Below are positions 1-64,000 of a stretch of DNA of 64,000 bases, piece by piece. The notes under the pieces were generated by a model. The model ran no database searches, was not told where the DNA came from, and saw nothing but the letters and a program-made list of their open reading frames with translations. Position 1 is the first letter of the stretch. Each line of letters starts with the position of its first letter. Made by a program: the position numbers and the translations under genes. Source of the DNA: Polycladidibacter stylochi (lineage in GTDB: Bacteria; Pseudomonadota; Alphaproteobacteria; Rhizobiales; Stappiaceae); NCBI RefSeq assembly GCF_001562055.1, contig NZ_LLWE01000014.1, forward strand, positions 62,001 to 126,000, in the 5' to 3' direction.

Positions 1-665
1 GAAATTATTTCAGGCAGAATGATGTGCTCATCTGGCTTATCAAACGTGGCACGGCTCGCAGCTAGGCCGGAAGCATCTGTCGTGTAAACATCACAAGCTT
101 CAGCCAAGTAATTTTGACGTGCTTCACTATTCTTCTCAACCGGTACCGGCTCGTAGCTCATGTTATTGGCGCGAAAATAATCTGCAAGGTTAGCTTCGGT
201 AGTAGTTCCTGTTTGAATACAAACCGTTGCTCCATCAAGCTCAAGGGCAGATTCAACACCAAGTGACTTGGGCACCATAAAACCTTGCCCATCATAATAG
301 GAAACACCGGCAAACGAAAACTTCAAATCAACATCACGGCTGAATGTCCATGTGGTGTTACGTGAAAGTAAATCCACTTCACCAGAGGATAATGCTGTAA
401 ATCGTGTTTTACCCGTTGTTGGCGTGAACTTTACCTTCGTAGGATCGCCCAAAACAGCGGCGGCAACTGCACGGCAATAATCAACGTCAAAACCGCGATA
501 TTCGCCCTTGTCATCGATAAATGAGAAACCGGCAAGTCCCGTCGAGACTGCACAGTGTAACATACCTCTTGCCTTCACATCTTCGAGTGTCGAAGCTTGT
601 GTCGTTGTTGCTGCGACCATCCCCAAAATGCCGACTAATGCCGCTGGAAGTATCTTTTGAGCCAT
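1..665 (-). CDS. aapJ: General L-amino acid ABC transporter, periplasmic substrate-binding protein (3' end cut by window)
   Basis: The first 221 codons of a periplasmic binding protein are present, from ATG at 665 reading off the window edge. I translated it by hand because it has no stop here. Residues 1-24 form a signal peptide ending in TQA. The mature part has the SBP family 3 pattern: a LHCAVS start, GFDVDYCRAVAAAV, and the RNTTWTFSRD stretch characteristic of AapJ of the broad-specificity Aap system in rhizobia. It should capture amino acids in the periplasm for the AapQMP membrane complex, which would lie beyond position 1. The family is about 340 residues, so roughly 120 are missing. 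The family call is firm; substrate range is inferred from family. Confidence 0.88.
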   Translation of the reverse strand, partial: MAQKILPAALVGILGMVAATTTQASTLEDVKARGMLHCAVSTGLAGFSFIDDKGEYRGFDVDYCRAVAAAVLGDPTKVKFTPTTGKTRFTALSSGEVDLLSRNTTWTFSRDVDLKFSFAGVSYYDGQGFMVPKSLGVESALELDGATVCIQTGTTTEANLADYFRANNMSYEPVPVEKNSEARQNYLAEACDVYTTDASGLAASRATFDKPDEHIILPEII

Positions 666-1129
666 TATATTAGCCTTTTCTACTAAATATCAGTCCTGAC
701 ATAATTACCTAAAACAAATATCTCCTTTATCTGCCCTAGGTTAGAACCCCCCGATGGTTCTTATCAGTACAGTTATTGCATAATATAATTCGAAAAAGGT
801 CAACAGCAAACTAGTAATTAAATAGTTTTCATATGATAAAAACTATAAAAATGCGTAGTTTTTTAGCATATGTTACATTTCTAAACATAGAAAGATTATA
901 TATTAACCAGACACCACCTAGACCATTTGGAAATAAAATTCCTTCTACATAAATATACATCATGATATATAAAAAAGTAATTTACGTTCATTAAGTAAGG
1001 ATAAATATGTACCGCCCACTTTCATAAGAGAAATAGATATAATAACTTCAAAGATATTGATGAGTAATCGTGTGTGTAAGTAATTTACTTTACTGATAGG
1101 TTTTTCTTCTGATTGCACAGCATAAATAC
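666..1129. other. Intergenic region upstream of aapJ
   Basis: AT-rich and without a convincing gene. It must hold the aapJ promoter on the minus strand. About 80 bases upstream of the aapJ start lies a short inverted repeat (AGAACC, 7-base loop, GGTTCT on the minus strand, near 745-763) that could be an operator or leader hairpin. A 60-codon open frame at 960-1142 has no ribosome site and runs into the terminator of the neighbouring operon. Confidence 0.4.
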
Positions 1130-1153
1130 AAAAAAGGGGCAATGAATTGCCCC
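1130..1153 (-). terminator. Rho-independent terminator of the envelope operon
   Basis: On the minus strand a 7-bp perfect stem GGGGCAA/TTGCCCC with a 4-base loop (1136-1153) is followed by six T (1135-1130). It lies about 50 bases after the stop of the LAB_N gene and closes the four-gene operon. Confidence 0.85.
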
Positions 1154-1201
1154 TAATCGGTGAAATTATTCCTAGTTGTGGAGAATTATGTCAATTATCG
1201 T

Positions 1202-1519
1202 CTAATAGTCTTCATTTCGACGTTTTTCACGATAGATGAGCCAGAGGTTGCGAAAATAAATCACCATGCCCAGGCCCTGACCTGCAATAAATACCGGATC
1301 TTGTCGCTTAATCGAATAGATAAGAAGTAACAAGCTTCCACCAATAGAAAAGAACCAGAAAGCAACAGGCACTATGGACTTGCCAACCCGCTCGGATGCA
1401 ATCCACTGCACAACAAAGCGCATCATAAACAAAGCCTGAGCAATAAAGCCAAGAATAACCCAGTAGTCGAGCCGAACAACAAAAACTGTATGCAACCACT
1501 CAAGCAGACCGTTTAGCAT
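1202..1519 (-). CDS. LAB_N-domain inner-membrane protein (lipid-A-disaccharide synthase N-terminal-like)
   Basis: A 105-residue protein matching the small stand-alone LAB_N family (COG3952). It has three hydrophobic segments at about residues 17-38, 46-66 and 75-95. The FMMRFVVQWIASE motif and the sequence AFWFFSIGGSLLLLIYSIKR are typical of the family. The exact biochemical role is unknown. In many Proteobacteria it travels with a GT2 polyprenyl-phosphate sugar synthase and a GT-C transferase, as here. Its ATG shares one base with the TAA stop of the upstream GT2 gene (TAATG), so translation is probably coupled. Last gene of the operon, followed by a terminator. Confidence 0.85.
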   Translation of the reverse strand: MLNGLLEWLHTVFVVRLDYWVILGFIAQALFMMRFVVQWIASERVGKSIVPVAFWFFSIGGSLLLLIYSIKRQDPVFIAGQGLGMVIYFRNLWLIYREKRRNEDY

Positions 1520-2307
1520 TAATCGGCACCCTCACCTTTACCGGCAGTCGGACTTTGCCCACCACTTACAACAACGCTGACCTCGGGTATTTTATTTCGA
1601 CGTCGGCGCAACCACCAAACGCCGTAGAGATCGAGAATGCCAATGAGAGCCCGGTCAAAAACCCCGTACTTGGAAGAACCATGCATTCGTTCTCTATCAA
1701 TAACATCAACAAATATAACGCCAAACCCCTCCCTGATGACCAATGCTGGTAAAAAACGATGCCAGCTGTCAAAGTAAGGCAGGCTTAAAAAAACATCTCG
1801 CCGAACTGCTTTCAAACCACACCCACTGTCTCGGGTGTTATCCTTTAAAAGCCAACCACGTAATTTATTAGCCGCTTTTGAAGCATATCGTTTAAACAAA
1901 CTGGCTTTTCGACCAAGTCTTTGCCCGGCAGCCAGCGCAACAGCGGGCCCGGCCCGCTCAAGACCATCCACTAAATTCGGGATATATGCTGGATCATTTT
2001 GGCCATCACCATCAATTGTTACAATGATGTCGCCGCGTGCCTTTAACATGCCCGTACGAACTGCACAGCTTTGACCACTTGATGTTCCATGTCGATAAAC
2101 ACGTAAAAACGGATTGCTACTTGCGTATTCAAGCAACACATCACCGGTACCGTCACTGGAGCCATCGTCTACAACAACGACTTCAAAAGAGCGCCCATCC
2201 AAAGCATCTTTAATTTCATCAATCAGACCCGGTAGGTTTTCCCGCTCATCTTTTGCCGGTACAACAACGCTAACTGCAAGGGCCTGCTGGACGCTTGTGT
2301 TTGCCAT
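1519..2307 (-). CDS. GT2 family glycosyltransferase, DPM1/ArnC-like polyprenyl-phosphate sugar synthase
   Basis: Begins with a GT-A nucleotide-binding strand (VSVVVPAKDERENLPGLI) and carries VVVDDGSSDGT and the DGDGQNDP metal-binding DxD region near residue 95, as in dolichol-phosphate-mannose synthases. No strong C-terminal membrane segment is visible, so it probably acts at the inner face of the membrane on a lipid phosphate acceptor. An ATG at 2307 preceded by GGAGAAGG is the better start than an in-frame TTG two codons earlier. It would supply a polyprenyl-phosphate-linked sugar to the GT-C transferase encoded upstream. The donor sugar cannot be read from sequence. Confidence 0.85.
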   Translation of the reverse strand: MANTSVQQALAVSVVVPAKDERENLPGLIDEIKDALDGRSFEVVVVDDGSSDGTGDVLLEYASSNPFLRVYRHGTSSGQSCAVRTGMLKARGDIIVTIDGDGQNDPAYIPNLVDGLERAGPAVALAAGQRLGRKASLFKRYASKAANKLRGWLLKDNTRDSGCGLKAVRRDVFLSLPYFDSWHRFLPALVIREGFGVIFVDVIDRERMHGSSKYGVFDRALIGILDLYGVWWLRRRRNKIPEVSVVVSGGQSPTAGKGEGAD

Positions 2308-2424
2308 TTTCAAATCCTTCTCCAGTCAGCAACTCTACTTGCAAACCATTAAAAGTACTTTTATTCAACGGGCTATCTACTATTTTAGTCGATAGCCATA
2401 CATCGTCCTAAGGCTTTAAAACCA

Positions 2425-3387
2425 TCATTTATTTTGCAAAGTGCTGCGTATCACACCCTTACCAGTTAAACGGAAAAGGAAATGCCGTTTTCCCATCCAC
2501 CTGGCGAGGTAAATTGAAAAAGCAGCTCCCAGCATCAGCCCGGCAATAACATCGCTCGGGTAATGGGCACCAACGATAACACGACTAAAACCAATCCAAA
2601 AACCCAATCCAGCCCACACCCAACGCAGCCGCGGCCAAAGCAACATTAAAGCAACAAACAAAGCACCCGTTGTTGTGGCATGACCACTCGGAAAACTGGT
2701 ATAACTGCTCACCCATGCAAAACTATCGAAAGCAACAGGACCCAGTTCATCGAAATGGCGTGGTCTTGCGCGACCAAAATTCCACTTCAAAACAATAACC
2801 GTAAGCCCACTGAGCGCAACACTCATGAACAGATAGGCCGAAACCATAAAACTGCGAGCAACGATATATCGCCTTCTTAACCCCACTCCTTTGAAGGAGC
2901 AAGCAAGTAAAAACAAGCATAACAAACCCGATGGAACCAAGATCCAACCAGATGTTCCAAAGTCCGTTAAAAAATCAAACAGCTGATAAATTACCGGTGG
3001 CAACTGTCTGGAAAAGGGAACTGAGACCGGGTCCAAAAACACCAGTGCAAACGGTATTAACCAAACAAAATAGACCAAAAAATCTTTAGGTCGTTGCCAA
3101 CTTGCAATTGGTACAACTGTGGTTTGGGCATGGTGCGCGCGTCCGTTAATACACTTAATCATATGTCCAAAATTAGCAGTAAAGCGCTCCCAATGCACCC
3201 CAAGCCATTTTACATATGACTTTTTGCCTGCATCTTGCTCACCTTGCTCTTGTTGCGCAACGCATTCGCTGGCCGTAACATGTTCTTGAGGCTCAGCTTG
3301 TTCATTCAAAACGGCGTCGCTCTCCAGATCTGGTTGCCCAGTCTTATTCTTATGATTATCATCAGATTCTTTGTTTTTCTCAGCCAT
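2425..3387 (-). CDS. PAP2-superfamily membrane phosphatase
   Basis: Has a hydrophilic N-terminus of about 90 residues, then several membrane segments carrying the three PAP2 signature blocks: KWNFGRARP, PSGHATTTGALF, and SRVIVGAHYPSDV, with the catalytic histidines in the second and third. Such enzymes remove phosphate from lipid A (LpxE/LpxF) or from polyprenyl pyrophosphate on the periplasmic side. The ATG at 3387 lies inside the 3' end of the GT-C gene, overlapping it by 8 bases; an in-frame TTG at 3390 is an alternative. The neighbours favour lipid A or carrier-lipid dephosphorylation, but the substrate is not determined. The long charged N-terminal region is unusual. Confidence 0.85.
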   Translation of the reverse strand: MAEKNKESDDNHKNKTGQPDLESDAVLNEQAEPQEHVTASECVAQQEQGEQDAGKKSYVKWLGVHWERFTANFGHMIKCINGRAHHAQTTVVPIASWQRPKDFLVYFVWLIPFALVFLDPVSVPFSRQLPPVIYQLFDFLTDFGTSGWILVPSGLLCLFLLACSFKGVGLRRRYIVARSFMVSAYLFMSVALSGLTVIVLKWNFGRARPRHFDELGPVAFDSFAWVSSYTSFPSGHATTTGALFVALMLLWPRLRWVWAGLGFWIGFSRVIVGAHYPSDVIAGLMLGAAFSIYLARWMGKRHFLFRLTGKGVIRSTLQNK

Positions 3388-5107
3388 CAACTTTTGCTGC
3401 GCCTTCCTGATAGAGCATCAAATCAACATCATCGCCGCCATTTATATTGAGCCCCTTTACCTGCCCAACACTATGGTATTGCAAGCCAATTTTTTGTGCC
3501 TCATCCTTAAATGACTGCCAATAAGGCCGGTCAATAACCGCAATTCGGCAAGAGCTTGGCGCTTCTTTTAAAAACTCGGCTCCGCCATGATTGGCAAGCA
3601 CAGTATCTGTTCCGTTTAAAAACACTAAGCTTGGCTCATATAAACCGGATATCAGTAGTTTTGGGTGCGCACAGTTTGCGCCTTTTTCTATAGCACTGAC
3701 GAGACGCGAAGAAATCCAGATTTTATCGAGAGCAGGACCGCTAAAGCCCCAGAAACCAGCCATCAACAGCAAGCTGGCAAGCATTGTCCCACCCACTGCT
3801 TTCAAAGCCTGATCTTTCACTAAATGACCTGCAGCATATAGGGCTGCGATTGCAGCCAGAACACAAAGAACAACACCTGGAGGCGAAGGCCAGTCCCCTA
3901 GATACACTGGGCCAACAATAGTTGCACTCGCTACCAGCAAAGCTGGTAGTGCCAACAGTACACCACTTGCCCAGCGCACAATTCGGTTGCTAATTTCAAA
4001 TCGTTTCTCGACCAGCACATAGGCACTTAGCATTGCAAGTGCCGGCATTAGCGGCATGGTGTAATGCGGTAACTTTGTAGGCACCAACTCAAACACAAGC
4101 CACGAAGGCAGTAACCAGCACAAAGCAAAAACAACAACCTTTTGCCTACGTTCGCGCCATATTTGCGGTAGGCTCATGATCAGAAAAGGAAATAACGGCC
4201 AGAACACACCAAAACTAATTAGTAGATAAGTCAGTGGCGGTGCGCCGTGGCTTTCTTGACCCGATGCTATTTTTGCTAGGAAGTCTTTGCCCAAAGCTTC
4301 TTGAAAAAACCCCCCGTCGGTGGCGATATAAATGGCCACAAGCCAAGGCACCACGATGAATAGAGCATAAATAATACCACTAAGAGGCGCTAAAACACGC
4401 ATAAAATCAATTTTGCGACGTACCGCAAATAGTCCTAACACCGTAAGCCCAACAACCATGGGGCCAACAGGGCCTTTTATCAAGGTTGCAAACCCAACCC
4501 CACTCCAGAATAAAAACGCCAACCACCAGGAACGTTTAGTATTGTCTTTTAGAAAAGCACGGGCAAGAGCACCTTGCGAGAGCATAATACAAGCGAGCAT
4601 CGCCGCATCCGTTTTGGCAAGCCGCGCTTCTACGTTTAAAATAATTGTCATGGCAACCAATAAACCGCACACAAATGCGGCAGGGGCTGACATAAAACCA
4701 CGAGCAACCCAATAAGCCAACAAAACCGATGCGATTGCAGCCAAGTAGGAAGGCAAGCGATATACCCATATGGGAGCATTTTGATCGTAGCCCGTTGCTT
4801 TGGCTGCGGCAACTTGTAGCCAATAAATGCCAACGGGCTTTTTGTTACGCGCCTCATCTTGAAAGCGAATGTTAACGTAGTCACCAGTTTCCAGCATTTG
4901 TTTGGAGGCTTGCGCAAAACGCGGCTCGTCCCTGTCTAGCGGCGGCACCTTCATTTGCCCACTGGCAAACAGCAGTGCACTAAAAATCAACAGTACGAGT
5001 ATTGCGATATATCGATAGCCTAAAAAAGAAACCAGTCTAGGCAAAGGAGCCTTCTCGCTTGCTGGTTCGTCATCGGGCAAAACGGCATCATTAACTTGTG
5101 CAGTCAC
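3380..5107 (-). CDS. ArnT/PMT-like GT-C family lipid-linked sugar transferase
   Basis: A 575-residue polytopic protein with about 11-12 hydrophobic segments. The first periplasmic loop holds PPLDRDEPRFAQASKQM, the catalytic-loop signature of the ArnT/PMT superfamily, and a later loop has PTKLPHYTMPLMPAL, also typical of ArnT. These enzymes move a sugar from a polyprenyl phosphate to lipid A or core on the outer face of the inner membrane. Rhizobial galacturonosyltransferases of the Rgt type are the closest functional analogue I can name. The start is GTG at 5107. First gene of the four-gene operon. Confidence 0.85.
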   Translation of the reverse strand: MTAQVNDAVLPDDEPASEKAPLPRLVSFLGYRYIAILVLLIFSALLFASGQMKVPPLDRDEPRFAQASKQMLETGDYVNIRFQDEARNKKPVGIYWLQVAAAKATGYDQNAPIWVYRLPSYLAAIASVLLAYWVARGFMSAPAAFVCGLLVAMTIILNVEARLAKTDAAMLACIMLSQGALARAFLKDNTKRSWWLAFLFWSGVGFATLIKGPVGPMVVGLTVLGLFAVRRKIDFMRVLAPLSGIIYALFIVVPWLVAIYIATDGGFFQEALGKDFLAKIASGQESHGAPPLTYLLISFGVFWPLFPFLIMSLPQIWRERRQKVVVFALCWLLPSWLVFELVPTKLPHYTMPLMPALAMLSAYVLVEKRFEISNRIVRWASGVLLALPALLVASATIVGPVYLGDWPSPPGVVLCVLAAIAALYAAGHLVKDQALKAVGGTMLASLLLMAGFWGFSGPALDKIWISSRLVSAIEKGANCAHPKLLISGLYEPSLVFLNGTDTVLANHGGAEFLKEAPSSCRIAVIDRPYWQSFKDEAQKIGLQYHSVGQVKGLNINGGDDVDLMLYQEGAAKVDG

Positions 5108-5385
5108 AATCTATGACCTCTCGCTAAAAGTAATTTATAGGCGTGCATTGCGTTTGAGACATGCGCCATTACTCGTTTTGATTTCGCCCCACAAAATCAT
5201 ATTTTACATTCGGCTATTCATAGGTGATATGTTTTTTTTTTCAACAAATCTCTCTGATTTTACCCTCATTTAGATCTGATATTGATAAAACAACTTAAAT
5301 GAAAACTCTTATTGACCCCACTAGCTTACCGCATCTTTCATGACATGCAATCATGATCTTAGCGACAATAAACTTGGAACCTCGC

Positions 5386-5943
5386 ATGCTCGCAAAACTG
5401 ACACGCCAATTAACCTGGATTTCCTGTATTATGATATTTGCGACTCTCGCCGGTTGCGCCTTCTTTGTAAAAGAACAAACACTCCCACCTAAAAACTTAC
5501 GCTCAGTTAAAGTAGATAGCAATCATGCATTGCAGTTAGTAAACAACTGGCGTTCAAAGCATAAATTACCACCTGTTAAGTTGGATACTCATCTCACCAT
5601 TGTCTCACAGGAAATGGCAACTCATATAGCCAAGCGCGATAGCCTTGCCACGCCATTACACTCATCAAGCAGCCTACAAAAACGCACCCAAACTCCAACC
5701 TACCGTTCAAAAGCCGGTGCAGAGAATTTAGGTGCCGGTTATAAAACCCTAGAGGATGCTTTTATAGGTTGGAAAAACTCGAAGGATCACAATAAAAATC
5801 TTCTCAACCCTTATGTTACACATATGGGAATCGCCTTAACTGTGCGCGACAATGGTCGTTATCGTTATTTTTGGGTGATGACTTTGGCTGCTCCCTATCA
5901 AAGCCCTACACGAGAAATACGCATTCGCCGCCCAGGCCCTTGA
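5386..5943 (+). CDS. CAP-domain (SCP/PR1-like) lipoprotein
   Basis: From ATG 5386 the protein has a lipoprotein signal ending in the lipobox LAGC at about residue 24. An upstream in-frame ATG at 5353 would give a poorer signal. The rest is a CAP domain: NNWRSKHKLPPVKLD, a helix with MATHIAKRD, a GAENLGAGY segment, AFIGWKNSKDHNKNLLNP and THMGIAL. The family's conserved acidic and His residues are only partly evident. Bacterial CAP lipoproteins are extracytoplasmic and mostly uncharacterised. It is divergent from the envelope operon and 49 bases upstream of the M3 peptidase, so the two may be co-transcribed. Confidence 0.8.
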   Translation: MLAKLTRQLTWISCIMIFATLAGCAFFVKEQTLPPKNLRSVKVDSNHALQLVNNWRSKHKLPPVKLDTHLTIVSQEMATHIAKRDSLATPLHSSSSLQKRTQTPTYRSKAGAENLGAGYKTLEDAFIGWKNSKDHNKNLLNPYVTHMGIALTVRDNGRYRYFWVMTLAAPYQSPTREIRIRRPGP

Positions 5944-5992
5944 GCAAACGAACAAGTCATCACAGCAGACTTTACTATAGCTAGGAAAAATA

Positions 5993-8014
5993 ATGCATTA
6001 CCCACTTCTTGAAAAATGGGATACCCCTTTTGGCATTCCCCCGTTTGCACAATTTAAAGACAACGAATATGAGCCAGCACTTATTGATGCTATGGCACTA
6101 GCCAGCGAAAATACCCTTGCGATTGCGCAGAATAAAGAGCCACCATCTTTTACAAATACAATTGAAGCACTTGAAAAGTCAGATACTATTTTGGCACAAG
6201 CCATTTCTGTCTTTTTCAATCTGACTTCGTCAAACACCAATCCGGTTCTTCAAGAAACCGAAATAGCCATTTCCCCGAAACTGGCAGAGTACACATCAAA
6301 TATCCTTCTAAATGACGCTTTGTTTGAACGCATTGATATGCTGGAAAACAATAGGGAAAATCTGGGTCTTAATGAAGAACAACTCCGTGTTCTTGAGCGC
6401 TACCACACCAGCTTCAAACGAGCCGGGGCCGGTCTCCCCAAAGCCGAAAAGGCTGAAATTGCTGCAATTAACCAAGAGCTGGCCACGCTTGGTACCGAAT
6501 TTGCACAAAATGTCCTTAAAGATGAGGCCGACTATGTTTTGCTGTTGGAAAATGAAAGCGATCTTGCCGGTTTACCCCCCTACCAAGTTGAGGCAGCGAG
6601 GCAAGCAGCCTTAGAGCGGGACTACAGCTCTGGCTATGCAATCACTCTTAGCCGCTCTTCCTATGAGCCTTTTTTACAAAGCTCAAGCCGACGTGATCTG
6701 CGTGAGAAGCTTTTCAAAGCTTTCGCCAGCCGCGGTGAAGGCAAGAACGAGGCAATCATTCAACGCACTCTTGAACTGCGCCAGCGTAAGGCCCAGTTAC
6801 TCGGTTTCGACAATTTTGCCGCCTTTAAGCTTGACGATATGATGGCCGGCAGTGTTGAGGCGGTTATGCAACTACTTATGCAAGTGTGGCTACCCGCAAG
6901 GCAAAAGGCTCTGGAAGAAACAAACAGCCTGTTACAAGTTGCTAGCAAAGATACAGGTCAAAATGAGCTCCAACCTTGGGATTGGCGATATTATGCGGAA
7001 AAAGTACGCAAGCAGAATTACGATCTCAATGAGGATGAAATCAAGCCTTACTTACAACTTGATAATATTATTGAAGCAGCTTTCTACACGGCACATAAGT
7101 TGTTCCAGGTCAGCTTCAAACCACTTAGCGACCTAAAACTTTACCACGAAGATTGCCGGGCATTCGAAATGCTGGGTCCCGATGGTAAGCACCTAGGCGT
7201 TTTTATAGGTGATTATTTTGCTAGAACCAGCAAACGTTCCGGCGCTTGGATGAGCGACTTTCGCTCCCAACAAAAACTGGTGGGAGATATCACTCCAATC
7301 ATTGTAAATGTAATGAATTTTTCAAAACCGGTTGGCGATGCACCATGCCTACTAACACTTGAAGATGCCAGAACGCTGTTTCACGAATTTGGTCACGCTC
7401 TTCACGGTCTCCTCTCACAGGTCACTTACCCGCGTATTTCCGGTACCAATGTGGCACGAGACTTCGTAGAACTTCCTTCTCAGCTCTTCGAGCACTGGTT
7501 GGAGCAACCAGAAATACTGCAAAAATTTGCCATCCATTATCAAGAGAATTCACCAATCCCAAATGAGCTGATCGATAAGATTAAAGCCGCCGAAAACTTT
7601 AACCAAGGCTTTCAAACAGTAGAATACTTGGCAACAGCCATTATTGATATGCGCTATCATCAACAAACGGACGCAGGCATTGATACGCATATTGAAGAGC
7701 AGAAAATACTAACCGAAATAGAAATGCCGGAAGCGATAATTATGCGCCACCGCCCCACTCACCTGCTGCATGCTTTTGCTGGTGACGGGTATTCCGCGGG
7801 GTATTATAGCTATCTCTGGTCGGAAGTTATGGATGCCGATGCCTTCACAGCCTTTGAAGAATCAGAAGATATTTTCCAACCCGAGCTGGCCCAAAAGCTG
7901 AAAAAATATATTTATAGCTCCGGCGGAAAATTACAACCTGAAGATGCGTATTTGCTTTTTAGGGGTAAAACACCAACACCCCACGCCTTATTAAAGGGAC
8001 GCGGATTATTATAA
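5993..8014 (+). CDS. M3-family zinc oligopeptidase / peptidyl-dipeptidase
   Basis: A 673-residue thimet-oligopeptidase-family enzyme. The zinc site HEFGH is at residues 464-468 and the third ligand, Glu in DFVELPSQ, is at about residue 493, the 25-residue spacing of family M3. The C-terminal GDGYSAGYYSYLWSEVMDADAF block is also diagnostic. It should cleave short peptides in the cytoplasm or, as for Dcp, dipeptides from C-termini; sequence alone does not separate OpdA-like from Dcp-like activity. The ATG follows AGGA at good spacing. A strong hairpin and T-run sits 200 bases downstream. Confidence 0.92.
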   Translation: MHYPLLEKWDTPFGIPPFAQFKDNEYEPALIDAMALASENTLAIAQNKEPPSFTNTIEALEKSDTILAQAISVFFNLTSSNTNPVLQETEIAISPKLAEYTSNILLNDALFERIDMLENNRENLGLNEEQLRVLERYHTSFKRAGAGLPKAEKAEIAAINQELATLGTEFAQNVLKDEADYVLLLENESDLAGLPPYQVEAARQAALERDYSSGYAITLSRSSYEPFLQSSSRRDLREKLFKAFASRGEGKNEAIIQRTLELRQRKAQLLGFDNFAAFKLDDMMAGSVEAVMQLLMQVWLPARQKALEETNSLLQVASKDTGQNELQPWDWRYYAEKVRKQNYDLNEDEIKPYLQLDNIIEAAFYTAHKLFQVSFKPLSDLKLYHEDCRAFEMLGPDGKHLGVFIGDYFARTSKRSGAWMSDFRSQQKLVGDITPIIVNVMNFSKPVGDAPCLLTLEDARTLFHEFGHALHGLLSQVTYPRISGTNVARDFVELPSQLFEHWLEQPEILQKFAIHYQENSPIPNELIDKIKAAENFNQGFQTVEYLATAIIDMRYHQQTDAGIDTHIEEQKILTEIEMPEAIIMRHRPTHLLHAFAGDGYSAGYYSYLWSEVMDADAFTAFEESEDIFQPELAQKLKKYIYSSGGKLQPEDAYLLFRGKTPTPHALLKGRGLL

Positions 8015-8119
8015 TGAGAGTAAATTCAACATGTTATTATCAAAAGATTCATTAATGGATCTCTCGATATGAGGGCATCAATCAAAAATTATTTTTTTGA
8101 AGCGCCACAATAATAACAC

Positions 8120-8250
8120 TTAAGGTTGCAAATAATTAATAAGCTTCACGCAAGAGTTGTGCTATACGACTAAAGCGGGTGATTTATCGCCCTATTGATG
8201 CACCAAACTATAAAGGCGAGTTGACAGGTTCAACTCGCCTCTTTTTTTTT
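8120..8250 (+). ncRNA. Possible small RNA ending in a strong terminator (speculative)
   Basis: The 200 bases between the M3 peptidase stop and the terminator at 8214-8250 contain no gene but do contain a second small hairpin (GGGTGA/TCGCCC, about 8177-8192) just before the terminator. The TATACG at 8163 is a weak -10 candidate, but no good -35 is seen. It could equally be the 3' untranslated region of the peptidase mRNA. Confidence 0.2.
8214..8250 (+). terminator. Strong Rho-independent terminator
   Basis: A perfect 11-bp stem (8214-8224 with 8230-8240, 5-base loop) is followed by C and nine T. It ends plus-strand transcription from the M3 peptidase, or from a small RNA, before the convergent DUF423 gene. 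Confidence 0.9.
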
Positions 8251-8264
8251 ATTATATTCTGTTT

Positions 8265-8639
8265 TCACAGCTCATTGGGCTTTAAATATATTTGCAGGCC
8301 CCAAATACCAAGAAACAGCCACCCCACCATCATTGAACCACCACCAAATGGTGCTGCGAAATGAAATAAGCGCTCACCAGTTGAGAGCCGCGAGTATAAA
8401 TCACCACAAAATAAAGCCTGCCCAACCACCAGAAATCCGGCACTCGCTTTTGCCAAAAAGCTTTGTTTACCTTTTACCATAGCTGCCATCCCCACATATA
8501 GTAGGCCATGCACAAGCATAAATTGCGAAATAAGAGCCATATACGGATCACTGTCCACATGTGCCGCCATTGCTGCACTGGCAACACCCATGAACCCACT
8601 TAATCCTGCAACTATTAATAGTAATCCTGAGAATTTCAT
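8265..8639 (-). CDS. DUF423 family small membrane protein
   Basis: A 124-residue protein with four hydrophobic segments. It matches DUF423 (YgdD-like): AGLSGFMGVASAAMAAH near the N-terminus, the QFMLVHGLLYVG stretch, GQALFCGDLYSR and a FHFAAPFGGGSMMVGWL C-terminal part. Function is unknown; it is an inner-membrane protein found widely in bacteria. It starts 19 bases after the recJ stop on the same strand, so it is probably co-transcribed with recJ. Confidence 0.88.
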   Translation of the reverse strand: MKFSGLLLIVAGLSGFMGVASAAMAAHVDSDPYMALISQFMLVHGLLYVGMAAMVKGKQSFLAKASAGFLVVGQALFCGDLYSRLSTGERLFHFAAPFGGGSMMVGWLFLGIWGLQIYLKPNEL

Positions 8640-8658
8640 ATTTGCTCCCGATTAGTTC

Positions 8659-10509
8659 TCAAATATTCTTGAACTGGCTTTTCTGTGGCTCAGCCGCATC
8701 AATAATGCGCATCTGTACTTTCGCCTGGCCTTGCCATGTATCAATTGAAAGACTACCGGCCACATGCAATGGTCGCCCACGATTTGCTAGCAGCATCTTG
8801 CCAAGGTTCTGGTCTTCAGCTTTGAAAGCAATTGCCTTTAAGCTACTGCCATCATTACCGCCTAACGTCACCCGCACGTGCCCTTTACCGACGATATCGG
8901 CATACTTCACAAAAACCGACGGCATGGCGAAAACAGGTTCAGGATGATCGGCACCATATGGTCCTGCATGCTCTAAAAGTTCAATGAGCTCAACTTTTGC
9001 AGCTCCCGGTGTTAAGACCCCGTCAATTACCAATGCACGCTGAGCTAAAGCCCGCGCTACTTCCTCAGCAAGATTTTCATTAAAGTACTCAATTACTTGT
9101 GCCAGTTTATTATGGCTAAGGCTCATACCCGCAGCCATGGCATGGCCGCCTCCCTTGAGTAAAAGCCCACGATCAACCGCAGCCCGCACACAAGCACCAA
9201 GATCAACACCATTGACCGAACGCCCTGAAGCCGTGCCGACACCTTCCTTGTTAAACGCTACAGCAAAAGCCGGACGGCGATAGCGCTCTTTTAAACGCGA
9301 GGCAATCAAACCCACCACGCCCGGATGCCAACTATCTGATCCCACCACAAGCACCGCCGGCTCTCCCGCTTGAAGTTGTTGAAAGGCCTGTGCCTCCCCC
9401 TCTTCAAGCATTATAGCTTCCATGGCTTGCCGTTCTTGATTCAAGCGCTCGAGAGTAGCTGCAATATGCTCGCTCTCATTACGATCATCTCCCGCGAGGA
9501 GTCGCGCCCCCAAACCTGAATCGCCGATGCGTCCACCGGCATTGATACGTGGCCCAAGCATATATCCTAAATGATAGGGCGTTGGCTTGCCATTCACCCG
9601 CGCGATATCGGCAAGCGTTGCGAGGCCCACATTGCCTCGCTTTGCCATAACTTGCAATCCTTTCACCACATATGCGCGGTTCAGACCTTTTAATGGCACC
9701 ACATCACACACAGTACCAAGCGCGACCAGATCAAGCAGTTGCATCAAATCCGGTAGAGCGCTTTGTGCAAACTCTGGCAGCTGACGAAGGGCGCGGTTTA
9801 AGGCAACCAAAAACAAAAAACTCACACCCACGGCAGCCAAGTGACCTTGACCCGATAAATCATCCTGCCGGTTCGGGTTCACCAGCGCGGCCACCTGCGG
9901 TAAGTTTTCCCCCACCTGGTGATGATCTAAAACCACCACTTCCAAGCCAAGCGTGCGTGCGTGTTCAAAAGCTTCGAATGAGGTGCTGCCACAATCTACG
10001 CTGATGAGCAACTGTGCCCCTTGCGCGTGCAACTGTGCCAATGCTGTTGGATTGGGCCCGTATCCGTCAATAATCCGGTCGGGAATATAAACGTCCACAT
10101 CGACGCCAAGCATGCGAAAATAACGCTGCAGCATTGAAGAGGATGTTGCCCCATCCACATCATAATCGCCAAAAATGGCCAGCTTTTTCCCTGCTTGTAA
10201 CGCGGCAACAACCACTTCGCAAGCACGGTCCATATCCACCAATAGTGATGGATCCACCATTAGGTTTTTTATGGAGGGAGCCAAAAACGCCTCGGCCTCA
10301 TCCAAAGCAATCCCGCGCCCAGCTAAAACCCGGCCCACCACATCGGGCAGGCCACAACGCTGCGCAATTGCGAGTGCTTGCGCAGCCTCGTTCGTGCCTA
10401 AGCGCTCGCGCCACATGCGATCATTGGCCGAACGGTGGACCCCTAAAACAGGTCGACAGGTTTGCTCACCCTCAACACCTTGCTGGCTGGCTATATTATT
10501 ATGCAACAC
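8659..10509 (-). CDS. recJ: Single-stranded-DNA-specific exonuclease RecJ
   Basis: A 5'-3' ssDNA exonuclease for recombinational and mismatch repair. The DHH domain shows IFGDYDVDGATSSSM near residue 115, SVDCGS, and VLDHHQ, which gives the family its name. DHHA1 follows with GGRIGDSGLGARLL and a C-terminal KGGGHAMAAGMS block, then an OB-fold region. At 616 residues it is slightly longer than typical. The start is GTG at 10509, preceded by GAGGG at suitable spacing. A terminator separates it from glpX, so recJ probably has its own promoter in 10510-10640. Confidence 0.95.
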   Translation of the reverse strand: MLHNNIASQQGVEGEQTCRPVLGVHRSANDRMWRERLGTNEAAQALAIAQRCGLPDVVGRVLAGRGIALDEAEAFLAPSIKNLMVDPSLLVDMDRACEVVVAALQAGKKLAIFGDYDVDGATSSSMLQRYFRMLGVDVDVYIPDRIIDGYGPNPTALAQLHAQGAQLLISVDCGSTSFEAFEHARTLGLEVVVLDHHQVGENLPQVAALVNPNRQDDLSGQGHLAAVGVSFLFLVALNRALRQLPEFAQSALPDLMQLLDLVALGTVCDVVPLKGLNRAYVVKGLQVMAKRGNVGLATLADIARVNGKPTPYHLGYMLGPRINAGGRIGDSGLGARLLAGDDRNESEHIAATLERLNQERQAMEAIMLEEGEAQAFQQLQAGEPAVLVVGSDSWHPGVVGLIASRLKERYRRPAFAVAFNKEGVGTASGRSVNGVDLGACVRAAVDRGLLLKGGGHAMAAGMSLSHNKLAQVIEYFNENLAEEVARALAQRALVIDGVLTPGAAKVELIELLEHAGPYGADHPEPVFAMPSVFVKYADIVGKGHVRVTLGGNDGSSLKAIAFKAEDQNLGKMLLANRGRPLHVAGSLSIDTWQGQAKVQMRIIDAAEPQKSQFKNI

Positions 10510-10640
10510 CGCTCTGCCCTCACTATTAATGTTTCATGCAAACGAACTTGCCGTAAACACACTTGACTGGAATAGAAAATCACGAGCTTCGTGCTTAATC
10601 AATCCATTTTAAAAAGCAAGATACCTACAAAAAAACCAAT

Positions 10641-10672
10641 AAAAAACGGGCCGATACAAAAGTAAAGGCCCG
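10641..10672 (-). terminator. Rho-independent terminator after glpX
   Basis: On the minus strand, stem CGGGCC/GGCCCG (10672-10667 with 10652-10647), 14-base loop, then six T. It closes the aminotransferase-hom-glpX transcript. Confidence 0.8.
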
Positions 10673-10717
10673 CGTTTAAGGTATCACTTAACTGATAGGT
10701 TGATATCTTATCAGCAA

Positions 10718-11713
10718 TTAATCCAGATGAAACTTTTCAAGCTGATGGTGCTGCGCCTCGATAAAGCGCACCGTACCTGTGGTTGAACGCATCACAACCG
10801 TATGAGTGGTAATGTGATTACGGCCCAACTTTACTCCGCGCAAAAAGTTGCCATCAGTCACACCGGTTGCAGCAAAGTAAACATCGCCGCCAGCCATTTC
10901 CTCAAGTGTATACTTGCGATGAATATCATCAATACCCATGCGGCCCGCACGCTCTACCTGCTCTTCACGGGTGATAACAAGGCGGCCTTGCATTTGCCCG
11001 CCAATACAGCGCAGTGCAGCTGCGGCCAGCACACCTTCCGGAGCACCACCTGTACCAACATAAAGATCAATACCAGTCTCGTCCGGGTTGGTTGTATGAA
11101 TAATACCGGCAACGTCACCATCACCAATCAAATAAATAGACGCCCCTGTAGCACGAATATCATCAATCAGTTTGGCATGACGTGGTCGGTCCAGCACACA
11201 AACAGTTACATCACTAACAGCAACGCCTTTTGCCTTGGCCACGCGCTCCAGATTCACCTCAATTGGATCATCAAGATCAATAGTACCCTGAGGATATCCC
11301 GGCCCCACAGCAATCTTAGACATATAACTGTCGGGTGCGTTAAGTAGCCCCCCCTCAGGTGCAAGCGCAATTACTGCAATAGAGTTGGGCATATTCTTGG
11401 CACAAATAGTGGTACCTTCCAGTGGATCCAGAGCAATATCCACCTTAGGTCCGGCTTTGGTGCCAACTTTCTCACCGATATAAAGCATTGGGGCTTCATC
11501 ACGTTCCCCTTCACCAATAACCACCGTACCATCAATTGGTAACTGGTTCAGCTCGCGCCGCATAGCGTCAACGGCTGCTTGGTCCGCAGCTTTCTCATCT
11601 CCACGCCCGCGCAGCCTTGCAGCTGAAACAGCTGCCCTTTCGGTGACACGCGCGAGCTCCAGTGTCAGAATACGATCCAACACATCACTTGCATCCGTTT
11701 GACTAACAGCCAT
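10718..11713 (-). CDS. glpX: Class II fructose-1,6-bisphosphatase GlpX
   Basis: Hydrolyses fructose-1,6-bisphosphate to fructose-6-phosphate in gluconeogenesis; some alphaproteobacterial homologues also act on sedoheptulose bisphosphate. The metal-binding motif DPLEGT, the VVIGEGERDEAPML motif and the GTGGAPEGVLAAAALRC region are all present, and the length of 331 residues fits the family. It lies 50 bases downstream of hom on the same strand, an arrangement common in rhizobia. Confidence 0.95.
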   Translation of the reverse strand: MAVSQTDASDVLDRILTLELARVTERAAVSAARLRGRGDEKAADQAAVDAMRRELNQLPIDGTVVIGEGERDEAPMLYIGEKVGTKAGPKVDIALDPLEGTTICAKNMPNSIAVIALAPEGGLLNAPDSYMSKIAVGPGYPQGTIDLDDPIEVNLERVAKAKGVAVSDVTVCVLDRPRHAKLIDDIRATGASIYLIGDGDVAGIIHTTNPDETGIDLYVGTGGAPEGVLAAAALRCIGGQMQGRLVITREEQVERAGRMGIDDIHRKYTLEEMAGGDVYFAATGVTDGNFLRGVKLGRNHITTHTVVMRSTTGTVRFIEAQHHQLEKFHLD

Positions 11714-11763
11714 TATACTTCCTCGAAAACATCCATTTCGATTGGCCTGCCAAACTGGCAGCC

Positions 11764-13125
11764 CTATTTAAGATTTTCAATCCGCAACATTTGCGGTTGA
11801 CCTGCAGTAACATTGCGAGCGGCAATTGCTTCCAAAGCTTCACGCACTGCCATCTCGGTCGTTTCGTGGGTAATCATGATAACCGGTTGCGGGCGAGCCG
11901 GATCCCCATCTAGGCTCGCTTCCTCGTTTATCCCACCCCGTCGCTGAACAATGGATTCTAACGAAATCCCTTTGTCAGCCATACATTGAGCTATGGTTGC
12001 AAATGCGCCTGGCACATCTTCAACCGCTAGCCGAATGTAATAGCCCCCTTCATGTTGACGCATTTTTGCGCGTTGATAAGGGGCAAGACCGCTCGCTTGC
12101 TCACCAAATACTGGTAGACAAACGCCACGGGCAATATCGACAATATCGCCAATAACCGAACTTGCTGTAGCATCACCTCCAGCACCTGGGCCCACAAGAA
12201 CCACCTCACCGACAGCGTCAGCATCAACGGCCACACCGTTTAGCACGCCATCAACGCGTGCAATTGCCGAGGTCTTCGGTACCATGGTTGGATGCACCCG
12301 CTGCTCAATACCGCTATCGGTGCGCTGCGCAACACCAAGCAGTTTAATACGGTAGCCAAGGTTGTCTGCAGCACGAATATCGGCGGAGGTTATTGAAGTA
12401 ATTCCTTCAACAAAAATATCATCGGCCGAAACTTCGCAACCAAATGCCAGCGAAGTGAGTATGGCAAGTTTATGCGCACTATCGAACCCTTCAATATCAA
12501 AGGTTGGATCGGCTTCGGCATAACCAAGGCGCTGTGCATCTGCCAAGCACTCGGCAAAAGAAAGTCCTTCACGCTCCATACGTGATAAAATATAGTTACA
12601 TGTGCCGTTTAAAATACCATAGACGCGTGAAACCTCGTTGCCCGCAAGGGTTTCGCGCATGGTTTTTACGATCGGAATACCACCGGCAACCGCAGCTTCA
12701 AAATTCAGAGAAACGCCTTTTTCTTCGGCAAGCTTGGCCAATGCAACGCCGTGTTTAGCCAACAACGCTTTATTGGCAGTGACCACATGTTTGCCTGCCT
12801 CTAGCGCAGCACGAACACTTTCTTCTGCAGCACCGCTATCCCCGCCTATCAGCTCGACAAAAACATCAATGCCCTCGTCTTTGGCGAGGGCAACAGGATC
12901 ATCAAACCATTGAGCATGAGAAACATCAACACCACGATCTTTACCTTTAGAACGGGCGCTTACTCCGGCAAGTACAATCGACTTGCCGGAGCGACGTTTC
13001 AATACCTCGGCTTTGCCAAGGATTATTTTTGCCAGGGAGACACCAACAGTGCCAAGGCCAGCAACGCCAATATTCAAGCTTTTACTCATCACATTCATAC
13101 CAGTTGTTGCCAGCACTTGCGCCAT
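11764..13125 (-). CDS. hom: Homoserine dehydrogenase
   Basis: Reduces aspartate semialdehyde to homoserine, the branch to threonine and methionine. The N-terminal Rossmann fold has GVAGLGTVG, the middle has the catalytic-domain segments AAVAGGIPI and GILNGTCNYIL, and the C-terminal 80 residues form an ACT domain likely used for feedback inhibition. The ATG at 13125 overlaps the stop of the aminotransferase gene by one base (TAATG), suggesting coupled translation. A shorter start at an ATG a dozen codons further in would match family N-termini better, so the exact start is uncertain. Confidence 0.95.
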   Translation of the reverse strand: MAQVLATTGMNVMSKSLNIGVAGLGTVGVSLAKIILGKAEVLKRRSGKSIVLAGVSARSKGKDRGVDVSHAQWFDDPVALAKDEGIDVFVELIGGDSGAAEESVRAALEAGKHVVTANKALLAKHGVALAKLAEEKGVSLNFEAAVAGGIPIVKTMRETLAGNEVSRVYGILNGTCNYILSRMEREGLSFAECLADAQRLGYAEADPTFDIEGFDSAHKLAILTSLAFGCEVSADDIFVEGITSITSADIRAADNLGYRIKLLGVAQRTDSGIEQRVHPTMVPKTSAIARVDGVLNGVAVDADAVGEVVLVGPGAGGDATASSVIGDIVDIARGVCLPVFGEQASGLAPYQRAKMRQHEGGYYIRLAVEDVPGAFATIAQCMADKGISLESIVQRRGGINEEASLDGDPARPQPVIMITHETTEMAVREALEAIAARNVTAGQPQMLRIENLK

Positions 13126-14324
13126 TATTTGTCAGCAAGCGCGGCACCCTCATACTCTTCAAAAAAACGACGCACACCGCGTGCCGCCTGTCTAATACGC
13201 TGCTCGTTTTCAACCAGCCCGAACCGGACGAAACCCTCGCCATGCTCACCAAAGCCTGCACCTGGAGATAAAGCAAGTTCTGCTTTCTCAATCAACAGCT
13301 TACAAAACTCAAGAGAACCAAGGTGAGCAAATTGCTTTGGTATTGGAGCCCATGCAAACATTGAGGCCTCTGGAACCGGTATGTCCCAGCCAACACGCGC
13401 AAAAGATTCGACCAGCACATCGCGCCGCTTACGGTAAATTTCCCTTGTTTCTTCTATACAGGTATCGGGACCATTCAAGGCTGCAGTGGCCGCTACCTGT
13501 ATAGGCGTAAATGCTCCGTAATCCAAGTAGGATTTAACCCGTGCTAATGCTGCAATCAACCGCTCATTACCGACAGCAAATCCCATTCGCCAGCCTGGCA
13601 TGGAATATGTTTTGGAAAGCGATGTAAATTCCACAGCAACATCTTTTGCGCCTTCAACCTGTAAAACGGATGGCGGCGGTGTGTCGCCAAAGTATATTTC
13701 AGAGTAGGCCAGATCAGACAATACAAAGATTTCATGCTTGCGTGCAAACGCCACCACATCTTTATAAAAGTCCAGATCCGCACAGCATCCTGTCGGGTTT
13801 GCCGGATAGCATAGGATCACCGCGATTGGTTTTGGAACCGAATGGATCACTGCCCGCTCAAGCGCCTCAAAAAATTCAGGCCCAGTCGTTGCTGGTATTG
13901 AGCGTAATGAAGCCCCAGCCATTAAAAAACCGAAAGCATGAATAGGATAGCTTGGGTTGGGCACAAGAACCACATCACCCGGGGCAGAGATTGCCTGTGC
14001 CATGTTGGCAAAGCCCTCTTTAGAACCAAGCGTTGCAATTACTTCCGTATTCGGATCAAGCTTAACGCCAAAGCGACGCTCATAGTAACCGGCTTGTGCA
14101 CGGCGCAGACCCATTATTCCCTTTGAAGCGGAATAGCGGTGTGTACGTGGGTTTTGTACCGTTTCAACCAACTTATCAACGATATGCTGTGGAGTTGGTA
14201 AATCAGGATTCCCCATCCCCATATCAATGATATCGACACCGGCCGCTCGCGCTTTGGCTTTCAAACGATCGACAGGTTCAAATACGTAAGGGGGAAGCCG
14301 TCTGATCTTGTGAAAGTCGTTCAT
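13125..14324 (-). CDS. Class I/II PLP-dependent aminotransferase (AlaC / LL-diaminopimelate aminotransferase type)
   Basis: A fold-type I aminotransferase. The PLP lysine is in SLSKTYSMPGWRMG, and CYPANPTG plus the C-terminal VRFGLVENEQRIRQA carry the pyridoxal and carboxylate contacts. Database labels for such neighbours of hom vary between LL-diaminopimelate aminotransferase and alanine aminotransferase; I cannot decide from sequence. The ATG at 14324 is preceded by GAGG eight bases away and begins MNDFHKIRRLPPYVF, the usual family N-terminus, so it is preferred to the GTG at 14351. First gene of the aminotransferase-hom-glpX unit. Confidence 0.88.
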   Translation of the reverse strand: MNDFHKIRRLPPYVFEPVDRLKAKARAAGVDIIDMGMGNPDLPTPQHIVDKLVETVQNPRTHRYSASKGIMGLRRAQAGYYERRFGVKLDPNTEVIATLGSKEGFANMAQAISAPGDVVLVPNPSYPIHAFGFLMAGASLRSIPATTGPEFFEALERAVIHSVPKPIAVILCYPANPTGCCADLDFYKDVVAFARKHEIFVLSDLAYSEIYFGDTPPPSVLQVEGAKDVAVEFTSLSKTYSMPGWRMGFAVGNERLIAALARVKSYLDYGAFTPIQVAATAALNGPDTCIEETREIYRKRRDVLVESFARVGWDIPVPEASMFAWAPIPKQFAHLGSLEFCKLLIEKAELALSPGAGFGEHGEGFVRFGLVENEQRIRQAARGVRRFFEEYEGAALADK

Positions 14325-14351
14325 TTCACGAGCCTCGCTTTCTGAAATCAC

Positions 14352-14980
14352 ATAATGCCTATTAATGTTATAGCGACTTGAATCGCCAAGTGCCTTGCAG
14401 GTTTAGCAGGAGAATTTCATTTTTGCATCGCCATATAGGTTAATTAGATGCTTTTTTTTCTTCATTTCTAATTCCCTGTGAAAGAACAGCATCCCTGACC
14501 TATTTTTTTACACATAAAACTAATTATATCCTCTGATAAAAGCTTAAACACCTAAGAAGCTTCTTGAAATGAGCCTTGGAAAAAGCTGAGCTGCCAAGAG
14601 ATAAATGAACTTCCCTCTCTGACCATCAACCTTGACACAAAGCCAATTCAATCCTCGTCCAGTTTTGGGCTTATGACGGGTTCATTTAATAGTTAAATTG
14701 GCATATTGAAAGTCAGAATAATTATAATGTGAACGACAAGTCTTCCCGCCTAAATATCACATACATTCAACTATTCACAATAAATAAAAACTTAGTTTCA
14801 TTGCGACGCCACCTAAAAATCTAAGAGATACCAATAACATATCCACAATAACGCATGCGGTAACTGCAATATTGCTCACTAACAAATAGTCTTCATTAGC
14901 GCCTATGTTAATTGATTTATTCAAATTATTTTGCAACATAGATTGAATATAAAATAATTATTTCATGTATTGAGGCAACT
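14352..14980. other. Long AT-rich intergenic region
   Basis: About 630 bases with no supported gene on either strand. It must contain the minus-strand promoter of the aminotransferase-hom-glpX operon and any promoter for the 66-residue open frame at 14981. I see no riboswitch or strong hairpin. Confidence 0.4.
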
Positions 14981-15181
14981 ATGAAACATATAAATAAATA
15001 TTTACATATACTAATTACCGGTCCTATTCTATTTTCCTTTTCAATAGTGCTAATTACTTTATTTACTATACTCGTATCACCAATTCTCTTATATCGTGCA
15101 ATACATAGTTCTTTGCCTTCTTTAACGGATCAAACTCTTGGCCAAGAAGCAACATCAGCTACAAACATTTCGCAAACTTAA
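14981..15181 (+). CDS. Small single-span membrane protein (hypothetical)
   Basis: A 66-residue open frame with one strong hydrophobic stretch at about residues 9-40 and a polar, Thr/Gln/Ser-rich tail. The ATG follows GAGG with about 6 bases spacing, which supports expression. No family recognised. Placed alone between two AT-rich gaps. Could be a genuine small envelope protein or a chance frame. Confidence 0.4.
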   Translation: MKHINKYLHILITGPILFSFSIVLITLFTILVSPILLYRAIHSSLPSLTDQTLGQEATSATNISQT

Positions 15182-15364
15182 TAATCACTGCTAAAATTAT
15201 CAGTCATCAAACGATGCCTAAAACATGAAGTGCCAATGCACTAGTGCAAATTTGAAGGCTCTCTACAGGGGCAACTAAATACTTTGAAGTGCTACGTTCA
15301 CAATTCAATGCAATCACACGACAGTAATTCACCTTCCTCTAACGAATAGAAGGCTAGCGGACAT

Positions 15365-15709
15365 TCAGTGCGCTTTATGGCGGTTAATTTCTACATTGAG
15401 ATCATCAGCTAGTTTTTTTTGTGCATCTGCAATTGCTTTCAACTCATCAACGCGGCTTTGAGAATCGTATTTGATGAGTGATCCCTTTTGCCTTGCCTTT
15501 TCATGCAGGGCTAAAAGCTGCTCTTGCTCTTGTTTTTGCTCATGATAGTTTTTAAGCGTCTTCGGATCTTGCAGTGCTAAATTTTGATTTTTTACAGCCA
15601 CCTGTTGCTTTTGCTTTGAAACAAAAGCATCGCTGACATGCAAAGATGCACAACCACTAGCTAACAAACTTACACAAAGGGCTATCGTTATTCTTATTGC
15701 TTTGACCAC
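15365..15709 (-). CDS. Small lipoprotein with coiled-coil region (hypothetical)
   Basis: 114 residues. The first 20 form a lipoprotein signal with lipobox LASGC, so it is predicted to be lipid-anchored in the envelope. The mature part is very rich in Gln, Lys and Glu and reads as one long amphipathic helix or coiled coil. Start is GTG at 15709 with GGAG 8 bases upstream. No family recognised. It is transcribed towards the small membrane protein and away from phaC. Confidence 0.6.
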   Translation of the reverse strand: MVKAIRITIALCVSLLASGCASLHVSDAFVSKQKQQVAVKNQNLALQDPKTLKNYHEQKQEQEQLLALHEKARQKGSLIKYDSQSRVDELKAIADAQKKLADDLNVEINRHKAH

Positions 15710-16103
15710 TTAACAACTCCAATTGAATGCAACTTTTAAGTATGCTGCAAACGCAAATATCACTCCGCAAATTTGCTCTACTCTGATTATCATAGCTTAA
15801 AAGCCTGACATAATTGTTAAGGCTAATAACCCAATTAATTGATTTGCCAATTAATAATTCAACAAAGCATCTAATCTCACATTGCAATGTGTAGCGCTCT
15901 GTCAAGTGCAAATCCCACTAGCACATGGGGGTATTCAAAATCTATCTAAAACTAATTATGCTGCACAGCAACATTAATTAGTAACCACCAGCTTGTCATA
16001 CTCTATAGTCACACCCTTAAAAATTCAGGATACGACATAGTGGTGACCTCTGGCACAACACCAATGTAATTCACGGGCAAAGACTTGAGGGATAACTATC
16101 CAG
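15710..16103. other. Intergenic region upstream of phaC
   Basis: AT-rich, 394 bases, no supported gene. It holds the divergent promoters of the small lipoprotein and phaC. An 84-codon minus-strand frame overlapping 15657-15911 has no ribosome site and overlaps the lipoprotein gene. Confidence 0.35.
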
Positions 16104-17927
16104 ATGGCTCAAGATACAAATGACAATCCAACACTGCAATACCTTCTGCAAAACCCTGAGGAATTTGCAAGTAATTTAGCCAAAATTGCTGAAAGTAGCG
16201 GTAAGGCCTTAGCCGCATATTTGGAACCGCGTGAAAAGCATGAAGTTGAGACAGAAGCATCTGCCGAACTCAACGCCATGATCAAGACTCTTTCAACCGT
16301 TGCCGAATATTGGTTAAAAGACCCAAGCCGCGCCATTGAAGCTCAAGCACGTCTATGGTCTGGTTACATGTCGATCTGGAACAACACGCTTCGTGCTATG
16401 GCAGGCGAGAAAATTGACCCAGTTATTGAGGCGGACGCAAAAGACAAACGCTTCAAGGATAGTGAATGGGATGACAACAATTTTTTCAATTTCCTCAAGC
16501 AGATGTATTTGCAAACAACGCAATGGGCCCAAACTCTGGTGAGTGATGCGGAAGAAATTGATCCCCAAGTAAAAAAGCGCGCGACTTTTTACATCAACCT
16601 GATAACCAATGCCATGTCGCCCTCGAACTTCATATTCACCAACCCTGAGTTACTTCGCGAGACCATGAGTCAAAACGGCGAAAACCTTGTAAAAGGGATG
16701 GATATGCTCGCCGAGGATATAAAAAAGGGCAAGGGTGATTTAAAAATCCGCCAGACCGATATTTCCAAATTCGAAACAGGAAAGAACCTCGCGGTGACAC
16801 CTGGTAAAGTTATCATGGAAAATGATATCTGCCAGCTCATACAATACGAAGCTTCGACGAAAACCGTTTACAAGCGCCCGCTCCTGATCATACCCCCATG
16901 GATCAATAAATATTATATTCTCGATCTTACTGCAGAAAAATCACTCATAAAGTGGGCTGTGGATCGCGGACATAGTGTCTTTATTGTTTCCTGGGTTAAC
17001 CCGACCGAGGCCCACGCCCAAAAAACCTTCGAAGATTACATGCAACAGGGGATTTTTGCATCAATTGAAAAAGTTAAACAGGCAACTGGTGAAGACACTG
17101 TTAACGCCATGGGGTATTGCGTCGGCGGCACACTACTTGCCGCAACTCTTGCCTATATGGCGCAAACCGGGCAGGCTGACAGCATTGCAAGTGCAACGTT
17201 TTTAACAACACAAATTGATTTCGCCCACGCTGGTGACTTAAAAATATTCACCGATGAAGAACATATTGCGAATATTGAGCAAATGATGCAATCAAAGGGC
17301 TACCTAGACGGCTCTAAGCTTGCAATGACATTCAACCTCTTACGATCTGGCGATTTGGTTTGGCCTTATGTGATTAACAATTACATTCGAGGCAAAGAGC
17401 CATTTCCTTTTGATCTGCTCTACTGGAATGCGGACAGCACACGCCTTCCGGCAACCAACCATTCATTTTACTTGCGTAATTGCTACTTGAACAACACATT
17501 AGCAGAAGGAAAAATGGTTCTCGCGGGCGAACAACTCAACATTAACTCCATAAAAACTCCCTGCTATCAATTGGCAACGAGAGAAGATCATATCGCACCC
17601 GCCAAATCTGTACTTAAAGGAGCGCAGCTACTAGGTGGACCTGTTGACTTTGTATTATCAGGGTCAGGCCATATTGCAGGGGTCGTAAACCCGCCGACGA
17701 AGAAAAAGTACCAATATTGGACCAACAAGCCTGAAGCACTGCAGAAAAGTGATAGTATAGAAAAATGGCTCGAAAGCGCTGGCGAACACGAAGGCTCTTG
17801 GTGGCCCCATTGGAACAAATGGATACAAAATCACAGTCTTAACCGCATTCCTGCAAGAACAATTGGAGATAACGGCATCGATATTTTGGAGGATGCCCCC
17901 GGCTCATTTGTGAAAGTTGTATCATAG
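16104..17927 (+). CDS. phaC: Class I poly(3-hydroxyalkanoate) synthase PhaC
   Basis: Polymerises 3-hydroxyacyl-CoA into PHA storage granules. It has the PhaC N-terminal domain followed by an alpha/beta-hydrolase domain with the lipase-like box GYCVGG; the nucleophile Cys is residue 339. The catalytic Asp lies in REDHIAP and the His in GSGHIAGVVNPP. At 607 residues it matches class I enzymes. No phaR/E subunit or phaA/B is adjacent. The ATG has only a distant GAGGG. A 9-bp hairpin follows the stop. Confidence 0.95.
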   Translation: MAQDTNDNPTLQYLLQNPEEFASNLAKIAESSGKALAAYLEPREKHEVETEASAELNAMIKTLSTVAEYWLKDPSRAIEAQARLWSGYMSIWNNTLRAMAGEKIDPVIEADAKDKRFKDSEWDDNNFFNFLKQMYLQTTQWAQTLVSDAEEIDPQVKKRATFYINLITNAMSPSNFIFTNPELLRETMSQNGENLVKGMDMLAEDIKKGKGDLKIRQTDISKFETGKNLAVTPGKVIMENDICQLIQYEASTKTVYKRPLLIIPPWINKYYILDLTAEKSLIKWAVDRGHSVFIVSWVNPTEAHAQKTFEDYMQQGIFASIEKVKQATGEDTVNAMGYCVGGTLLAATLAYMAQTGQADSIASATFLTTQIDFAHAGDLKIFTDEEHIANIEQMMQSKGYLDGSKLAMTFNLLRSGDLVWPYVINNYIRGKEPFPFDLLYWNADSTRLPATNHSFYLRNCYLNNTLAEGKMVLAGEQLNINSIKTPCYQLATREDHIAPAKSVLKGAQLLGGPVDFVLSGSGHIAGVVNPPTKKKYQYWTNKPEALQKSDSIEKWLESAGEHEGSWWPHWNKWIQNHSLNRIPARTIGDNGIDILEDAPGSFVKVVS

Positions 17928-17955
17928 AACACAATGTGAGCTTTCATATAATACA

Positions 17956-17986
17956 GATAGGGCCATAAAATCATTGAGGCCCTATC
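17956..17986 (+). terminator. Likely terminator hairpin after phaC
   Basis: Perfect 9-bp stem GATAGGGCC/GGCCCTATC with a 13-base loop, 29 bases after the phaC stop. The following T-run is poor, so termination may be partial or Rho-assisted. Confidence 0.5.
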
Positions 17987-18231
17987 TTGAACGCTAGAAC
18001 CCTTGAGTTTCTATTGGAACATATACACATTCACGCCAGCGCAATGACAGGCCTTTTTAGATAGCTAACTACTTTTCCTAGTTATTTGTATAGACTTCTC
18101 TTTTCTCGAAGAATTGATTATACTTGCATTAACTTGAGCAGTTATTGCGCTTCACCATTAGTGAAAGACCCCCTTTCCAATATTGGTGCGCATAACATAT
18201 TGCAATATTTATGGCATCACCGGAGGCTACC

Positions 18232-18846
18232 ATGCCAGGCCGCGACCCCAAAGTAGTCAGTTTCGCAGGCAAGTACACCAATAAAGGCATTGGACCCACA
18301 TCAACCCCGCTATCGGCTTTGCCATTATTAACTATCTGGAACCGACCGGTTAAACCCTTAGCAACAGTAGTTCGTACTCTACTCTTTCCTGTTGTTTTTG
18401 TTTTGATTTGGATGCATCAAAAATGGGGTTGGGAAGCTACAAGTGCATCTGTAGCACTTTATTTATATTTCCTTTGGTTTATTAGCCGCCTATGCCCTTG
18501 CGCAACCGGCGCGCCCAGCGCTATGGCACGCGCTGCAATTGGCCAACGTATGTGGCTTAATCGCTATGCTGTAACGATCCCGCAGAAGGATCATCAACTT
18601 GCATTGCTCACGTCTATCGTCATGGGCTCGGGCATTATAGGCGCAACAATAGGTGCTTTAGACAATGTTTTGTGGCTCAGCCTGTTGTCTACCACCTGCA
18701 TCTACGCAGCACGCATTGTTCAACTCATTCTGTTTGTAAGTTTGTTTCAAAAAATGAAAAACAAGCACCCTATTTATCGCTCTTGGGCAATGACACCACA
18801 AAACGACAACCACCGCCAGCATCAACAACCAACAAAATCTCTATAG
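18232..18846 (+). CDS. Hydrophobic protein resembling DUF6653 family
   Basis: 204 residues with four hydrophobic segments in two pairs (about residues 45-85 and 125-175). A central IGQRMWLNRYAVTIP segment recalls the DUF6653 pattern as I remember it; that link is not verified. The chosen ATG at 18232 has GGAG 7 bases upstream, better than the in-frame ATG at 18211. Predicted inner-membrane protein, function unknown. It is convergent with the methyltransferase gene at 18879. Confidence 0.55.
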   Translation: MPGRDPKVVSFAGKYTNKGIGPTSTPLSALPLLTIWNRPVKPLATVVRTLLFPVVFVLIWMHQKWGWEATSASVALYLYFLWFISRLCPCATGAPSAMARAAIGQRMWLNRYAVTIPQKDHQLALLTSIVMGSGIIGATIGALDNVLWLSLLSTTCIYAARIVQLILFVSLFQKMKNKHPIYRSWAMTPQNDNHRQHQQPTKSL

Positions 18847-18878
18847 CTGTTAAAATACTTAGCGAACTGAAAGGCGCG

Positions 18879-19514
18879 TTATTTTTTTCGCGCCACAATA
18901 AACCGCCTTGGAGGCTGGGCCGGATAATTTCCAGTTTCTACAATTTCAAAACCCGCACGCTCGATCATCTTCTCCAACGCAGCAATCTTGTAAAAATAAA
19001 CAGGCGGAGCTTTTCCAAACAACTTAAGCAAGGGCAAAATCGCCTTAATCGTCCGAAACTTCAAGTTAAGTCCCTTTTCTGGCAAGCAAATAGTTTTGCT
19101 AATTAAAAAACCACCCGGGGCCAACATGCTATGATACCGTTGTAAGTGCTCTGGTAAGCCCTTAACCAAATGCAACACATTAAACGCTAAAATCGCATTA
19201 AAGTCCTGTTTATTCTCAGCACTTAGCATGGCATCCTCCTGTACAAAATGGGCATTTATCAACCCCTTTTCAGCAGCAGTTTTTTGCGCATAACCAATCA
19301 TCGCCGACGAAATGTCGGTGCCAAAGATTTCGCGTACACTCGGTGCCAGTTTATGTGCTGTCATACCGGAGCCACACCCGACTTCCAACACCTGATATTG
19401 TGGTTGCAAATAACTGCGCGTACGCTCAAGCGTGAAAATATAGGATTGCATATCTTCAATTTTCCCCGCCACATATTTAGGGGCGGCCTTATCCCAGAAA
19501 GCTTGTTGATTCAT
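18879..19514 (-). CDS. Class I SAM-dependent methyltransferase
   Basis: 211 residues with the classical fold: motif I VLEVGCGSGM near residue 43, an acidic residue in FGTDISSAMI, and LAFNVLHLV followed by LAPGGFLISK. The C-terminal half is hydrophobic and basic. The substrate is unknown. It is divergently transcribed from a LysR gene 86 bases away, which makes it a probable target of that regulator. A short hairpin GGCGCG/CGCGCC spans its stop codon. Confidence 0.8.
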   Translation of the reverse strand: MNQQAFWDKAAPKYVAGKIEDMQSYIFTLERTRSYLQPQYQVLEVGCGSGMTAHKLAPSVREIFGTDISSAMIGYAQKTAAEKGLINAHFVQEDAMLSAENKQDFNAILAFNVLHLVKGLPEHLQRYHSMLAPGGFLISKTICLPEKGLNLKFRTIKAILPLLKLFGKAPPVYFYKIAALEKMIERAGFEIVETGNYPAQPPRRFIVARKK

Positions 19515-19600
19515 GATACGATTTCTCCTTCACAAGCTACCTAGCATAATTATTTTTGCGTATAATCTGGCAATGTTGAAGATAGTATATTCAAAATTGT

Positions 19601-20488
19601 ATGGCTATGAGCACAAGTAACTTTGACTGGAATCACGCGAAGGCCTTTTTAGCGGTTGCACAAACCGGCACCCTCACCGCGGCTGCCGCACAGCTTAAAC
19701 TCACCCAACCAACACTGGGCCGGCAAATCACCGCCTTGGAAGAAGAGCTCGGCACCGTCTTATTCGATCGTGTTGGCAAGCGCCTAATTCTCACGGATGC
19801 GGGCAAAGTCATAGCCGAACAGCTCATGCCCATGACTGAAGCCGCCCGACATGCCAGCCTATTCGCGGCAAGTCAGTCCGACACCGTAGAAGGCGTAGTG
19901 ACGATAACAGCCAGCGATATTTATGCCGCCCATTTACTGCCTAAACTACTGGCAAAGCTTAAAGGAAAATCACAGAACCTTCATATTAAAATCAATGCGA
20001 TCAACCATGTGGAGGATATCCGCCGCCGCGAGGCTGATATCGCCATACGCCATGTACGCCCACAAGAGCCTGAACTGTTTGCCCGCTTGATTGGTGAGCA
20101 TATCGCTAATTTTTACGCGACACAAAGCTACCTTGACCATTACGGTCAGCCGCAGACTTTGGAAGACCTTCGGTACCATCAATTTGTCGGTTTTGGTGAT
20201 GAAGAGCAGGTCATTTCCTACCTGCAAGAACGTGGCATCCCCATCACAGCCGAAAATTGTCGCTTTAAAACCGAAAGCGGACTAGTTGGTTTGGAACTGG
20301 CGTCGCAGGGCCTTGGCATCATCGTGATGGCAGATATAGTAGCGCTCAACCGACCGGAACTCGTCCGACTACCTCTGCCTATCGACCCCATTCGTTTCCC
20401 TACATGGCTTGTCAGCCACCGCGAGCTACAAACCAGCAAAAAAATCAGACTGGTTTTTGATTTCTTATCCGAGGCTTTAAAGGGATGA
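19601..20488 (+). CDS. LysR-family transcriptional regulator
   Basis: 295 residues. N-terminal winged helix-turn-helix (AVAQTGTLTAAAAQLKLTQPTLGRQITALEEELG) and a C-terminal LysR substrate-binding domain. An in-frame ATG two codons downstream is an alternative start. Divergent from the methyltransferase at 18879-19514 with an 86-base shared promoter region, the usual LysR arrangement of regulator and target. Effector unknown. Confidence 0.9.
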   Translation: MAMSTSNFDWNHAKAFLAVAQTGTLTAAAAQLKLTQPTLGRQITALEEELGTVLFDRVGKRLILTDAGKVIAEQLMPMTEAARHASLFAASQSDTVEGVVTITASDIYAAHLLPKLLAKLKGKSQNLHIKINAINHVEDIRRREADIAIRHVRPQEPELFARLIGEHIANFYATQSYLDHYGQPQTLEDLRYHQFVGFGDEEQVISYLQERGIPITAENCRFKTESGLVGLELASQGLGIIVMADIVALNRPELVRLPLPIDPIRFPTWLVSHRELQTSKKIRLVFDFLSEALKG

Positions 20489-20554
20489 GTTCACAAACTC
20501 GGTTTTGGCTTTTTTTTAAACACTTCAAGGGTCTTAGATCGTTTCCTTAAGTAG

Positions 20555-22183
20555 TTAAAGTGAAGCTCGAGCACGCTCTTCTATTTTTTTAACTGGATTC
20601 AAGCGGCCAGAGTTTACATCACTGGCGAACTTCAAAAAGTTCTCAATCGGGAGCGGTTTTGATAGAATAAAACCTTGCGCTGCAGTAACGCCCAAATCAC
20701 GAAGATACTTGATTTGGCTATAACTCTCGACACCCTCTGCGATAATGCCCATGCCAAGGTTATCGCCTAGCTCTACGATGATATCCACTATAGTTGCCGT
20801 ATTTTCAGCACTTCCCATGGGATCGATAAACATCTTGTCGATTTTCAAGATGTCCATGCCAAGCTTTTGCAGATATGCGAGACCGCCATGGCCTGTGCCG
20901 ACATCATCAAGGGCTACCCTCACACCAAGTGATTGGAACTCGCCTATTACTCGCCGTGCCTGCTCTATATCTTCAAGTGGTTGGCGCTCTGTAACCTCCA
21001 CGATTAATTGATCCAGGGATATGGGAGATTCGCCATAAATACGCTTTACGTCTTTTATAATGCGCTTATCTTTGAAATGGCCTGCAAAGAGATTAATTGA
21101 TATTTTCAGGTTTGGGTTACGTTCATATAACTCCCCCAAATCGATAACTGTTTGACGCATAATACGCCTTGTCATTTCAAAAATATGCCCAGAGCTTTCG
21201 GCATATGTCATGAAATAGCCCGGCGCTTTGATACTACCATCCCCCTGATACCAGCGCATGAGGACCTCACAGCCTATCAACTTGCCACTATCTATATCAA
21301 TAACGGGTTGATAATAGGGTATAAACTCATCATTTGTTATTGCTTTAACAAAGTCATCTTCGGCCCCTCGTCCAGAACGCCAGGCAAAAACAAAACCAAT
21401 TATTATAAGAGCTAATGCACCCACAGCACATGCCATCGCCGTTTTAGCCTTCAGTCCTCTCACGAGTATAAGAATTGCGTTTCGGTTTGTTCTTAAAATT
21501 ACGGAAACCGGATATTGATTGGAGTTTCTTGTTATATTTAGCGTATCTTTGTCATTGATTAGCTGGAGATAATCGGGATGTTTTCGCGATTTCATTGAAT
21601 CCTGCGTAACCCAATAACTTTCTGTACCCAACATCATGGAAACCTTCGTATTCCTAGCTAGATAACCCGCAAGGGATTCAATTTGCAGAGCCATGGGATT
21701 TATTTCGATAAACAACCGCCAATTGTTTGAAAGGCGCCAAGACACGATGGCATAATGAATACCATCCACATGCCGCTCTAAAATGCCTATGTTCACTTTC
21801 GGAGTATCTCTATCCAACTTCGGCAATAGTGTTTGCTCGCCTATAGACATAAACGGTAATGAACAAACATTGCTTCCAAATTGATCGACAACCCCAATCA
21901 TGCTAAATTGCGGATTGTTACGTAAAACTTCCGCTAGTTGCGATCTTTTTTTTATTGAACAAATATTAGATGAATTATTTTCAAAGTGTTTAAGTACCGT
22001 TACCGCTTCGTTAATTAATGCTTCAGATTTACTGATATAATTTGTTGCAGCACCATCTAATTCTTCTGCAGCTCTTTCGTATGCATAATTTTCCAGAACA
22101 TAATTAGCTGTGACCAAAGGTCCTAAAGCAAGTACAAGTGAAATACATACTGCCTTTAAAAATAATGTATAACGACGTGACAA
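20555..22183 (-). CDS. Membrane EAL-domain cyclic-di-GMP phosphodiesterase with CSS-type sensor
   Basis: 542 residues. Membrane segments at about 8-28 and 247-268 enclose a periplasmic domain with two cysteines, Cys75 and Cys107, as in CSS-motif EAL proteins where the thiols form a redox-sensitive disulfide. The EAL domain (about 280-525) starts CEVLMRW (EVL in place of EAL), and has SINLFAGHF, VEVTER, ALDDVGTGHGG, KIDKMF and AEGVE, so catalytic residues look complete. There is no GGDEF domain. Predicted to lower c-di-GMP in response to the periplasmic redox state. Confidence 0.88.
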   Translation of the reverse strand: MSRRYTLFLKAVCISLVLALGPLVTANYVLENYAYERAAEELDGAATNYISKSEALINEAVTVLKHFENNSSNICSIKKRSQLAEVLRNNPQFSMIGVVDQFGSNVCSLPFMSIGEQTLLPKLDRDTPKVNIGILERHVDGIHYAIVSWRLSNNWRLFIEINPMALQIESLAGYLARNTKVSMMLGTESYWVTQDSMKSRKHPDYLQLINDKDTLNITRNSNQYPVSVILRTNRNAILILVRGLKAKTAMACAVGALALIIIGFVFAWRSGRGAEDDFVKAITNDEFIPYYQPVIDIDSGKLIGCEVLMRWYQGDGSIKAPGYFMTYAESSGHIFEMTRRIMRQTVIDLGELYERNPNLKISINLFAGHFKDKRIIKDVKRIYGESPISLDQLIVEVTERQPLEDIEQARRVIGEFQSLGVRVALDDVGTGHGGLAYLQKLGMDILKIDKMFIDPMGSAENTATIVDIIVELGDNLGMGIIAEGVESYSQIKYLRDLGVTAAQGFILSKPLPIENFLKFASDVNSGRLNPVKKIEERARASL

Positions 22184-22364
22184 GGGCTTATTCCATGGGG
22201 GTTTATGCCTAGAGCTGCTTTTATTTTGAGTGCCACCTATAGCAGTGATTCAACTAAATTTCTAATCAGTTTACAAATAAGTCGCAGGTAAACAACGACT
22301 TCTTCATCTTGTCATCCGGCAAAAGTCATACTATTGAATTAGCGAAGTAGCAGGAGTGAATAAA

Positions 22365-23276
22365 TTGAAAGCACTATTCATTGGGCAAACCTACATTGAT
22401 GTCACTTTTTTGGCTGACACGATGCCAACTGGTGATGATAAAACCATTGCCAACGATTATGCCGTGAGCTTTGGTGGCAATGCGGTAACAGCTGCTTTTG
22501 CCTGTGCCAAGCTGGGTATCGCCCCTGACTTGTTATGCACCATGGCTGATGACTGGCTTGCACGGATGTTCCGCGATATGGCGGCTAAGTACAACATTCC
22601 GATTCATAGCCGTAAAGTTCAGGAAAGCTCGCTTTCCTTTATTATGCCGAAAGATGGTAAGCGTGCGATTGTTCGTTGTCGCGATAACAACTTCCTACAT
22701 CCGTTCCCTACCCTCAACCTAGACGGATGTCAGGCGCTACATATTGATGGCCACATTCCTGACGCTGCATTGCATTACGCAAAAGCTTGCCGCGAAGCAG
22801 GCATTATGACTTCGCTTGATGGCGGCGCTGTGCGCGAGAACACGGAAGAAGTGTTGAACTACATTGATGTTGCTGTAGTTTCCGACTTATTCTGTGAACA
22901 GCTTGGCCTTGGCGAAGAAGGTACACTGCAATATCTACGCGACAAGGGTGTTAAAGTTGGTGCTATCACCAAAGGTGAATATGGCGTTCTTTGGTACGAG
23001 AATTTCGGTCCAACACAACATTTGCCAGCTTTGAACATTCCTGGCAGCAAGGTACTTGATACCAACGGTGCGGGTGATACGTTCCACGGCGCTTATGTTT
23101 ACGCCTATCTTGCTAATCCGACAGGCGGCTGGAAAGATCACTTTAAATTGGCACGCGCAGCTTCTGCACATGCAATTCAGCATTTGGGCAACGAAGCTTC
23201 TCTCCCGAACCAAGATGATATCCGTATTGCAATGGCAGCCTATACGGAATCGACCTTGAAACCAGAAGGTTTCTAA
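22365..23276 (+). CDS. PfkB-family carbohydrate kinase
   Basis: About 303 residues. The N-terminal DDKTIANDYAVSFGGNAVTAAFACAKLG and the C-terminal DTNGAGDTFHGAYVYA signatures identify the ribokinase/PfkB family; the Asp in GAGD is the catalytic base. The substrate is unclear. Start choice: the GTG at 22356 lies within the GGAG ribosome site, whereas TTG at 22365 is 8 bases after it, so TTG is the likely start. It stands alone with a strong terminator after it. Confidence 0.85.
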   Translation: MKALFIGQTYIDVTFLADTMPTGDDKTIANDYAVSFGGNAVTAAFACAKLGIAPDLLCTMADDWLARMFRDMAAKYNIPIHSRKVQESSLSFIMPKDGKRAIVRCRDNNFLHPFPTLNLDGCQALHIDGHIPDAALHYAKACREAGIMTSLDGGAVRENTEEVLNYIDVAVVSDLFCEQLGLGEEGTLQYLRDKGVKVGAITKGEYGVLWYENFGPTQHLPALNIPGSKVLDTNGAGDTFHGAYVYAYLANPTGGWKDHFKLARAASAHAIQHLGNEASLPNQDDIRIAMAAYTESTLKPEGF

Positions 23277-23300
23277 AAAGCTAATTAAACTACCAATTTA

Positions 23301-23333
23301 AAGCCCCTAGTTAACTCTAAGGGGCTTTTTTTT
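23301..23333 (+). terminator. Rho-independent terminator after the PfkB kinase
   Basis: Stem AAGCCCCT/AGGGGCTT (23301-23308 with 23320-23327), then a run of T to 23333. Confidence 0.88.
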
Positions 23334-23472
23334 GTTTCTAAGTATTATCTGAGTTGCAAGTTATATTGATTTCAATCATTTTCCCATTAAATATAACAGA
23401 TGTTTTATTCAAGCTTAGTTGGTTGTGACTGTTCCATTAAATTCACTAAGCATTTTAAGAGGAATTTACTCA

Positions 23473-25581
23473 ATGAAAAAATCCCCACGTAGTGTTTCCT
23501 TGGGGCTTGTTGCGGCTGGCATATTATTCAGCACATCAGCGCTTGCCTCACCTGCCCTAGAAAGCATTGATGCGTTAAACAACTGGCTAAAAACTGCAGG
23601 GTTTGAAAAAGCAGCCTATGAGAGCGCCGAGGAAAAAGGTGATACTCTCACGCTTCAGAACTATACGCTCTCCTTGCCATTTTCTTTAAACGCGGATGGC
23701 GATAGCATCACCGGTTCTTTTAGTATTGTCTATGATAGTCTGGATCTTAAAGGTTTTGAAAAAAACACAAATAGCTATTTCGTTAAAGAAGCATTCAGCC
23801 CTCTTTCACATATGGACTTTAATTATACAGTAAGCACAAGCAAAACCATTGTAGGAAAAGACGGTAAGACAAAAACTGTTGTTACTCCTTACAGCCAAAA
23901 ACTAAAATTCACCATTGAAGATACACGCACACTTGATTGGGTTTTGCCGCAATTAAGTGAAATAAAACAAGATCCTGCCAAGCCAATCAGCGGCTATATT
24001 AGCCTCGTTAACGAGTTTATGCAGGGCGGTTATAGCCTTTCGACAACCGGTAAAATCACTTCAGAGCAGTCTGACAGTCTAGGTGCTTCATCTAAAGCGA
24101 CGGTTGCAACGACTAAAGTTACGAATGCCAAAGACGGTATGATCGAAGCGATCGAGTATGGTAAACAAATAAGCTCACAACTGACGCCAATTGGTGAAAG
24201 CGGCAAGACTTTACGTATTGAGGCCGAACTTGATACAGGCGGGCTCAAAAACATTAATATCCGTCCATTACTTGCTATGCTCAACGGCCAAAAGAGTGAC
24301 GAAAAAACTCTGGTTTCGTCAGGAGCTTATGGCCAAATTTCCTATGAAATATTTGGTGAAAAGGGTTTCGAGACCATTGATGCTGGTAAACCGATAGCAA
24401 AGGTTATCTCAAAAGGGTCTGAGCTTCGCGATATTGAATGGTATGGCGGCAACTTCACTCAATTGTTCTCTATGGTTGACCAAGCTTATTTAGGCAATGA
24501 CCCCAAAGTTGAAAATCCAGCCGATTTAATTGCGCAAATGGGTAATTTCCGGATTGGTTCAATTAAGGACAAGGGGGCTACATTCGAGGTTTTACAGCCT
24601 ATTCAGTTAAATAAGAGCACCATACCAGCACTTACAGCCAAATATGATGGTATGGCGCTCGAAGAACTTACCAATACCTCCCTTGGTGCTTTCGAATTTA
24701 CTGGCTTGCACGTTAATAAGGCTATGCCGGTTCCAGAAATTAATCTGGATAAATTACGCGTTGCTAACGTGAGCTGGTTACCCGTTAGTGAAATAGTTAA
24801 ACTTGCCAAGGATAAAACTCTTTCAGAATCTGAAAAAGGAATGAAAATGGCGCCTGAAATCGGCGAAATTTTACTTTCTGGCATCAAGTTTGATATGGGT
24901 TTAAGTGATAAGCCAGAGTTCAGGTTAGATGAAATTCACCTCACCAATAGCAACTATGTCGGCGCTTTCCCAACCAATATGCGGCTGAAAACAGAGCACT
25001 TGGCGTATAATGCCATGTTGCTTGGAAATGCCCAAATGCGGTTGCCTTTTGGCAATATCTCGCTGCCATACCCAGTCATAAACCAGGACTTGCAAATCAA
25101 GTGGGATGAAGCAAAGCAAACTCTGGATCTCAAGAACCTGATGTTTGAAGTGGAAGATGGCATTATGGCCACAGCAAAGCTTTCCTTTGGCGGCATTCCA
25201 AAACAAATCTTTGAAGATCCTGAAAATGCACAGCTTGCCATGATGAGTGCAACGTTCAATGGCGGTGAGGTTGTTATTAAGGATGCTCAGCTAATAAAAG
25301 AGGCCTTAGAAAACGGTGCTCAAAAAGCTGGCGTCAGCCTTGATGATTATATTGAGCAACAGGGCACTATACTCACCATGCTTATGGGACCAATTTCCAA
25401 AAGTGAGTTTGCGGCCAATCTTGTAGATGCTTTCAAAACCTTTGGCAAAAATCCTAATGAGCTGGTCATTGAACTGGCTCCAGAAAAACCAGTAGCCTTA
25501 ATTGCTCTGGGTGCTCTTGCTGGTATGCAACCTGAGAAATTACCTGAAGAGCTTGGCGCTTCGGTTTTTGTAAAGCAATAA
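23473..25581 (+). CDS. Large exported protein of unknown function
   Basis: 702 residues from ATG 23473, preceded by GAGGAA; an upstream GTG-type start at 23419 would mask the signal peptide. Residues 1-24 form a Sec signal with a likely cut after SALA. The rest is hydrophilic, beta-rich in appearance, without membrane segments, and cysteine-free as far as I can see. It has repeated stretches such as LRDIEWYGGNFTQL and LRVANVSWLPVSE. I do not recognise a family; AsmA-like or DUF945-like periplasmic proteins are conceivable. It is monocistronic between two terminators. Confidence 0.75.
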   Translation: MKKSPRSVSLGLVAAGILFSTSALASPALESIDALNNWLKTAGFEKAAYESAEEKGDTLTLQNYTLSLPFSLNADGDSITGSFSIVYDSLDLKGFEKNTNSYFVKEAFSPLSHMDFNYTVSTSKTIVGKDGKTKTVVTPYSQKLKFTIEDTRTLDWVLPQLSEIKQDPAKPISGYISLVNEFMQGGYSLSTTGKITSEQSDSLGASSKATVATTKVTNAKDGMIEAIEYGKQISSQLTPIGESGKTLRIEAELDTGGLKNINIRPLLAMLNGQKSDEKTLVSSGAYGQISYEIFGEKGFETIDAGKPIAKVISKGSELRDIEWYGGNFTQLFSMVDQAYLGNDPKVENPADLIAQMGNFRIGSIKDKGATFEVLQPIQLNKSTIPALTAKYDGMALEELTNTSLGAFEFTGLHVNKAMPVPEINLDKLRVANVSWLPVSEIVKLAKDKTLSESEKGMKMAPEIGEILLSGIKFDMGLSDKPEFRLDEIHLTNSNYVGAFPTNMRLKTEHLAYNAMLLGNAQMRLPFGNISLPYPVINQDLQIKWDEAKQTLDLKNLMFEVEDGIMATAKLSFGGIPKQIFEDPENAQLAMMSATFNGGEVVIKDAQLIKEALENGAQKAGVSLDDYIEQQGTILTMLMGPISKSEFAANLVDAFKTFGKNPNELVIELAPEKPVALIALGALAGMQPEKLPEELGASVFVKQ

Positions 25582-25603
25582 GCCTTAATTGGCTTTGCAC
25601 TCG

Positions 25604-25628
25604 CAGGCAGCCTTTGGCTGCCTGTTTT
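25604..25628 (+). terminator. Rho-independent terminator
   Basis: Perfect 9-bp stem CAGGCAGCC/GGCTGCCTG with a 3-base loop, followed by TTTT, 22 bases after the stop of the exported protein. Confidence 0.85.
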
Positions 25629-26096
25629 GGTGTTTGAATAGATTTTCTGATTCTTACACACGATTCTTAAAATCGCGATTCTCGTGTATCTCACACAGAT
25701 TCATGACAAGCCTTTTATTCAGAAAAGTGTCAAAAAAAATTCACAGAAAAGAATTACTACTCACTGATTTAGAATACCCTCATTTTTTACCCATTTATAT
25801 TGAATATTTACAGCGTTGATTCCTATGAAAAATACCTTTGCTGTCTTTGCACAGCTGCGAATCTTACCTTCAAAAAGAACAGGCTAATTGCAGCGTTATC
25901 CTCCTGTTTCAACTTGGTATTACCTACAGTGATACCGCATGGTAAGGGCACAACAAAATGGTTAACTGTCAATCAGGTATCGATGATTTTCCCCGTTGAT
26001 TTAATTTTGTTAAAGATATGCATTTAGTAACCCCTCCCCCTCTTTTCCTAGAGCCTCGGAAAGGTTAACCAAGGTCCAAGCGGCAAGAGGGGCATA
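25629..26096. other. Intergenic region upstream of dnaB
   Basis: 468 bases without a supported gene. It contains a short inverted repeat ACACGA/TCGTGT (25658-25663, 25682-25687) with GATTCT-like repeats nearby, of unknown meaning, and presumably the dnaB promoter. A 75-codon frame at 25800-26027 lacks a ribosome site and family features. Confidence 0.35.
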
Positions 26097-27584
26097 ATGA
26101 AGGGCACAGTTCAAAAGCTGGAAACAGCAAGTGAAACACAACGCATTGTTCCACACAATGCAGAGGCAGAGCGCCAGTTGCTCGGCGCTATATTGGTTAA
26201 TAACGAGACGTACTACCGTATTTCGGAGTTTTTAGAGCCTCAGCATTTTTTCCTGGAGCCACATAAGGATATCTACGAGAAGTGCGCGGCACTTATTAAG
26301 GCTGGCAAAATTGCCTCGCCGATTACATTGAAGACCTTTTTTTCTAATGATGAGAAAATAGCCGACCTCACGGCCACGCAATACCTGTTGCGCTTGGCTG
26401 CCGATGCGACCACTATCATTAATGCTATTGATTATGGCCGTACAATTTATGACTTAGCAATACGTCGCAATTTGATAACTATTGGCGAAGATATGGTCAA
26501 TGTGGCCTTTGATGCCCCCATTGACTTACCGCCGAATGATCAAATTGATAGCGCTGAACGGCGACTGTACGAACTTGCCGAAAGCGGGCGTAGTGATGGC
26601 GCTTTTGTCGATTTTGGCTCAGCGCTAACACAAACCATTGAAATGGCTGCAGCAGCATATCAGCGTGATGGCGCATTATCTGGCGTTTCAACTGGGCTGC
26701 GGGACCTTGATCGCCTAATGGGCGGCCTTCAGAGCTCTGACTTGGTTGTGCTTGCCGGGCGTCCTGCCATGGGTAAAACATCGCTTGCCACCAATATTGC
26801 CTATAATATTGCCCAGTCCTATCAGGCGGAAGAACAACCAGATGGAACATTACGGACTGTAAATGGCGGTGTGGTTGGCTTTTTCTCGCTCGAAATGTCG
26901 GCAGAACAGCTCGCAACCCGTATTATCTCCGAGCAAACGGAAATATCTTCTTCCAAGATTCGGCGCGGTGACATTAACGAGGCGGATTTTGAAAAACTGG
27001 TGGCCGCTACGCAGCATATGCAACACGTGCCGTTACATGTGGACCAAACAGGTGGTATTTCCATTGCAGCACTGGTTTCAAAGGCACGGCGGTTAAAACG
27101 TCAAAAGGGGCTGGACTTGCTGGTGGTGGACTATATCCAGCTGCTGACAGGTTCCTCTAAAAACCAAGGAAACCGTGTTCAGGAGATCACCGAAATTACA
27201 ACGGGATTAAAAGCGCTTGCAAAAGAGCTTAATGTGCCAATTATCGCGTTGTCCCAGCTCTCGCGTCAGGTTGAAAACCGAGACGATAAGCGGCCGCAGA
27301 TGTCTGATTTGCGTGAATCTGGTTCTATCGAGCAGGATGCTGATGTGATCTTATTCGTATACCGCGAAGAGTATTACATGGGTAAAAAAGAGCCGCCCGA
27401 GGGCTCTCCCGAATATGAAACATGGCGTACAGAAATGGAGCGTCTAAGAGGACGCGCTGAGGTTATTATTGCTAAGCAGCGTCACGGACCAACCGGCATT
27501 GTTGACTTGCAATTCCAGGGCGAGTTCACACGATTCTCTGATTTGGCGGATTCTGATCACATCCCCGATAGGATCATGGAATAA
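26097..27584 (+). CDS. dnaB: Replicative DNA helicase DnaB
   Basis: 495 residues. N-terminal DnaB domain (VPHNAEAERQLLGAIL) and a RecA-like C-terminal ATPase with Walker A GRPAMGKTS near residue 221, Walker B LLVVDYIQLL, and the SQLSRQVENRDDKRPQMSDL region ending in DLRESGSIEQDADV. It unwinds DNA at the replication fork. AGAGGGG lies just upstream of the ATG. First gene of the dnaB-alr-radA-cvpA-purF block. Confidence 0.97.
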   Translation: MKGTVQKLETASETQRIVPHNAEAERQLLGAILVNNETYYRISEFLEPQHFFLEPHKDIYEKCAALIKAGKIASPITLKTFFSNDEKIADLTATQYLLRLAADATTIINAIDYGRTIYDLAIRRNLITIGEDMVNVAFDAPIDLPPNDQIDSAERRLYELAESGRSDGAFVDFGSALTQTIEMAAAAYQRDGALSGVSTGLRDLDRLMGGLQSSDLVVLAGRPAMGKTSLATNIAYNIAQSYQAEEQPDGTLRTVNGGVVGFFSLEMSAEQLATRIISEQTEISSSKIRRGDINEADFEKLVAATQHMQHVPLHVDQTGGISIAALVSKARRLKRQKGLDLLVVDYIQLLTGSSKNQGNRVQEITEITTGLKALAKELNVPIIALSQLSRQVENRDDKRPQMSDLRESGSIEQDADVILFVYREEYYMGKKEPPEGSPEYETWRTEMERLRGRAEVIIAKQRHGPTGIVDLQFQGEFTRFSDLADSDHIPDRIME

Positions 27585-27620
27585 TCCTCAACACGCTTTT
27601 GCGAATTGTATGATAAATTG

Positions 27621-27650
27621 AAAATGCCGGGCGCTATGTCCGGCATTTTC
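27621..27650 (+). terminator. Probable terminator between dnaB and alr
   Basis: Perfect 10-bp stem AAAATGCCGG/CCGGCATTTT with a 9-base loop. The T-run is part of the stem, and A-rich flanks make it potentially active in both directions. Confidence 0.65.
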
Positions 27651-27725
27651 GCTCGTTATTGACACCAAGCGTGTTTGATACTTATTCATGAAGTTTTCCA
27701 GCTGCGGGGTTTTGCACTCAAGCTC

Positions 27726-28895
27726 ATGCCTAATCTCACAAATCATAATCATAAAACCGACAATCAACCCTTTGGGGTAGACGGTGCGCATGGTGCCATG
27801 TTGACGATTGATCCTCATGCGTTGGCAAACAATTACCTCACATTGAAATCTCAATTGCGTGCAAATACCCGTTGTGCTGCAGTGGTAAAGGCCAATGCTT
27901 ATGGTGTTGGCTTGGAAATTGCGGCGAAGGCATTTTATGATGCTGGGGCACGCGACTTTTTTGTTGCCCTTCCCCAAGAAGGGGCCGTACTTCGTAAATT
28001 ATATCAGGATGTACGCATTTTTGTTCTTGCCGGACTGTTACCGGGTATGAGCCCATTCTATAGGCAACTCAATTTGATTGCCGTACTTAACTCCATATCT
28101 GAAGTTGAAGAGCAGGCCGCATTTGCCGTAAATAATAATATAACCAAGCTTGCTGTTGCTTTGCAGTTTGATAGCGGTATGAAGCGCCTTGGTATGAGCG
28201 AAGCCGAGGCGCATATACTTTCTACTCAAAGCCATTTTCTTGAACACTTCGATTTACAGCTGGTCATGAGTCATCTCGCTTGCGCTGACATGCCCCAAGA
28301 TCGCATGAACCAAACACAGTTATCCAATTTTAGGCAATTGTCTCAGCTATTCCCTAAAACACCTCATTCTCTTGCCAATTCATCGGGTATTTTTTTAGGT
28401 GCTGATTATCATTTCGACCTCGTGCGCCCCGGCATTGCCCTATACGGGGGCAACCCGACACCGGGGCTTAAAAATCCTATGCAACCTGTTGCCAGTATTC
28501 ACGCGGAAGTTTTACAAATTCAACATTTGGAGGTTGGCCAAAGTGTTGGCTATGGTGCCACATGGCAGGCGCGTAAACCAACGCAGGTGGCCACTGTCTC
28601 CACGGGATACGCGGATGGTTATTTACGTTCAGCGAGCACATCAAGTCAACGTACTCGTGGACCTCTCGCCTACCTTAAGGGGAAATATGTACCGATAATC
28701 GGACGCGTTTCCATGGATGTTCTGGCCATTGATATTAGTGAATTTTCAAATGGTCATATCAAACGCGGTGATCTCGTTGAATTACTCGGCAAGCATGTTC
28801 TTGTTGATGAGCTTGCACAAGGTTGCGGAACCATTTCCTATGAAATCCTAACTGGATTAGGACAGCGGTATCAGCGTCGTACAGGACAATTGTAA
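27726..28895 (+). CDS. alr: Alanine racemase
   Basis: Interconverts L- and D-alanine for peptidoglycan. The PLP lysine is in AAVVKANAYGVG, near residue 45 from ATG 27726, and the catalytic tyrosine is in SVGYGATW. SHLACAD, RPGIALYGG and RVSMDVLAIDI are further family blocks. An upstream TTG at 27675 is possible but adds an unconserved leader, so ATG 27726 is chosen (389 residues). Followed after 34 bases by radA. Confidence 0.95.
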   Translation: MPNLTNHNHKTDNQPFGVDGAHGAMLTIDPHALANNYLTLKSQLRANTRCAAVVKANAYGVGLEIAAKAFYDAGARDFFVALPQEGAVLRKLYQDVRIFVLAGLLPGMSPFYRQLNLIAVLNSISEVEEQAAFAVNNNITKLAVALQFDSGMKRLGMSEAEAHILSTQSHFLEHFDLQLVMSHLACADMPQDRMNQTQLSNFRQLSQLFPKTPHSLANSSGIFLGADYHFDLVRPGIALYGGNPTPGLKNPMQPVASIHAEVLQIQHLEVGQSVGYGATWQARKPTQVATVSTGYADGYLRSASTSSQRTRGPLAYLKGKYVPIIGRVSMDVLAIDISEFSNGHIKRGDLVELLGKHVLVDELAQGCGTISYEILTGLGQRYQRRTGQL

Positions 28896-28929
28896 GTCCC
28901 ATTACAAGGTTTTCAGGATTAATTGAACC

Positions 28930-30324
28930 ATGGCAAAAAGATCAAGCCGCTTTGTTTGTCAAACCTGCGGAGCTGTCACTTCAAAGTGGGTTGGCCGTTG
29001 TGAGTCTTGCGGTGAATGGAACTCCATTCAAGAAGAGCGGCTCGATTCTGGCGTTGGCGCCGGTCCACAAACCTCTCGTAAATCAAGGGGGCGTGTTGTT
29101 CAGCTCGTCGGACTTTCTGGCGAGAGTAAAGAAGCACCACGCATCGTTTCAGGTGTTGGAGAGCTGGACCGTGTTACGGGTGGCGGTTTTGTTAAGGGCT
29201 CGGCTATTTTAGTGGGCGGCGATCCTGGTATCGGAAAATCGACCCTGTTAACGCAAGCAAGTGCAGTACTGGCCAATCAAGACCACCGGGTTGTTTACAT
29301 CTCTGGTGAAGAAGCTGTTGATCAGGTGCGTTTGCGTGCTGAAAGATTGGGACTGCGGCAAGCACCTGTCGCACTTGCCTCCGAGACAAGCGTTGAGGAT
29401 ATTATCGCAACGCTCGAGGATGGTGAGCGCCCTGCTCTGGTCATAGTTGACAGTATACAAACACTATGGACAGAAATGGCCGATTCGCCACCTGGCACCG
29501 TGACCCAAGTACGCGCATCAGCACAAGCCCTTGTCCGTTATGCAAAAAAAAGTGGAGCAACGGTGGTGATTGTGGGTCACGTTACAAAAGACGGACAGAT
29601 AGCCGGCCCACGTGTCGTGGAACATATGGTGGATGCTGTGCTGTATTTTGAAGGGGATGGCGCTCACCAATACCGCATTTTACGTGCTGTAAAAAACCGT
29701 TTCGGTCCTACGGATGAAATCGGCGTTTTCGAAATGTCAGATAAAGGGTTGCGTGAAGTTAAGAACCCTAGCGCCATGTTTTTGCAAGAGCGGGCAACCA
29801 CAACCCCGGGATCGGCTGTATTTGCCGGTGTCGAAGGCACAAGGCCAATATTGGTCGAAATCCAGGCTCTTGTTGCCCCCTCGCCTTTAGGTACGCCGCG
29901 ACGGGCGGTAATCGGTTGGGATGGAGCAAGGCTTTCCATGTTGCTGGCAGTACTTGAGGCACGTTGCGGGGTACGCTTTGGTCAGCACGATGTATATTTG
30001 AATGTGGCCGGCGGGCTGCGTATTCAAGAAACCGGCGCCGACCTGGCTGTAGCTGCAGCACTCATTTCTTCTCTTAGCGGGGTCGCACTGCCCATTGATA
30101 GTGTTTATTTTGGTGAGATTAGTCTGTCTGGTGCCGTAAGGCCGGTTGCGCAAGCGGCCAGCCGGCTTAAGGAGGCACAAAAGCTCGGTTTTACCCAAGC
30201 AATAATCCCTAATGCTAACAGAAAGGATAATGTCAAAGGTTTTGCACCACTAAAGGGCATAGAAGAGCTTACAGAGCTTGTTGCATCTATTGCTTCAAGT
30301 GGACAAAATCTCGTAAATGCTTAA
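28930..30324 (+). CDS. radA: DNA repair protein RadA
   Basis: 464 residues. N-terminal zinc finger with Cys10, Cys13, Cys24 and Cys27; RecA-like ATPase with Walker A GGDPGIGKST; the RadA-specific KNRFG motif in AVKNRFGPTDEIG; and a C-terminal Lon-protease-like domain (VYLNVAGGLRIQETGADLAVAAAL). It processes recombination intermediates by branch migration. Lies between alr and cvpA, as in other Hyphomicrobiales. Confidence 0.97.
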   Translation: MAKRSSRFVCQTCGAVTSKWVGRCESCGEWNSIQEERLDSGVGAGPQTSRKSRGRVVQLVGLSGESKEAPRIVSGVGELDRVTGGGFVKGSAILVGGDPGIGKSTLLTQASAVLANQDHRVVYISGEEAVDQVRLRAERLGLRQAPVALASETSVEDIIATLEDGERPALVIVDSIQTLWTEMADSPPGTVTQVRASAQALVRYAKKSGATVVIVGHVTKDGQIAGPRVVEHMVDAVLYFEGDGAHQYRILRAVKNRFGPTDEIGVFEMSDKGLREVKNPSAMFLQERATTTPGSAVFAGVEGTRPILVEIQALVAPSPLGTPRRAVIGWDGARLSMLLAVLEARCGVRFGQHDVYLNVAGGLRIQETGADLAVAAALISSLSGVALPIDSVYFGEISLSGAVRPVAQAASRLKEAQKLGFTQAIIPNANRKDNVKGFAPLKGIEELTELVASIASSGQNLVNA

Positions 30325-30414
30325 AAGCAGTTATGACTTGTATTGGAGACCTGTTTACTGTCCGAGTTCGCTACAAGTGAATTGGGCCTATTAAAAAAGG
30401 GGCTGTGCTGATCT

Positions 30415-31047
30415 ATGCCGATCACGCTATTAGACGGGATACTGCTCGTCGTTATTTTACTCTCAGCCGCTCTTGCCATGGTACGTGGTTTTGTGCGGGA
30501 AGTACTTTCAATTCTGTCGTGGGTAGCTGCATTTGCTGCGGCTTACTTTTTCCGTGAGGATGCACTGCCTTACGTGCAAGACTACATTAGCGACACGACC
30601 ATAGCCAATGTTGTGGCTATGGCCATTTTGTTTATTCTGGCTTTGCTTATTGTCAGCTTTATCACCATGCGTTTATCGGATGTTTTGCTTGATAGTCGTA
30701 TTGGTGCGCTTGATAGAACACTTGGCTTTATTTTTGGCGCTTTTAGGGGGTATTTACTGGTTGCAGCTGGTATGGTTCTGTTTTTCTTTTTTGTTCCGGC
30801 CGAAAAAGAACCTAACTGGGTTGCCAATGCAAAGTCCCGTTACATTTTAGGTAGCACAAGAGATGCGTTTGTAAGCATTTTGCCAGACGATTTGCTTTCA
30901 GAGACCTTTGATAAATTAAAAAAAGCGCGTAACAAAGCAACAACAAATACCAGTAATGGTGCGCAAAACGAAGAAGAAGCTGGATATTCCCCTTCCGAAC
31001 GTCAGGGAATTGAACAGCTCAGCGAAACTGGTGGCAGTGGAAACTAA
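30415..31047 (+). CDS. cvpA: CvpA family membrane protein
   Basis: 210 residues with four membrane segments in the first 130, beginning LLDGILLVVILLSAALAMVRGFVREVLS, the CvpA signature. The C-terminal 60 residues are charged and probably cytoplasmic. CvpA is linked to colicin V export and envelope homeostasis in enterics. It precedes purF here as in many bacteria. Confidence 0.92.
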   Translation: MPITLLDGILLVVILLSAALAMVRGFVREVLSILSWVAAFAAAYFFREDALPYVQDYISDTTIANVVAMAILFILALLIVSFITMRLSDVLLDSRIGALDRTLGFIFGAFRGYLLVAAGMVLFFFFVPAEKEPNWVANAKSRYILGSTRDAFVSILPDDLLSETFDKLKKARNKATTNTSNGAQNEEEAGYSPSERQGIEQLSETGGSGN

Positions 31048-31154
31048 CTGCCACCCAAGAAGCCCTGTGAGAGGCTGTGACCAGTAAAGCAAAGGATTAA
31101 ACGCGCTCGATTGCCGTTTTCAAATCCATGCCAATAACATTTGAGGAGTACGCC

Positions 31155-32645
31155 ATGTCTGGCGGTGTTGTCCCTTCCACACCTGCAACGACTTTTACCC
31201 GTGATGAGCTCATGGGAGATACCTTACAAGAAGAATGTGGGGTATTTGGCATATTTGGTCACGAAGATGCTGCTGCTCTAACTGCTCTGGGGTTGCATGC
31301 ACTGCAACACCGTGGCCAAGAAGCCGCCGGTATTGTGACCTACGACGGGGATCAATTTCGCTCCGAACGCCACTTAGGGCTGGTTGGCGATAATTTTTCT
31401 AATGCCGATACCATTAACGAACTTAAAGGCTCATATGCCATAGGCCATGTGCGCTATTCAACAACCGGTGCACCCGTTTTGCGTAATGTGCAGCCACTCT
31501 TTGCTGAGCTTGACGGCGGTGGTATTGCCGTTTGCCATAATGGTAATTTCACCAATGCAATGAGCTTACGCCGTCAATTGATCCGCGATGGTGCTATCTG
31601 CCAATCTACTTCAGATTCTGAAGTCGTTTTACAACTTGTCGCTAAATCACGCGAAACAAAAATCGTTGATCGTTTCATTGAGGCCATCAGCCAGATGGAA
31701 GGCGCTTACTCGCTTGTTGCGCTCACCAAAAAGAAGCTAATTGGTGCCCGCGATCCTCTTGGAATCCGTCCGCTTGTATTGGGGGATTTGAATGGTGCGC
31801 CAATTTTCGCCTCGGAAACATGTGCTCTTGACATTATTGGTGCCAAGTTCATTCGTGAAGTAGAAAATGGCGAAGTCGTTGTTTGTACTCCTGCTGGCAT
31901 TGAGAGCTATTTCCCGTTCGGTAAACGCCCTGCCCGTCCTTGTATCTTTGAATACATATATTTCTCCCGTCCTGATTCTGTACTTGATGGACGTAGCGTT
32001 TATGACGTGCGCAAAGAGTTTGGCATGCAGCTGGCCCGGGAAACGCCTGTTGAAGCCGATGTTGTGGTTCCTATTCCAGATTCAGGTGTGCCTGCAGCGC
32101 TTGGCTTTTCCAACGAATCCGGAATTCCATTCGAACTTGGTATTATTCGAAACCACTATGTGGGACGGACGTTTATTGAACCAACACAGCAGATAAGAAC
32201 CCTTGGTGTAAAGCTTAAACACTCTGCCAACCGGGCGCAAATTGAAGGCAAGCGCGTTGTTTTGGTGGATGATAGTTTGGTTCGCGGCACGACATCTTTA
32301 AAAATCGTGCAAATGATCCGCGATGCTGGTGCCAAGGAAGTTCATTTCCGCCTTGCATCACCTCCGATTAAATACTCCGATTATTACGGTATTGATACAC
32401 CTGTTCGCGAAAAATTGCTGGCTGCTAAGTATGATTTGGAAGGGATGCGTAATTATATAAGCGCCGACAGTCTCGCCTTCCTATCTGTCGATGGTATCTA
32501 TAGGGCAATGGGCTTTGATGGGCGTGACAATGAAAACCCACAGTTTACCGACCATTGCTTTACCGGGGACTATCCGACTCCGCTCACAGATTTGAGCGAT
32601 GATGGTGATAACAGACAAGCACCACGCTTGGTTGAGGTGGGGTAA
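31155..32645 (+). CDS. purF: Amidophosphoribosyltransferase PurF
   Basis: Commits PRPP to purine synthesis. The N-terminal glutamine amidotransferase nucleophile Cys sits in EECGVFGI after a short propeptide; ALQHRGQEAAGIV and the HVRYSTTG motif are present. The PRTase domain has the PRPP loop VVLVDDSLVRGTT. The ATG at 31155 has GGAG at 7 bases, better than the upstream frame start at 31128. The stop codon directly abuts the ATG of the following SDR gene. Confidence 0.96.
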   Translation: MSGGVVPSTPATTFTRDELMGDTLQEECGVFGIFGHEDAAALTALGLHALQHRGQEAAGIVTYDGDQFRSERHLGLVGDNFSNADTINELKGSYAIGHVRYSTTGAPVLRNVQPLFAELDGGGIAVCHNGNFTNAMSLRRQLIRDGAICQSTSDSEVVLQLVAKSRETKIVDRFIEAISQMEGAYSLVALTKKKLIGARDPLGIRPLVLGDLNGAPIFASETCALDIIGAKFIREVENGEVVVCTPAGIESYFPFGKRPARPCIFEYIYFSRPDSVLDGRSVYDVRKEFGMQLARETPVEADVVVPIPDSGVPAALGFSNESGIPFELGIIRNHYVGRTFIEPTQQIRTLGVKLKHSANRAQIEGKRVVLVDDSLVRGTTSLKIVQMIRDAGAKEVHFRLASPPIKYSDYYGIDTPVREKLLAAKYDLEGMRNYISADSLAFLSVDGIYRAMGFDGRDNENPQFTDHCFTGDYPTPLTDLSDDGDNRQAPRLVEVG

Positions 32646-33395
32646 ATGAACGAAGATAAAACACTCGAAGGGCGTATTGCACTGGTTACAGGTGCCTCAC
32701 GCGGGATTGGGTATTTTTGTGCCAAAGAACTGGCGGCACGCGGCGCGCACATAATTGCTGTTGCACGTACGGCTGGTGGGCTCGAAGAGCTTGACGATGA
32801 AATTCAAAAGCTCGGCGGCTCCGCCACTTTGGTACCGCTAAATTTAACAGATTATGAGGCCATTGACCGCCTTGGCGCTGTTATTTTCGAGCGCTGGAAA
32901 AAGCTTGATATCCTGTTGGGAAATGCCGGTATTCTTGGCCCCATGTCTCCCCTAGGCCATGTGGAGCCGAAGAAGTTTGAAGAGACAATGGCCCTTAATG
33001 TGACGGCTAACTGGCGATTGATACGCTCACTCGATCCATTGCTGCGACAGTCCGATGCCGGGCGTGCAGTCTTTGTATCTTCAAGTGCCGCGCATAAGTG
33101 CAAAGCTTATTGGGGGCCGTATTCGATAACAAAAGCTGCGCTTGAGGCTTTGGTACGCACCTATGCGAACGAAAATCAGCAAACCAATGTTAACGCCATG
33201 TTGGTGAACCCGGGCCGTATGCGCACCCAAATGCGCGCGCAAGCGATGCCTGGTGAAGACCCGGAGATATTGCCGCATCCGAGCTCGATTGCAAGCTCCA
33301 TTGCCGATTTGTGCTTGCCTTCTTGTGCACTAAACGGGAAGATCTACGATCATCCAACGGGGGATACTAAAACATTTATCCCCCTTATTGGATAG
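32646..33395 (+). CDS. Short-chain dehydrogenase/reductase
   Basis: 249 residues. Cofactor motif TGASRGIG near residue 16, NAG near residue 95, and the active-site YSITK. It begins immediately after the purF stop with no gap, so translation is coupled. An SDR at this place after purF is a conserved alphaproteobacterial arrangement, but the substrate is unknown. A hairpin follows. Confidence 0.9.
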   Translation: MNEDKTLEGRIALVTGASRGIGYFCAKELAARGAHIIAVARTAGGLEELDDEIQKLGGSATLVPLNLTDYEAIDRLGAVIFERWKKLDILLGNAGILGPMSPLGHVEPKKFEETMALNVTANWRLIRSLDPLLRQSDAGRAVFVSSSAAHKCKAYWGPYSITKAALEALVRTYANENQQTNVNAMLVNPGRMRTQMRAQAMPGEDPEILPHPSSIASSIADLCLPSCALNGKIYDHPTGDTKTFIPLIG

Positions 33396-33406
33396 AATAG
33401 TGGTTT

Positions 33407-33450
33407 GGGCGAGTTGTGTTTTTGATTCAAAAACTCGCCCTAACTCTTTA
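33407..33450 (+). terminator. Probable terminator after the SDR gene
   Basis: Stem GGGCGAGTT/AACTCGCCC (33407-33415 with 33432-33440), 16-base loop, followed by a T-rich but interrupted tract. Lies 12 bases after the SDR stop. Confidence 0.6.
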
Positions 33451-33507
33451 ATTTTAATGGATATTTTAGATAATAAATTGAATCAGCTTTGCGCCATTTG
33501 ATCGCGC

Positions 33508-34302
33508 TTACTTATTTCGGTCCGGGAAGGTCGCCGTTGCTATTTCCCTAAGGCTATCATAGACCCCAGGTGCCCCTAGAATAATCCGTGGTTGTTTCTT
33601 TAAGCCAGCTTGAACATCTATAGGATCAACGAGATTTCCTGCTTCTTGGGCAATTAGTAAGCCAGCATAACAGTCCCAACAATTCATGAAGTCTTCAATA
33701 TAGCCAATGAGACGTCCACTTGCAGCATAAGCCAGCATCAATCCCCCTGAGGCATTGCGAAAGAAAACACCGCCTTGTTTCATAAGGAGTTCGAGTGCAG
33801 CTAAGGTATGACGATAGTCGCCTTTTGTATGATATCCGGTGCCTACACTACCGCTTTTTAATGAAATTGACTGGGAGGCTTTGATGGGCTTTTCATTAAC
33901 AAAAGCACCTTTGCCTTTTTGAGCATGAAATAATTCGTTATGGCATGGATCGTAAATCGTGCCGATTACAATTTCGTCGTCCTTAACGCACGCAATGATT
34001 ACGCACCACTGCGGGATACCCGTGATAAAATTTTGCGTTCCATCAATAGGATCTATGACCCAAGTATAACCCGTTTCACTGGCTTTATTTCCTCGTTCCT
34101 CACCTACAATTCCATCTTGAGGAAACGTATTTTCAATTGCTTGGCGCACAAGGTCTTCTGTATTACGGTCTGCTTCCGAGACCATATCCTGATGGCCCTT
34201 GGCTTCTACATTTAATGTATCAAAGCGTTTGAAATACTCGAGTGCATACGCACCTGCCTGCTTTACGGTTTTACAGGCAAACTCATACCTTGTGTCTGTC
34301 AT
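33508..34302 (-). CDS. Inositol monophosphatase family phosphatase
   Basis: 264 residues. Metal-binding motifs GEERG and DPIDGTQNF, and the C-terminal WDCYAG that replaces the usual WDxAAG. Family members hydrolyse inositol-1-phosphate, histidinol phosphate (HisN) or PAP (CysQ); sequence alone does not decide. The ATG at 34302 has AGGTGG upstream. Convergent with the purF-SDR operon. Confidence 0.9.
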   Translation of the reverse strand: MTDTRYEFACKTVKQAGAYALEYFKRFDTLNVEAKGHQDMVSEADRNTEDLVRQAIENTFPQDGIVGEERGNKASETGYTWVIDPIDGTQNFITGIPQWCVIIACVKDDEIVIGTIYDPCHNELFHAQKGKGAFVNEKPIKASQSISLKSGSVGTGYHTKGDYRHTLAALELLMKQGGVFFRNASGGLMLAYAASGRLIGYIEDFMNCWDCYAGLLIAQEAGNLVDPIDVQAGLKKQPRIILGAPGVYDSLREIATATFPDRNK

Positions 34303-34477
34303 TATTCCACCTAAGTTTCAAATTGAGTTCATTGGAAATCAAATTGTTCTACTGCTTTGTTCGTCTTTATTCATTACATCAATAAACTCACAGCGCCATC
34401 AAATATGGTCTTACGATACTGATCAAACAGATATAATTGATATTACAAAGCCACTCTATTTTTAATCCACTGAACCA

Positions 34478-34507
34478 AAAAAGGGTGACACATGTGCCAC
34501 CCTTTTT
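34478..34507 (-). terminator. Bidirectional Rho-independent terminator after der
   Basis: Perfect 10-bp stem AAAAAGGGTG/CACCCTTTTT with a 10-base loop, 39 bases after the der stop on the minus strand. The A/T flanks allow termination in both directions. Confidence 0.85.
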
Positions 34508-34545
34508 CACTAGGGTATTCCCTAATGTGCTTATATATAGCAGTT

Positions 34546-35946
34546 TTAACGGCGTTTTTTCGCATAGGGGTTATCGCCCTTACGATAAGAGAGGCGTACT
34601 GGAGTGCCTTTTATATCAAAGCGCTCTCGAATCCCATTGATTAGATAGCGTGTGTAGCTCTCTGGTAGCTGTTCAGGTCTTGAGCAAAAAACAACAAAGT
34701 GCGGCGGCCGCGTTTTGGGCTGGGTCATGTAGCGCAAACGTACCCTACGCCCAGAAACAGCTGGGGGCGGATGGTGCACCAGAACACCATCTAGCCAGCG
34801 GTTTAATGACGATGTCCCAACACGACGATTCCACATTTCATAGGCGCGGAATACTGCCTTCATTAGACGATCTAGACCCTGACCATGCATGCCCGAAATT
34901 GTAACAATTTCCATGCCTTTGAGTTGGTTTAAGTACCTGTCTTGACAGTCCTTTAAGCGGTCCCACATTTGCTCACGATCTTCAACCAAATCCCATTTGT
35001 TGACCGCGATTACAAGGGCGCGCCCTTCTCTTGCACATAGCTCTAATATCTGTAGATCCTGCTTTTCGAAAGCATTCGTGGCATCTAACGTTAAAACAAC
35101 GACCTCGGCAAACTTAATGGCACGAAGAGCATCTGCAACAGATAGTTTTTCAAGCTTTTCTTGTACTCTGGCTTTCCTGCGAATACCTGCCGTATCAAAG
35201 ACTTTGATAAAGCGGTCCTGCCATTGCCATTCTACGCTGATTGAATCGCGCGTAATACCTGCTTCGGGCCCTGTCAGCAAGCGCTCTTCACCCAACATCG
35301 AATTGATGAGTGTTGATTTACCAGCATTCGGGCGGCCGACGATCGCCATACGTAATGGTCGTTCATTGGTACCAATTTGCTCTTCGTCATCGACTTCTTC
35401 AACGTCTACATCTGATAGAGCTTCTTCTTCAGGGTTGTAGGCATCATCACAAGCTTCAATAACTGGCTGTAGCGCTGAGTATAACTCTGAAAGTCCTTCG
35501 CCATGTTCTGCAGAAAGAGCAATAGGTTCGCCAAAGCCAAGCTGGAAGGCCTCATATAAGCCGCCTTCACCTGCTTTTCCTTCGGCCTTGTTTGCACACA
35601 GTATTACAGGTGTTTCATTACGCCGTAACAAGTTTGCAAAATGCTCATCTAACGGCATAAGGCCTGCACGTGCATCAATTAGAAACAATACGGCAACAGC
35701 CTCTCTAATTGCTTCTTCTGTTTGCGCACGCATACGCCCCTCCAAAGAAGAGGCTTCTGCTTCTTCCAAGCCTGCGGTATCAACGATAGTAAAACGCAGG
35801 TCACCAAGTTTCGCTTCGCCTGAGCGGCGATCACGCGTTACGCCCGGTGAATCGTCCACCAATGCCAATCGCTTACCAACCAAACGATTAAAAAGGGTCG
35901 ACTTACCAACATTGGGACGGCCAATAATGGCGACTGTAGCAGTCAC
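34546..35946 (-). CDS. der: Ribosome-associated GTPase Der (EngA)
   Basis: 466 residues with two tandem GTPase domains: G1 motifs GRPNVGKST near residue 9 and GRPNAGKST near residue 208, DTAGLEE and DTAGIRRKA as G3, and a C-terminal KH-like domain ending in a basic tail. Essential for assembly of the 50S subunit. The GTG start at 35946 has AGGAG upstream. A terminator separates it from bamB, though the three genes are on one strand. Confidence 0.97.
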
Positions 35947-35981
35947 ACATTCACTCCTAAGGTTAGGCAGCTACTCAAAAC

Positions 35982-36005
35982 AAAGGGAGGGCAACCCCTC
36001 CCTTT
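35982..36005 (-). terminator. Terminator between bamB and der
   Basis: On the minus strand, a 9-bp stem AAAGGGAGG/CCTCCCTTT with a 6-base loop is followed by a short T-rich tract. It may act as an attenuator between bamB and der. Confidence 0.65.
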
Positions 36006-36027
36006 TCCTAGTCGATACTGAGGAGTT

Positions 36028-37353
36028 TTAGTTGAGCGCTGCTACGCTACCCTTCGCTGTCAGTACAATCAAACGACCTCCAGCTACGATTGGGCTTACG
36101 TATACTTTTTCATTTATGTTTTTTGAAGCAACCAAGTTGCCTGTTTTTGCATCAACTGCCGCAAATTTACCAGAACCTGACAGCGCAATGAGTTGCCCTT
36201 TTGCCAGTATCGGACCTGCCCAGTTGTCTGAGGTTTTGTCTTTGTTACCCGTTGGAAGCGAGGTAGTCCAGAGCACATCGCCATTTTTCAAATCCAATGC
36301 TCTAAGTTTATCATCCAACCCAACCAAAAATACACTTGATCCGGAAACAATTGGTGTATGCACCGCACCTGTGTCGACCTGCCAGAGTTTTTCACCCGTT
36401 TTTAAATCAATTGCAATTGTGCGACCTGATACGGAAGTGGCGATAACTTTATTGCCACTTATAACCGGAGATGCCGAAATGTCTGAAAGTCCTGACAAAG
36501 CGCGGGTACGGAAAGAGCGCGCGACTGAGGCAATCCATTTTGGTTCACCCTTTTTGATGTCGATGGCCATAACCTCGCCAGAAGAAAACGGAATTACCGC
36601 CGTATTTCCTTTAATCGCAGCATTTGCTGATGATAAAAGGCCAGCGCTTTCAGCAAGACCTGAATAGCTCCAAAGTTGCGAGCCATCCTTTTGGTCGTAA
36701 CCTTGAACCTCGTTATCTTGCGTGACAATTATAACCACGCCATTAGCTGCGGCAGGTGCTGAACGAGGTGGAACGTCAACATCCACAGCCCAAACGATTT
36801 TCCCTGATTTATCAAGGGCAAACAACTGACGATAAGCTGTGGCAACAAAGATTTTAGAACCGGAGATAACAACGCCACCGCCAGCACTTACACCATCCTC
36901 ACCTTCCGGACGCAAATCTTTTGTGAAGACCCGACCACCGGCGGTTGTCAAGGCGGTCAGCTGGCCGCTTTGCTCATAAACATATATGTTTTTACCATCA
37001 GAAACAGGTCGAGCGGCTGAGCGTAATGGCTTGGAGCTGATACCTAAACCTCCAGAACGGCTTAAATCCTTTTTCCAAGCCCATGCCCCTGAAATAGAAA
37101 GGGAAATATTGCCAGGATTATTGGTAAGCGGGCCAGCAGCTTGCACCCAAGCACCTGGCGTTGTTGCTTGGCCTATGGAAGCTGAGCGTGACTGACCTTT
37201 CGCTATTGGAGCATCATGTAAGGAAATGCGCTCTCCTTCTAAATACTCCTCTTTACCACCAAACGGGTTTAAACCAGCACATCCGGCGAGTGCTGCAGTA
37301 ACCGCAATTAATGTTAAGTATCTACTTAGTTTTTTACCAGTAATCCTCGTCAC
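36028..37353 (-). CDS. bamB: PQQ-repeat outer-membrane lipoprotein, BamB-type
   Basis: 441 residues. Lipoprotein signal with lipobox LAGC at about residue 25, followed by a beta-propeller of PQQ-like repeats, seen as recurring blocks such as KIVWAVDVDVP, GSQLWSYSG, GEKLWQVDTG and GDVLWTTSLP. BamB scaffolds the BAM complex for outer-membrane protein insertion. The order yfgM-like, bamB, der is the same as in enterics. GTG start. Adjacent by 13 bases to the TPR gene upstream. Confidence 0.88.
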   Translation of the reverse strand: MTRITGKKLSRYLTLIAVTAALAGCAGLNPFGGKEEYLEGERISLHDAPIAKGQSRSASIGQATTPGAWVQAAGPLTNNPGNISLSISGAWAWKKDLSRSGGLGISSKPLRSAARPVSDGKNIYVYEQSGQLTALTTAGGRVFTKDLRPEGEDGVSAGGGVVISGSKIFVATAYRQLFALDKSGKIVWAVDVDVPPRSAPAAANGVVIIVTQDNEVQGYDQKDGSQLWSYSGLAESAGLLSSANAAIKGNTAVIPFSSGEVMAIDIKKGEPKWIASVARSFRTRALSGLSDISASPVISGNKVIATSVSGRTIAIDLKTGEKLWQVDTGAVHTPIVSGSSVFLVGLDDKLRALDLKNGDVLWTTSLPTGNKDKTSDNWAGPILAKGQLIALSGSGKFAAVDAKTGNLVASKNINEKVYVSPIVAGGRLIVLTAKGSVAALN

Positions 37354-37366
37354 GCCCTAAAGTCCT

Positions 37367-38026
37367 TCAGGTTTTTGAACCAATTTTCGAGTTGATCAGT
37401 TCCAGGTAAAGTCGTGCCCGGCCAACAATATCTGAAGGTGCGGTTGCATCCTCAACGACTTTCGTAAGTGTTTTTTGTGCATCTTGATATTTTTCGGCTT
37501 TATACTGAGAGAGAGCTATGACCTCTTGTGCCGAAAAATGCAATGCATTACCTGTACTTAGCTCTGAGCTTAGTTTCGTTTTCAATTCATCTGTGCTGGC
37601 GGTATCGAGCATTAAATATGCCGCTCTGATATTTGCCAATTGACGATAAACTGTAGGATAATCGCCGTTTGCTGCTATTTTATTCAGCTCGGCAATCGCA
37701 TCCTCTGCTTTGCCTTCAACCGAGTACTCGGCGGCGATGCGCATTTGCGCCAGCATTGGATAGCCGCCCGTGGCATCTTGCAGTGTTTCGAGCTGTTTTC
37801 TTGCCTGTTCATGCTTGCCAGCTTGTGAAAGCTCTATGGCTTCCAAAAATGTCTGGCCAGCCTTTTCCGAGAGGCCTTGTTGCCAATAGCTGTAGCCCTT
37901 ATAGCCTGCAGTTCCTAGGATAATTAGCGCGGCGGCTAAGTAAACAAAAGGCGCAAATCGTTTCCATAAGCGTGCATACTGCTCGGTTCTTACGTCTTCA
38001 TCGACCTCGCGAAAAATGTCGGACAT
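37367..38026 (-). CDS. YfgM-like tetratricopeptide inner-membrane protein
   Basis: 219 residues. A cytoplasmic N-terminus (MSDIFREVDEDVR) is followed by one membrane segment near residues 28-47 and a periplasmic TPR-like helical region. YfgM is an ancillary subunit of the SecYEG translocon that works with periplasmic chaperones. Its placement just upstream of bamB and der supports the call. Confidence 0.85.
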   Translation of the reverse strand: MSDIFREVDEDVRTEQYARLWKRFAPFVYLAAALIILGTAGYKGYSYWQQGLSEKAGQTFLEAIELSQAGKHEQARKQLETLQDATGGYPMLAQMRIAAEYSVEGKAEDAIAELNKIAANGDYPTVYRQLANIRAAYLMLDTASTDELKTKLSSELSTGNALHFSAQEVIALSQYKAEKYQDAQKTLTKVVEDATAPSDIVGRARLYLELINSKIGSKT

Positions 38027-38296
38027 GGTTTAGCTCATTCCTGCAGAACGGTTGTTATCAAGGGCCACTCACGGTGACTGGTGGCGCGCACAATACAAGG
38101 CGATTGCAAACAAGGCAAACCTCTTATGCCACTTATTTCAACTGATTAATGGCACAATTAGGGCACCAATTCAAATTACCTAACGTCTGATTTGGTTGTA
38201 TTTTAAGTTTTTCACCATTTTGATATTAATATGATACGAAAAACGTGCCAAAATTGATGCAAAACCTATCAATAACCGTTGATATGCTAATCAATC

Positions 38297-38923
38297 TTAC
38301 AGCGCCGAAATGCCAATGAGCCATTCATGTGCTTTTAGCAGCATTGCCAAGTATAGACTCATGCCCAATAGTATCGCAGTGGCATCATTGAGGCGCATTG
38401 ATGTCTTTTTTTGCCGCAGATTACTTGATCCGGCCAAAGCTGTACTTGTTTGCTTTGCATAGGTCAGTCTGGAGATAATCGCCCAGACCAAGAAACTGAC
38501 GAACAAAATAATGGAATGGCTTTCGCCGTTGACCAGAAGATGCGCACTTGCCCACAGCATGATGGCATATTGGACCGGATAGCCAATTGTTTTGCGTATG
38601 TAACCTTTAAAAAAAACGGAGCATACCAACGGGAATACAGGAAGTAAAAGCGTATAAGCTAGGTGGCGTGTCCACTGAGGGGGGTAATACAAAACATCAT
38701 AGTCGCTATAGCGCGCTTCAGAAAAACCATAGATAATCAACACCAGCCCGATTGTTGCCAGACCATGGAACATGCCCTTGATTTTTTTTGCACGCTTTGT
38801 TTCTGCCGGATTTGGCGAAGCACCTTTACTGCCGTCACTACTAGTGGTTTGCGCACCTATAAAAACCGGGGGCAATAAATGGCTGATGATGGTAAGGGCT
38901 ATTCCAATCGTCAGGTAAAGCAT
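38297..38923 (-). CDS. NnrU family membrane protein (copy 1)
   Basis: 208 residues with five to six hydrophobic segments. NnrU features: the N-terminal LTIGIALTIISHLLPP, HGLATIGLVLIIYGFSEAR, and ASAHLLVNGESHSIILF. NnrU was named in denitrification clusters but is widespread and its activity is unknown. It carries a Ser/Pro-rich polar insert at residues 25-45 that copy 2 lacks. Located 230 bases downstream of the second NnrU gene. Confidence 0.8.
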   Translation of the reverse strand: MLYLTIGIALTIISHLLPPVFIGAQTTSSDGSKGASPNPAETKRAKKIKGMFHGLATIGLVLIIYGFSEARYSDYDVLYYPPQWTRHLAYTLLLPVFPLVCSVFFKGYIRKTIGYPVQYAIMLWASAHLLVNGESHSIILFVSFLVWAIISRLTYAKQTSTALAGSSNLRQKKTSMRLNDATAILLGMSLYLAMLLKAHEWLIGISAL

Positions 38924-39154
38924 TGTTTTATATCTATCCTATATCAGCGCTTTTGCGAAACCTGCTTTGGCAGGACTGTTCAACCAAAGCTCCCGAGGTT
39001 GTGCCCATTTAGCGCTGAATGGCTTTAGATAACAACTGTTATTGCAAATTATTCGCAGTAATTATTGCTTTTAATTGTGAAATGGTGCCAGCGGGCTTTT
39101 TGCAGCTCTTTGCCCTGGCACCATTATAACTACCCTACATTTTAGCAATGGACC

Positions 39155-39733
39155 TTACATAGCTGGCACCCCAAACAATTTTTCATGCAAATAGACGACA
39201 AACAAGACATGGATACTTAAGCCGATAAGTATGGCAAGAAAATCATTTTTTACATTGCCTTTGGCCCATTCAGTGCGCCCTGCCGCTTTATCTCTTTTAT
39301 TGTTTGAAATGCGATCAATTACCGACCAAAGAAAAAAGCAGCCAAATAGCGCGATTGCCTGCGGCTCACCACCTACTATCAAATGCGCTAGTGACCACAG
39401 GGAAACGGCCAACAGCATGGGGTGGTGGGTATTTTTCTTTATATATCCTGGTAGATAGGCCGATGCGAACAATGGAAATACCGGCAACATGAGTAGCCCT
39501 GCGATAATATTGGTATAGGGGCCATGTAATGAATAAACGTGGTCAAGCGACAAATCTCTTGCCATTCCATAACCATAAACCATTGCCGCGATACCAGCCA
39601 TTGCGAAGAGACCTAAAAAGCCCTTGATTTTCTCCTCACCGTATGTGTGTTTTAAATGGGCATATTGCCTGGTTGCCATGGGCAGACTGTGACTGCCGAT
39701 GAATAGTATGAGCCCTAGAATAAGAAGTGCCAT
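39155..39733 (-). CDS. NnrU family membrane protein (copy 2)
   Basis: 192 residues from ATG 39733, which has GGGAG at 7 bases; the longer frame to 39856 adds an unconserved basic leader and is rejected. Segments match the NnrU family: LGLILFIGSHSLPM, MAGIAAMVYGYGMARD and LWSLAHLIVGGEPQAIALFG. A paralogue of the gene at 38297. No denitrification genes are nearby. Confidence 0.82.
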   Translation of the reverse strand: MALLILGLILFIGSHSLPMATRQYAHLKHTYGEEKIKGFLGLFAMAGIAAMVYGYGMARDLSLDHVYSLHGPYTNIIAGLLMLPVFPLFASAYLPGYIKKNTHHPMLLAVSLWSLAHLIVGGEPQAIALFGCFFLWSVIDRISNNKRDKAAGRTEWAKGNVKNDFLAILIGLSIHVLFVVYLHEKLFGVPAM

Positions 39734-39826
39734 TTTCAACTCCCACTTTGAAAATTTAACAGCACAAGTGATAGAATTCTTATTTAGTATTTTAAACAAT
39801 ACTACACATTTACAAGGCTTTCGAGA

Positions 39827-39844
39827 GTCAAGTAAAGGCTTGAC
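39827..39844. promoter_or_regulatory. Inverted repeat, candidate operator upstream of NnrU
   Basis: GTCAAG, six bases, CTTGAC: a perfect 6-bp dyad about 95 bases upstream of the NnrU copy 2 start. On the minus strand it embeds a TTGACT that could be a -35 box. It is not the FNR consensus, whose half-sites point the other way. Confidence 0.35.
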
Positions 39845-39887
39845 CTTTAATAACAATGACTAAAAAATATGTCAAAAAGACATGACC

Positions 39888-39923
39888 CTTATTCATGCAG
39901 CAAGTTACTTATTCATGTAGCAA
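39888..39923. repeat. Tandem 16-bp direct repeat, period 20
   Basis: CTTATTCATGCAGCAA (39888-39903) and CTTATTCATGTAGCAA (39908-39923), differing at one base and spaced two helical turns apart. This arrangement is typical of tandem binding sites of a regulator. Confidence 0.5.
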
Positions 39924-40090
39924 TGCAGTTTCGCCGATTTGTAAGAAGCATGAGAAGATCACTATTACTAAACATTCCTTATTTAAAAGCTGATCGCGTT
40001 TGAGCCCGATAACAGTTCAATAATCGACACTTATTCTGCCATAGGGGTTTTCGTGAAAAAGACATATAGGCTTAATAGATGGGGGCTGAG

Positions 40091-41320
40091 TTATTCCAGT
40101 ACCTCAAAAGCTGCGGTGTTGCCCCATGATATTGGCTCACAGTTGCCGAGTTTACGCTTTATTCCTGTCTCAGGCATCTGTTGTAGCTTGTTGGCTATTT
40201 TCAGCGCCATTTGCCTATCACCGAATGTGTGACCGAACTGTGCTTTTACCGTAGGCTGTAGAAAGTGAATTGAATCGCCAAAAATTTGCTGCTCATGATG
40301 AATGAACAGCTGCGACAGGTCGAGAAATTTTTGGGAGGTGGACATGGATTCACGTACCATATGCAAATAATCATCGGGTGCACGATACGTTATTACCTTT
40401 TCCTCTTTTGGTGTTAATGATTTACCATTGGGAAACGGTTGCAATACTTGCAAGTAGGGTATTTTGCGGGCTTTTGCCAATGCTGCAAAATCAGCCACAA
40501 AAGCCTTGTAACGCGTTACATTGTGGTAAACGGTTTCTCTGTTATGTGTGGCACCTGCAGATGCTTGATAGATATAATTGGCCGAAGAATATTGGGCGTT
40601 TTCGTGGTTTTGTTGCGAGCTGAGCCATTTCCTGCCAATTACTGCGAACAAACGCGGTGTTGCCATTTTATTAAGCGTCGTCTTGCCCAGCGCTTCAACG
40701 TAATTCAAATACAAGTTTGCACCAACACCACGGTTGGCGAGATGAAAAAACGTATTGGCGGGAACAGATAGGTCCACTAGATTTTTTAGGGTAAAATGCT
40801 CATTAAATCCCTCAATTGATAGGGCCAAATCAATTTCATTGCCAAAAAGCATAAGGGCAATTTCTTGTTGCGGGTGTTTCCATGCAGCACCTGCCAAGTT
40901 TATGGTGCGAAACGTCCCCCCCTTGGGAGAAGTGAAGCAACTGTTTAAAAGCTGCTCGAAAGCTGCAGACTTGTGGCCATCAACACCGGCGAACTGATTG
41001 GCAACCGAGCCGCCAAAAATGCCGACCCTGTATATTGAAGTATCATCTCGCTCAAGTGCCCTGCCCCAAAATCCCAGCTCGTTCAGTTGCACACAATTGG
41101 ATTGGATAAAGCCAAAGTATGGATGCAACTTATAGCTGGAGGCATTGGCGATACAATTAGATGTTGTTTGCGCGTGCGTGTTGTTGCTATTGTTAACCAC
41201 ATTATAAAAGCTCTTATTATTGCCAGAAGCGACTAAAAAAAGCCATGCCGAGACTTCAACAAGAACAAGCGCAAGAATTACTAGTAGCGACCAAAAAGCC
41301 AGCGGCTTAATCCAACTCAT
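40091..41320 (-). CDS. Membrane-anchored SGNH-hydrolase-like protein
   Basis: 409 residues. One N-terminal membrane anchor (about residues 7-31) and an extracytoplasmic domain. SGNH blocks can be seen: GIFGGSVA with Ser105, the Gly of NLAGAAW near 144, GFNE near 171-174 in the block III position, and GDSIHF with Asp349 and His352. Such domains act as esterases or O-acyltransferases on surface glycans or lipids. Overlaps the carbamoyltransferase gene by 14 bases and is the last gene of that operon, so it probably acts on the same product. Confidence 0.75.
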   Translation of the reverse strand: MSWIKPLAFWSLLVILALVLVEVSAWLFLVASGNNKSFYNVVNNSNNTHAQTTSNCIANASSYKLHPYFGFIQSNCVQLNELGFWGRALERDDTSIYRVGIFGGSVANQFAGVDGHKSAAFEQLLNSCFTSPKGGTFRTINLAGAAWKHPQQEIALMLFGNEIDLALSIEGFNEHFTLKNLVDLSVPANTFFHLANRGVGANLYLNYVEALGKTTLNKMATPRLFAVIGRKWLSSQQNHENAQYSSANYIYQASAGATHNRETVYHNVTRYKAFVADFAALAKARKIPYLQVLQPFPNGKSLTPKEEKVITYRAPDDYLHMVRESMSTSQKFLDLSQLFIHHEQQIFGDSIHFLQPTVKAQFGHTFGDRQMALKIANKLQQMPETGIKRKLGNCEPISWGNTAAFEVLE

Positions 41321-43187
41321 ATTTTGCCTCGTAACTTACACGCAATTTTGGGTTTTGCTCTTTCTTTTCCAGAACAAAATCACCAATAACCAACATATCC
41401 AGCTCTGTACCCATAAAGCAGCGGAAAGCGTCTTGCGGTGTGCATACGATTGGTTCTCCGCGTACGTTGAATGATGTATTGACCACAATCGGACAGCCGG
41501 TTAACGCGAAAAAACGACTGATTAAAGCGTGATAGCGCGGGTTGGTTTGTGCGCTTACCGTTTGGATGCGAGCGCTATAATCCACATGGGTTATCGCCGG
41601 AATTTGCGAGCGCGGAACATTAAGTTTTTCAATGCCAAACAGCTGTTGCTGCTGTGATGATAGTGGAATTTGATGCTGGCGAGCAACCTGTGCGACCATG
41701 AGCATATAAGGGCTTTTTGCTTTTAAATCGAACCAGTTTTCCAGCTCCTCTTCCAGCACACTTGGCGCAAACGGGCGAAAGGACTCGCGGAATTTAACTT
41801 TTAAATTGAGCTGGCGCTGCATATTCGGGCTACGTGGATCGGCAATAATTGAGCGCGCGCCCAGCGCACGCGGGCCGAACTCCATGGCCCCGTTCATCCA
41901 GCCTATGGCTTGCCCTTTTGCCAGTGCTTGTGCTGTTTGTTCAACAACCCCTTCTGAGGTGTATTTTTGATAGGAAGCGCCACTGCTGTTTAGAGCAGCC
42001 TCTATTTCATTACTGGTGTAATTTGGTCCTAAATAGGCTCCTTGCATTTTATCTTGCGGCTGGTATGCGCCCGATGTGTTTTGCGTGCTGGGCTTTGTAT
42101 GATGGCTACTCTTTAAGCGGGTGCCTTGATGTGCATGGTAGAGTGCCAGTGCCGCCCCCAGTGCGCCCCCAGCATCGCCCGCAGCGGGTTGAACCCAGAT
42201 TTCTTTGAATATGCCTTTGGCTTGTAATAGGCCGTTGGCAACACAGTTAAGGGCAACACCACCGGCAAGGCAGAGATTTTCCGCGCCGGTTTTTACCTTT
42301 AAATCACTCGCCAGTTTCAAAATAACCTCTTCGCAGACCTTCTGCACCGAGGCGGCTAAATCCATTTGCTTTTGCGTGAGTTTGCTTTCTGCTGCACGTG
42401 GTGGCCCACCAAATAACCGATGGAAATGTTTGTTGGTCATAGAAAGGCCGGTGCAGTAATCGAAGTAGCGCATATTGAGGCGAAAAGAGCCATCTGCGGC
42501 GATATCTATCAGCTCCTGTTTAATAAGATCAGCATATCTTGGCGTACCATAGGGGGCCAACCCCATAACCTTGTATTCGCCGGAATTGACTTTAAACCCC
42601 GTATATTGGGTGAATGCCGAATACAGGAGACCAAGGGAGTGCGGGAACTCAATTGATTTCATTGGGGTTATGCCACTACCGGCCCCCATTGCCATGGATG
42701 TAGTGGTCCACTCGCCCACCCCGTCCAGCGTTAAAATGGCGGCTTCTTCAAAGGGAGAGGGAAAAAAAGCCGAAGCAGCATGGGATAAATGATGCTCGCT
42801 AAACATTAAGCGCTCTTGCCAATTCAACTGATCGCCAAGGCTTTGTTGTAGTGCTTTAATAATTTGCTGCTTTTGAAAGAGTTTGTCTTTTATCCAAAGT
42901 GGCAGAGCGCGGCGAAAACTGGAAAAGCCACGGGGAGCGAATGCCAAATATGTTTCTAGCAGGCGCTCAAACTTCAAAAACGGTTTATCGTAGAACACCA
43001 CATAATCAATATCTTGTGGTTTTAAGCCGCTATGCGTTAAGAGCCATTGGCAGCTTTGTGCCGGGAAAGAGGCATCGTGCTTTTTACGCGTGAAACGCTC
43101 CTCCTGAACCGCAGCTATAATGTCGCCATCCGATATTAGGGCGGCAGCACTATCATGGTAATATGCCGAGATTCCGATTATATTCAT
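41307..43187 (-). CDS. O-carbamoyltransferase (NodU/CmcH/TobZ/SxtI family)
   Basis: 626 residues from ATG 43187, which has GAGG six bases upstream; the longer frame to 43295 runs through the DUF5989 gene and is rejected. The Kae1-like N-terminal half has His132, His136 and Asp155, with the same spacing as the iron ligands of TobZ as I recall them, plus GDAGGALGAALALY. The C-terminal carbamoyl-transfer part has MEFGPRALGARSIIADPR and FNVRGEPIVCTPQDA. It transfers carbamoyl from carbamoyl phosphate to a hydroxyl group, usually on a sugar or natural product. Acceptor unknown. Confidence 0.92.
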   Translation of the reverse strand: MNIIGISAYYHDSAAALISDGDIIAAVQEERFTRKKHDASFPAQSCQWLLTHSGLKPQDIDYVVFYDKPFLKFERLLETYLAFAPRGFSSFRRALPLWIKDKLFQKQQIIKALQQSLGDQLNWQERLMFSEHHLSHAASAFFPSPFEEAAILTLDGVGEWTTTSMAMGAGSGITPMKSIEFPHSLGLLYSAFTQYTGFKVNSGEYKVMGLAPYGTPRYADLIKQELIDIAADGSFRLNMRYFDYCTGLSMTNKHFHRLFGGPPRAAESKLTQKQMDLAASVQKVCEEVILKLASDLKVKTGAENLCLAGGVALNCVANGLLQAKGIFKEIWVQPAAGDAGGALGAALALYHAHQGTRLKSSHHTKPSTQNTSGAYQPQDKMQGAYLGPNYTSNEIEAALNSSGASYQKYTSEGVVEQTAQALAKGQAIGWMNGAMEFGPRALGARSIIADPRSPNMQRQLNLKVKFRESFRPFAPSVLEEELENWFDLKAKSPYMLMVAQVARQHQIPLSSQQQQLFGIEKLNVPRSQIPAITHVDYSARIQTVSAQTNPRYHALISRFFALTGCPIVVNTSFNVRGEPIVCTPQDAFRCFMGTELDMLVIGDFVLEKKEQNPKLRVSYEAKYELD

Positions 43188-43195
43188 GGAAACCT

Positions 43196-43345
43196 CTAGA
43201 ACAGGGTGTAGATAAACGGTGCCACGACCGAGCCTTGAGCAATTATGAGCACACCACCCAAAAGCAGCATTATAAACACCAGAGGGGCCAACCATATTTT
43301 TTTACGTTGACGCAAGAAGGCCCATAGCTCGATTATTGTTTCCAT
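43196..43345 (-). CDS. DUF5989 family 49-residue membrane protein (SxtK-like)
   Basis: A short gene that I found by reading the gap between its neighbours. ATG at 43345 with AGGGG upstream, TAG at 43198-43196, 49 residues. It reads METIIELWAFLRQRKKIWLA, then one membrane helix and the ending QGSVVAPFIYTLF. That ending matches the DUF5989 proteins that accompany SxtJ and carbamoyltransferases. Function is unknown; a membrane partner of the carbamoyltransferase is inferred. It is 8 bases after the SxtJ-like gene and 8 bases before the carbamoyltransferase. Confidence 0.85.
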   Translation of the reverse strand: METIIELWAFLRQRKKIWLAPLVFIMLLLGGVLIIAQGSVVAPFIYTLF

Positions 43346-43353
43346 AAGTGCCC

Positions 43354-43767
43354 CTAGTATTGTTTTTTGAAGAAAGCAGGGTTTTGGGCGTCAATTTCCT
43401 GGGGTTTCCAATAGGTTGCACCTGATTTGTCTGCTTTAAGGTGCAGTGCATCACGCCCAAAGCCGCGCATCACCAGTGCCATGGGGGTGAGGATGAGAAA
43501 AAAGATTACGCCCATGACAAGCGGCGAAATGACTTTGCCAATGAGCAAACCGAGCAGCATCCACGCCTTGTTCAAATGCACGAGAAAACCCGGACGCAGC
43601 AGAGCAAGCAGCATGAAAGAAAAAGCTATGAAGAGGCTGGCCGCGGCATAATGAAGAGCTTGGGCTGCGATTAAATAAAACGCTGCAAGTGTAAACACGA
43701 GCGCGAAAAACAGCCCGAAACGACGGTTGCTCGGTAGCTTTAGCATTTGTAGTTCTTGTTGCAGCAT
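43354..43767 (-). CDS. SxtJ family membrane protein
   Basis: 137 residues from ATG 43767, with AAGG five bases upstream. Four hydrophobic segments, then a soluble tail ending in the characteristic SGATYWKPQEIDAQNPAFFKKQY-type sequence (residues about 115-137), which I recognise from SxtJ proteins of saxitoxin and many unrelated clusters. Role unknown. First gene of the SxtJ, DUF5989, carbamoyltransferase, SGNH operon. The upstream LysR gene is on the same strand and ends 134 bases away. Confidence 0.82.
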   Translation of the reverse strand: MLQQELQMLKLPSNRRFGLFFALVFTLAAFYLIAAQALHYAAASLFIAFSFMLLALLRPGFLVHLNKAWMLLGLLIGKVISPLVMGVIFFLILTPMALVMRGFGRDALHLKADKSGATYWKPQEIDAQNPAFFKKQY

Positions 43768-43901
43768 TGCCCTTACCTTATTTCCCGATAGTGGCAATGA
43801 AGCAAAATGCAGATGTTTCGTAAATCCGCCAATTATGTCACCAGGGTTTTACCCCCCTTAGTTTATGGCTGGCATTAATCATAGGGCATATAAATGTAGT
43901 G

Positions 43902-44840
43902 CTATTCAAAAAGAAGCGCTCCTTGCCAATTCCTGCTGAATTGGATGAAAGCAGATATCAAGGGGCTTAAATATTTCTCGCGGTGATAGAGCAGCGCATA
44001 CTGGCGGTGCATATCGATATCCAGCGGCAAGGCGCAAAGGCGTCCTTGAGCGAGTAAATCCTGCACGGCCAGCTGGGAGATGCATGTAAGACCAAGACCT
44101 GCCATAACGCAGCTTAGAATTGCCTCGGAATTATTCAGCTCAAAAGCGATATGCCATTGCTCCAGGTATGGTGCCAACTTGGTTAAAAAGAACTCGCGTG
44201 TACCCGAACCGCTTTCGCGCAATACCCAATCGACATTATCAAGGTGCTGCATATGAATGGGGGCCGGAGTGGCACCGCGACAAAACCTTTGCGCTAGCGG
44301 ATGCGAGGGGGCACACACAACAACCATCTGGTCTTGCCGCCATGGTATTGAAAGCAGCTCCGGCTCTTGTACCCTCCCTTCAATAAAGCCGATGTCAAGC
44401 TCAAAGCCGTTCAGCATTTCGGCAACCTCACTGCTGTTGGTGACAATAAGCGACTGGTTGGTATGGTATGTGTGCTTTCGAAAGTCCTGTATGAGGTAGG
44501 GAATGACGTGGTTGCCTGTGGTGTAACTGGCACCAATGCGCAGCCGTCCCGTTAAGGGGGCCTTTGTATCGCCGGTATTCTGGCTTGTGGTAAATAGCGT
44601 TTCTATCGCCTGGGTGCGCAGCAACAACTCATCGACCATCGGCAATAGCTTCTTGCCCTGTTCGTTCAGGCGTAAGCGGTTGTTACTGCGGTCGAACAAG
44701 CGTTGCCCTAAATGCTTTTCCAACTCACTTAAATTCATACTGACCGCTGACTTGGTGAGCAACAAGCGCTCGGCGGCCAATGTAATGGAACCTTCTTGCG
44801 CTACCACCAAAAAGCTATTGAGTTGTCTTAGGGTTATCAA
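43902..44840 (-). CDS. LysR-family transcriptional regulator (YeiE/CysB-like)
   Basis: 312 residues. N-terminal helix-turn-helix (LVVAQEGSITLAAERLLLTKSAVSMNLSELEKHLG) and a LysR effector domain with RLRIGASYTTGNHVIP, as in the YeiE/CbbR-like group. The start is TTG at 44840, with AAGGA about nine bases upstream. Divergent from the TDT transporter gene with a 190-base AT-rich spacer, so the transporter is the probable target. Confidence 0.88.
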   Translation of the reverse strand: MITLRQLNSFLVVAQEGSITLAAERLLLTKSAVSMNLSELEKHLGQRLFDRSNNRLRLNEQGKKLLPMVDELLLRTQAIETLFTTSQNTGDTKAPLTGRLRIGASYTTGNHVIPYLIQDFRKHTYHTNQSLIVTNSSEVAEMLNGFELDIGFIEGRVQEPELLSIPWRQDQMVVVCAPSHPLAQRFCRGATPAPIHMQHLDNVDWVLRESGSGTREFFLTKLAPYLEQWHIAFELNNSEAILSCVMAGLGLTCISQLAVQDLLAQGRLCALPLDIDMHRQYALLYHREKYLSPLISAFIQFSRNWQGALLFE

Positions 44841-45030
44841 CGAATGCTATCCTTATTGCGCTGTAAAAACGTTTTTGACAGAATCATACAGCTAAGTTCA
44901 GATTTTCTGAACCATATATTCAATAGATTAAATTATACAGAATTAGAAAAAACAACTATTATTACCACAAAGAATGAATTCACAAAACATTTAGAGCCAA
45001 AGCTCTAGATAAAAATACTAAGAAGTTGTC

Positions 45031-46011
45031 ATGGGAAGAAAATTATCGGAAAAAACCGCGTGGGCACCCTCGCCTATGGCCGGGTTGGCACTGGGCATTG
45101 CATCGCTTGGCTGGTCTTGGGAAAACGGAGCTGCCCTGCATGGAATGGCACAAACGGGTTGTGCTATTATTGCCAGCTGCCTGCTGCTTATTCTGGCAAT
45201 AAAATACCTTTCAACCAAAGGAGCGCTGGCCAACGACATGGCGCATCCTGTGGTTGGTAGTGTGGTGCCAACATTCGCCATGGCTCTTATGGCGATATCC
45301 AACGCTGTCGGGCTGTATTGGCATACTGGTGCGGTGGCTCTATGGTTTGTCGCAATTGCCTTACATCTGTTTTTTATGGCGGTATTCTTCTACCACCGTT
45401 TCCAAAATTTCCAATTGGGCCATATGGTACCAAGCTGGTTTGTACCACCCATTGGCATTGTGGTTGCCGACGTGGCTTTTCCAGGTGGTGACTTTCTGGT
45501 TGTTGCCAATGCCATACTTGTATTCGGAATGGTTTCTTACGCGATCATGCTGCCGCTGATGATTTACCGCCTTGTGTACCTGCATGAAGTTCCTGACCCA
45601 GCCAAGCCAACCATTGCCATTATGGCGGCACCTGCGAGCCTGTGCCTGGCTGGTTACTTGAGCGTAACGGCCTCGCCTTCACCGGTTATTATCGCGTTGC
45701 TGTTCGGCATTGCCATTCTCATGACTGTTTTTATTTACCTCAGCTTTTTCAAGCTGTTGCGTTTGCCATTTTCACCGGGGTTTGCGGCCTTCACCTTCCC
45801 CATGGTTATTGGCGCGACAGCACTTTTTAAGGTCGCCAAGTGGATGATGACCCATCATGATTTAGCCGAGTTTGCCTATCAGGTACGCGGGCTGGCAATG
45901 TTGGAATTGTTCGTTGCCACCGGCATTGTGGGGTTTGTGGCCTATAAATACTTGCAGCACTTTATGCCCAGCGCAAAACCTGAGGTTAAGTCTTTGAAAG
46001 CCTCCGGATAA
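45031..46011 (+). CDS. TDT/SLAC1-family transporter
   Basis: 326 residues with ten hydrophobic segments. N-terminal SPMAGLALGIASLGWSWE and the later VPSWFVPPIGIVVADVAFPG and SPGFAAFTFPMVIGATALFK blocks are typical of the tellurite-resistance/dicarboxylate transporter family (TehA/SLAC1 anion channels). The substrate cannot be told. Divergent from the LysR gene. Followed by a hairpin that is part of a repeat element. Confidence 0.85.
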   Translation: MGRKLSEKTAWAPSPMAGLALGIASLGWSWENGAALHGMAQTGCAIIASCLLLILAIKYLSTKGALANDMAHPVVGSVVPTFAMALMAISNAVGLYWHTGAVALWFVAIALHLFFMAVFFYHRFQNFQLGHMVPSWFVPPIGIVVADVAFPGGDFLVVANAILVFGMVSYAIMLPLMIYRLVYLHEVPDPAKPTIAIMAAPASLCLAGYLSVTASPSPVIIALLFGIAILMTVFIYLSFFKLLRLPFSPGFAAFTFPMVIGATALFKVAKWMMTHHDLAEFAYQVRGLAMLELFVATGIVGFVAYKYLQHFMPSAKPEVKSLKASG

Positions 46012-46032
46012 TATATAGATTTTTCACGAAAT

Positions 46033-46137
46033 GACCAAACACCGCAAAACATCAGGATTGCGGTGTTTGGCTTTAACCTATTAATTTGACGCGTATTTTT
46101 AGCTGAAAACCGGCATCCACTTTTCAGGAATACGCTT
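46033..46137. repeat. Two-hairpin palindromic repeat, copy A
   Basis: First hairpin: 12-bp stem CCAAACACCGCA/TGCGGTGTTTGG (46035-46070), which also looks like the terminator of the transporter gene. Then CTTTAAC and a TTTGACGCG junction, then a second hairpin with nested stems GCGTATT/AATACGC (46091-46097, 46129-46135) and CTGAAAA/TTTTCAG (46103-46109, 46121-46127). The junction and second hairpin match copy C at 49.9 kb. It resembles intergenic mosaic elements of rhizobia. Confidence 0.7.
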
Positions 46138-46175
46138 TATTTTGACGCGTATTCTGTCCGAAAATACGCTCTAAG
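46138..46175. repeat. Palindromic repeat, copy B (internally deleted)
   Basis: TTTTGACGCGTATTC followed by the stem partner AATACGC (46147-46153 with 46163-46169) and the CTCTA end. It lacks the right part of the inner CCGAAAA/TTTTCGG stem seen in copy C. It directly follows copy A, and its end forms the stop codon of the Hsp70 gene. Confidence 0.65.
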
Positions 46176-47481
46176 GTGCACAGAAATCTTGCGCGTTATT
46201 TTTTGCGCCAATGATGGCAAGCCCCTTGGCAATGGAGACCAGCTCGTCGCCACCCGACACTTTCTCTTGCCCGAAAATCCGATTGAATTGCTGTTGCAAA
46301 GCCGGAACACGCGATGAGCCACCGGTGAGAAAGACGCGATCGACATCGCCGACACTCAAGCCTGCCTTGGTCAAGGTGGCATTCATTTCGGCCTCAATAC
46401 GCTGCAAATCCTCATTGATCCAGCTGTTAAAATCGGCGCGTTTGACGTTTTGCGCGAACTTTGCCCCTAATGGGGCAAAGCGGAACACGGCGTCATCTTG
46501 TTGCGAGAGTGCCATTTTACACTTGGAAATGGCTTCATAAAGCGGATAGCCCTGCTCTTCTTCCACCAGATCAATCAGCAGCTCGAGTTTTTCCGGCTCG
46601 CTGGCGAGTTTCAAGGTACGTTTGACATCCTTGAACACATCCGAGCCCTTGAATACCGAAAGCTGGTTCCATTTGGAGAACATGGAGAAATAACTACTTG
46701 GTAACGGCAGTTCCTTATTGAATGAGCGATACGTGCCACCACGCCCCAGATGAGGCAAGACCACCTCCCACAACAGGCGGGTATCGAAGGTATCGCCGCC
46801 AATGCCGACACCGCCTTGGGCGAGCGGATCAGCCCCCAGCAGTTTACCGTTTTGATTGCGAAAGCGCATGAGAGAGAAATCGCTGGTACCACCGCCAAAG
46901 TCGGCCACCAATACGGTGGCGTCGCTTTCCAGTTGCTGGGCATAGAAAAAGGCAGCCGCAACCGGCTCGTAAACGAACATGATTTCTTCAAAACCCAGCT
47001 TGCTTAATGCGGCCGCATAACGCTGCTTGGCCAAGGCTTCATCGGGCGTAGCGCCCGCAAATTCTACCGGACGGCCAACGACAATGCGTTTGGGGAGATT
47101 TTCGCGCTGGTAACCGGCATGTATTAGTGTGCGCTCGATATAGTCTTGCAACAAATCCTCAAAGCTGAGCAGCTTACGGCTGATAAAAGTGCCCTTAAAC
47201 AGCTTGGAGGCGGCGAAAGTTTTAAAGGATTGAATAAAACGGCTGTTTTCGGGATGCTCGAGAAAATGCTCGATAGCAAAGGCCCCGGCTTCCAGATGGT
47301 GAATGGCACCTTTTTCCTCGTAGCACAGGGCAGAGCGGAAATTGTCGAAACAACGCTCCCCCTTGCAATAGCGCATGGCGTTTGTTTGTCCGCTCCGGTC
47401 GGTATGCGCCATTACGGTATTGGTGGTACCAAAATCCAGCCCGATGGCACCTGAAGTCATGGCTCCGGTGGTAAATGTCAT
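46171..47481 (-). CDS. YegD-type Hsp70-family protein
   Basis: 436 residues from ATG 47481 with GGAG upstream; the longer frame to 47595 is unconserved. The Hsp70 ATPase is visible: GLDFGTTNTV near residue 13, VADFGGGTSDFSLM, and the adenosine-binding FLTGGSSRVPALQQQF near the C-terminus. There is no classical substrate-binding and lid domain, as in YegD of E. coli, whose role is not settled. No DnaJ or GrpE neighbour. Its stop codon TAG lies inside repeat copy B, so its last codons may be altered. More GC-rich than the genes downstream of it. Confidence 0.88.
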   Translation of the reverse strand: MTFTTGAMTSGAIGLDFGTTNTVMAHTDRSGQTNAMRYCKGERCFDNFRSALCYEEKGAIHHLEAGAFAIEHFLEHPENSRFIQSFKTFAASKLFKGTFISRKLLSFEDLLQDYIERTLIHAGYQRENLPKRIVVGRPVEFAGATPDEALAKQRYAAALSKLGFEEIMFVYEPVAAAFFYAQQLESDATVLVADFGGGTSDFSLMRFRNQNGKLLGADPLAQGGVGIGGDTFDTRLLWEVVLPHLGRGGTYRSFNKELPLPSSYFSMFSKWNQLSVFKGSDVFKDVKRTLKLASEPEKLELLIDLVEEEQGYPLYEAISKCKMALSQQDDAVFRFAPLGAKFAQNVKRADFNSWINEDLQRIEAEMNATLTKAGLSVGDVDRVFLTGGSSRVPALQQQFNRIFGQEKVSGGDELVSIAKGLAIIGAKNNAQDFCAP

Positions 47482-47680
47482 GCTACGCTCCAACACAAAC
47501 AAATTAAACAATAGCCAAACCGCTGTGCAGGTATAGGAAGTGTTATGCAAGGATTTGGAAAGGGAGGAGGCTTCTAGACGATCTCGCTCTCGCAATCAAG
47601 TGGGAGCGCAGGAATTATAGGAGGCTTAATCCTAGCCGTTTGTGCTGAGTTGGTATTGCTTGAGGTTCCAGCCAATAGAG

Positions 47681-48208
47681 CTAGGGCTTAGAGTACCTAT
47701 CGATGAAAAACCAGGCTGTAACCGGTGTGATGAAAATAAAGAAACCATTAACTAGCGGCAGGAGGGGGTGGAAGCCATGTATGGGTCCAGTAAAGAGTAC
47801 GTATTCGGGCGTTTTACCGATTAAAAATAACAGATTTAAAAATAAAAGAGAGCTCATGAATATGGTAACTATGCGTCTTTGATATCGGCTCAGCACCCAT
47901 ATAAACTGCCTCTTATAAAGCATAATACCAAACCAACTTAACAGGCATACTATTAATAGGGGTATATAAATAATTATGACAGCCGAAAAAGGATAGAGAG
48001 TGCGACATGCGATACCAATCACTTAAAAGCCGCTCTGCAGCTCGCCGCAACCGTTAGAAACTCTTGTTAGAAACCCCCAAATACTCTCACCGCCCATAAA
48101 TGCATAGCTAAATGTTGTAGCTAATATTACTTTTCCTATTGTTTGGCTAAAGAAGCAAAACAAGAGCCAAATTCCAAGTGGGGTGTAAAGTATATTTTTT
48201 AAAATCAT
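47681..48208 (-). pseudogene. Membrane protein interrupted by an in-frame TAA (or two adjacent small genes)
   Basis: From ATG 48208, 61 codons end in TAA at 48025-48023. The next codon, GTG at 48022, continues in the same frame for 113 codons to 47681. Read as one, it is a 4-span membrane protein of about 175 residues: helices near IWLLFCFFSQTIGKVI, VIIIYIPLLIVCLLSW, VTIFMSSLLFLNLLFLIG and GFFIFITPVTAWFFI. I do not recognise a family. A single nonsense mutation is the simplest reading; translation restart at the GTG is possible. Confidence 0.55.
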
Positions 48209-48252
48209 TAACTTACCTACAAAACATAACTATCAATTTTTTAATATGTATT

Positions 48253-48720
48253 TTAATTTTTATAGGCCTTTCTATATATGCTAATAACGACTGGAATCCC
48301 TGTCAAGGTAATCAAAAGTCCAACGATGTACATATAGACATCTAACCAGAATACACTTCCAAAATAATAAGCGATAACATATACACTACTACCCAAAACA
48401 AACATAGTAGCATATAAAATTTAAAATGACTTGATTGTATGCTTTGTTGACCAGTTAATATACTTTATGTATTGTGATGCATTTTTTATAATAAAAGAGA
48501 AGAAGGGATAGAAATAAAAAGGAACTAAAACCAATGAAACAAAGTATAAATATATATCTACCAATGAATTGTATTTGTTAAAAATCACAAAAGCAATATA
48601 AGGAAGTGATAATATTAATGTAAATGCAAAAAGAACTAGAAATGACTTAAATGGATATTTTTCTGAAAAATTTATATACATAATATAAAAGGACATTACT
48701 TTTTTAATAAAACTGCTCAT
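48253..48720 (-). pseudogene. Second membrane protein interrupted by an in-frame TAA
   Basis: ATG 48720 has a strong GAGGAAAGAG ribosome site. 99 codons end at TAA (48423-48421). The same frame then stays open for 55 codons to TAA at 48253 and encodes two more hydrophobic helices (YATMFVLGSSVYVIAYYF, and VYMYIVGLLITLTGIPVVIS). The whole would be a 4-span protein of about 155 residues, very AT-rich. No family recognised. Same architecture of damage as the neighbouring gene at 47681-48208, and again the stop follows a Phe codon. Confidence 0.5.
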
Positions 48721-48839
48721 ATCTCTTTCCTCAATACCCAAAACATTTGGTATCTGCCAAATACCCTTTATCATTAAGAAGCGAGCCTGAAATATATTTG
48801 CAGCAACTAATGTGATCCGTCAAGTAATTCTAGGTAATA

Positions 48840-49075
48840 GTTTTTTGTTAATTAGTTGTCGCACGCGCCTTATCATTACCGATACCCTTGGCTTGATACT
48901 ACACGTTGTCGTCCATTCTGCTGATGTTGAGGATCGTGATGCAGCTCCTGACGTGCTCAAAGCAATCCGGTTTCGCTTCCCATGGCTACGTCATGTCTTC
49001 GCAGATGGTGGCTATGCTGGCAGCAAACCGAATAACGGCGACAGACCCATGCCTGCACGCATCCCGCAAAAGTGA
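48840..49075 (+). pseudogene. IS5-family transposase remnant
   Basis: The middle of this open frame reads ITDTLGLILHVVVHSADVED, then RDAAPDVLKAIR and FPWLRHVFADGGYAGSK, the central DDE-transposase segment of IS5/IS1031-type elements, including the Asp of ADGGYAG. Both ends are missing: no start, no C-terminal Glu region, and no inverted repeats found. The flanking residues in the frame are unrelated. A dead fragment. Confidence 0.8.
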
Positions 49076-49172
49076 ACAGCGAAACTAAAGATGAAGGCAC
49101 TATGATCGCGTGCTATAATTTTACAAAGATTGTCAAATATTGTAGTGTCGCGTGAGATAATGAGGTGTCGCC

Positions 49173-49421
49173 ATGCATGTATCCTTAACGGATCGACTTG
49201 ATGAATATGTCCGCGAGAAAGTGTCCTCTGGCCTTTATAACAATGCCTCCGAAGTTATTCGTGAAGCATTGCGATTGAAAATGGCTACGGATGAATCTGA
49301 AGAGTTAAAGTTGCAGTGTTTGCGCGATGCTATCGAGCCTGCATGGCAACAGGCAGAGCGTGGTGAATTTGCGGATTACTCACTTGAAAAATCACTCAAC
49401 AAATTGAAGGGTAAGCCCTGA
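49173..49421 (+). CDS. parD: ParD-type antitoxin
   Basis: 82 residues with an N-terminal ribbon-helix-helix (VSLTDRLDEYVREKVSSGLYNNASEVIREALR) and an acidic tail that should bind the toxin. It represses its own operon and neutralises ParE in known systems. A GAGG-like site lies upstream. Its TGA overlaps the parE ATG (ATGA). Confidence 0.9.
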   Translation: MHVSLTDRLDEYVREKVSSGLYNNASEVIREALRLKMATDESEELKLQCLRDAIEPAWQQAERGEFADYSLEKSLNKLKGKP

Positions 49422-49714
49422 TGGCGACGTTCCGGCTCACGGAATTTGCCAAGCAAGACTTTGACAACATAGGTGCATACACACTGGACATGTGGGGCTA
49501 CGATCATGCTCTGCGGTATTTGACAAAACTGGATGAGACATTCGCAGCACTAGCCAAAACGCCCGCTTTGGGTAAAGACAGAGATGATTTGCGCCCCAAT
49601 CTCCTGTCCTGCCCTTGTAATAAGCATGTGATTTTTTTCCGACGAGATGATCGGAACAATGTAGAGATTCTTCGTATCTTGCATGAGAGCATGGATTTTG
49701 CGCGGCATTTATAA
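49421..49714 (+). CDS. parE: ParE-type toxin (RelE/ParE superfamily)
   Basis: 97 residues of the ParE fold: N-terminal LTEFAKQDFDNIGAYTLDMWG, central CPCNKHVIFFRRDD and C-terminal VEILRILHESMDFARHL. ParE toxins poison DNA gyrase; some homologues act otherwise. Overlaps parD by one base, so the two are co-translated. Length and motifs are intact, so it is probably functional. Followed by a terminator-like hairpin. Confidence 0.9.
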   Translation: MATFRLTEFAKQDFDNIGAYTLDMWGYDHALRYLTKLDETFAALAKTPALGKDRDDLRPNLLSCPCNKHVIFFRRDDRNNVEILRILHESMDFARHL

Positions 49715-49757
49715 GTTTCTTTATTAGCTAGAACTCCCTTAAACCTCCGATTGCAAC

Positions 49758-49795
49758 AACGCTTTCGCTAGGTCCTTGCGAGTTTAGCGTTTTTT
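49758..49795 (+). terminator. Probable terminator of parDE
   Basis: Stem AACGCT/AGCGTT (49758-49763 with 49786-49791), with an inner TCGC/GCGA pairing, followed by a T-run to about 49795. Confidence 0.55.
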
Positions 49796-49810
49796 CATTG
49801 CCTGTAAGAT

Positions 49811-49922
49811 TTCACCCTAAAGCAGTTTGTCATTTCGTAGAAGCATCAAACTGCTTTAACTTATTATTTTGACGCGTATTCTTATCCGAAAACCACTATC
49901 ACTTTTCGGGAACACGCTCTAG
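49811..49922. repeat. Two-hairpin palindromic repeat, copy C
   Basis: First hairpin: perfect 11-bp stem TAAAGCAGTTT/AAACTGCTTTA (49818-49828 with 49848-49858). Then the TTTTGACGCG junction. Second hairpin: GCGTATT with AACACGC (one mismatch; 49874-49880, 49911-49917) around a perfect CCGAAAA/TTTTCGG stem (49886-49892, 49903-49909), ending CTCTAG. Closely matches copies A and B at 46.1 kb and resembles intergenic repeats of rhizobia and Brucella. Confidence 0.75.
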
Positions 49923-49991
49923 CGGCGTCGTGCACAGTTTAGAAGGACCTATGAACTAAAAGGGGTTTTCAAAACCTCATTCTCATGGTAA

Positions 49992-51596
<1,605 letters not shown>

Positions 51597-51627
51597 TCGT
51601 TATCACCCCTTCTGGTGAAAAGATGGA

Positions 51628-51660
51628 CCCAAGCGCTTTTGCAAGTGCTTGGGTTTTATT
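51628..51660 (+). terminator. Rho-independent terminator of guaB
   Basis: 11-bp stem (51628-51638 with 51643-51653, one G-T pair), 4-base loop, followed by TTTTATT. Confidence 0.88.
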
Positions 51661-51815
51661 TTTCGCAGTTGCACCCATAACTCGGCCTCATTTTATCTCA
51701 GGCTTTACATAACAGCCACTAGTCCTTTGCAAGATAGCTGACAGCCCAACATCAGCCCTCACAAAACTAATAGTGAAACGTCACTGGTTTAATGCAGGAT
51801 AATTAGGAGCGTGAG

Positions 51816-52475
51816 ATGCCGGACTTGTACTTTGTGCCACAAGGTGGTTGGGGACTGTTGGAAAATGGGTTTAACGGCGGGCTATACACTGAAGGTATGA
51901 GCACGTGCCGCCCGCTGGTCATTTACTCCAGCATGCAAGATAGAGCCGCTTTTATGCACTTGGACGAAGCAAAAGAGCGGCTTGAAAACGCTGAAAAAAT
52001 CTTTGAATGGATCGGCAAAGGGTCTGGCCAAGTTGAATACACTATCATCACCTATAGTCCGCAAGACTTTGCATGCCTGATGATGAATGCGATTGATTAC
52101 AACAGTAAAATCAAAGAAGTGCAGTTTATAGGAGCCGATACAGAGACAGCGGGGATCATTATCAAAGACGATAAACTCCTTTTTTTGAAAGGCGCAGATA
52201 TGCAAGCCTATGACACCAAGAATAACGCGGCTTGGAGTAATGAGCCGTACCCACTGCTGAGCGATTTAATGGATGTTGCTCTTAAAGTCAGAAACCGCCA
52301 ACTCATGATCAAAAACCTTAGCGAACAGTGCCCGGCCCTCGCCGAATTACCCGAAGCCCCATTCAAAACAGCTTCCGCAGTTTCTACATTGTCCATTCCA
52401 GCTATGGAGAACCCGTTTTTAAACGAGGCACAGATCATGTCTCAAATGCAAGAGGGCTACTTCATAACCGAATAA
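51816..52475 (+). CDS. Orphan protein with CheD-like Thr/Cys/His spacing
   Basis: 219 residues, ATG with AGGAG six bases upstream. No family I can assign with certainty. Thr25, Cys31 and His48 lie in a TEGMSTCRPLVIY...AAFMHLD setting. The Thr-Cys (6) and Cys-His (17) spacings equal those of the catalytic Thr21, Cys27 and His44 of Thermotoga CheD, a glutamine deamidase, and the hydrophobic strand after Cys and small residues before His fit that fold. No signal peptide or membrane segment. It has its own promoter region between the guaB terminator and a MarR gene. A cysteine deamidase or hydrolase is a hypothesis only. Confidence 0.45.
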   Translation: MPDLYFVPQGGWGLLENGFNGGLYTEGMSTCRPLVIYSSMQDRAAFMHLDEAKERLENAEKIFEWIGKGSGQVEYTIITYSPQDFACLMMNAIDYNSKIKEVQFIGADTETAGIIIKDDKLLFLKGADMQAYDTKNNAAWSNEPYPLLSDLMDVALKVRNRQLMIKNLSEQCPALAELPEAPFKTASAVSTLSIPAMENPFLNEAQIMSQMQEGYFITE

Positions 52476-52753
52476 ATCAATTCTATCATTTAGGTAGCTA
52501 CCACAGTTAGCTCCTGCGATGGCCTACTTATTATCTATGTGGAATATTGCAGGAACTACACATGTTCATTTCAATGTGACACTTGCATCCAGACGCAAAC
52601 ATATGTAGTTCACGCTTGTGGACGATAATTTCCTTCTCGTTAACCATTTCTCCGTTTTTTTAGCACTAATATAAAATAGTTGGATAAATCAGCTAGTTTA
52701 GAAGCGAAAATATTCCGGCCGCAGTAACGTAATGTGCAATTCAGGTAATTAAT

Positions 52754-53227
52754 ATGGTCGATTGGATCGGCAACCGGCAGATGAGTCTGTTTGAAGATGA
52801 ACCGACAACAGACAGCCAAAACTATTTGTCACTACGATTAATTGGTGTCGGACGCCGGTTGGAGCGCCGTGTCTCTGAATATTTGCAGGATGCGCACCAG
52901 CTCACCCTCCCCGATTGGATGGTATTAAGCGCTTTACTTGAACATACGCAAGTATCGGTGCGCGAATTGGGACCGCTTATCGGCTATGATAGTGTTGCGG
53001 TTTCACGAGCTGTGAAGCGTTTAACTCAAGCTGCGCTGGTTGAAAAAAAAGAAAACTACCGTGACCGCCGGCTGGTTATTCTTAGCCCCACCCAGTCTGG
53101 GCGCGAACTTGCGACCCGTGTGGTTGAGGATTTAGAACAGCTTGAAGTTCTGTTGCTGCGTAAGCTGGGTATTAACGAGCGCATCCGTTTCGGCCAGATG
53201 CTCGGCGATATTGATTTGCCACTGTAG
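52754..53227 (+). CDS. MarR-family transcriptional regulator
   Basis: 157 residues with a winged-helix MarR core: LTLPDWMVLSALLEHTQVSVRELGPLIGYDSVAVSRAVKRL as the recognition region, then EKKENYRDRRLVILSPTQSGREL as the wing. Target unknown. It lies between the orphan gene and guaA, on the same strand, about 200 bases from guaA. Confidence 0.88.
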   Translation: MVDWIGNRQMSLFEDEPTTDSQNYLSLRLIGVGRRLERRVSEYLQDAHQLTLPDWMVLSALLEHTQVSVRELGPLIGYDSVAVSRAVKRLTQAALVEKKENYRDRRLVILSPTQSGRELATRVVEDLEQLEVLLLRKLGINERIRFGQMLGDIDLPL

Positions 53228-53424
53228 CTTTTGTTGATTTTTTCCCGTTTTACTGAGAATTTTTTCAAAATAGTGCCGCATGTGGCGCTATAAACCCGTA
53301 AACTCGGGGTGAAATGTGCTTTGCGAACACATTGATGCAAAGTCCTATGATTTTTCCTAGAATTTTATCACTTTTATCCAATTCTTAGCTTCAAAATTTT
53401 GTTGTGAGCATGTAGAACCACGCC

Positions 53425-54972
53425 ATGACAGACCGCATTCTTATCATCGATTTTGGATCACAGGTCACCCAGCTCATTGCACGGCGCGTGCGCGAGTCTG
53501 GTGTGTATTCTGAGATTGTGCCGTTCCAATCCGCAGAAGCTGCTTTCAAGGAAATGAATCCGAAGGCGGTTATCCTGTCGGGCGGTCCGGCCTCAACGAC
53601 TGAACTGGGGAGCCCACGCGCACCCCAGAGTATCTTTGAAGCAGGCATTCCCGTTCTTGGCATTTGTTATGGTCAACAGACCATGTGTGCGCAATTGGGT
53701 GGGCGCGTTGCTACTTCTGACCACCGCGAATTTGGCCGTGCCTTTGTTTCTGCCCAAAAGTCCTCGCCGTTATTCGACGGGATCTGGGCTCAGGGCGAGC
53801 AACACCAGGTTTGGATGAGCCACGGCGACCGCGTGGAAGCGCTACCTGAAGGTTTTGAAGTAATTGCCACCTCGGAAGGTGCGCCTTTTGCTGCTATTGC
53901 CGATGAAACACGCCAGTTTTACGGCGTTCAGTTCCACCCAGAAGTGGTGCATACTCCCGATGGGGCCAAGCTCATTTCAAACTTCACCCACAAAATTGCC
54001 GGGTGTGGTGGCGATTGGACCATGGCTGAATACCGCCAGCAGGCGATTGAGGCTATTTGCAAGCAAGTGGGCGATGGCAAAGTTATTTGCGGCCTTTCCG
54101 GCGGTGTTGACAGCTCGGTTGCAGCAGTTCTTATTCATGAAGCCATTGGCGATCAGCTCACTTGTATTTACGTGGACCATGGCTTGATGCGCCAAGGTGA
54201 AACGGAACAAGTGGTGTCCATGTTTAAGGACCACTACAATATTCCGTTGGTGCATGTGGATGCCTCCGACTTGTTTATTGGCCAGCTGGAAGGCGAAGCC
54301 GACCCCGAGAAGAAGCGCAAGACCATTGGCCGCTTATTTATCGAAGTGTTCGAGCAAGAGGCCAAGAAGCTGGGCGGTGCTGATTTCCTTGCACAAGGCA
54401 CACTGTATCCGGATGTGATCGAGAGTGTTTCGTTCACCGGCGGTCCTTCGGTCACCATTAAATCGCACCACAACGTGGGTGGTTTGCCAGAGCGCATGAA
54501 TATGCAGCTGGTGGAACCACTTCGCGAGTTGTTCAAGGATGAGGTCCGCGAACTTGGTAAAGAGCTTGGCTTGCCCGAGAGCTTTATTGGACGCCACCCC
54601 TTCCCTGGCCCTGGCCTTGCCATTCGTTGTCCAGGCGGTATAACCCGCGAGAAACTGGATATTTTGCGTCAAGCCGATGCGATTTATTTGGATGAAATTC
54701 GCAATGCCGGCCTGTACGATGCTATTTGGCAGGCTTTTGCCGTATTGCTGCCAGTGCAAACTGTGGGCGTTATGGGCGATGGCCGTACCTATGAGTTCGT
54801 TTGCGCCTTGCGTGCGGTGACCTCGGTGGATGGCATGACCGCTGATTTCTACCACTATGATATGGAGTTCCTCTCCAAGGCGGCGACCCGCATTATCAAT
54901 GAGGTGAAAGGTATTAACCGCGTTGTTTACGATGTGACCTCAAAGCCCCCTGGAACTATTGAGTGGGAATAA
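53425..54972 (+). CDS. guaA: GMP synthase (glutamine-hydrolysing)
   Basis: 515 residues. Class I amidotransferase with the Cys of GICYGQQTM and the His/Glu of [12 protein letters not shown]-pyrophosphatase with the P-loop [10 protein letters not shown]-terminal dimerisation domain ending [15 protein letters not shown]. Converts XMP to GMP after GuaB. Followed by a strong terminator. Confidence 0.97.
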
Positions 54973-54984
54973 TCAAACCATTTC

Positions 54985-55012
54985 AGGCCGCCCGAAAGGG
55001 TGGCCTTTTTTT
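54985..55012 (+). terminator. Rho-independent terminator of guaA
   Basis: 9-bp stem AGGCCGCCC/GGGTGGCCT with a GAAA tetraloop (54985-55006) and seven T. Confidence 0.92.
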
Positions 55013-55328
55013 GTCGCCAAGTTCAACGAGATTGACCCAAAAGGCACTCGCGCCCCGAGCTAAAAGTAAACAAGCCTCTTCATTACACGCTTATTGCTCA
55101 CGCTAATGTTTAAAAGTTTATAGTATTCAAGCCTCATGCAATTTTCGTGGGCTATCTCCTCTATCGACCATAATAACTCTTGGATATTTCAAGTGCTTAT
55201 GCGGATAAGTTAATCGAACAACCCATAGCTTATATGAAACGCTTCATAAATTTGAATGGAGCGCTTCGTGTAATCACCAGATAACGTCATGCCACTTTGT
55301 GTAGGGCCTACCTTTATATAGTTTTTTT
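55013..55328. other. Intergenic region upstream of the first methyltransferase
   Basis: 316 bases without a gene. It contains the first copy of a 16-bp direct repeat (55126-55141) that recurs upstream of the next gene. Confidence 0.4.
55126..55141. repeat. 16-bp direct repeat, copy 1
   Basis: TTCAAGCCTCATGCAA, about 190 bases upstream of the methyltransferase at 55329. Flanked by similar AT-rich sequence as copy 2 at 56301-56316. Confidence 0.6.
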
Positions 55329-56213
55329 ATGCCACAATCAATTTTCCCAATACTGGAAACCCTCGGCTTAACGACAAAACAAACCAGAGTTCTGTTTAAT
55401 GATCGTACAAGAGATATCGATGGCTTGAAGGTATGGAAAGACACGGTTAGTGGCGTTATTTACATTGATGATTTTTACACTGGCGATGAAACATATATTG
55501 ATGGTTCCTATAGAGACGCCCTAGCTAAGAATTTAGGAACGGGAAAACCTGAGTACGAAAGAACCATTGATACACAAAGGCGGCTTAAAACCTACCTTAA
55601 ATATATAACTGGGAAAAAAGTGCTCGATTTTGGGTGCGGAAACGGTGATTTCTTAAAACTCGCAAAGCCATTTTGTGTTGATGTTTTGGGCGTTGAGCTT
55701 CAAGAAAACTATGTTGCTACACTCAATGGTAATGGCATTGAGTGTGTAAATAATTTAGAGGTTATTGAAGATCATTCTTTGGATATTGCTGTTTCTTTTC
55801 ATGTATTAGAGCACCTGCCAAATCCTGTAGAAATCTTGACGAAACTCAAAAGCAAGCTTGCGTGCGATGGGCACGTCTTGATTGAAGTACCGCACGCAAA
55901 TGATTTTCTATTGTCAACAATAGACTGTGATGCGTTTAAGCAATTTACTATATGGAGCCAGCACTTGGTGCTGCATACACGTGAATCCTTACGTAAAATG
56001 CTCGAATACGCTGGTTTCCAAGATATTATTATTGAAGGTGTGCAGCGCTATCCACTTTCAAATCATTTGAATTGGCTCGCAAACAGTAAAGCAGGTGGAC
56101 ATAAATCACCTTTATCCATGCTGGATTCTGATGCACTATTTGAGGCCTATCAAAGTTCACTTGCGCGCATTGACGCCACTGACACATTAGTTGCCTATGC
56201 TAGGGTTTCATAG
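55329..56213 (+). CDS. Class I SAM-dependent methyltransferase
   Basis: 294 residues. An N-terminal segment of about 95 residues precedes the Rossmann domain: motif I VLDFGCGNGDFLKLA, an acidic end in LGVELQENYV, and VSFHVLEHLPNPVEIL. This is the layout of Methyltransf_23-type enzymes that modify surface glycans or lipids. Substrate unknown. It has no clear ribosome site. It shares an upstream 16-bp repeat with the next methyltransferase. Confidence 0.82.
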   Translation: MPQSIFPILETLGLTTKQTRVLFNDRTRDIDGLKVWKDTVSGVIYIDDFYTGDETYIDGSYRDALAKNLGTGKPEYERTIDTQRRLKTYLKYITGKKVLDFGCGNGDFLKLAKPFCVDVLGVELQENYVATLNGNGIECVNNLEVIEDHSLDIAVSFHVLEHLPNPVEILTKLKSKLACDGHVLIEVPHANDFLLSTIDCDAFKQFTIWSQHLVLHTRESLRKMLEYAGFQDIIIEGVQRYPLSNHLNWLANSKAGGHKSPLSMLDSDALFEAYQSSLARIDATDTLVAYARVS

Positions 56214-56300
56214 TTTTTTTGTTCGGTAAGTATTGCAGCTGGATGGTTTTAGCTTTGAAAGGCCGATTAAATTATAACCATCATTTAAAATTATAAATTG

Positions 56301-56316
56301 TTCAAGCCTCATGCAA
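56301..56316. repeat. 16-bp direct repeat, copy 2
   Basis: Identical to the sequence at 55126-55141, about 65-80 bases upstream of the TylF-type methyltransferase start. Confidence 0.6.
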
Positions 56317-56379
56317 CTTTACTTTCGTAAGTTCACCGTAACATTATATTTTTTAGGTTAATCGTAGAAGGTAACCCTT

Positions 56380-57060
56380 ATGGCGTGTACGAGAGAGATT
56401 CAAGGACTTGATAAAAACCGTTCTTGGGATTACGAGAATGGTTTTTATTGGTTTTCTTCAAAGTCTCGCCTCAATAAAGCCCTTGCCCACTATGAATTAT
56501 ATAAGACGATCATTAATAAGCCAGGTGATATTTTAGAGTTTGGAGTGTTCAAAGCTGCCTCCTTAATTCGGTTTGCTAATTACCGCGATGCTTTAGAAAA
56601 TGATTACTCTAGAAGAATTGTCGGCTTTGACACATTTGCTGATTTTCCCAAAACCAATTTAGATCTGAAAAGTGATCTGGAGTTTATCAAGTTTTTCGAG
56701 GAAGTTGGCGGCGACGGGCTTACTGTAGATGAGATAAGTGGTATTTTAGCTAACAAAGGCTTTGAAAACATTGAACTTGTAAAAGGCAATGTATTCGATA
56801 CACTCACTACTTATTTGAAGCAGAAACCCGAAACGCGTATTGCGCTTTTACATCTTGATATGGACGTTAAAGAACCGACTGAACTTGCCCTTGAGTTATT
56901 GTATGAAAGGGTCGTTCCTGGTGGGCTTATAGTTCTGGATGATTATGGAATTGTTGCCGGTGCAACAGAAGCTGTCGATGCTCTCATCAAACACTACAGA
57001 CTGCAACTCGAAAAGCTACCCTTTTACATGACGCCAACTTTTATTCGAAAACCTCTTTAA
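56380..57060 (+). CDS. TylF/MycF-family methyltransferase
   Basis: 226 residues. ILEFGVFKAASLIRFAN as the SAM-binding loop, IVGFDTFADFP, then LLHLDMDVKEPTELALE and GGLIVLDDYG, which hold the metal-binding Asp residues of TylF-type sugar O-methyltransferases. It acts probably on a nucleotide sugar or glycan hydroxyl. Separated from the preceding methyltransferase by 166 bases. Confidence 0.85.
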   Translation: MACTREIQGLDKNRSWDYENGFYWFSSKSRLNKALAHYELYKTIINKPGDILEFGVFKAASLIRFANYRDALENDYSRRIVGFDTFADFPKTNLDLKSDLEFIKFFEEVGGDGLTVDEISGILANKGFENIELVKGNVFDTLTTYLKQKPETRIALLHLDMDVKEPTELALELLYERVVPGGLIVLDDYGIVAGATEAVDALIKHYRLQLEKLPFYMTPTFIRKPL

Positions 57061-57320
57061 TGGTATTGGTGCGTTAATCCCATTTTCCTACTATATACTT
57101 TTTGTAGCCTACATTGTTAAAGAGTTAAAGCGTGAGCACTTATGAACATTGGCGTGCTCACTTCGCTCCATCGTCATTCGCCTCCGCCCCCATAATAAAC
57201 AGCAAAAATGCTATTCAGCGGTTTCTTTCATTTGAAACTTGAAGTAATCATCTGGCAACAGATAACAACAAATATAACTTCGCTAAACCCTGTTGATGCA
57301 ACGGGGATTAAAGGAATAGC

Positions 57321-58619
57321 ATGCGTGATGGCGGGCGGCTGGCAGCTGCGATAGAAATACTTACTGAAATCGAGAATAAACGTCGACCGGTACAAGAAGC
57401 CCTTAAAGAATGGGGTGCATCACATCGTTTTGCCGGCTCAGGAGACCGGGTTGCCATTGGCAATCTTGTGTTTGATGCTTTGCGCCATAAGCTCTCGTTC
57501 GCTGCCCGTATGAATGCTACAAGCCCTCGTGCCCTGACCCTTGCCACCTATTGCTGGGGGTGGGGCTATTCCGTTGATCACTTGGATCAAACCCTCAAGA
57601 GTGATAATTACGCACCAGAACAGCTCAGTGAAGAAGAGTTTAGCGCTCTTGCTGCCACTGAGAAGCCCGAGATGGCCAAGTATGAAGCTGCCGATATTCC
57701 TGAATGGCTGTTCGACTATTTCGAACAAGCCTATGGTGATGAAGCCGTTGCTATTGGCCAAGCACTGAGCGCCCGTGCACCAATAGATCTACGCTGTAAC
57801 AGCTTAAAAATGTCCCGCGACAAATTACTTGGCAAACTCTCTCATTTAAAAGCCTCGCAAACAAATGTTACGCCAACTGCTGTGCGGCTGGACCCTGTTG
57901 TCGGGCCACGTAAGGCGCCCCATGTTCAGGCGGAAGAAGGCTTTCGCAAGGGGTGGTTCGAACTGCAAGACGAAGCCTCGCAAATTGCTGCCATACTTGT
58001 TGGAGCAAAGGCGGGAGAACAAGTGCTGGACCTATGCGCCGGTGGCGGCGGTAAAAGTTTGGCATTATCAGCGCAAATGCAAAACAAAGGGCAGATATAC
58101 GCATATGATGCCAGCAAGTTGCGTCTTGCCCCTTTGTATGAGCGCATGGCACGCGCCGGGGCGCGCAATATTCAAATTATCGATCCACAAACTGGCGATC
58201 TCGACAGCTTGAAAGGCAAAATGGACCGCGTTCTGGTGGATGCCCCCTGCTCTGGCACCGGTGTGTGGCGGCGACGCCCAGACACCAAGTGGCGTGTTAC
58301 CCCAAATGCTTTACAAGGACGGTTGGACGAACAACGCAAGGTTTTGGAAAGCGCCAAGTACTTTGTACGCGATGGCGGTATTTTGATTTATGCCACTTGT
58401 TCATTGATTGCAGATGAAAACCAGCAGCAAATTGATTGGTTCTTGAACGAAAACCCGAATTTCAAACAGCTGGACCTACTAGAGGACTACAAGAGTTGCT
58501 TTAGTTGCCGTCGTGAAGAGCTGCCTATGCATGACAAAAAGGGTAGCTTGACACTTTCACCATTGCATACAAAAACTGACGGCTTTTTCATTGCCAAGTT
58601 GCAAAAAGTAGCCAGTTAA
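57321..58619 (+). CDS. rsmB: RsmB/NOP-family rRNA (cytosine-C5)-methyltransferase
   Basis: 432 residues. N-terminal NusB-like region, then SAM-binding VLDLCAGGGGKSLAL, motif IV VDAPCSGTGVWRRRPD and the catalytic cysteine of IYATCSLIADEN. AAGGAATAGC precedes the ATG. In many Hyphomicrobiales this gene lies near guaA and guaB, as here. Followed by a strong terminator. Confidence 0.93.
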   Translation: MRDGGRLAAAIEILTEIENKRRPVQEALKEWGASHRFAGSGDRVAIGNLVFDALRHKLSFAARMNATSPRALTLATYCWGWGYSVDHLDQTLKSDNYAPEQLSEEEFSALAATEKPEMAKYEAADIPEWLFDYFEQAYGDEAVAIGQALSARAPIDLRCNSLKMSRDKLLGKLSHLKASQTNVTPTAVRLDPVVGPRKAPHVQAEEGFRKGWFELQDEASQIAAILVGAKAGEQVLDLCAGGGGKSLALSAQMQNKGQIYAYDASKLRLAPLYERMARAGARNIQIIDPQTGDLDSLKGKMDRVLVDAPCSGTGVWRRRPDTKWRVTPNALQGRLDEQRKVLESAKYFVRDGGILIYATCSLIADENQQQIDWFLNENPNFKQLDLLEDYKSCFSCRREELPMHDKKGSLTLSPLHTKTDGFFIAKLQKVAS

Positions 58620-58653
58620 AGCTGTTTGCTATTACTTAGAAGCATACAAATAA

Positions 58654-58690
58654 AAAACTGCTCCGAAACGTTTTGGCGCAGTTTTATTTG
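58654..58690 (+). terminator. Rho-independent terminator after rsmB
   Basis: Long hairpin: AAAACTGC/GCAGTTTT (58654-58661, 58678-58685) around CCGAAAC/GTTTTGG, with one mismatch, then a T-rich tract. Confidence 0.8.
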
Positions 58691-59087
58691 GCTTTCCATC
58701 ATCAATTGCAAGGGTCTTATCACTAACGCGGACTATGTTTTATGAAAATCCAAAACCTCAAACATATTATTTTATTATAAATTGCAAAAATTAATAGACA
58801 GCTTTGTGAAATAACTAAAACCAACCCCAATTTTGCTTGGAATTATATAGTTGTAAGATAAGTACGATTTGTATGACATCGAACAATATTTTTTTTGACA
58901 ACTTGGCAGCGATTATCACCAAGTCCGTAAGGGACTACAACGAAAAACGATCAGGTCAAAAAATAATCTGCACCAACTCATTCGCATCGTTGCTGTTTTT
59001 TCACAAGCTGTTACAATGGTATCAACTTGAATGAAATAGCAGGGTTTGCTCATGAATTGGCAACTCTGCTTCGCATAAGGCATTCTA
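58691..59087. other. Intergenic region upstream of ppx
   Basis: About 400 bases, AT-rich, no supported gene. A 65-codon frame (58837-59034) begins with TTG without ribosome site and has no family features. The ppx promoter is presumably here. Confidence 0.35.
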
Positions 59088-60698
59088 TTGAAAAAAAAGG
59101 CAGATCGTTCCTCTTCATCTGGAACGAATGCGCCCGGTGGCAAGTCGCGTCGTAAATCGCGGCGCAACCGTCGCCCTAGAAAAAGTGAAGTGCAGGCCGC
59201 CAGTGCAAATGGTAAGCCGGCAAGTCATTCGCGCACCCAAGCCACGGAAGGTGGCGATGGTGGCTCTACGCTGCCCGAAGGGGTGAAGAGGCAAAAGCGA
59301 ACGGGTCGCAATAAGCCCAACCGGGCTGAGCGTCGGGCGCTTGCAATGCAGGCAAGGCAACTTCCGATCGTTAAGGTTGAGGAAGATGCCGTACGAATAG
59401 AAACTCTAGCGGAAAACACTCCGACAGAGAACGATAAGTCGCGTCCTGAGAAAGCGTTTAAACCGGCGCGTCGTGGATCTGCTACCAACACCGCGAATGA
59501 ATCGCATCAACGCGAGTTTAACGGCCGCTATAAGTGTGAGCCGCGTGCTGCTTCATGGCGTAGTCGCACTGCAGACGACCATAAGGGACGTTTTGCACAA
59601 AAAGGCTATGCTTCTAGGCCGCCATATATTCACGAAGACGAAGAAAACCAAAAATTATATGCGGCATTGGATCTGGGAACAAACAATTGCCGCCTTCTTA
59701 TCGCAAGGCCAGAAAATCGTGGTTTTCGTGTTATTGATGCCTACTCTAAAATAGTACGGCTTGGTGAAGGCTTGGGCAATACTGGCCGCTTGTCTGAAGA
59801 GGCCATGGAACGTGCTGTTGAAGCGTTAAAAGTATGCCACCATAAACTCATGGAACGCGGCGTAGAACGTATGCGCTTAATTGCAACAGAAGCATGCCGT
59901 GCAGCTGAAAATGGTGTAGAGTTCACCGAACGCGCCCAAAGAGAGGCCCACCTGCCACTTGAAATAGTCAGTCAGGAAACAGAGGCCCGTTTGGCGGTTG
60001 CCGGTTGTGTTTCACTGGTTGACCCTAAGGCTGATGGTGTACTTCTGTTTGATATTGGCGGCGGTTCTTCAGAAATCGTCTGGCTGGATTTACGAAACCG
60101 TCAAGGCGCAAGGGGCTTTGCTCTGACGCGATTTATCCGTACCTGGACGTCACTTCCCTTGGGAGTTGTCAATCTGGCCGAACGCCATGGCGGTGTTCAG
60201 GTAACCCCCCAATCCTTTGAGGCGATGGTTGCTGATGTCACAGAAAAGCTTCACGCATTTCCTATGGCCGAAAACCTCTCACGCGCAATCGCCAATGGTA
60301 ATGTTCATATGCTTGGCACATCGGGTACTGTTACCACACTAGCTGGTGTACACTTGGGGTTGCGCCGATACGATCGTCGCCGCGTTGATGGCGCTTGGCT
60401 GGAAAAAACAGAAGTATCGGCAATGATACAACAGCTTTTGGCTATGAGTTATCATGAGCGGGTCGATAACCCTTGCATTGGCCAAGATAGAGCCGATCTT
60501 GTACTTGCTGGCTGTGCCATTTTAGAGGCCATACGCCGCCGGTGGCCATGTGCGCGCTTGCGTGTTGCGGACCGCGGGCTGCGCGAAGGTATCCTCATGG
60601 AAATGATGGCCAAAGATAAGGTTTGGCGCCACACACGCCGCCATTTCTCGCCGCCAAAGCATAATAACCCGTCACAAATGACTATGAAGAAAAGCTAG
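59088..60698 (+). CDS. Ppx/GppA-family phosphatase with long basic N-terminal extension
   Basis: 536 residues. The Ppx/GppA core starts near residue 190 (YAALDLGTNNCRLLIARP) and has ATEACRAAENG, FDIGGGSSEIV and LGTSGTVTTLAG, i.e. the ASKHA nucleotide-binding motifs. Family members hydrolyse polyphosphate or pppGpp. The first 190 residues are polar, rich in Lys/Arg/Ser/Gly, and likely disordered; a region of that size is unusual. Start is TTG at 59088 with AAGG nine bases upstream. rlmE follows after 190 bases, a common alphaproteobacterial pair. Confidence 0.88.
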   Translation: MKKKADRSSSSGTNAPGGKSRRKSRRNRRPRKSEVQAASANGKPASHSRTQATEGGDGGSTLPEGVKRQKRTGRNKPNRAERRALAMQARQLPIVKVEEDAVRIETLAENTPTENDKSRPEKAFKPARRGSATNTANESHQREFNGRYKCEPRAASWRSRTADDHKGRFAQKGYASRPPYIHEDEENQKLYAALDLGTNNCRLLIARPENRGFRVIDAYSKIVRLGEGLGNTGRLSEEAMERAVEALKVCHHKLMERGVERMRLIATEACRAAENGVEFTERAQREAHLPLEIVSQETEARLAVAGCVSLVDPKADGVLLFDIGGGSSEIVWLDLRNRQGARGFALTRFIRTWTSLPLGVVNLAERHGGVQVTPQSFEAMVADVTEKLHAFPMAENLSRAIANGNVHMLGTSGTVTTLAGVHLGLRRYDRRRVDGAWLEKTEVSAMIQQLLAMSYHERVDNPCIGQDRADLVLAGCAILEAIRRRWPCARLRVADRGLREGILMEMMAKDKVWRHTRRHFSPPKHNNPSQMTMKKS

Positions 60699-60889
60699 CA
60701 CGCAATTCACTTGATGTTTTGAGTAATTGTGTGCATCTGTTTTGCATTGAATAATGCAAAAACAAGATTAAATACGACTAAACTGCTTTAATTTTACGCT
60801 AAAGTGCTTTAGTGCAATCACCAGCAAGAACATTGAATGCGAACAGCTTTTGGGATTTAGTCCCAACAATAGAAAAGGAATAATCAGCG

Positions 60890-61585
60890 ATGAGCCAATC
60901 AAATAGTGGCCGCGGCCGCGGCGATCGCGGTATGTTTGAAAAAGTAAAAACGGCCCGCAAGCGCTCCAATGCATCCACGCTATGGTTGCAACGTCAATTG
61001 AATGACCCGTATGTCAGGCGCTCGAAAATTGATGGCTATCGTTCTCGTGCGGCCTATAAACTACTAGAAATTAACGAAAAGCATGACCTAATAAAGCCAG
61101 GTATGCGCGTTGTCGATTTAGGGGCAGCTCCGGGGGGGTGGTGTCAGGTAACTGTACCCATCGTCGGCTCATCGGATGAAAAGCCGCTCGTCGTAGGAAT
61201 TGACTATCTCGAGGTGGAGCCAATCCCTGGTGTCGTAATGCTGCAAAAAGACTTCTTGGATGACGATGCACCCGAAGCCCTTATGAGTGCTTTAGGAGGC
61301 CATAAACCGGATATGGTGATGTCGGATATGGCCGCTCCGACAACAGGACACCGGCAAACAGATCACTTACGAACCACTTTCCTCTTTGAGGTTGCTATCG
61401 ATTTTGCAAGGCAAAATCTAGCACCCGGTGGTGTGTTCCTTTCGAAAGTATTTGCCGGAGGTGCTGAAAATTCGCTACTCCAGCAACTAAAAAAAGAGTT
61501 TAAGTCGGTCGCCCATATCAAGCCGCCAGCAAGCCGTAAGGAAAGTCCGGAAATGTATATTCTTGCTAAGGGCTTTCGCGGTTAA
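60890..61585 (+). CDS. rlmE: 23S rRNA 2'-O-ribose methyltransferase RlmE (FtsJ/RrmJ)
   Basis: 231 residues. [12 protein letters not shown] with the catalytic Lys, [14 protein letters not shown] as the SAM loop, [14 protein letters not shown] with the catalytic Asp, and [12 protein letters not shown] Gly/Arg-rich N-terminal tail of about 20 residues is typical in alphaproteobacteria. Modifies U2552 of 23S rRNA late in 50S assembly. AAAGGA lies 10 bases before the ATG. Confidence 0.95.
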
Positions 61586-61754
61586 GAGCTGTCAAAACGA
61601 GAATTAACAGCAAACTTATATCCATTTGCGAGACTGCCGCTCGCAATCATTCACAATGGACAGCATTGTATCAAAGGGTGCTCTGCAACTTGGTAAAAGT
61701 GCCCTTTGACGGTGCGGCAGAGAGGCTTTACTCTTTGTATTCAAATATCTTACA

Positions 61755-62939
61755 ATGATTCGATATTGTCATAACGCAATTACGAATGCCATAAGAAACA
61801 GGACTGTGTTTGACCGCATGGAGCAGACCGTAGAATTAAAAACCGACCTTGAAAGAGCGGCCGAGCTCGAAAAGGAAGGCCGCTATGATGAGGCCCTTGC
61901 AGGACTTAAGCTCTTGGCAAGTCAATATCCTGAGGATATCGACGTCCTGCACCAGTTGGCAACGGCACTTCTACGTGCTGGCGAATTGCGTGAATCTATT
62001 ATTCATCTCAGAAAAGTACTATTCATGCGGCCCGAGCACCTGATTGCCCGTACGAATATGGGTAATGCATTGCTTTTATTGGGCTACCTCGATCAAGCCA
62101 ACGAAGCCTTTTCTGCTGTTCTGGAAGTCGAGGAAAGCAATAAAAACGCGCTTTATGGCATGGCGAGCCTGCTTTTGCAGTGGGAGCGCTACGACGAGGC
62201 CATGTCATTCGCCCGTAAACTGGTGGAATTACTGCCCAAAAGTGCAGCCACCCATTGTTTGATCGCCGACATTGCAATTAAAAAAGCCAATATGGATGTG
62301 GCCGTATTGCACTATAGAACTGCGTTGCGACATGACCCCGGTTATGTGCCAGCCCTGCAAGGGGCCGCACACCTGTTACTGTTGCGCAAGCACCCTGAAA
62401 AAGCTAGGGAATACTTGGAACAGGGTCTTAGTTTGCAGCCACGTAATGTCTCGCTCATGCAGGAAATAGGCAAATGCTACTTGATGGAAAATCAGGTGGA
62501 ACTGGCTGTGCAAATTTTGCAAGAGGCAAATTCGCTCGTACCCGATGATTTTTCGACACTGATACAATTAAGTATTGCAGAGCGCCGCTACGACCATAGC
62601 TATGTGTCGGTTGTTCATGCTGCGCAAGCCCTGCGTTTGCAACCCCGCAATAAAGAGGCGGGTAACACGTTAGGGGCTGCGTTGGTTGCAGCCAACGAAC
62701 CGGACGCCGCAAGAGCATTGCTGACAGGCGTTGCCAGCGGTGCGTCTATCAGTAATTATGTGAAGGATGTTATTGCTCGCATAGAAGCAAGAGCGTTAGA
62801 GGGTTTTGTTAGTCCAAAACACAGTGAGATCCGATCACCCATTGCTATTGAGGATGCAGTGACGGACATGGAGGCTGACCAAAATTTATTAATAAATGAG
62901 GACGCAGAAAATGAAAATAACAAAGAGATAAAAAGTTAA
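61755..62939 (+). CDS. Tetratricopeptide-repeat protein
   Basis: 394 residues (or 373 from ATG 61818, whose N-terminus MEQTVELKTDLERAAELEKEGR fits a TPR start better). It is almost wholly TPR: about eight 34-residue repeats from residue 30 to 320, for example GRYDEALAGLKLLASQYPED, LGYLDQANEAFSAVLEVEES and RYDEAMSFARKLVELLP. The last 60 residues are acidic and polar. No signal peptide. A cytoplasmic scaffold or the TPR half of a glycan-related system; partner unknown. Confidence 0.75.
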   Translation: MIRYCHNAITNAIRNRTVFDRMEQTVELKTDLERAAELEKEGRYDEALAGLKLLASQYPEDIDVLHQLATALLRAGELRESIIHLRKVLFMRPEHLIARTNMGNALLLLGYLDQANEAFSAVLEVEESNKNALYGMASLLLQWERYDEAMSFARKLVELLPKSAATHCLIADIAIKKANMDVAVLHYRTALRHDPGYVPALQGAAHLLLLRKHPEKAREYLEQGLSLQPRNVSLMQEIGKCYLMENQVELAVQILQEANSLVPDDFSTLIQLSIAERRYDHSYVSVVHAAQALRLQPRNKEAGNTLGAALVAANEPDAARALLTGVASGASISNYVKDVIARIEARALEGFVSPKHSEIRSPIAIEDAVTDMEADQNLLINEDAENENNKEIKS

Positions 62940-63386
62940 TTTCTTTTTGAAACAGTTCTCACACACAACGAATACGTTATTTCTTTGAGCTCTACTTAAA
63001 CACTCATCAAACTTGAGATATCCAATTTCTTTTTTGCAAGAAATTGGTTCAATGTGCTTTGCGCCTATTAAAGCACACGAACGAAAACCACTAACTAGTT
63101 ATGTCTTACAAGAACGATAGGCCCTAATTGCTAGCGGAGACATTACGCTGTCCACAATTTATTAGTATCGGTATAATAATATTACAAAACAACCCATTAT
63201 TGGGTAAAAATACCCATATGCAGCAAGGTCATAAAACAGGCTAGCTTCTTCAACCTCAGCTATGAAGGATGTATTTGCTGCACACAAAAAGTACCAATCT
63301 AGGCAGTTCGAAAAAGAAGATTGAATGCGTGCGCTGTGGGAAAAAGACCAAAAAGCTAATTCAACATGACTTTTTTCATATTGCTA
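62940..63386. other. Intergenic region upstream of tRNA-Gln
   Basis: AT-rich. Contains two perfect hairpins (63022-63077) and a 44-codon open frame at 63269-63403 with a CVRCGKK motif, both discussed as findings; neither is certain. Confidence 0.4.
63022..63077. repeat. Two adjacent perfect hairpins
   Basis: CCAATTTCTT/AAGAAATTGG (63022-63031 with 63038-63047) and TGTGCTTT/AAAGCACA (63053-63060 with 63070-63077), five bases apart. No T-run after either, so not simple terminators. Confidence 0.5.
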
Positions 63387-63415
63387 TTGACGCTCAATTA
63401 TAGGGGATATATAGA
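63387..63415 (+). promoter_or_regulatory. Sigma70-type promoter for tRNA-Gln
   Basis: TTGACG (63387-63392), a 17-base spacer, then TATAGA (63410-63415). It predicts a transcript start near 63421 and a leader of about 65 bases before the tRNA. The leader begins TTAGGCG, which can pair with CGCCTAA at 63467-63473. Confidence 0.7.
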
Positions 63416-63488
63416 GTTTTTTAGGCGGTTAAATGTATAACCTTTTGGGTTTATTTGTAAAACTCTCGCCTAACCTATTGGTTCTACT

Positions 63489-63562
63489 GGGGATTAGTTT
63501 AATGGTAGAACAGCGGACTCTGACTCCGTCAGTCCTGGTTCGAGTCCAGGATCCCCAGCCAA
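63489..63562 (+). tRNA. tRNA-Gln (anticodon CUG)
   Basis: 74 bases including an encoded CCA. Acceptor stem TGGGGAT/ATCCCCA with the U1-A72 pair typical of tRNA-Gln, D-loop TTTAATGGTAGAA, anticodon stem GCGGA/TCCGT around loop CTCTGAC, and T arm CCTGGTTCGAGTCCAGG. Confidence 0.95.
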
Positions 63563-63857
63563 TTTCCTAGTAGAAATCCCTATAATATTCACATGTAGTT
63601 ATTACAATAATCCACCCAACCCCTTACTTATCGTCATGATTTTTTGCCCAATTATTTGCTTAGTAAGCAACAATACTCATTGATAACCCATTTCATGCAA
63701 TCAATATTTGATATGTTGTTGTGGTTTATCTGAGTATTATTCAAGTAATTTTTTAGATAACAACAACTACAAAATTAACCAGCACTAAGAAAACAACAAT
63801 CATTCTCTTACCTAGTGGAACTTGAGTTGGTATTTTTCTTAGAAAATATTTTTAAAT

Positions 63858-64000
63858 ATGGAGACACAATTGACTTCACCTAAATCACTAGTAATAATAA
63901 CAGGTGCCAGCTCTGGCATTGGTGCAGCACTTGCACGTAAATTCAGCCAAGCTGGACATGCACTACTACTTGTTGCAAGACGGGTTGAAAAACTGGAAGC
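63858..64000 (+). CDS. Short-chain dehydrogenase/reductase (5' part, cut by window)
   Basis: The first 47 codons of an SDR. TGASSGIGAALARKF is the cofactor-binding motif, followed by LLLVARRVEKLE at the second strand, so NADP(H) is likely. Start is either ATG 63858 or, in frame, TTG 63870, which has GGAG six bases upstream. The rest lies outside the window. Confidence 0.85.
   Translation, partial: METQLTSPKSLVIITGASSGIGAALARKFSQAGHALLLVARRVEKLE

What the first reader, a model, noticed from the sequence alone, without database searches (positions are those of the whole stretch)
40091..43767. Carbamoyltransferase, SxtJ-like, DUF5989 and SGNH cassette in an alphaproteobacterium
Four minus-strand genes with gaps of about 8 bases or overlaps: SxtJ-like membrane protein, a 49-residue DUF5989/SxtK-like protein (missed by simple ORF length cut-offs), an O-carbamoyltransferase with TobZ-like metal ligands, and a membrane-anchored SGNH protein with visible Ser/Asp/His. 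SxtI/J/K are known by name from saxitoxin clusters, but no toxin core genes are here. The set looks like a self-contained membrane module that carbamoylates, and perhaps acylates or deacylates, a surface glycan or lipid. The role of SxtJ and DUF5989 is not established, so this compact form is a good place to study them.
Basis: partly seen in the sequence, partly recalled or inferred. Interest (0 to 1): 0.72.

Follow-up and report, generated by a model that had tools for sequence, protein, structure and literature searches.

The report
Putative membrane shuttle for carbamoyl groups
Four neighbouring genes look like a machine that loads a carbamoyl group in the cytoplasm onto the tail tyrosine of a 49-residue membrane protein, which would hand it to an enzyme outside that decorates a surface molecule; this would give two puzzling protein families, known mainly by name from a toxin gene cluster, a testable job.

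Summary
In detail: SxtJ, DUF5989, a two-domain O-carbamoyltransferase (CT) and a membrane-anchored SGNH protein lie in one tight minus-strand operon. The first three are a conserved unit: SxtJ in 89 and CT in 91 of 100 DUF5989 loci. The CTs form one clade. In a 385-genome draw all 55 genomes with SxtJ over cut-off had DUF5989. SGNH is the commonest extra neighbour (42 of 99 loci).

New here: DUF5989 ends, exactly at its C-terminus, in FxYxxF (100 of 102, Tyr 102 of 102; 27 and 29 of 29 in a further draw). This is the published acyl-shuttle motif of DltX and PatA, whose Tyr carries an acyl group to an SGNH serine (PMC12148441). Of 1,337 other called genes in the loci only six end this way, all Pfam MBOATs. 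The window's genome has no MBOAT match.

I therefore propose a Dlt-like carbamoyl shuttle: CT with SxtJ loads DUF5989's Tyr, which passes the group to the SGNH enzyme and so to a surface acceptor. Chemistry, SxtJ's role and acceptor are inferred. Confidence about 0.6.

The parts
43354..43767 (-). SxtJ family membrane protein, 137 aa, three hydrophobic segments, charged C-terminal tail
   Evidence: PF19588 46.6 bits over cut-off 24.4; hydrophobic segments 17-35, 45-63, 74-92
43196..43345 (-). DUF5989 microprotein, 49 aa, one membrane helix; basic N-terminal half, C-terminus with little or no charge
   Evidence: PF19451 84.2 bits; hydrophobic segment 17-35; in 102 family members 3 or more Lys/Arg in residues 1-19, none in the last 14 residues of 74 and at most one in the rest: N-inside, C-outside by the positive-inside rule
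43199..43216 (-). C-terminal hexapeptide FIYTLF, proposed carbamoyl shuttle; Tyr46 codon at 43208-43210
   Evidence: FxYxxF in 100 of 102, Tyr in 102 of 102; 27 of 29 and 29 of 29 in a further draw
41307..43187 (-). O-carbamoyltransferase (TobZ/NodU/SxtI type), 626 aa, no membrane segment found
   Evidence: PF02543 367 bits, PF16861 249 bits; phmmer to novobiocin carbamoyltransferase chain 9s2t E 3.1e-95 and to GdmN and TobZ chains; no hydrophobic segment
42870..42971 (-). Clade-specific amphipathic, basic segment of the CT (residues 73-106, FERLLETYLAFAPRGFSSFRRALPLWIKDKLFQK), candidate docking surface
   Evidence: Pattern P.G...F..A.P.W in 40 of 45 trio CTs and 0 of 23 other CTs
40091..41320 (-). 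Membrane-anchored SGNH protein, 409 aa, proposed carbamoyl transferase to the acceptor
41231..41287 (-). N-terminal membrane anchor of the SGNH protein (residues 12-30)
   Evidence: mean hydropathy 2.81
41006..41008 (-). SGNH nucleophile Ser105 (block I, GGS)
   Evidence: invariant in 17 of 17 rows and 48 of 48 SGNH proteins next to the core
40265..40276 (-). SGNH block V, Asp349 and His352 (DSIH)
   Evidence: His352 invariant in 17 of 17 rows

Best explanation
A Dlt/PatAB-like shuttle that moves carbamoyl instead of acyl groups. (1) The cytosolic CT makes an activated carbamoyl group (known for relatives such as TobZ, recalled; inferred here). (2) CT docks on the membrane protein SxtJ, perhaps through its clade-specific amphipathic segment, and together they carbamoylate the C-terminal Tyr46 of DUF5989 (inferred). 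DUF5989 thus takes the place of DltX, and CT plus SxtJ take the place of the MBOAT DltB or PatA. (3) The loaded tail, on the outer side, hands the group to Ser105 of the membrane-anchored SGNH protein, in the role of DltD or PatB (inferred). (4) The SGNH protein transfers it to a hydroxyl of a periplasmic or surface acceptor, probably a glycan (inferred). Shown here: gene families, operon, co-occurrence, a single CT clade, the invariant tail, SGNH fold and residues, and no MBOAT match in the genome.
For: FxYxxF at the exact C-terminus in 100 of 102 DUF5989 ORFs, Tyr in 102 of 102; 27 of 29 and 29 of 29 in the 28 best-scoring new loci of a phylum draw with 65 matches. The motif is named as the acyl shuttle of DltX and PatA (FXYXXF; NgPatA FIYANF), with acyl-Tyr and then acyl-Ser on the SGNH partner (PMC12148441, passages, Discussion). 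Of the 30 MBOAT loci returned from a class draw, 29 gave a readable ORF and all 29 end the same way, some as APFIYFQF against APFIYTLF here. Among 1,337 other called genes in the set-1 loci only 6 end in F.Y..F, and all 6 are Pfam MBOATs. The window's genome has no MBOAT match. In 385 genomes DUF5989 (72) and high-scoring CT (72) share 69 genomes, Fisher 1.6e-68, and all 55 over-cut-off SxtJ genomes have DUF5989. Trio CTs are one clade, SH-aLRT 100, 45 trio rows plus 2 others. SGNH hits within 300 bp of the core run at 0.76 and 0.92 per kb (overlapping genes counted in), against 0.006 to 0.063 per kb farther out. Of 9 DUF5989 loci without a CT in the stretch, 8 have an SGNH gene within 400 bp. 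The genomes of five of these (G110, G122, G134, G220, G374) have a trio elsewhere, that of G220 cut by a contig end, and G095 likewise. In G183 and G409, without a CT or SxtJ match, DUF5989 sits with SGNH and an MBOAT. 44 of 48 adjacent SGNH proteins have an N-terminal membrane-like segment.
Against: No biochemistry. In 57 of 99 set-1 loci and 39 of 82 set-2 loci no SGNH gene lies within 300 bp by my profile, and some adjacent ones may serve an MBOAT instead (as in L070). No Pfam DltX hit for DUF5989, and profile comparison with MBOAT tails aligns only 13 columns at probability 47, so shared descent is not shown. How a soluble CT reaches an outward Tyr is unexplained, and SxtJ has no reliable model. 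Carbamoylated serine hydrolases usually turn over slowly (general knowledge). The closest solved structure, CgnD, is reported as a hydrolase. At block II, where PatB has Ser or Asn in place of Gly, the SGNH proteins here show no one clear replacement. Genomes G201 and G264 have a trio-type CT but no DUF5989 match. Two sub-cut-off SxtJ matches (G206, G299) are in genomes without DUF5989.
Confidence: 0.6

Rival explanations
1. SxtJ and DUF5989 are only a membrane platform. CT carbamoylates a lipid-linked glycan or lipid on the cytoplasmic face before export, and the SGNH protein is a separate esterase or acyltransferase.
For: CT has no membrane segment and its solved relatives are antibiotic-tailoring enzymes. 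SGNH is not within 300 bp in 57 of 99 loci. CT carries a clade-specific amphipathic segment that could dock to the membrane.
Against: Does not explain an invariant C-terminal FxYxxF that in these loci is otherwise seen only on MBOATs, nor DUF5989 beside SGNH without CT in 8 of 9 such loci.
Confidence: 0.2
2. The SGNH protein removes carbamoyl groups (decarbamoylase, as listed for SxtL) or cleaves another bond, balancing the CT.
For: sxtL is listed as 'Decarbamoylation' beside sxtI/J/K (PMC2679770 passages). Closest fold CgnD is a slow leader-peptide hydrolase in a cluster that also has a carbamoyltransferase, CgnI. Most of the 50 structural matches shown are titled esterases, lipases or hydrolases.
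Confidence: 0.12
3. The FxYxxF tail is a convergent interface anchor without covalent chemistry.
For: Similarity to MBOAT tails is at motif level only; aromatic residues at membrane borders are common (general knowledge).
Against: Tyr is invariant in 131 of 131 ORFs examined and the chain ends at the same residue of the motif as in MBOATs.
Confidence: 0.06
4. DUF5989 serves an MBOAT elsewhere in the genome and the link to CT is secondary.
For: DUF5989 with SGNH and MBOAT and no CT match in G183 and G409; in G311 (L155) the same set faces an SGNH-CT-SxtJ set.
Against: No MBOAT match in the window's genome; MBOATs carry their own motif (29 of 29 readable).
Confidence: 0.02

Closest known systems
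Dlt pathway (DltX-DltB-DltD)
   Same: Separate membrane microprotein with FxYxxF tail; membrane partner; SGNH partner (PMC12148441)
   Different: No MBOAT match in the genome; no Pfam DltX hit; donor enzyme is a carbamoyltransferase, not the DltC carrier
PatA/PatB and other MBOAT-SGNH O-acetylation systems
   Same: FxYxxF Tyr as carrier, SGNH Ser as next carrier; 29 of 29 readable class MBOATs share the tail
   Different: There the motif is fused to the MBOAT; here it is on a microprotein with CT and SxtJ
SxtI/SxtJ/SxtK/SxtL of saxitoxin clusters and sxtJ/K/L-like genes of suomilide clusters
   Same: Same set of names: carbamoyltransferase, SxtJ, small SxtK, SxtL; [quoted passage not shown] PMC10157211 passages)
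   Different: No toxin or NRPS genes among the 30 window proteins scanned (not every ORF); homology of this SGNH to SxtL not tested
TobZ, GdmN, NovN O-carbamoyltransferases
   Same: Same two-domain enzyme
   Different: Those tailor antibiotics (recalled); trio CTs form their own clade with an extra amphipathic segment
CgnD (crocagin cluster SGNH)
   Same: Best PDB match by profile and fold; its cluster also has a carbamoyltransferase, CgnI
   Different: Reported as a slow leader-peptide hydrolase

Membership tests
Acyl-shuttle systems (DltX or PatA type) | C-terminal FxYxxF hexapeptide with invariant Tyr | tested here: met
   100 of 102 and Tyr 102 of 102; 27 of 29 and 29 of 29; window FIYTLF
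Acyl-shuttle systems (DltX or PatA type) | MBOAT partner with catalytic His | tested here: not met
   No PF03062 match in the window's genome, completeness 99.98 (completeness)
Acyl-shuttle systems (DltX or PatA type) | SGNH partner with nucleophile Ser, membrane-anchored, outward | tested here: met
   Fold and Ser/Asn/His; N-terminal hydrophobic segment. That it faces outward is inferred
Acyl-shuttle systems (DltX or PatA type) | Acyl group carried on the Tyr | not testable with these tools
   needs mass spectrometry
DltX family (Pfam) | Profile match | tested here: not met
   No DltX hit for 3 DUF5989 proteins up to E 10, though HMMER's filters drop most weak hits
O-carbamoyltransferase (TobZ/NodU type) | Carbam_trans_N and Carbam_trans_C domains | tested here: met
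   367 and 249 bits
O-carbamoyltransferase (TobZ/NodU type) | Metal-site motifs HxxxH and Asp | tested here: met
   HHLSHA and GDAGG align with HHLAHA and HDAGS of 9s2t; that these are the metal ligands is recalled
SxtJ (PF19588) | Profile match over cut-off | tested here: met
   46.6 bits, cut-off 24.4
DUF5989 (PF19451) | Profile match over cut-off | tested here: met
   84.2 bits, cut-off 27
SGNH superfamily | SGNH fold with conserved Ser, Asn and His blocks | tested here: met
SGNH acyltransferases (PatB/OatA type) | Block II Gly replaced by Ser or Asn | tested here: inconclusive
   By eye the window has Ala near block II; relatives mixed

The most novel reading that the evidence does not exclude
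A second, MBOAT-independent class of tyrosine shuttles: carbamoyl chemistry in the cytosol powers transfer of carbamoyl groups across the membrane as O-carbamoyl-tyrosine on DUF5989, with SxtJ as a new kind of transmembrane passage and interchangeable SGNH proteins choosing the acceptor. One CT-SxtJ engine could charge several DUF5989-SGNH pairs in one cell. If so, carbamoylation by SxtI-type enzymes with SxtJ/SxtK/SxtL partners would be a membrane process.
Probability: 0.5. Interest if true: 0.88.

Novelty: new variant of a known kind. Interest (0 to 1): 0.77.

Why it matters
SxtJ and DUF5989 have been names without a tested function as far as I found: a library search for 'DUF5989' gave 0 papers, sxtJ and sxtK are listed as 'Unknown' in PMC2679770, and of the 27 papers holding two or more of 'carbamoyltransferase', 'SGNH' and 'MBOAT' the 12 shown all lacked the first term. 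The reading gives each of the four proteins a definite chemical job and single-residue predictions. It extends the tyrosine shuttle beyond MBOAT and AT3 enzymes, predicts carbamoyl decoration of surface molecules in many bacteria (trio loci in Pseudomonadota, Nitrospirota, Cyanobacteriota, Gemmatimonadota and others), and suggests how natural-product carbamoylation might be tied to the membrane.

Tried and rejected
Rejected: (a) chance co-location of the trio: excluded. (b) DUF5989 as a member of the DltX family: no profile hit; hhalign to 18 MBOAT tails covers 13 columns, probability 47, so only 'works like'. (c) A Dlt-like ligase and carrier in the Methylosinus plasmid locus: on reading its sequence the 79-aa protein next to the AMP-binding gene did not look like a carrier, dropped. 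(d) Recent foreign DNA by GC: cassette 0.473, window 0.459, not informative; presence is patchy, 2 of the 16 genus genomes shown. (e) Promoter and terminator scan: about as many sites as in shuffles.

Led nowhere: the pseudo-trimer fold. SxtJ pLDDT is about 24-61 by blocks and nothing was read from the complex. My DxxH pattern test on adjacent SGNH proteins was met by only 18 of 48; the profile alignment does not cover the window's C-terminal block, so block V rests on the 17 rows.

Limits of counts: set 1 = 100 stretches around the matches (not fetched: G194:C27 at 28 bits and three sub-cut-off matches). L153 (G267) gave no DUF5989 ORF (the match has an in-frame TAG; the stretch has 96 ambiguous bases); the window plus the other 99 make the 100 loci. 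L085 and L156 overlap on one contig. Set 2 = 80 named loci plus 2 plasmid loci; the 80 were picked by a pattern that contains APF[IV]Y[TA], so set 2 is not used for motif conservation, and L255 and L281 have the contig length and range of set-1 loci L101 and L112. The SGNH profile was grown over 8 rounds and is broad; adjacency counts both strands. The 48 adjacent SGNH proteins include the window and use a looser rule than the 42 loci. The CT tree holds 68 rows: 45 of 168 trio CTs (7 chosen, 38 drawn at random) and all 23 others; 'trio' means SxtJ or DUF5989 within 1.5 kb; quick method. 'High-scoring CT' is my cut at about 265 bits, and one of the 72, G121, falls outside the trio clade in the tree. 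By Pfam cut-off 17 of 72 DUF5989 genomes lack SxtJ; my own profile finds SxtJ, once partial, at the locus in 13 of these. The MBOAT loci are those returned of the best matches, one per genome; L321 gave no readable ORF.

Papers: PMC12148441 passages and Discussion; PMC2679770, PMC10157211, PMC10885120 and PMC10070186 passages; others listing only. The Dlt paper behind the motif (Schultz and others, Nature Microbiology 2023) is recalled, not read.
Full report

THE CORE IS A TRIO. I fetched 100 stretches around DUF5989 matches in relatives and in the class and searched them with profiles grown from the window's proteins. Of 100 loci with a DUF5989 ORF, window included, 89 have SxtJ and 91 have CT in the stretch, mostly as SxtJ-DUF5989-CT in close order. 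Among 82 named or plasmid loci 80 have SxtJ and 80 have CT, partly in the order CT-SxtJ-DUF5989, from Pseudomonadota, Nitrospirota, Cyanobacteriota and Gemmatimonadota among others. In one draw of 385 genomes of the class, DUF5989 over its cut-off is in 72, SxtJ in 55 and a high-scoring CT in 72. All 55 SxtJ genomes have DUF5989; two further sub-cut-off SxtJ matches (G206, G299) do not. DUF5989 and high-scoring CT share 69 genomes (Fisher 1.6e-68), while of 63 genomes with only lower-scoring CTs one has DUF5989 (lists). None of 14 well-known control genomes has a DUF5989 or SxtJ match, 3 have a CT. Trio CTs are one clade with SH-aLRT 100 (45 trio rows plus L208 and L209; 21 other CTs outside; quick tree). 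They share an amphipathic basic segment, residues 73-106 here; the pattern P.G...F..A.P.W is in 40 of 45 trio and 0 of 23 other CTs.

SGNH IS THE FREQUENT FOURTH. An SGNH gene lies within 300 bp of the core, on either strand, in 42 of 99 loci of set 1 and 43 of 82 of set 2, at 0.76 and 0.92 per kb, against 0.006-0.063 per kb farther away. Of the other immediate neighbours, 97 proteins were scanned and show no dominant family: methyltransferases (up to 11), sugar epimerases (6), glycosyltransferases (3). Of 48 adjacent SGNH proteins, Gly103 and Ser105 are kept in 48, Asn173 in 36, and 44 have an N-terminal hydrophobic segment. They are very divergent, as one would expect if they choose different acceptors: by BLAST only the congener's (L059, 42% identity) is close to the window's.

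THE TAIL OF DUF5989. DUF5989 ends in FIYTLF. In 102 DUF5989 ORFs the last six residues fit FxYxxF in 100, with Tyr in 102 and a final Phe in 102. In 28 further loci, the best-scoring new ones of a phylum draw with 65 matches, 29 ORFs give 27 and Tyr 29, with CT in 27 of 28 loci and SxtJ in 22 of 28 short stretches. PMC12148441 names FXYXXF as the acyl-shuttle motif of the microprotein DltX and of PatA-type MBOATs: the MBOAT loads an acyl group on the Tyr, and the tail carries it to the Ser of an SGNH partner; NgPatA ends FIYANF. I tested specificity in the same DNA. Among 1,337 other called genes only 6 end F.Y..F, and among 12,599 other ORFs also 6; all 6 called genes are Pfam MBOATs (L070, L145, L150, L158; L155, L157). 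Of 30 MBOAT loci returned from a draw of 142 genomes of the class, 29 gave a readable ORF and all 29 end FxYxxF, several as APFIYFQF. The paper states that other MBOAT/SGNH pathways lack a DltX-like microprotein; DUF5989 would be such a microprotein, not in an MBOAT pathway but in a carbamoyl pathway. Charges point to N-inside, C-outside.

NATURAL EXPERIMENTS. Nine set-1 loci have DUF5989 without CT in the stretch (L066, L072, L077, L081, L082, L148, L152, L157, L158); eight have SGNH within 400 bp of DUF5989, only L082 does not. The genomes of L066, L072, L077, L081, L148 and L152 have a trio elsewhere, as if one engine served several DUF5989-SGNH pairs. G147 keeps CT-SxtJ in one place and DUF5989 in another (L211, L082). 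G183 and G409 have no SxtJ and no CT match, and there DUF5989 sits with SGNH and an MBOAT; in G311 (L155) the same set faces an SGNH-CT-SxtJ set. The window's genome has no MBOAT match.

MECHANISM. The best reading is a carbamoyl shuttle built like Dlt: CT and SxtJ replace the MBOAT, DUF5989 replaces DltX, the SGNH protein replaces DltD. A carbamate on Tyr would lie between the activated donor and an alcohol ester in energy, by the argument made for acyl groups. Shown: parts, linkage, motif, fold. Inferred: Tyr loading, topology, Ser transfer, acceptor. Weak points: SxtJ's role, the slow turnover usual for carbamoylated Ser (general knowledge), the loci without adjacent SGNH, and two genomes with a trio-type CT but no DUF5989 match. 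Of these, G264's CT (L208) is in the clade without SxtJ found nearby; G201's CT (L207) was not in the tree but is 66-70% identical to its five best trio CTs, has the trio pattern, and has an SxtJ-like ORF (40 bits) on the other strand 666 bp away.

COMPARISON. SxtI, SxtJ and SxtK were proposed to act together and SxtL is listed as decarbamoylation in saxitoxin clusters (PMC2679770 passages); a suomilide cluster holds sxtJ, K and L-like genes (PMC10157211 passages). So the four genes here mirror four sxt names, but I did not compare the SGNH protein with SxtL. CgnD, the nearest solved relative, comes from a cluster with a reported carbamoyltransferase, CgnI, and was described as a slow protease that phenylmethylsulfonyl fluoride did not label (PMC10070186 passages). 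Whether that slow activity is its true role is a question raised, not answered, by the present reading.

VERDICT. Real, widespread and conserved; not filed as a Dlt system because the MBOAT criterion was tested and not met, but likely to work like one. Library searches for 'DUF5989', for carbamoyltransferase with SGNH or MBOAT (12 of 27 papers seen as listing) and for acyl shuttle, microprotein, DltD and carbamoyl (8 of 48 seen) showed no paper stating this idea among the listings I saw.

Noticed in passing
window 38297-38923 and 39155-39739, minus strand: Two NnrU-family membrane proteins in tandem directly downstream of the cassette.
   Followed up: no
L059 (congener G013) and window 53425-54972: In the congener the cassette lies next to a GMP synthase gene; in the window GMP synthase is about 10 kb away and the cassette sits between NnrU and LysR genes, so its place differs within the genus; 2 of the 16 genus genomes shown have DUF5989.
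   Followed up: partly
L072, L077, L081, L148, L152: DUF5989-SGNH pairs without CT or SxtJ in genomes that hold a trio elsewhere.
   Followed up: yes
L158, 7128-7280 and 8001-8153: Tandem duplicate DUF5989 genes upstream of SGNH and MBOAT.
   Followed up: partly
L241, L251, L275, L346: SGNH gene between SxtJ and DUF5989, a tighter link than mere neighbourhood.
   Followed up: no
PDB 8a2n (CgnD): Closest solved structure to the window's SGNH comes from a natural-product cluster that also has a carbamoyltransferase.
   Followed up: partly
L307 (Methylosinus plasmid) and L306 (S. meliloti pSymB): The cassette is carried on large plasmids.
   Followed up: no
G267 (L153): DUF5989 match with an in-frame stop and only a weaker CT match (best E 1.8e-35) in the same genome; the stretch has 96 ambiguous bases, so decay is possible but not shown.
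   Followed up: no
C-termini of SxtJ proteins: Many SxtJ proteins end in a short ...QF...PF or ...PY tail, a candidate docking tail for CT.
   Followed up: no
window 23419-25581, plus strand: 720-residue ORF without a Pfam hit at E 1e-5.
   Followed up: no
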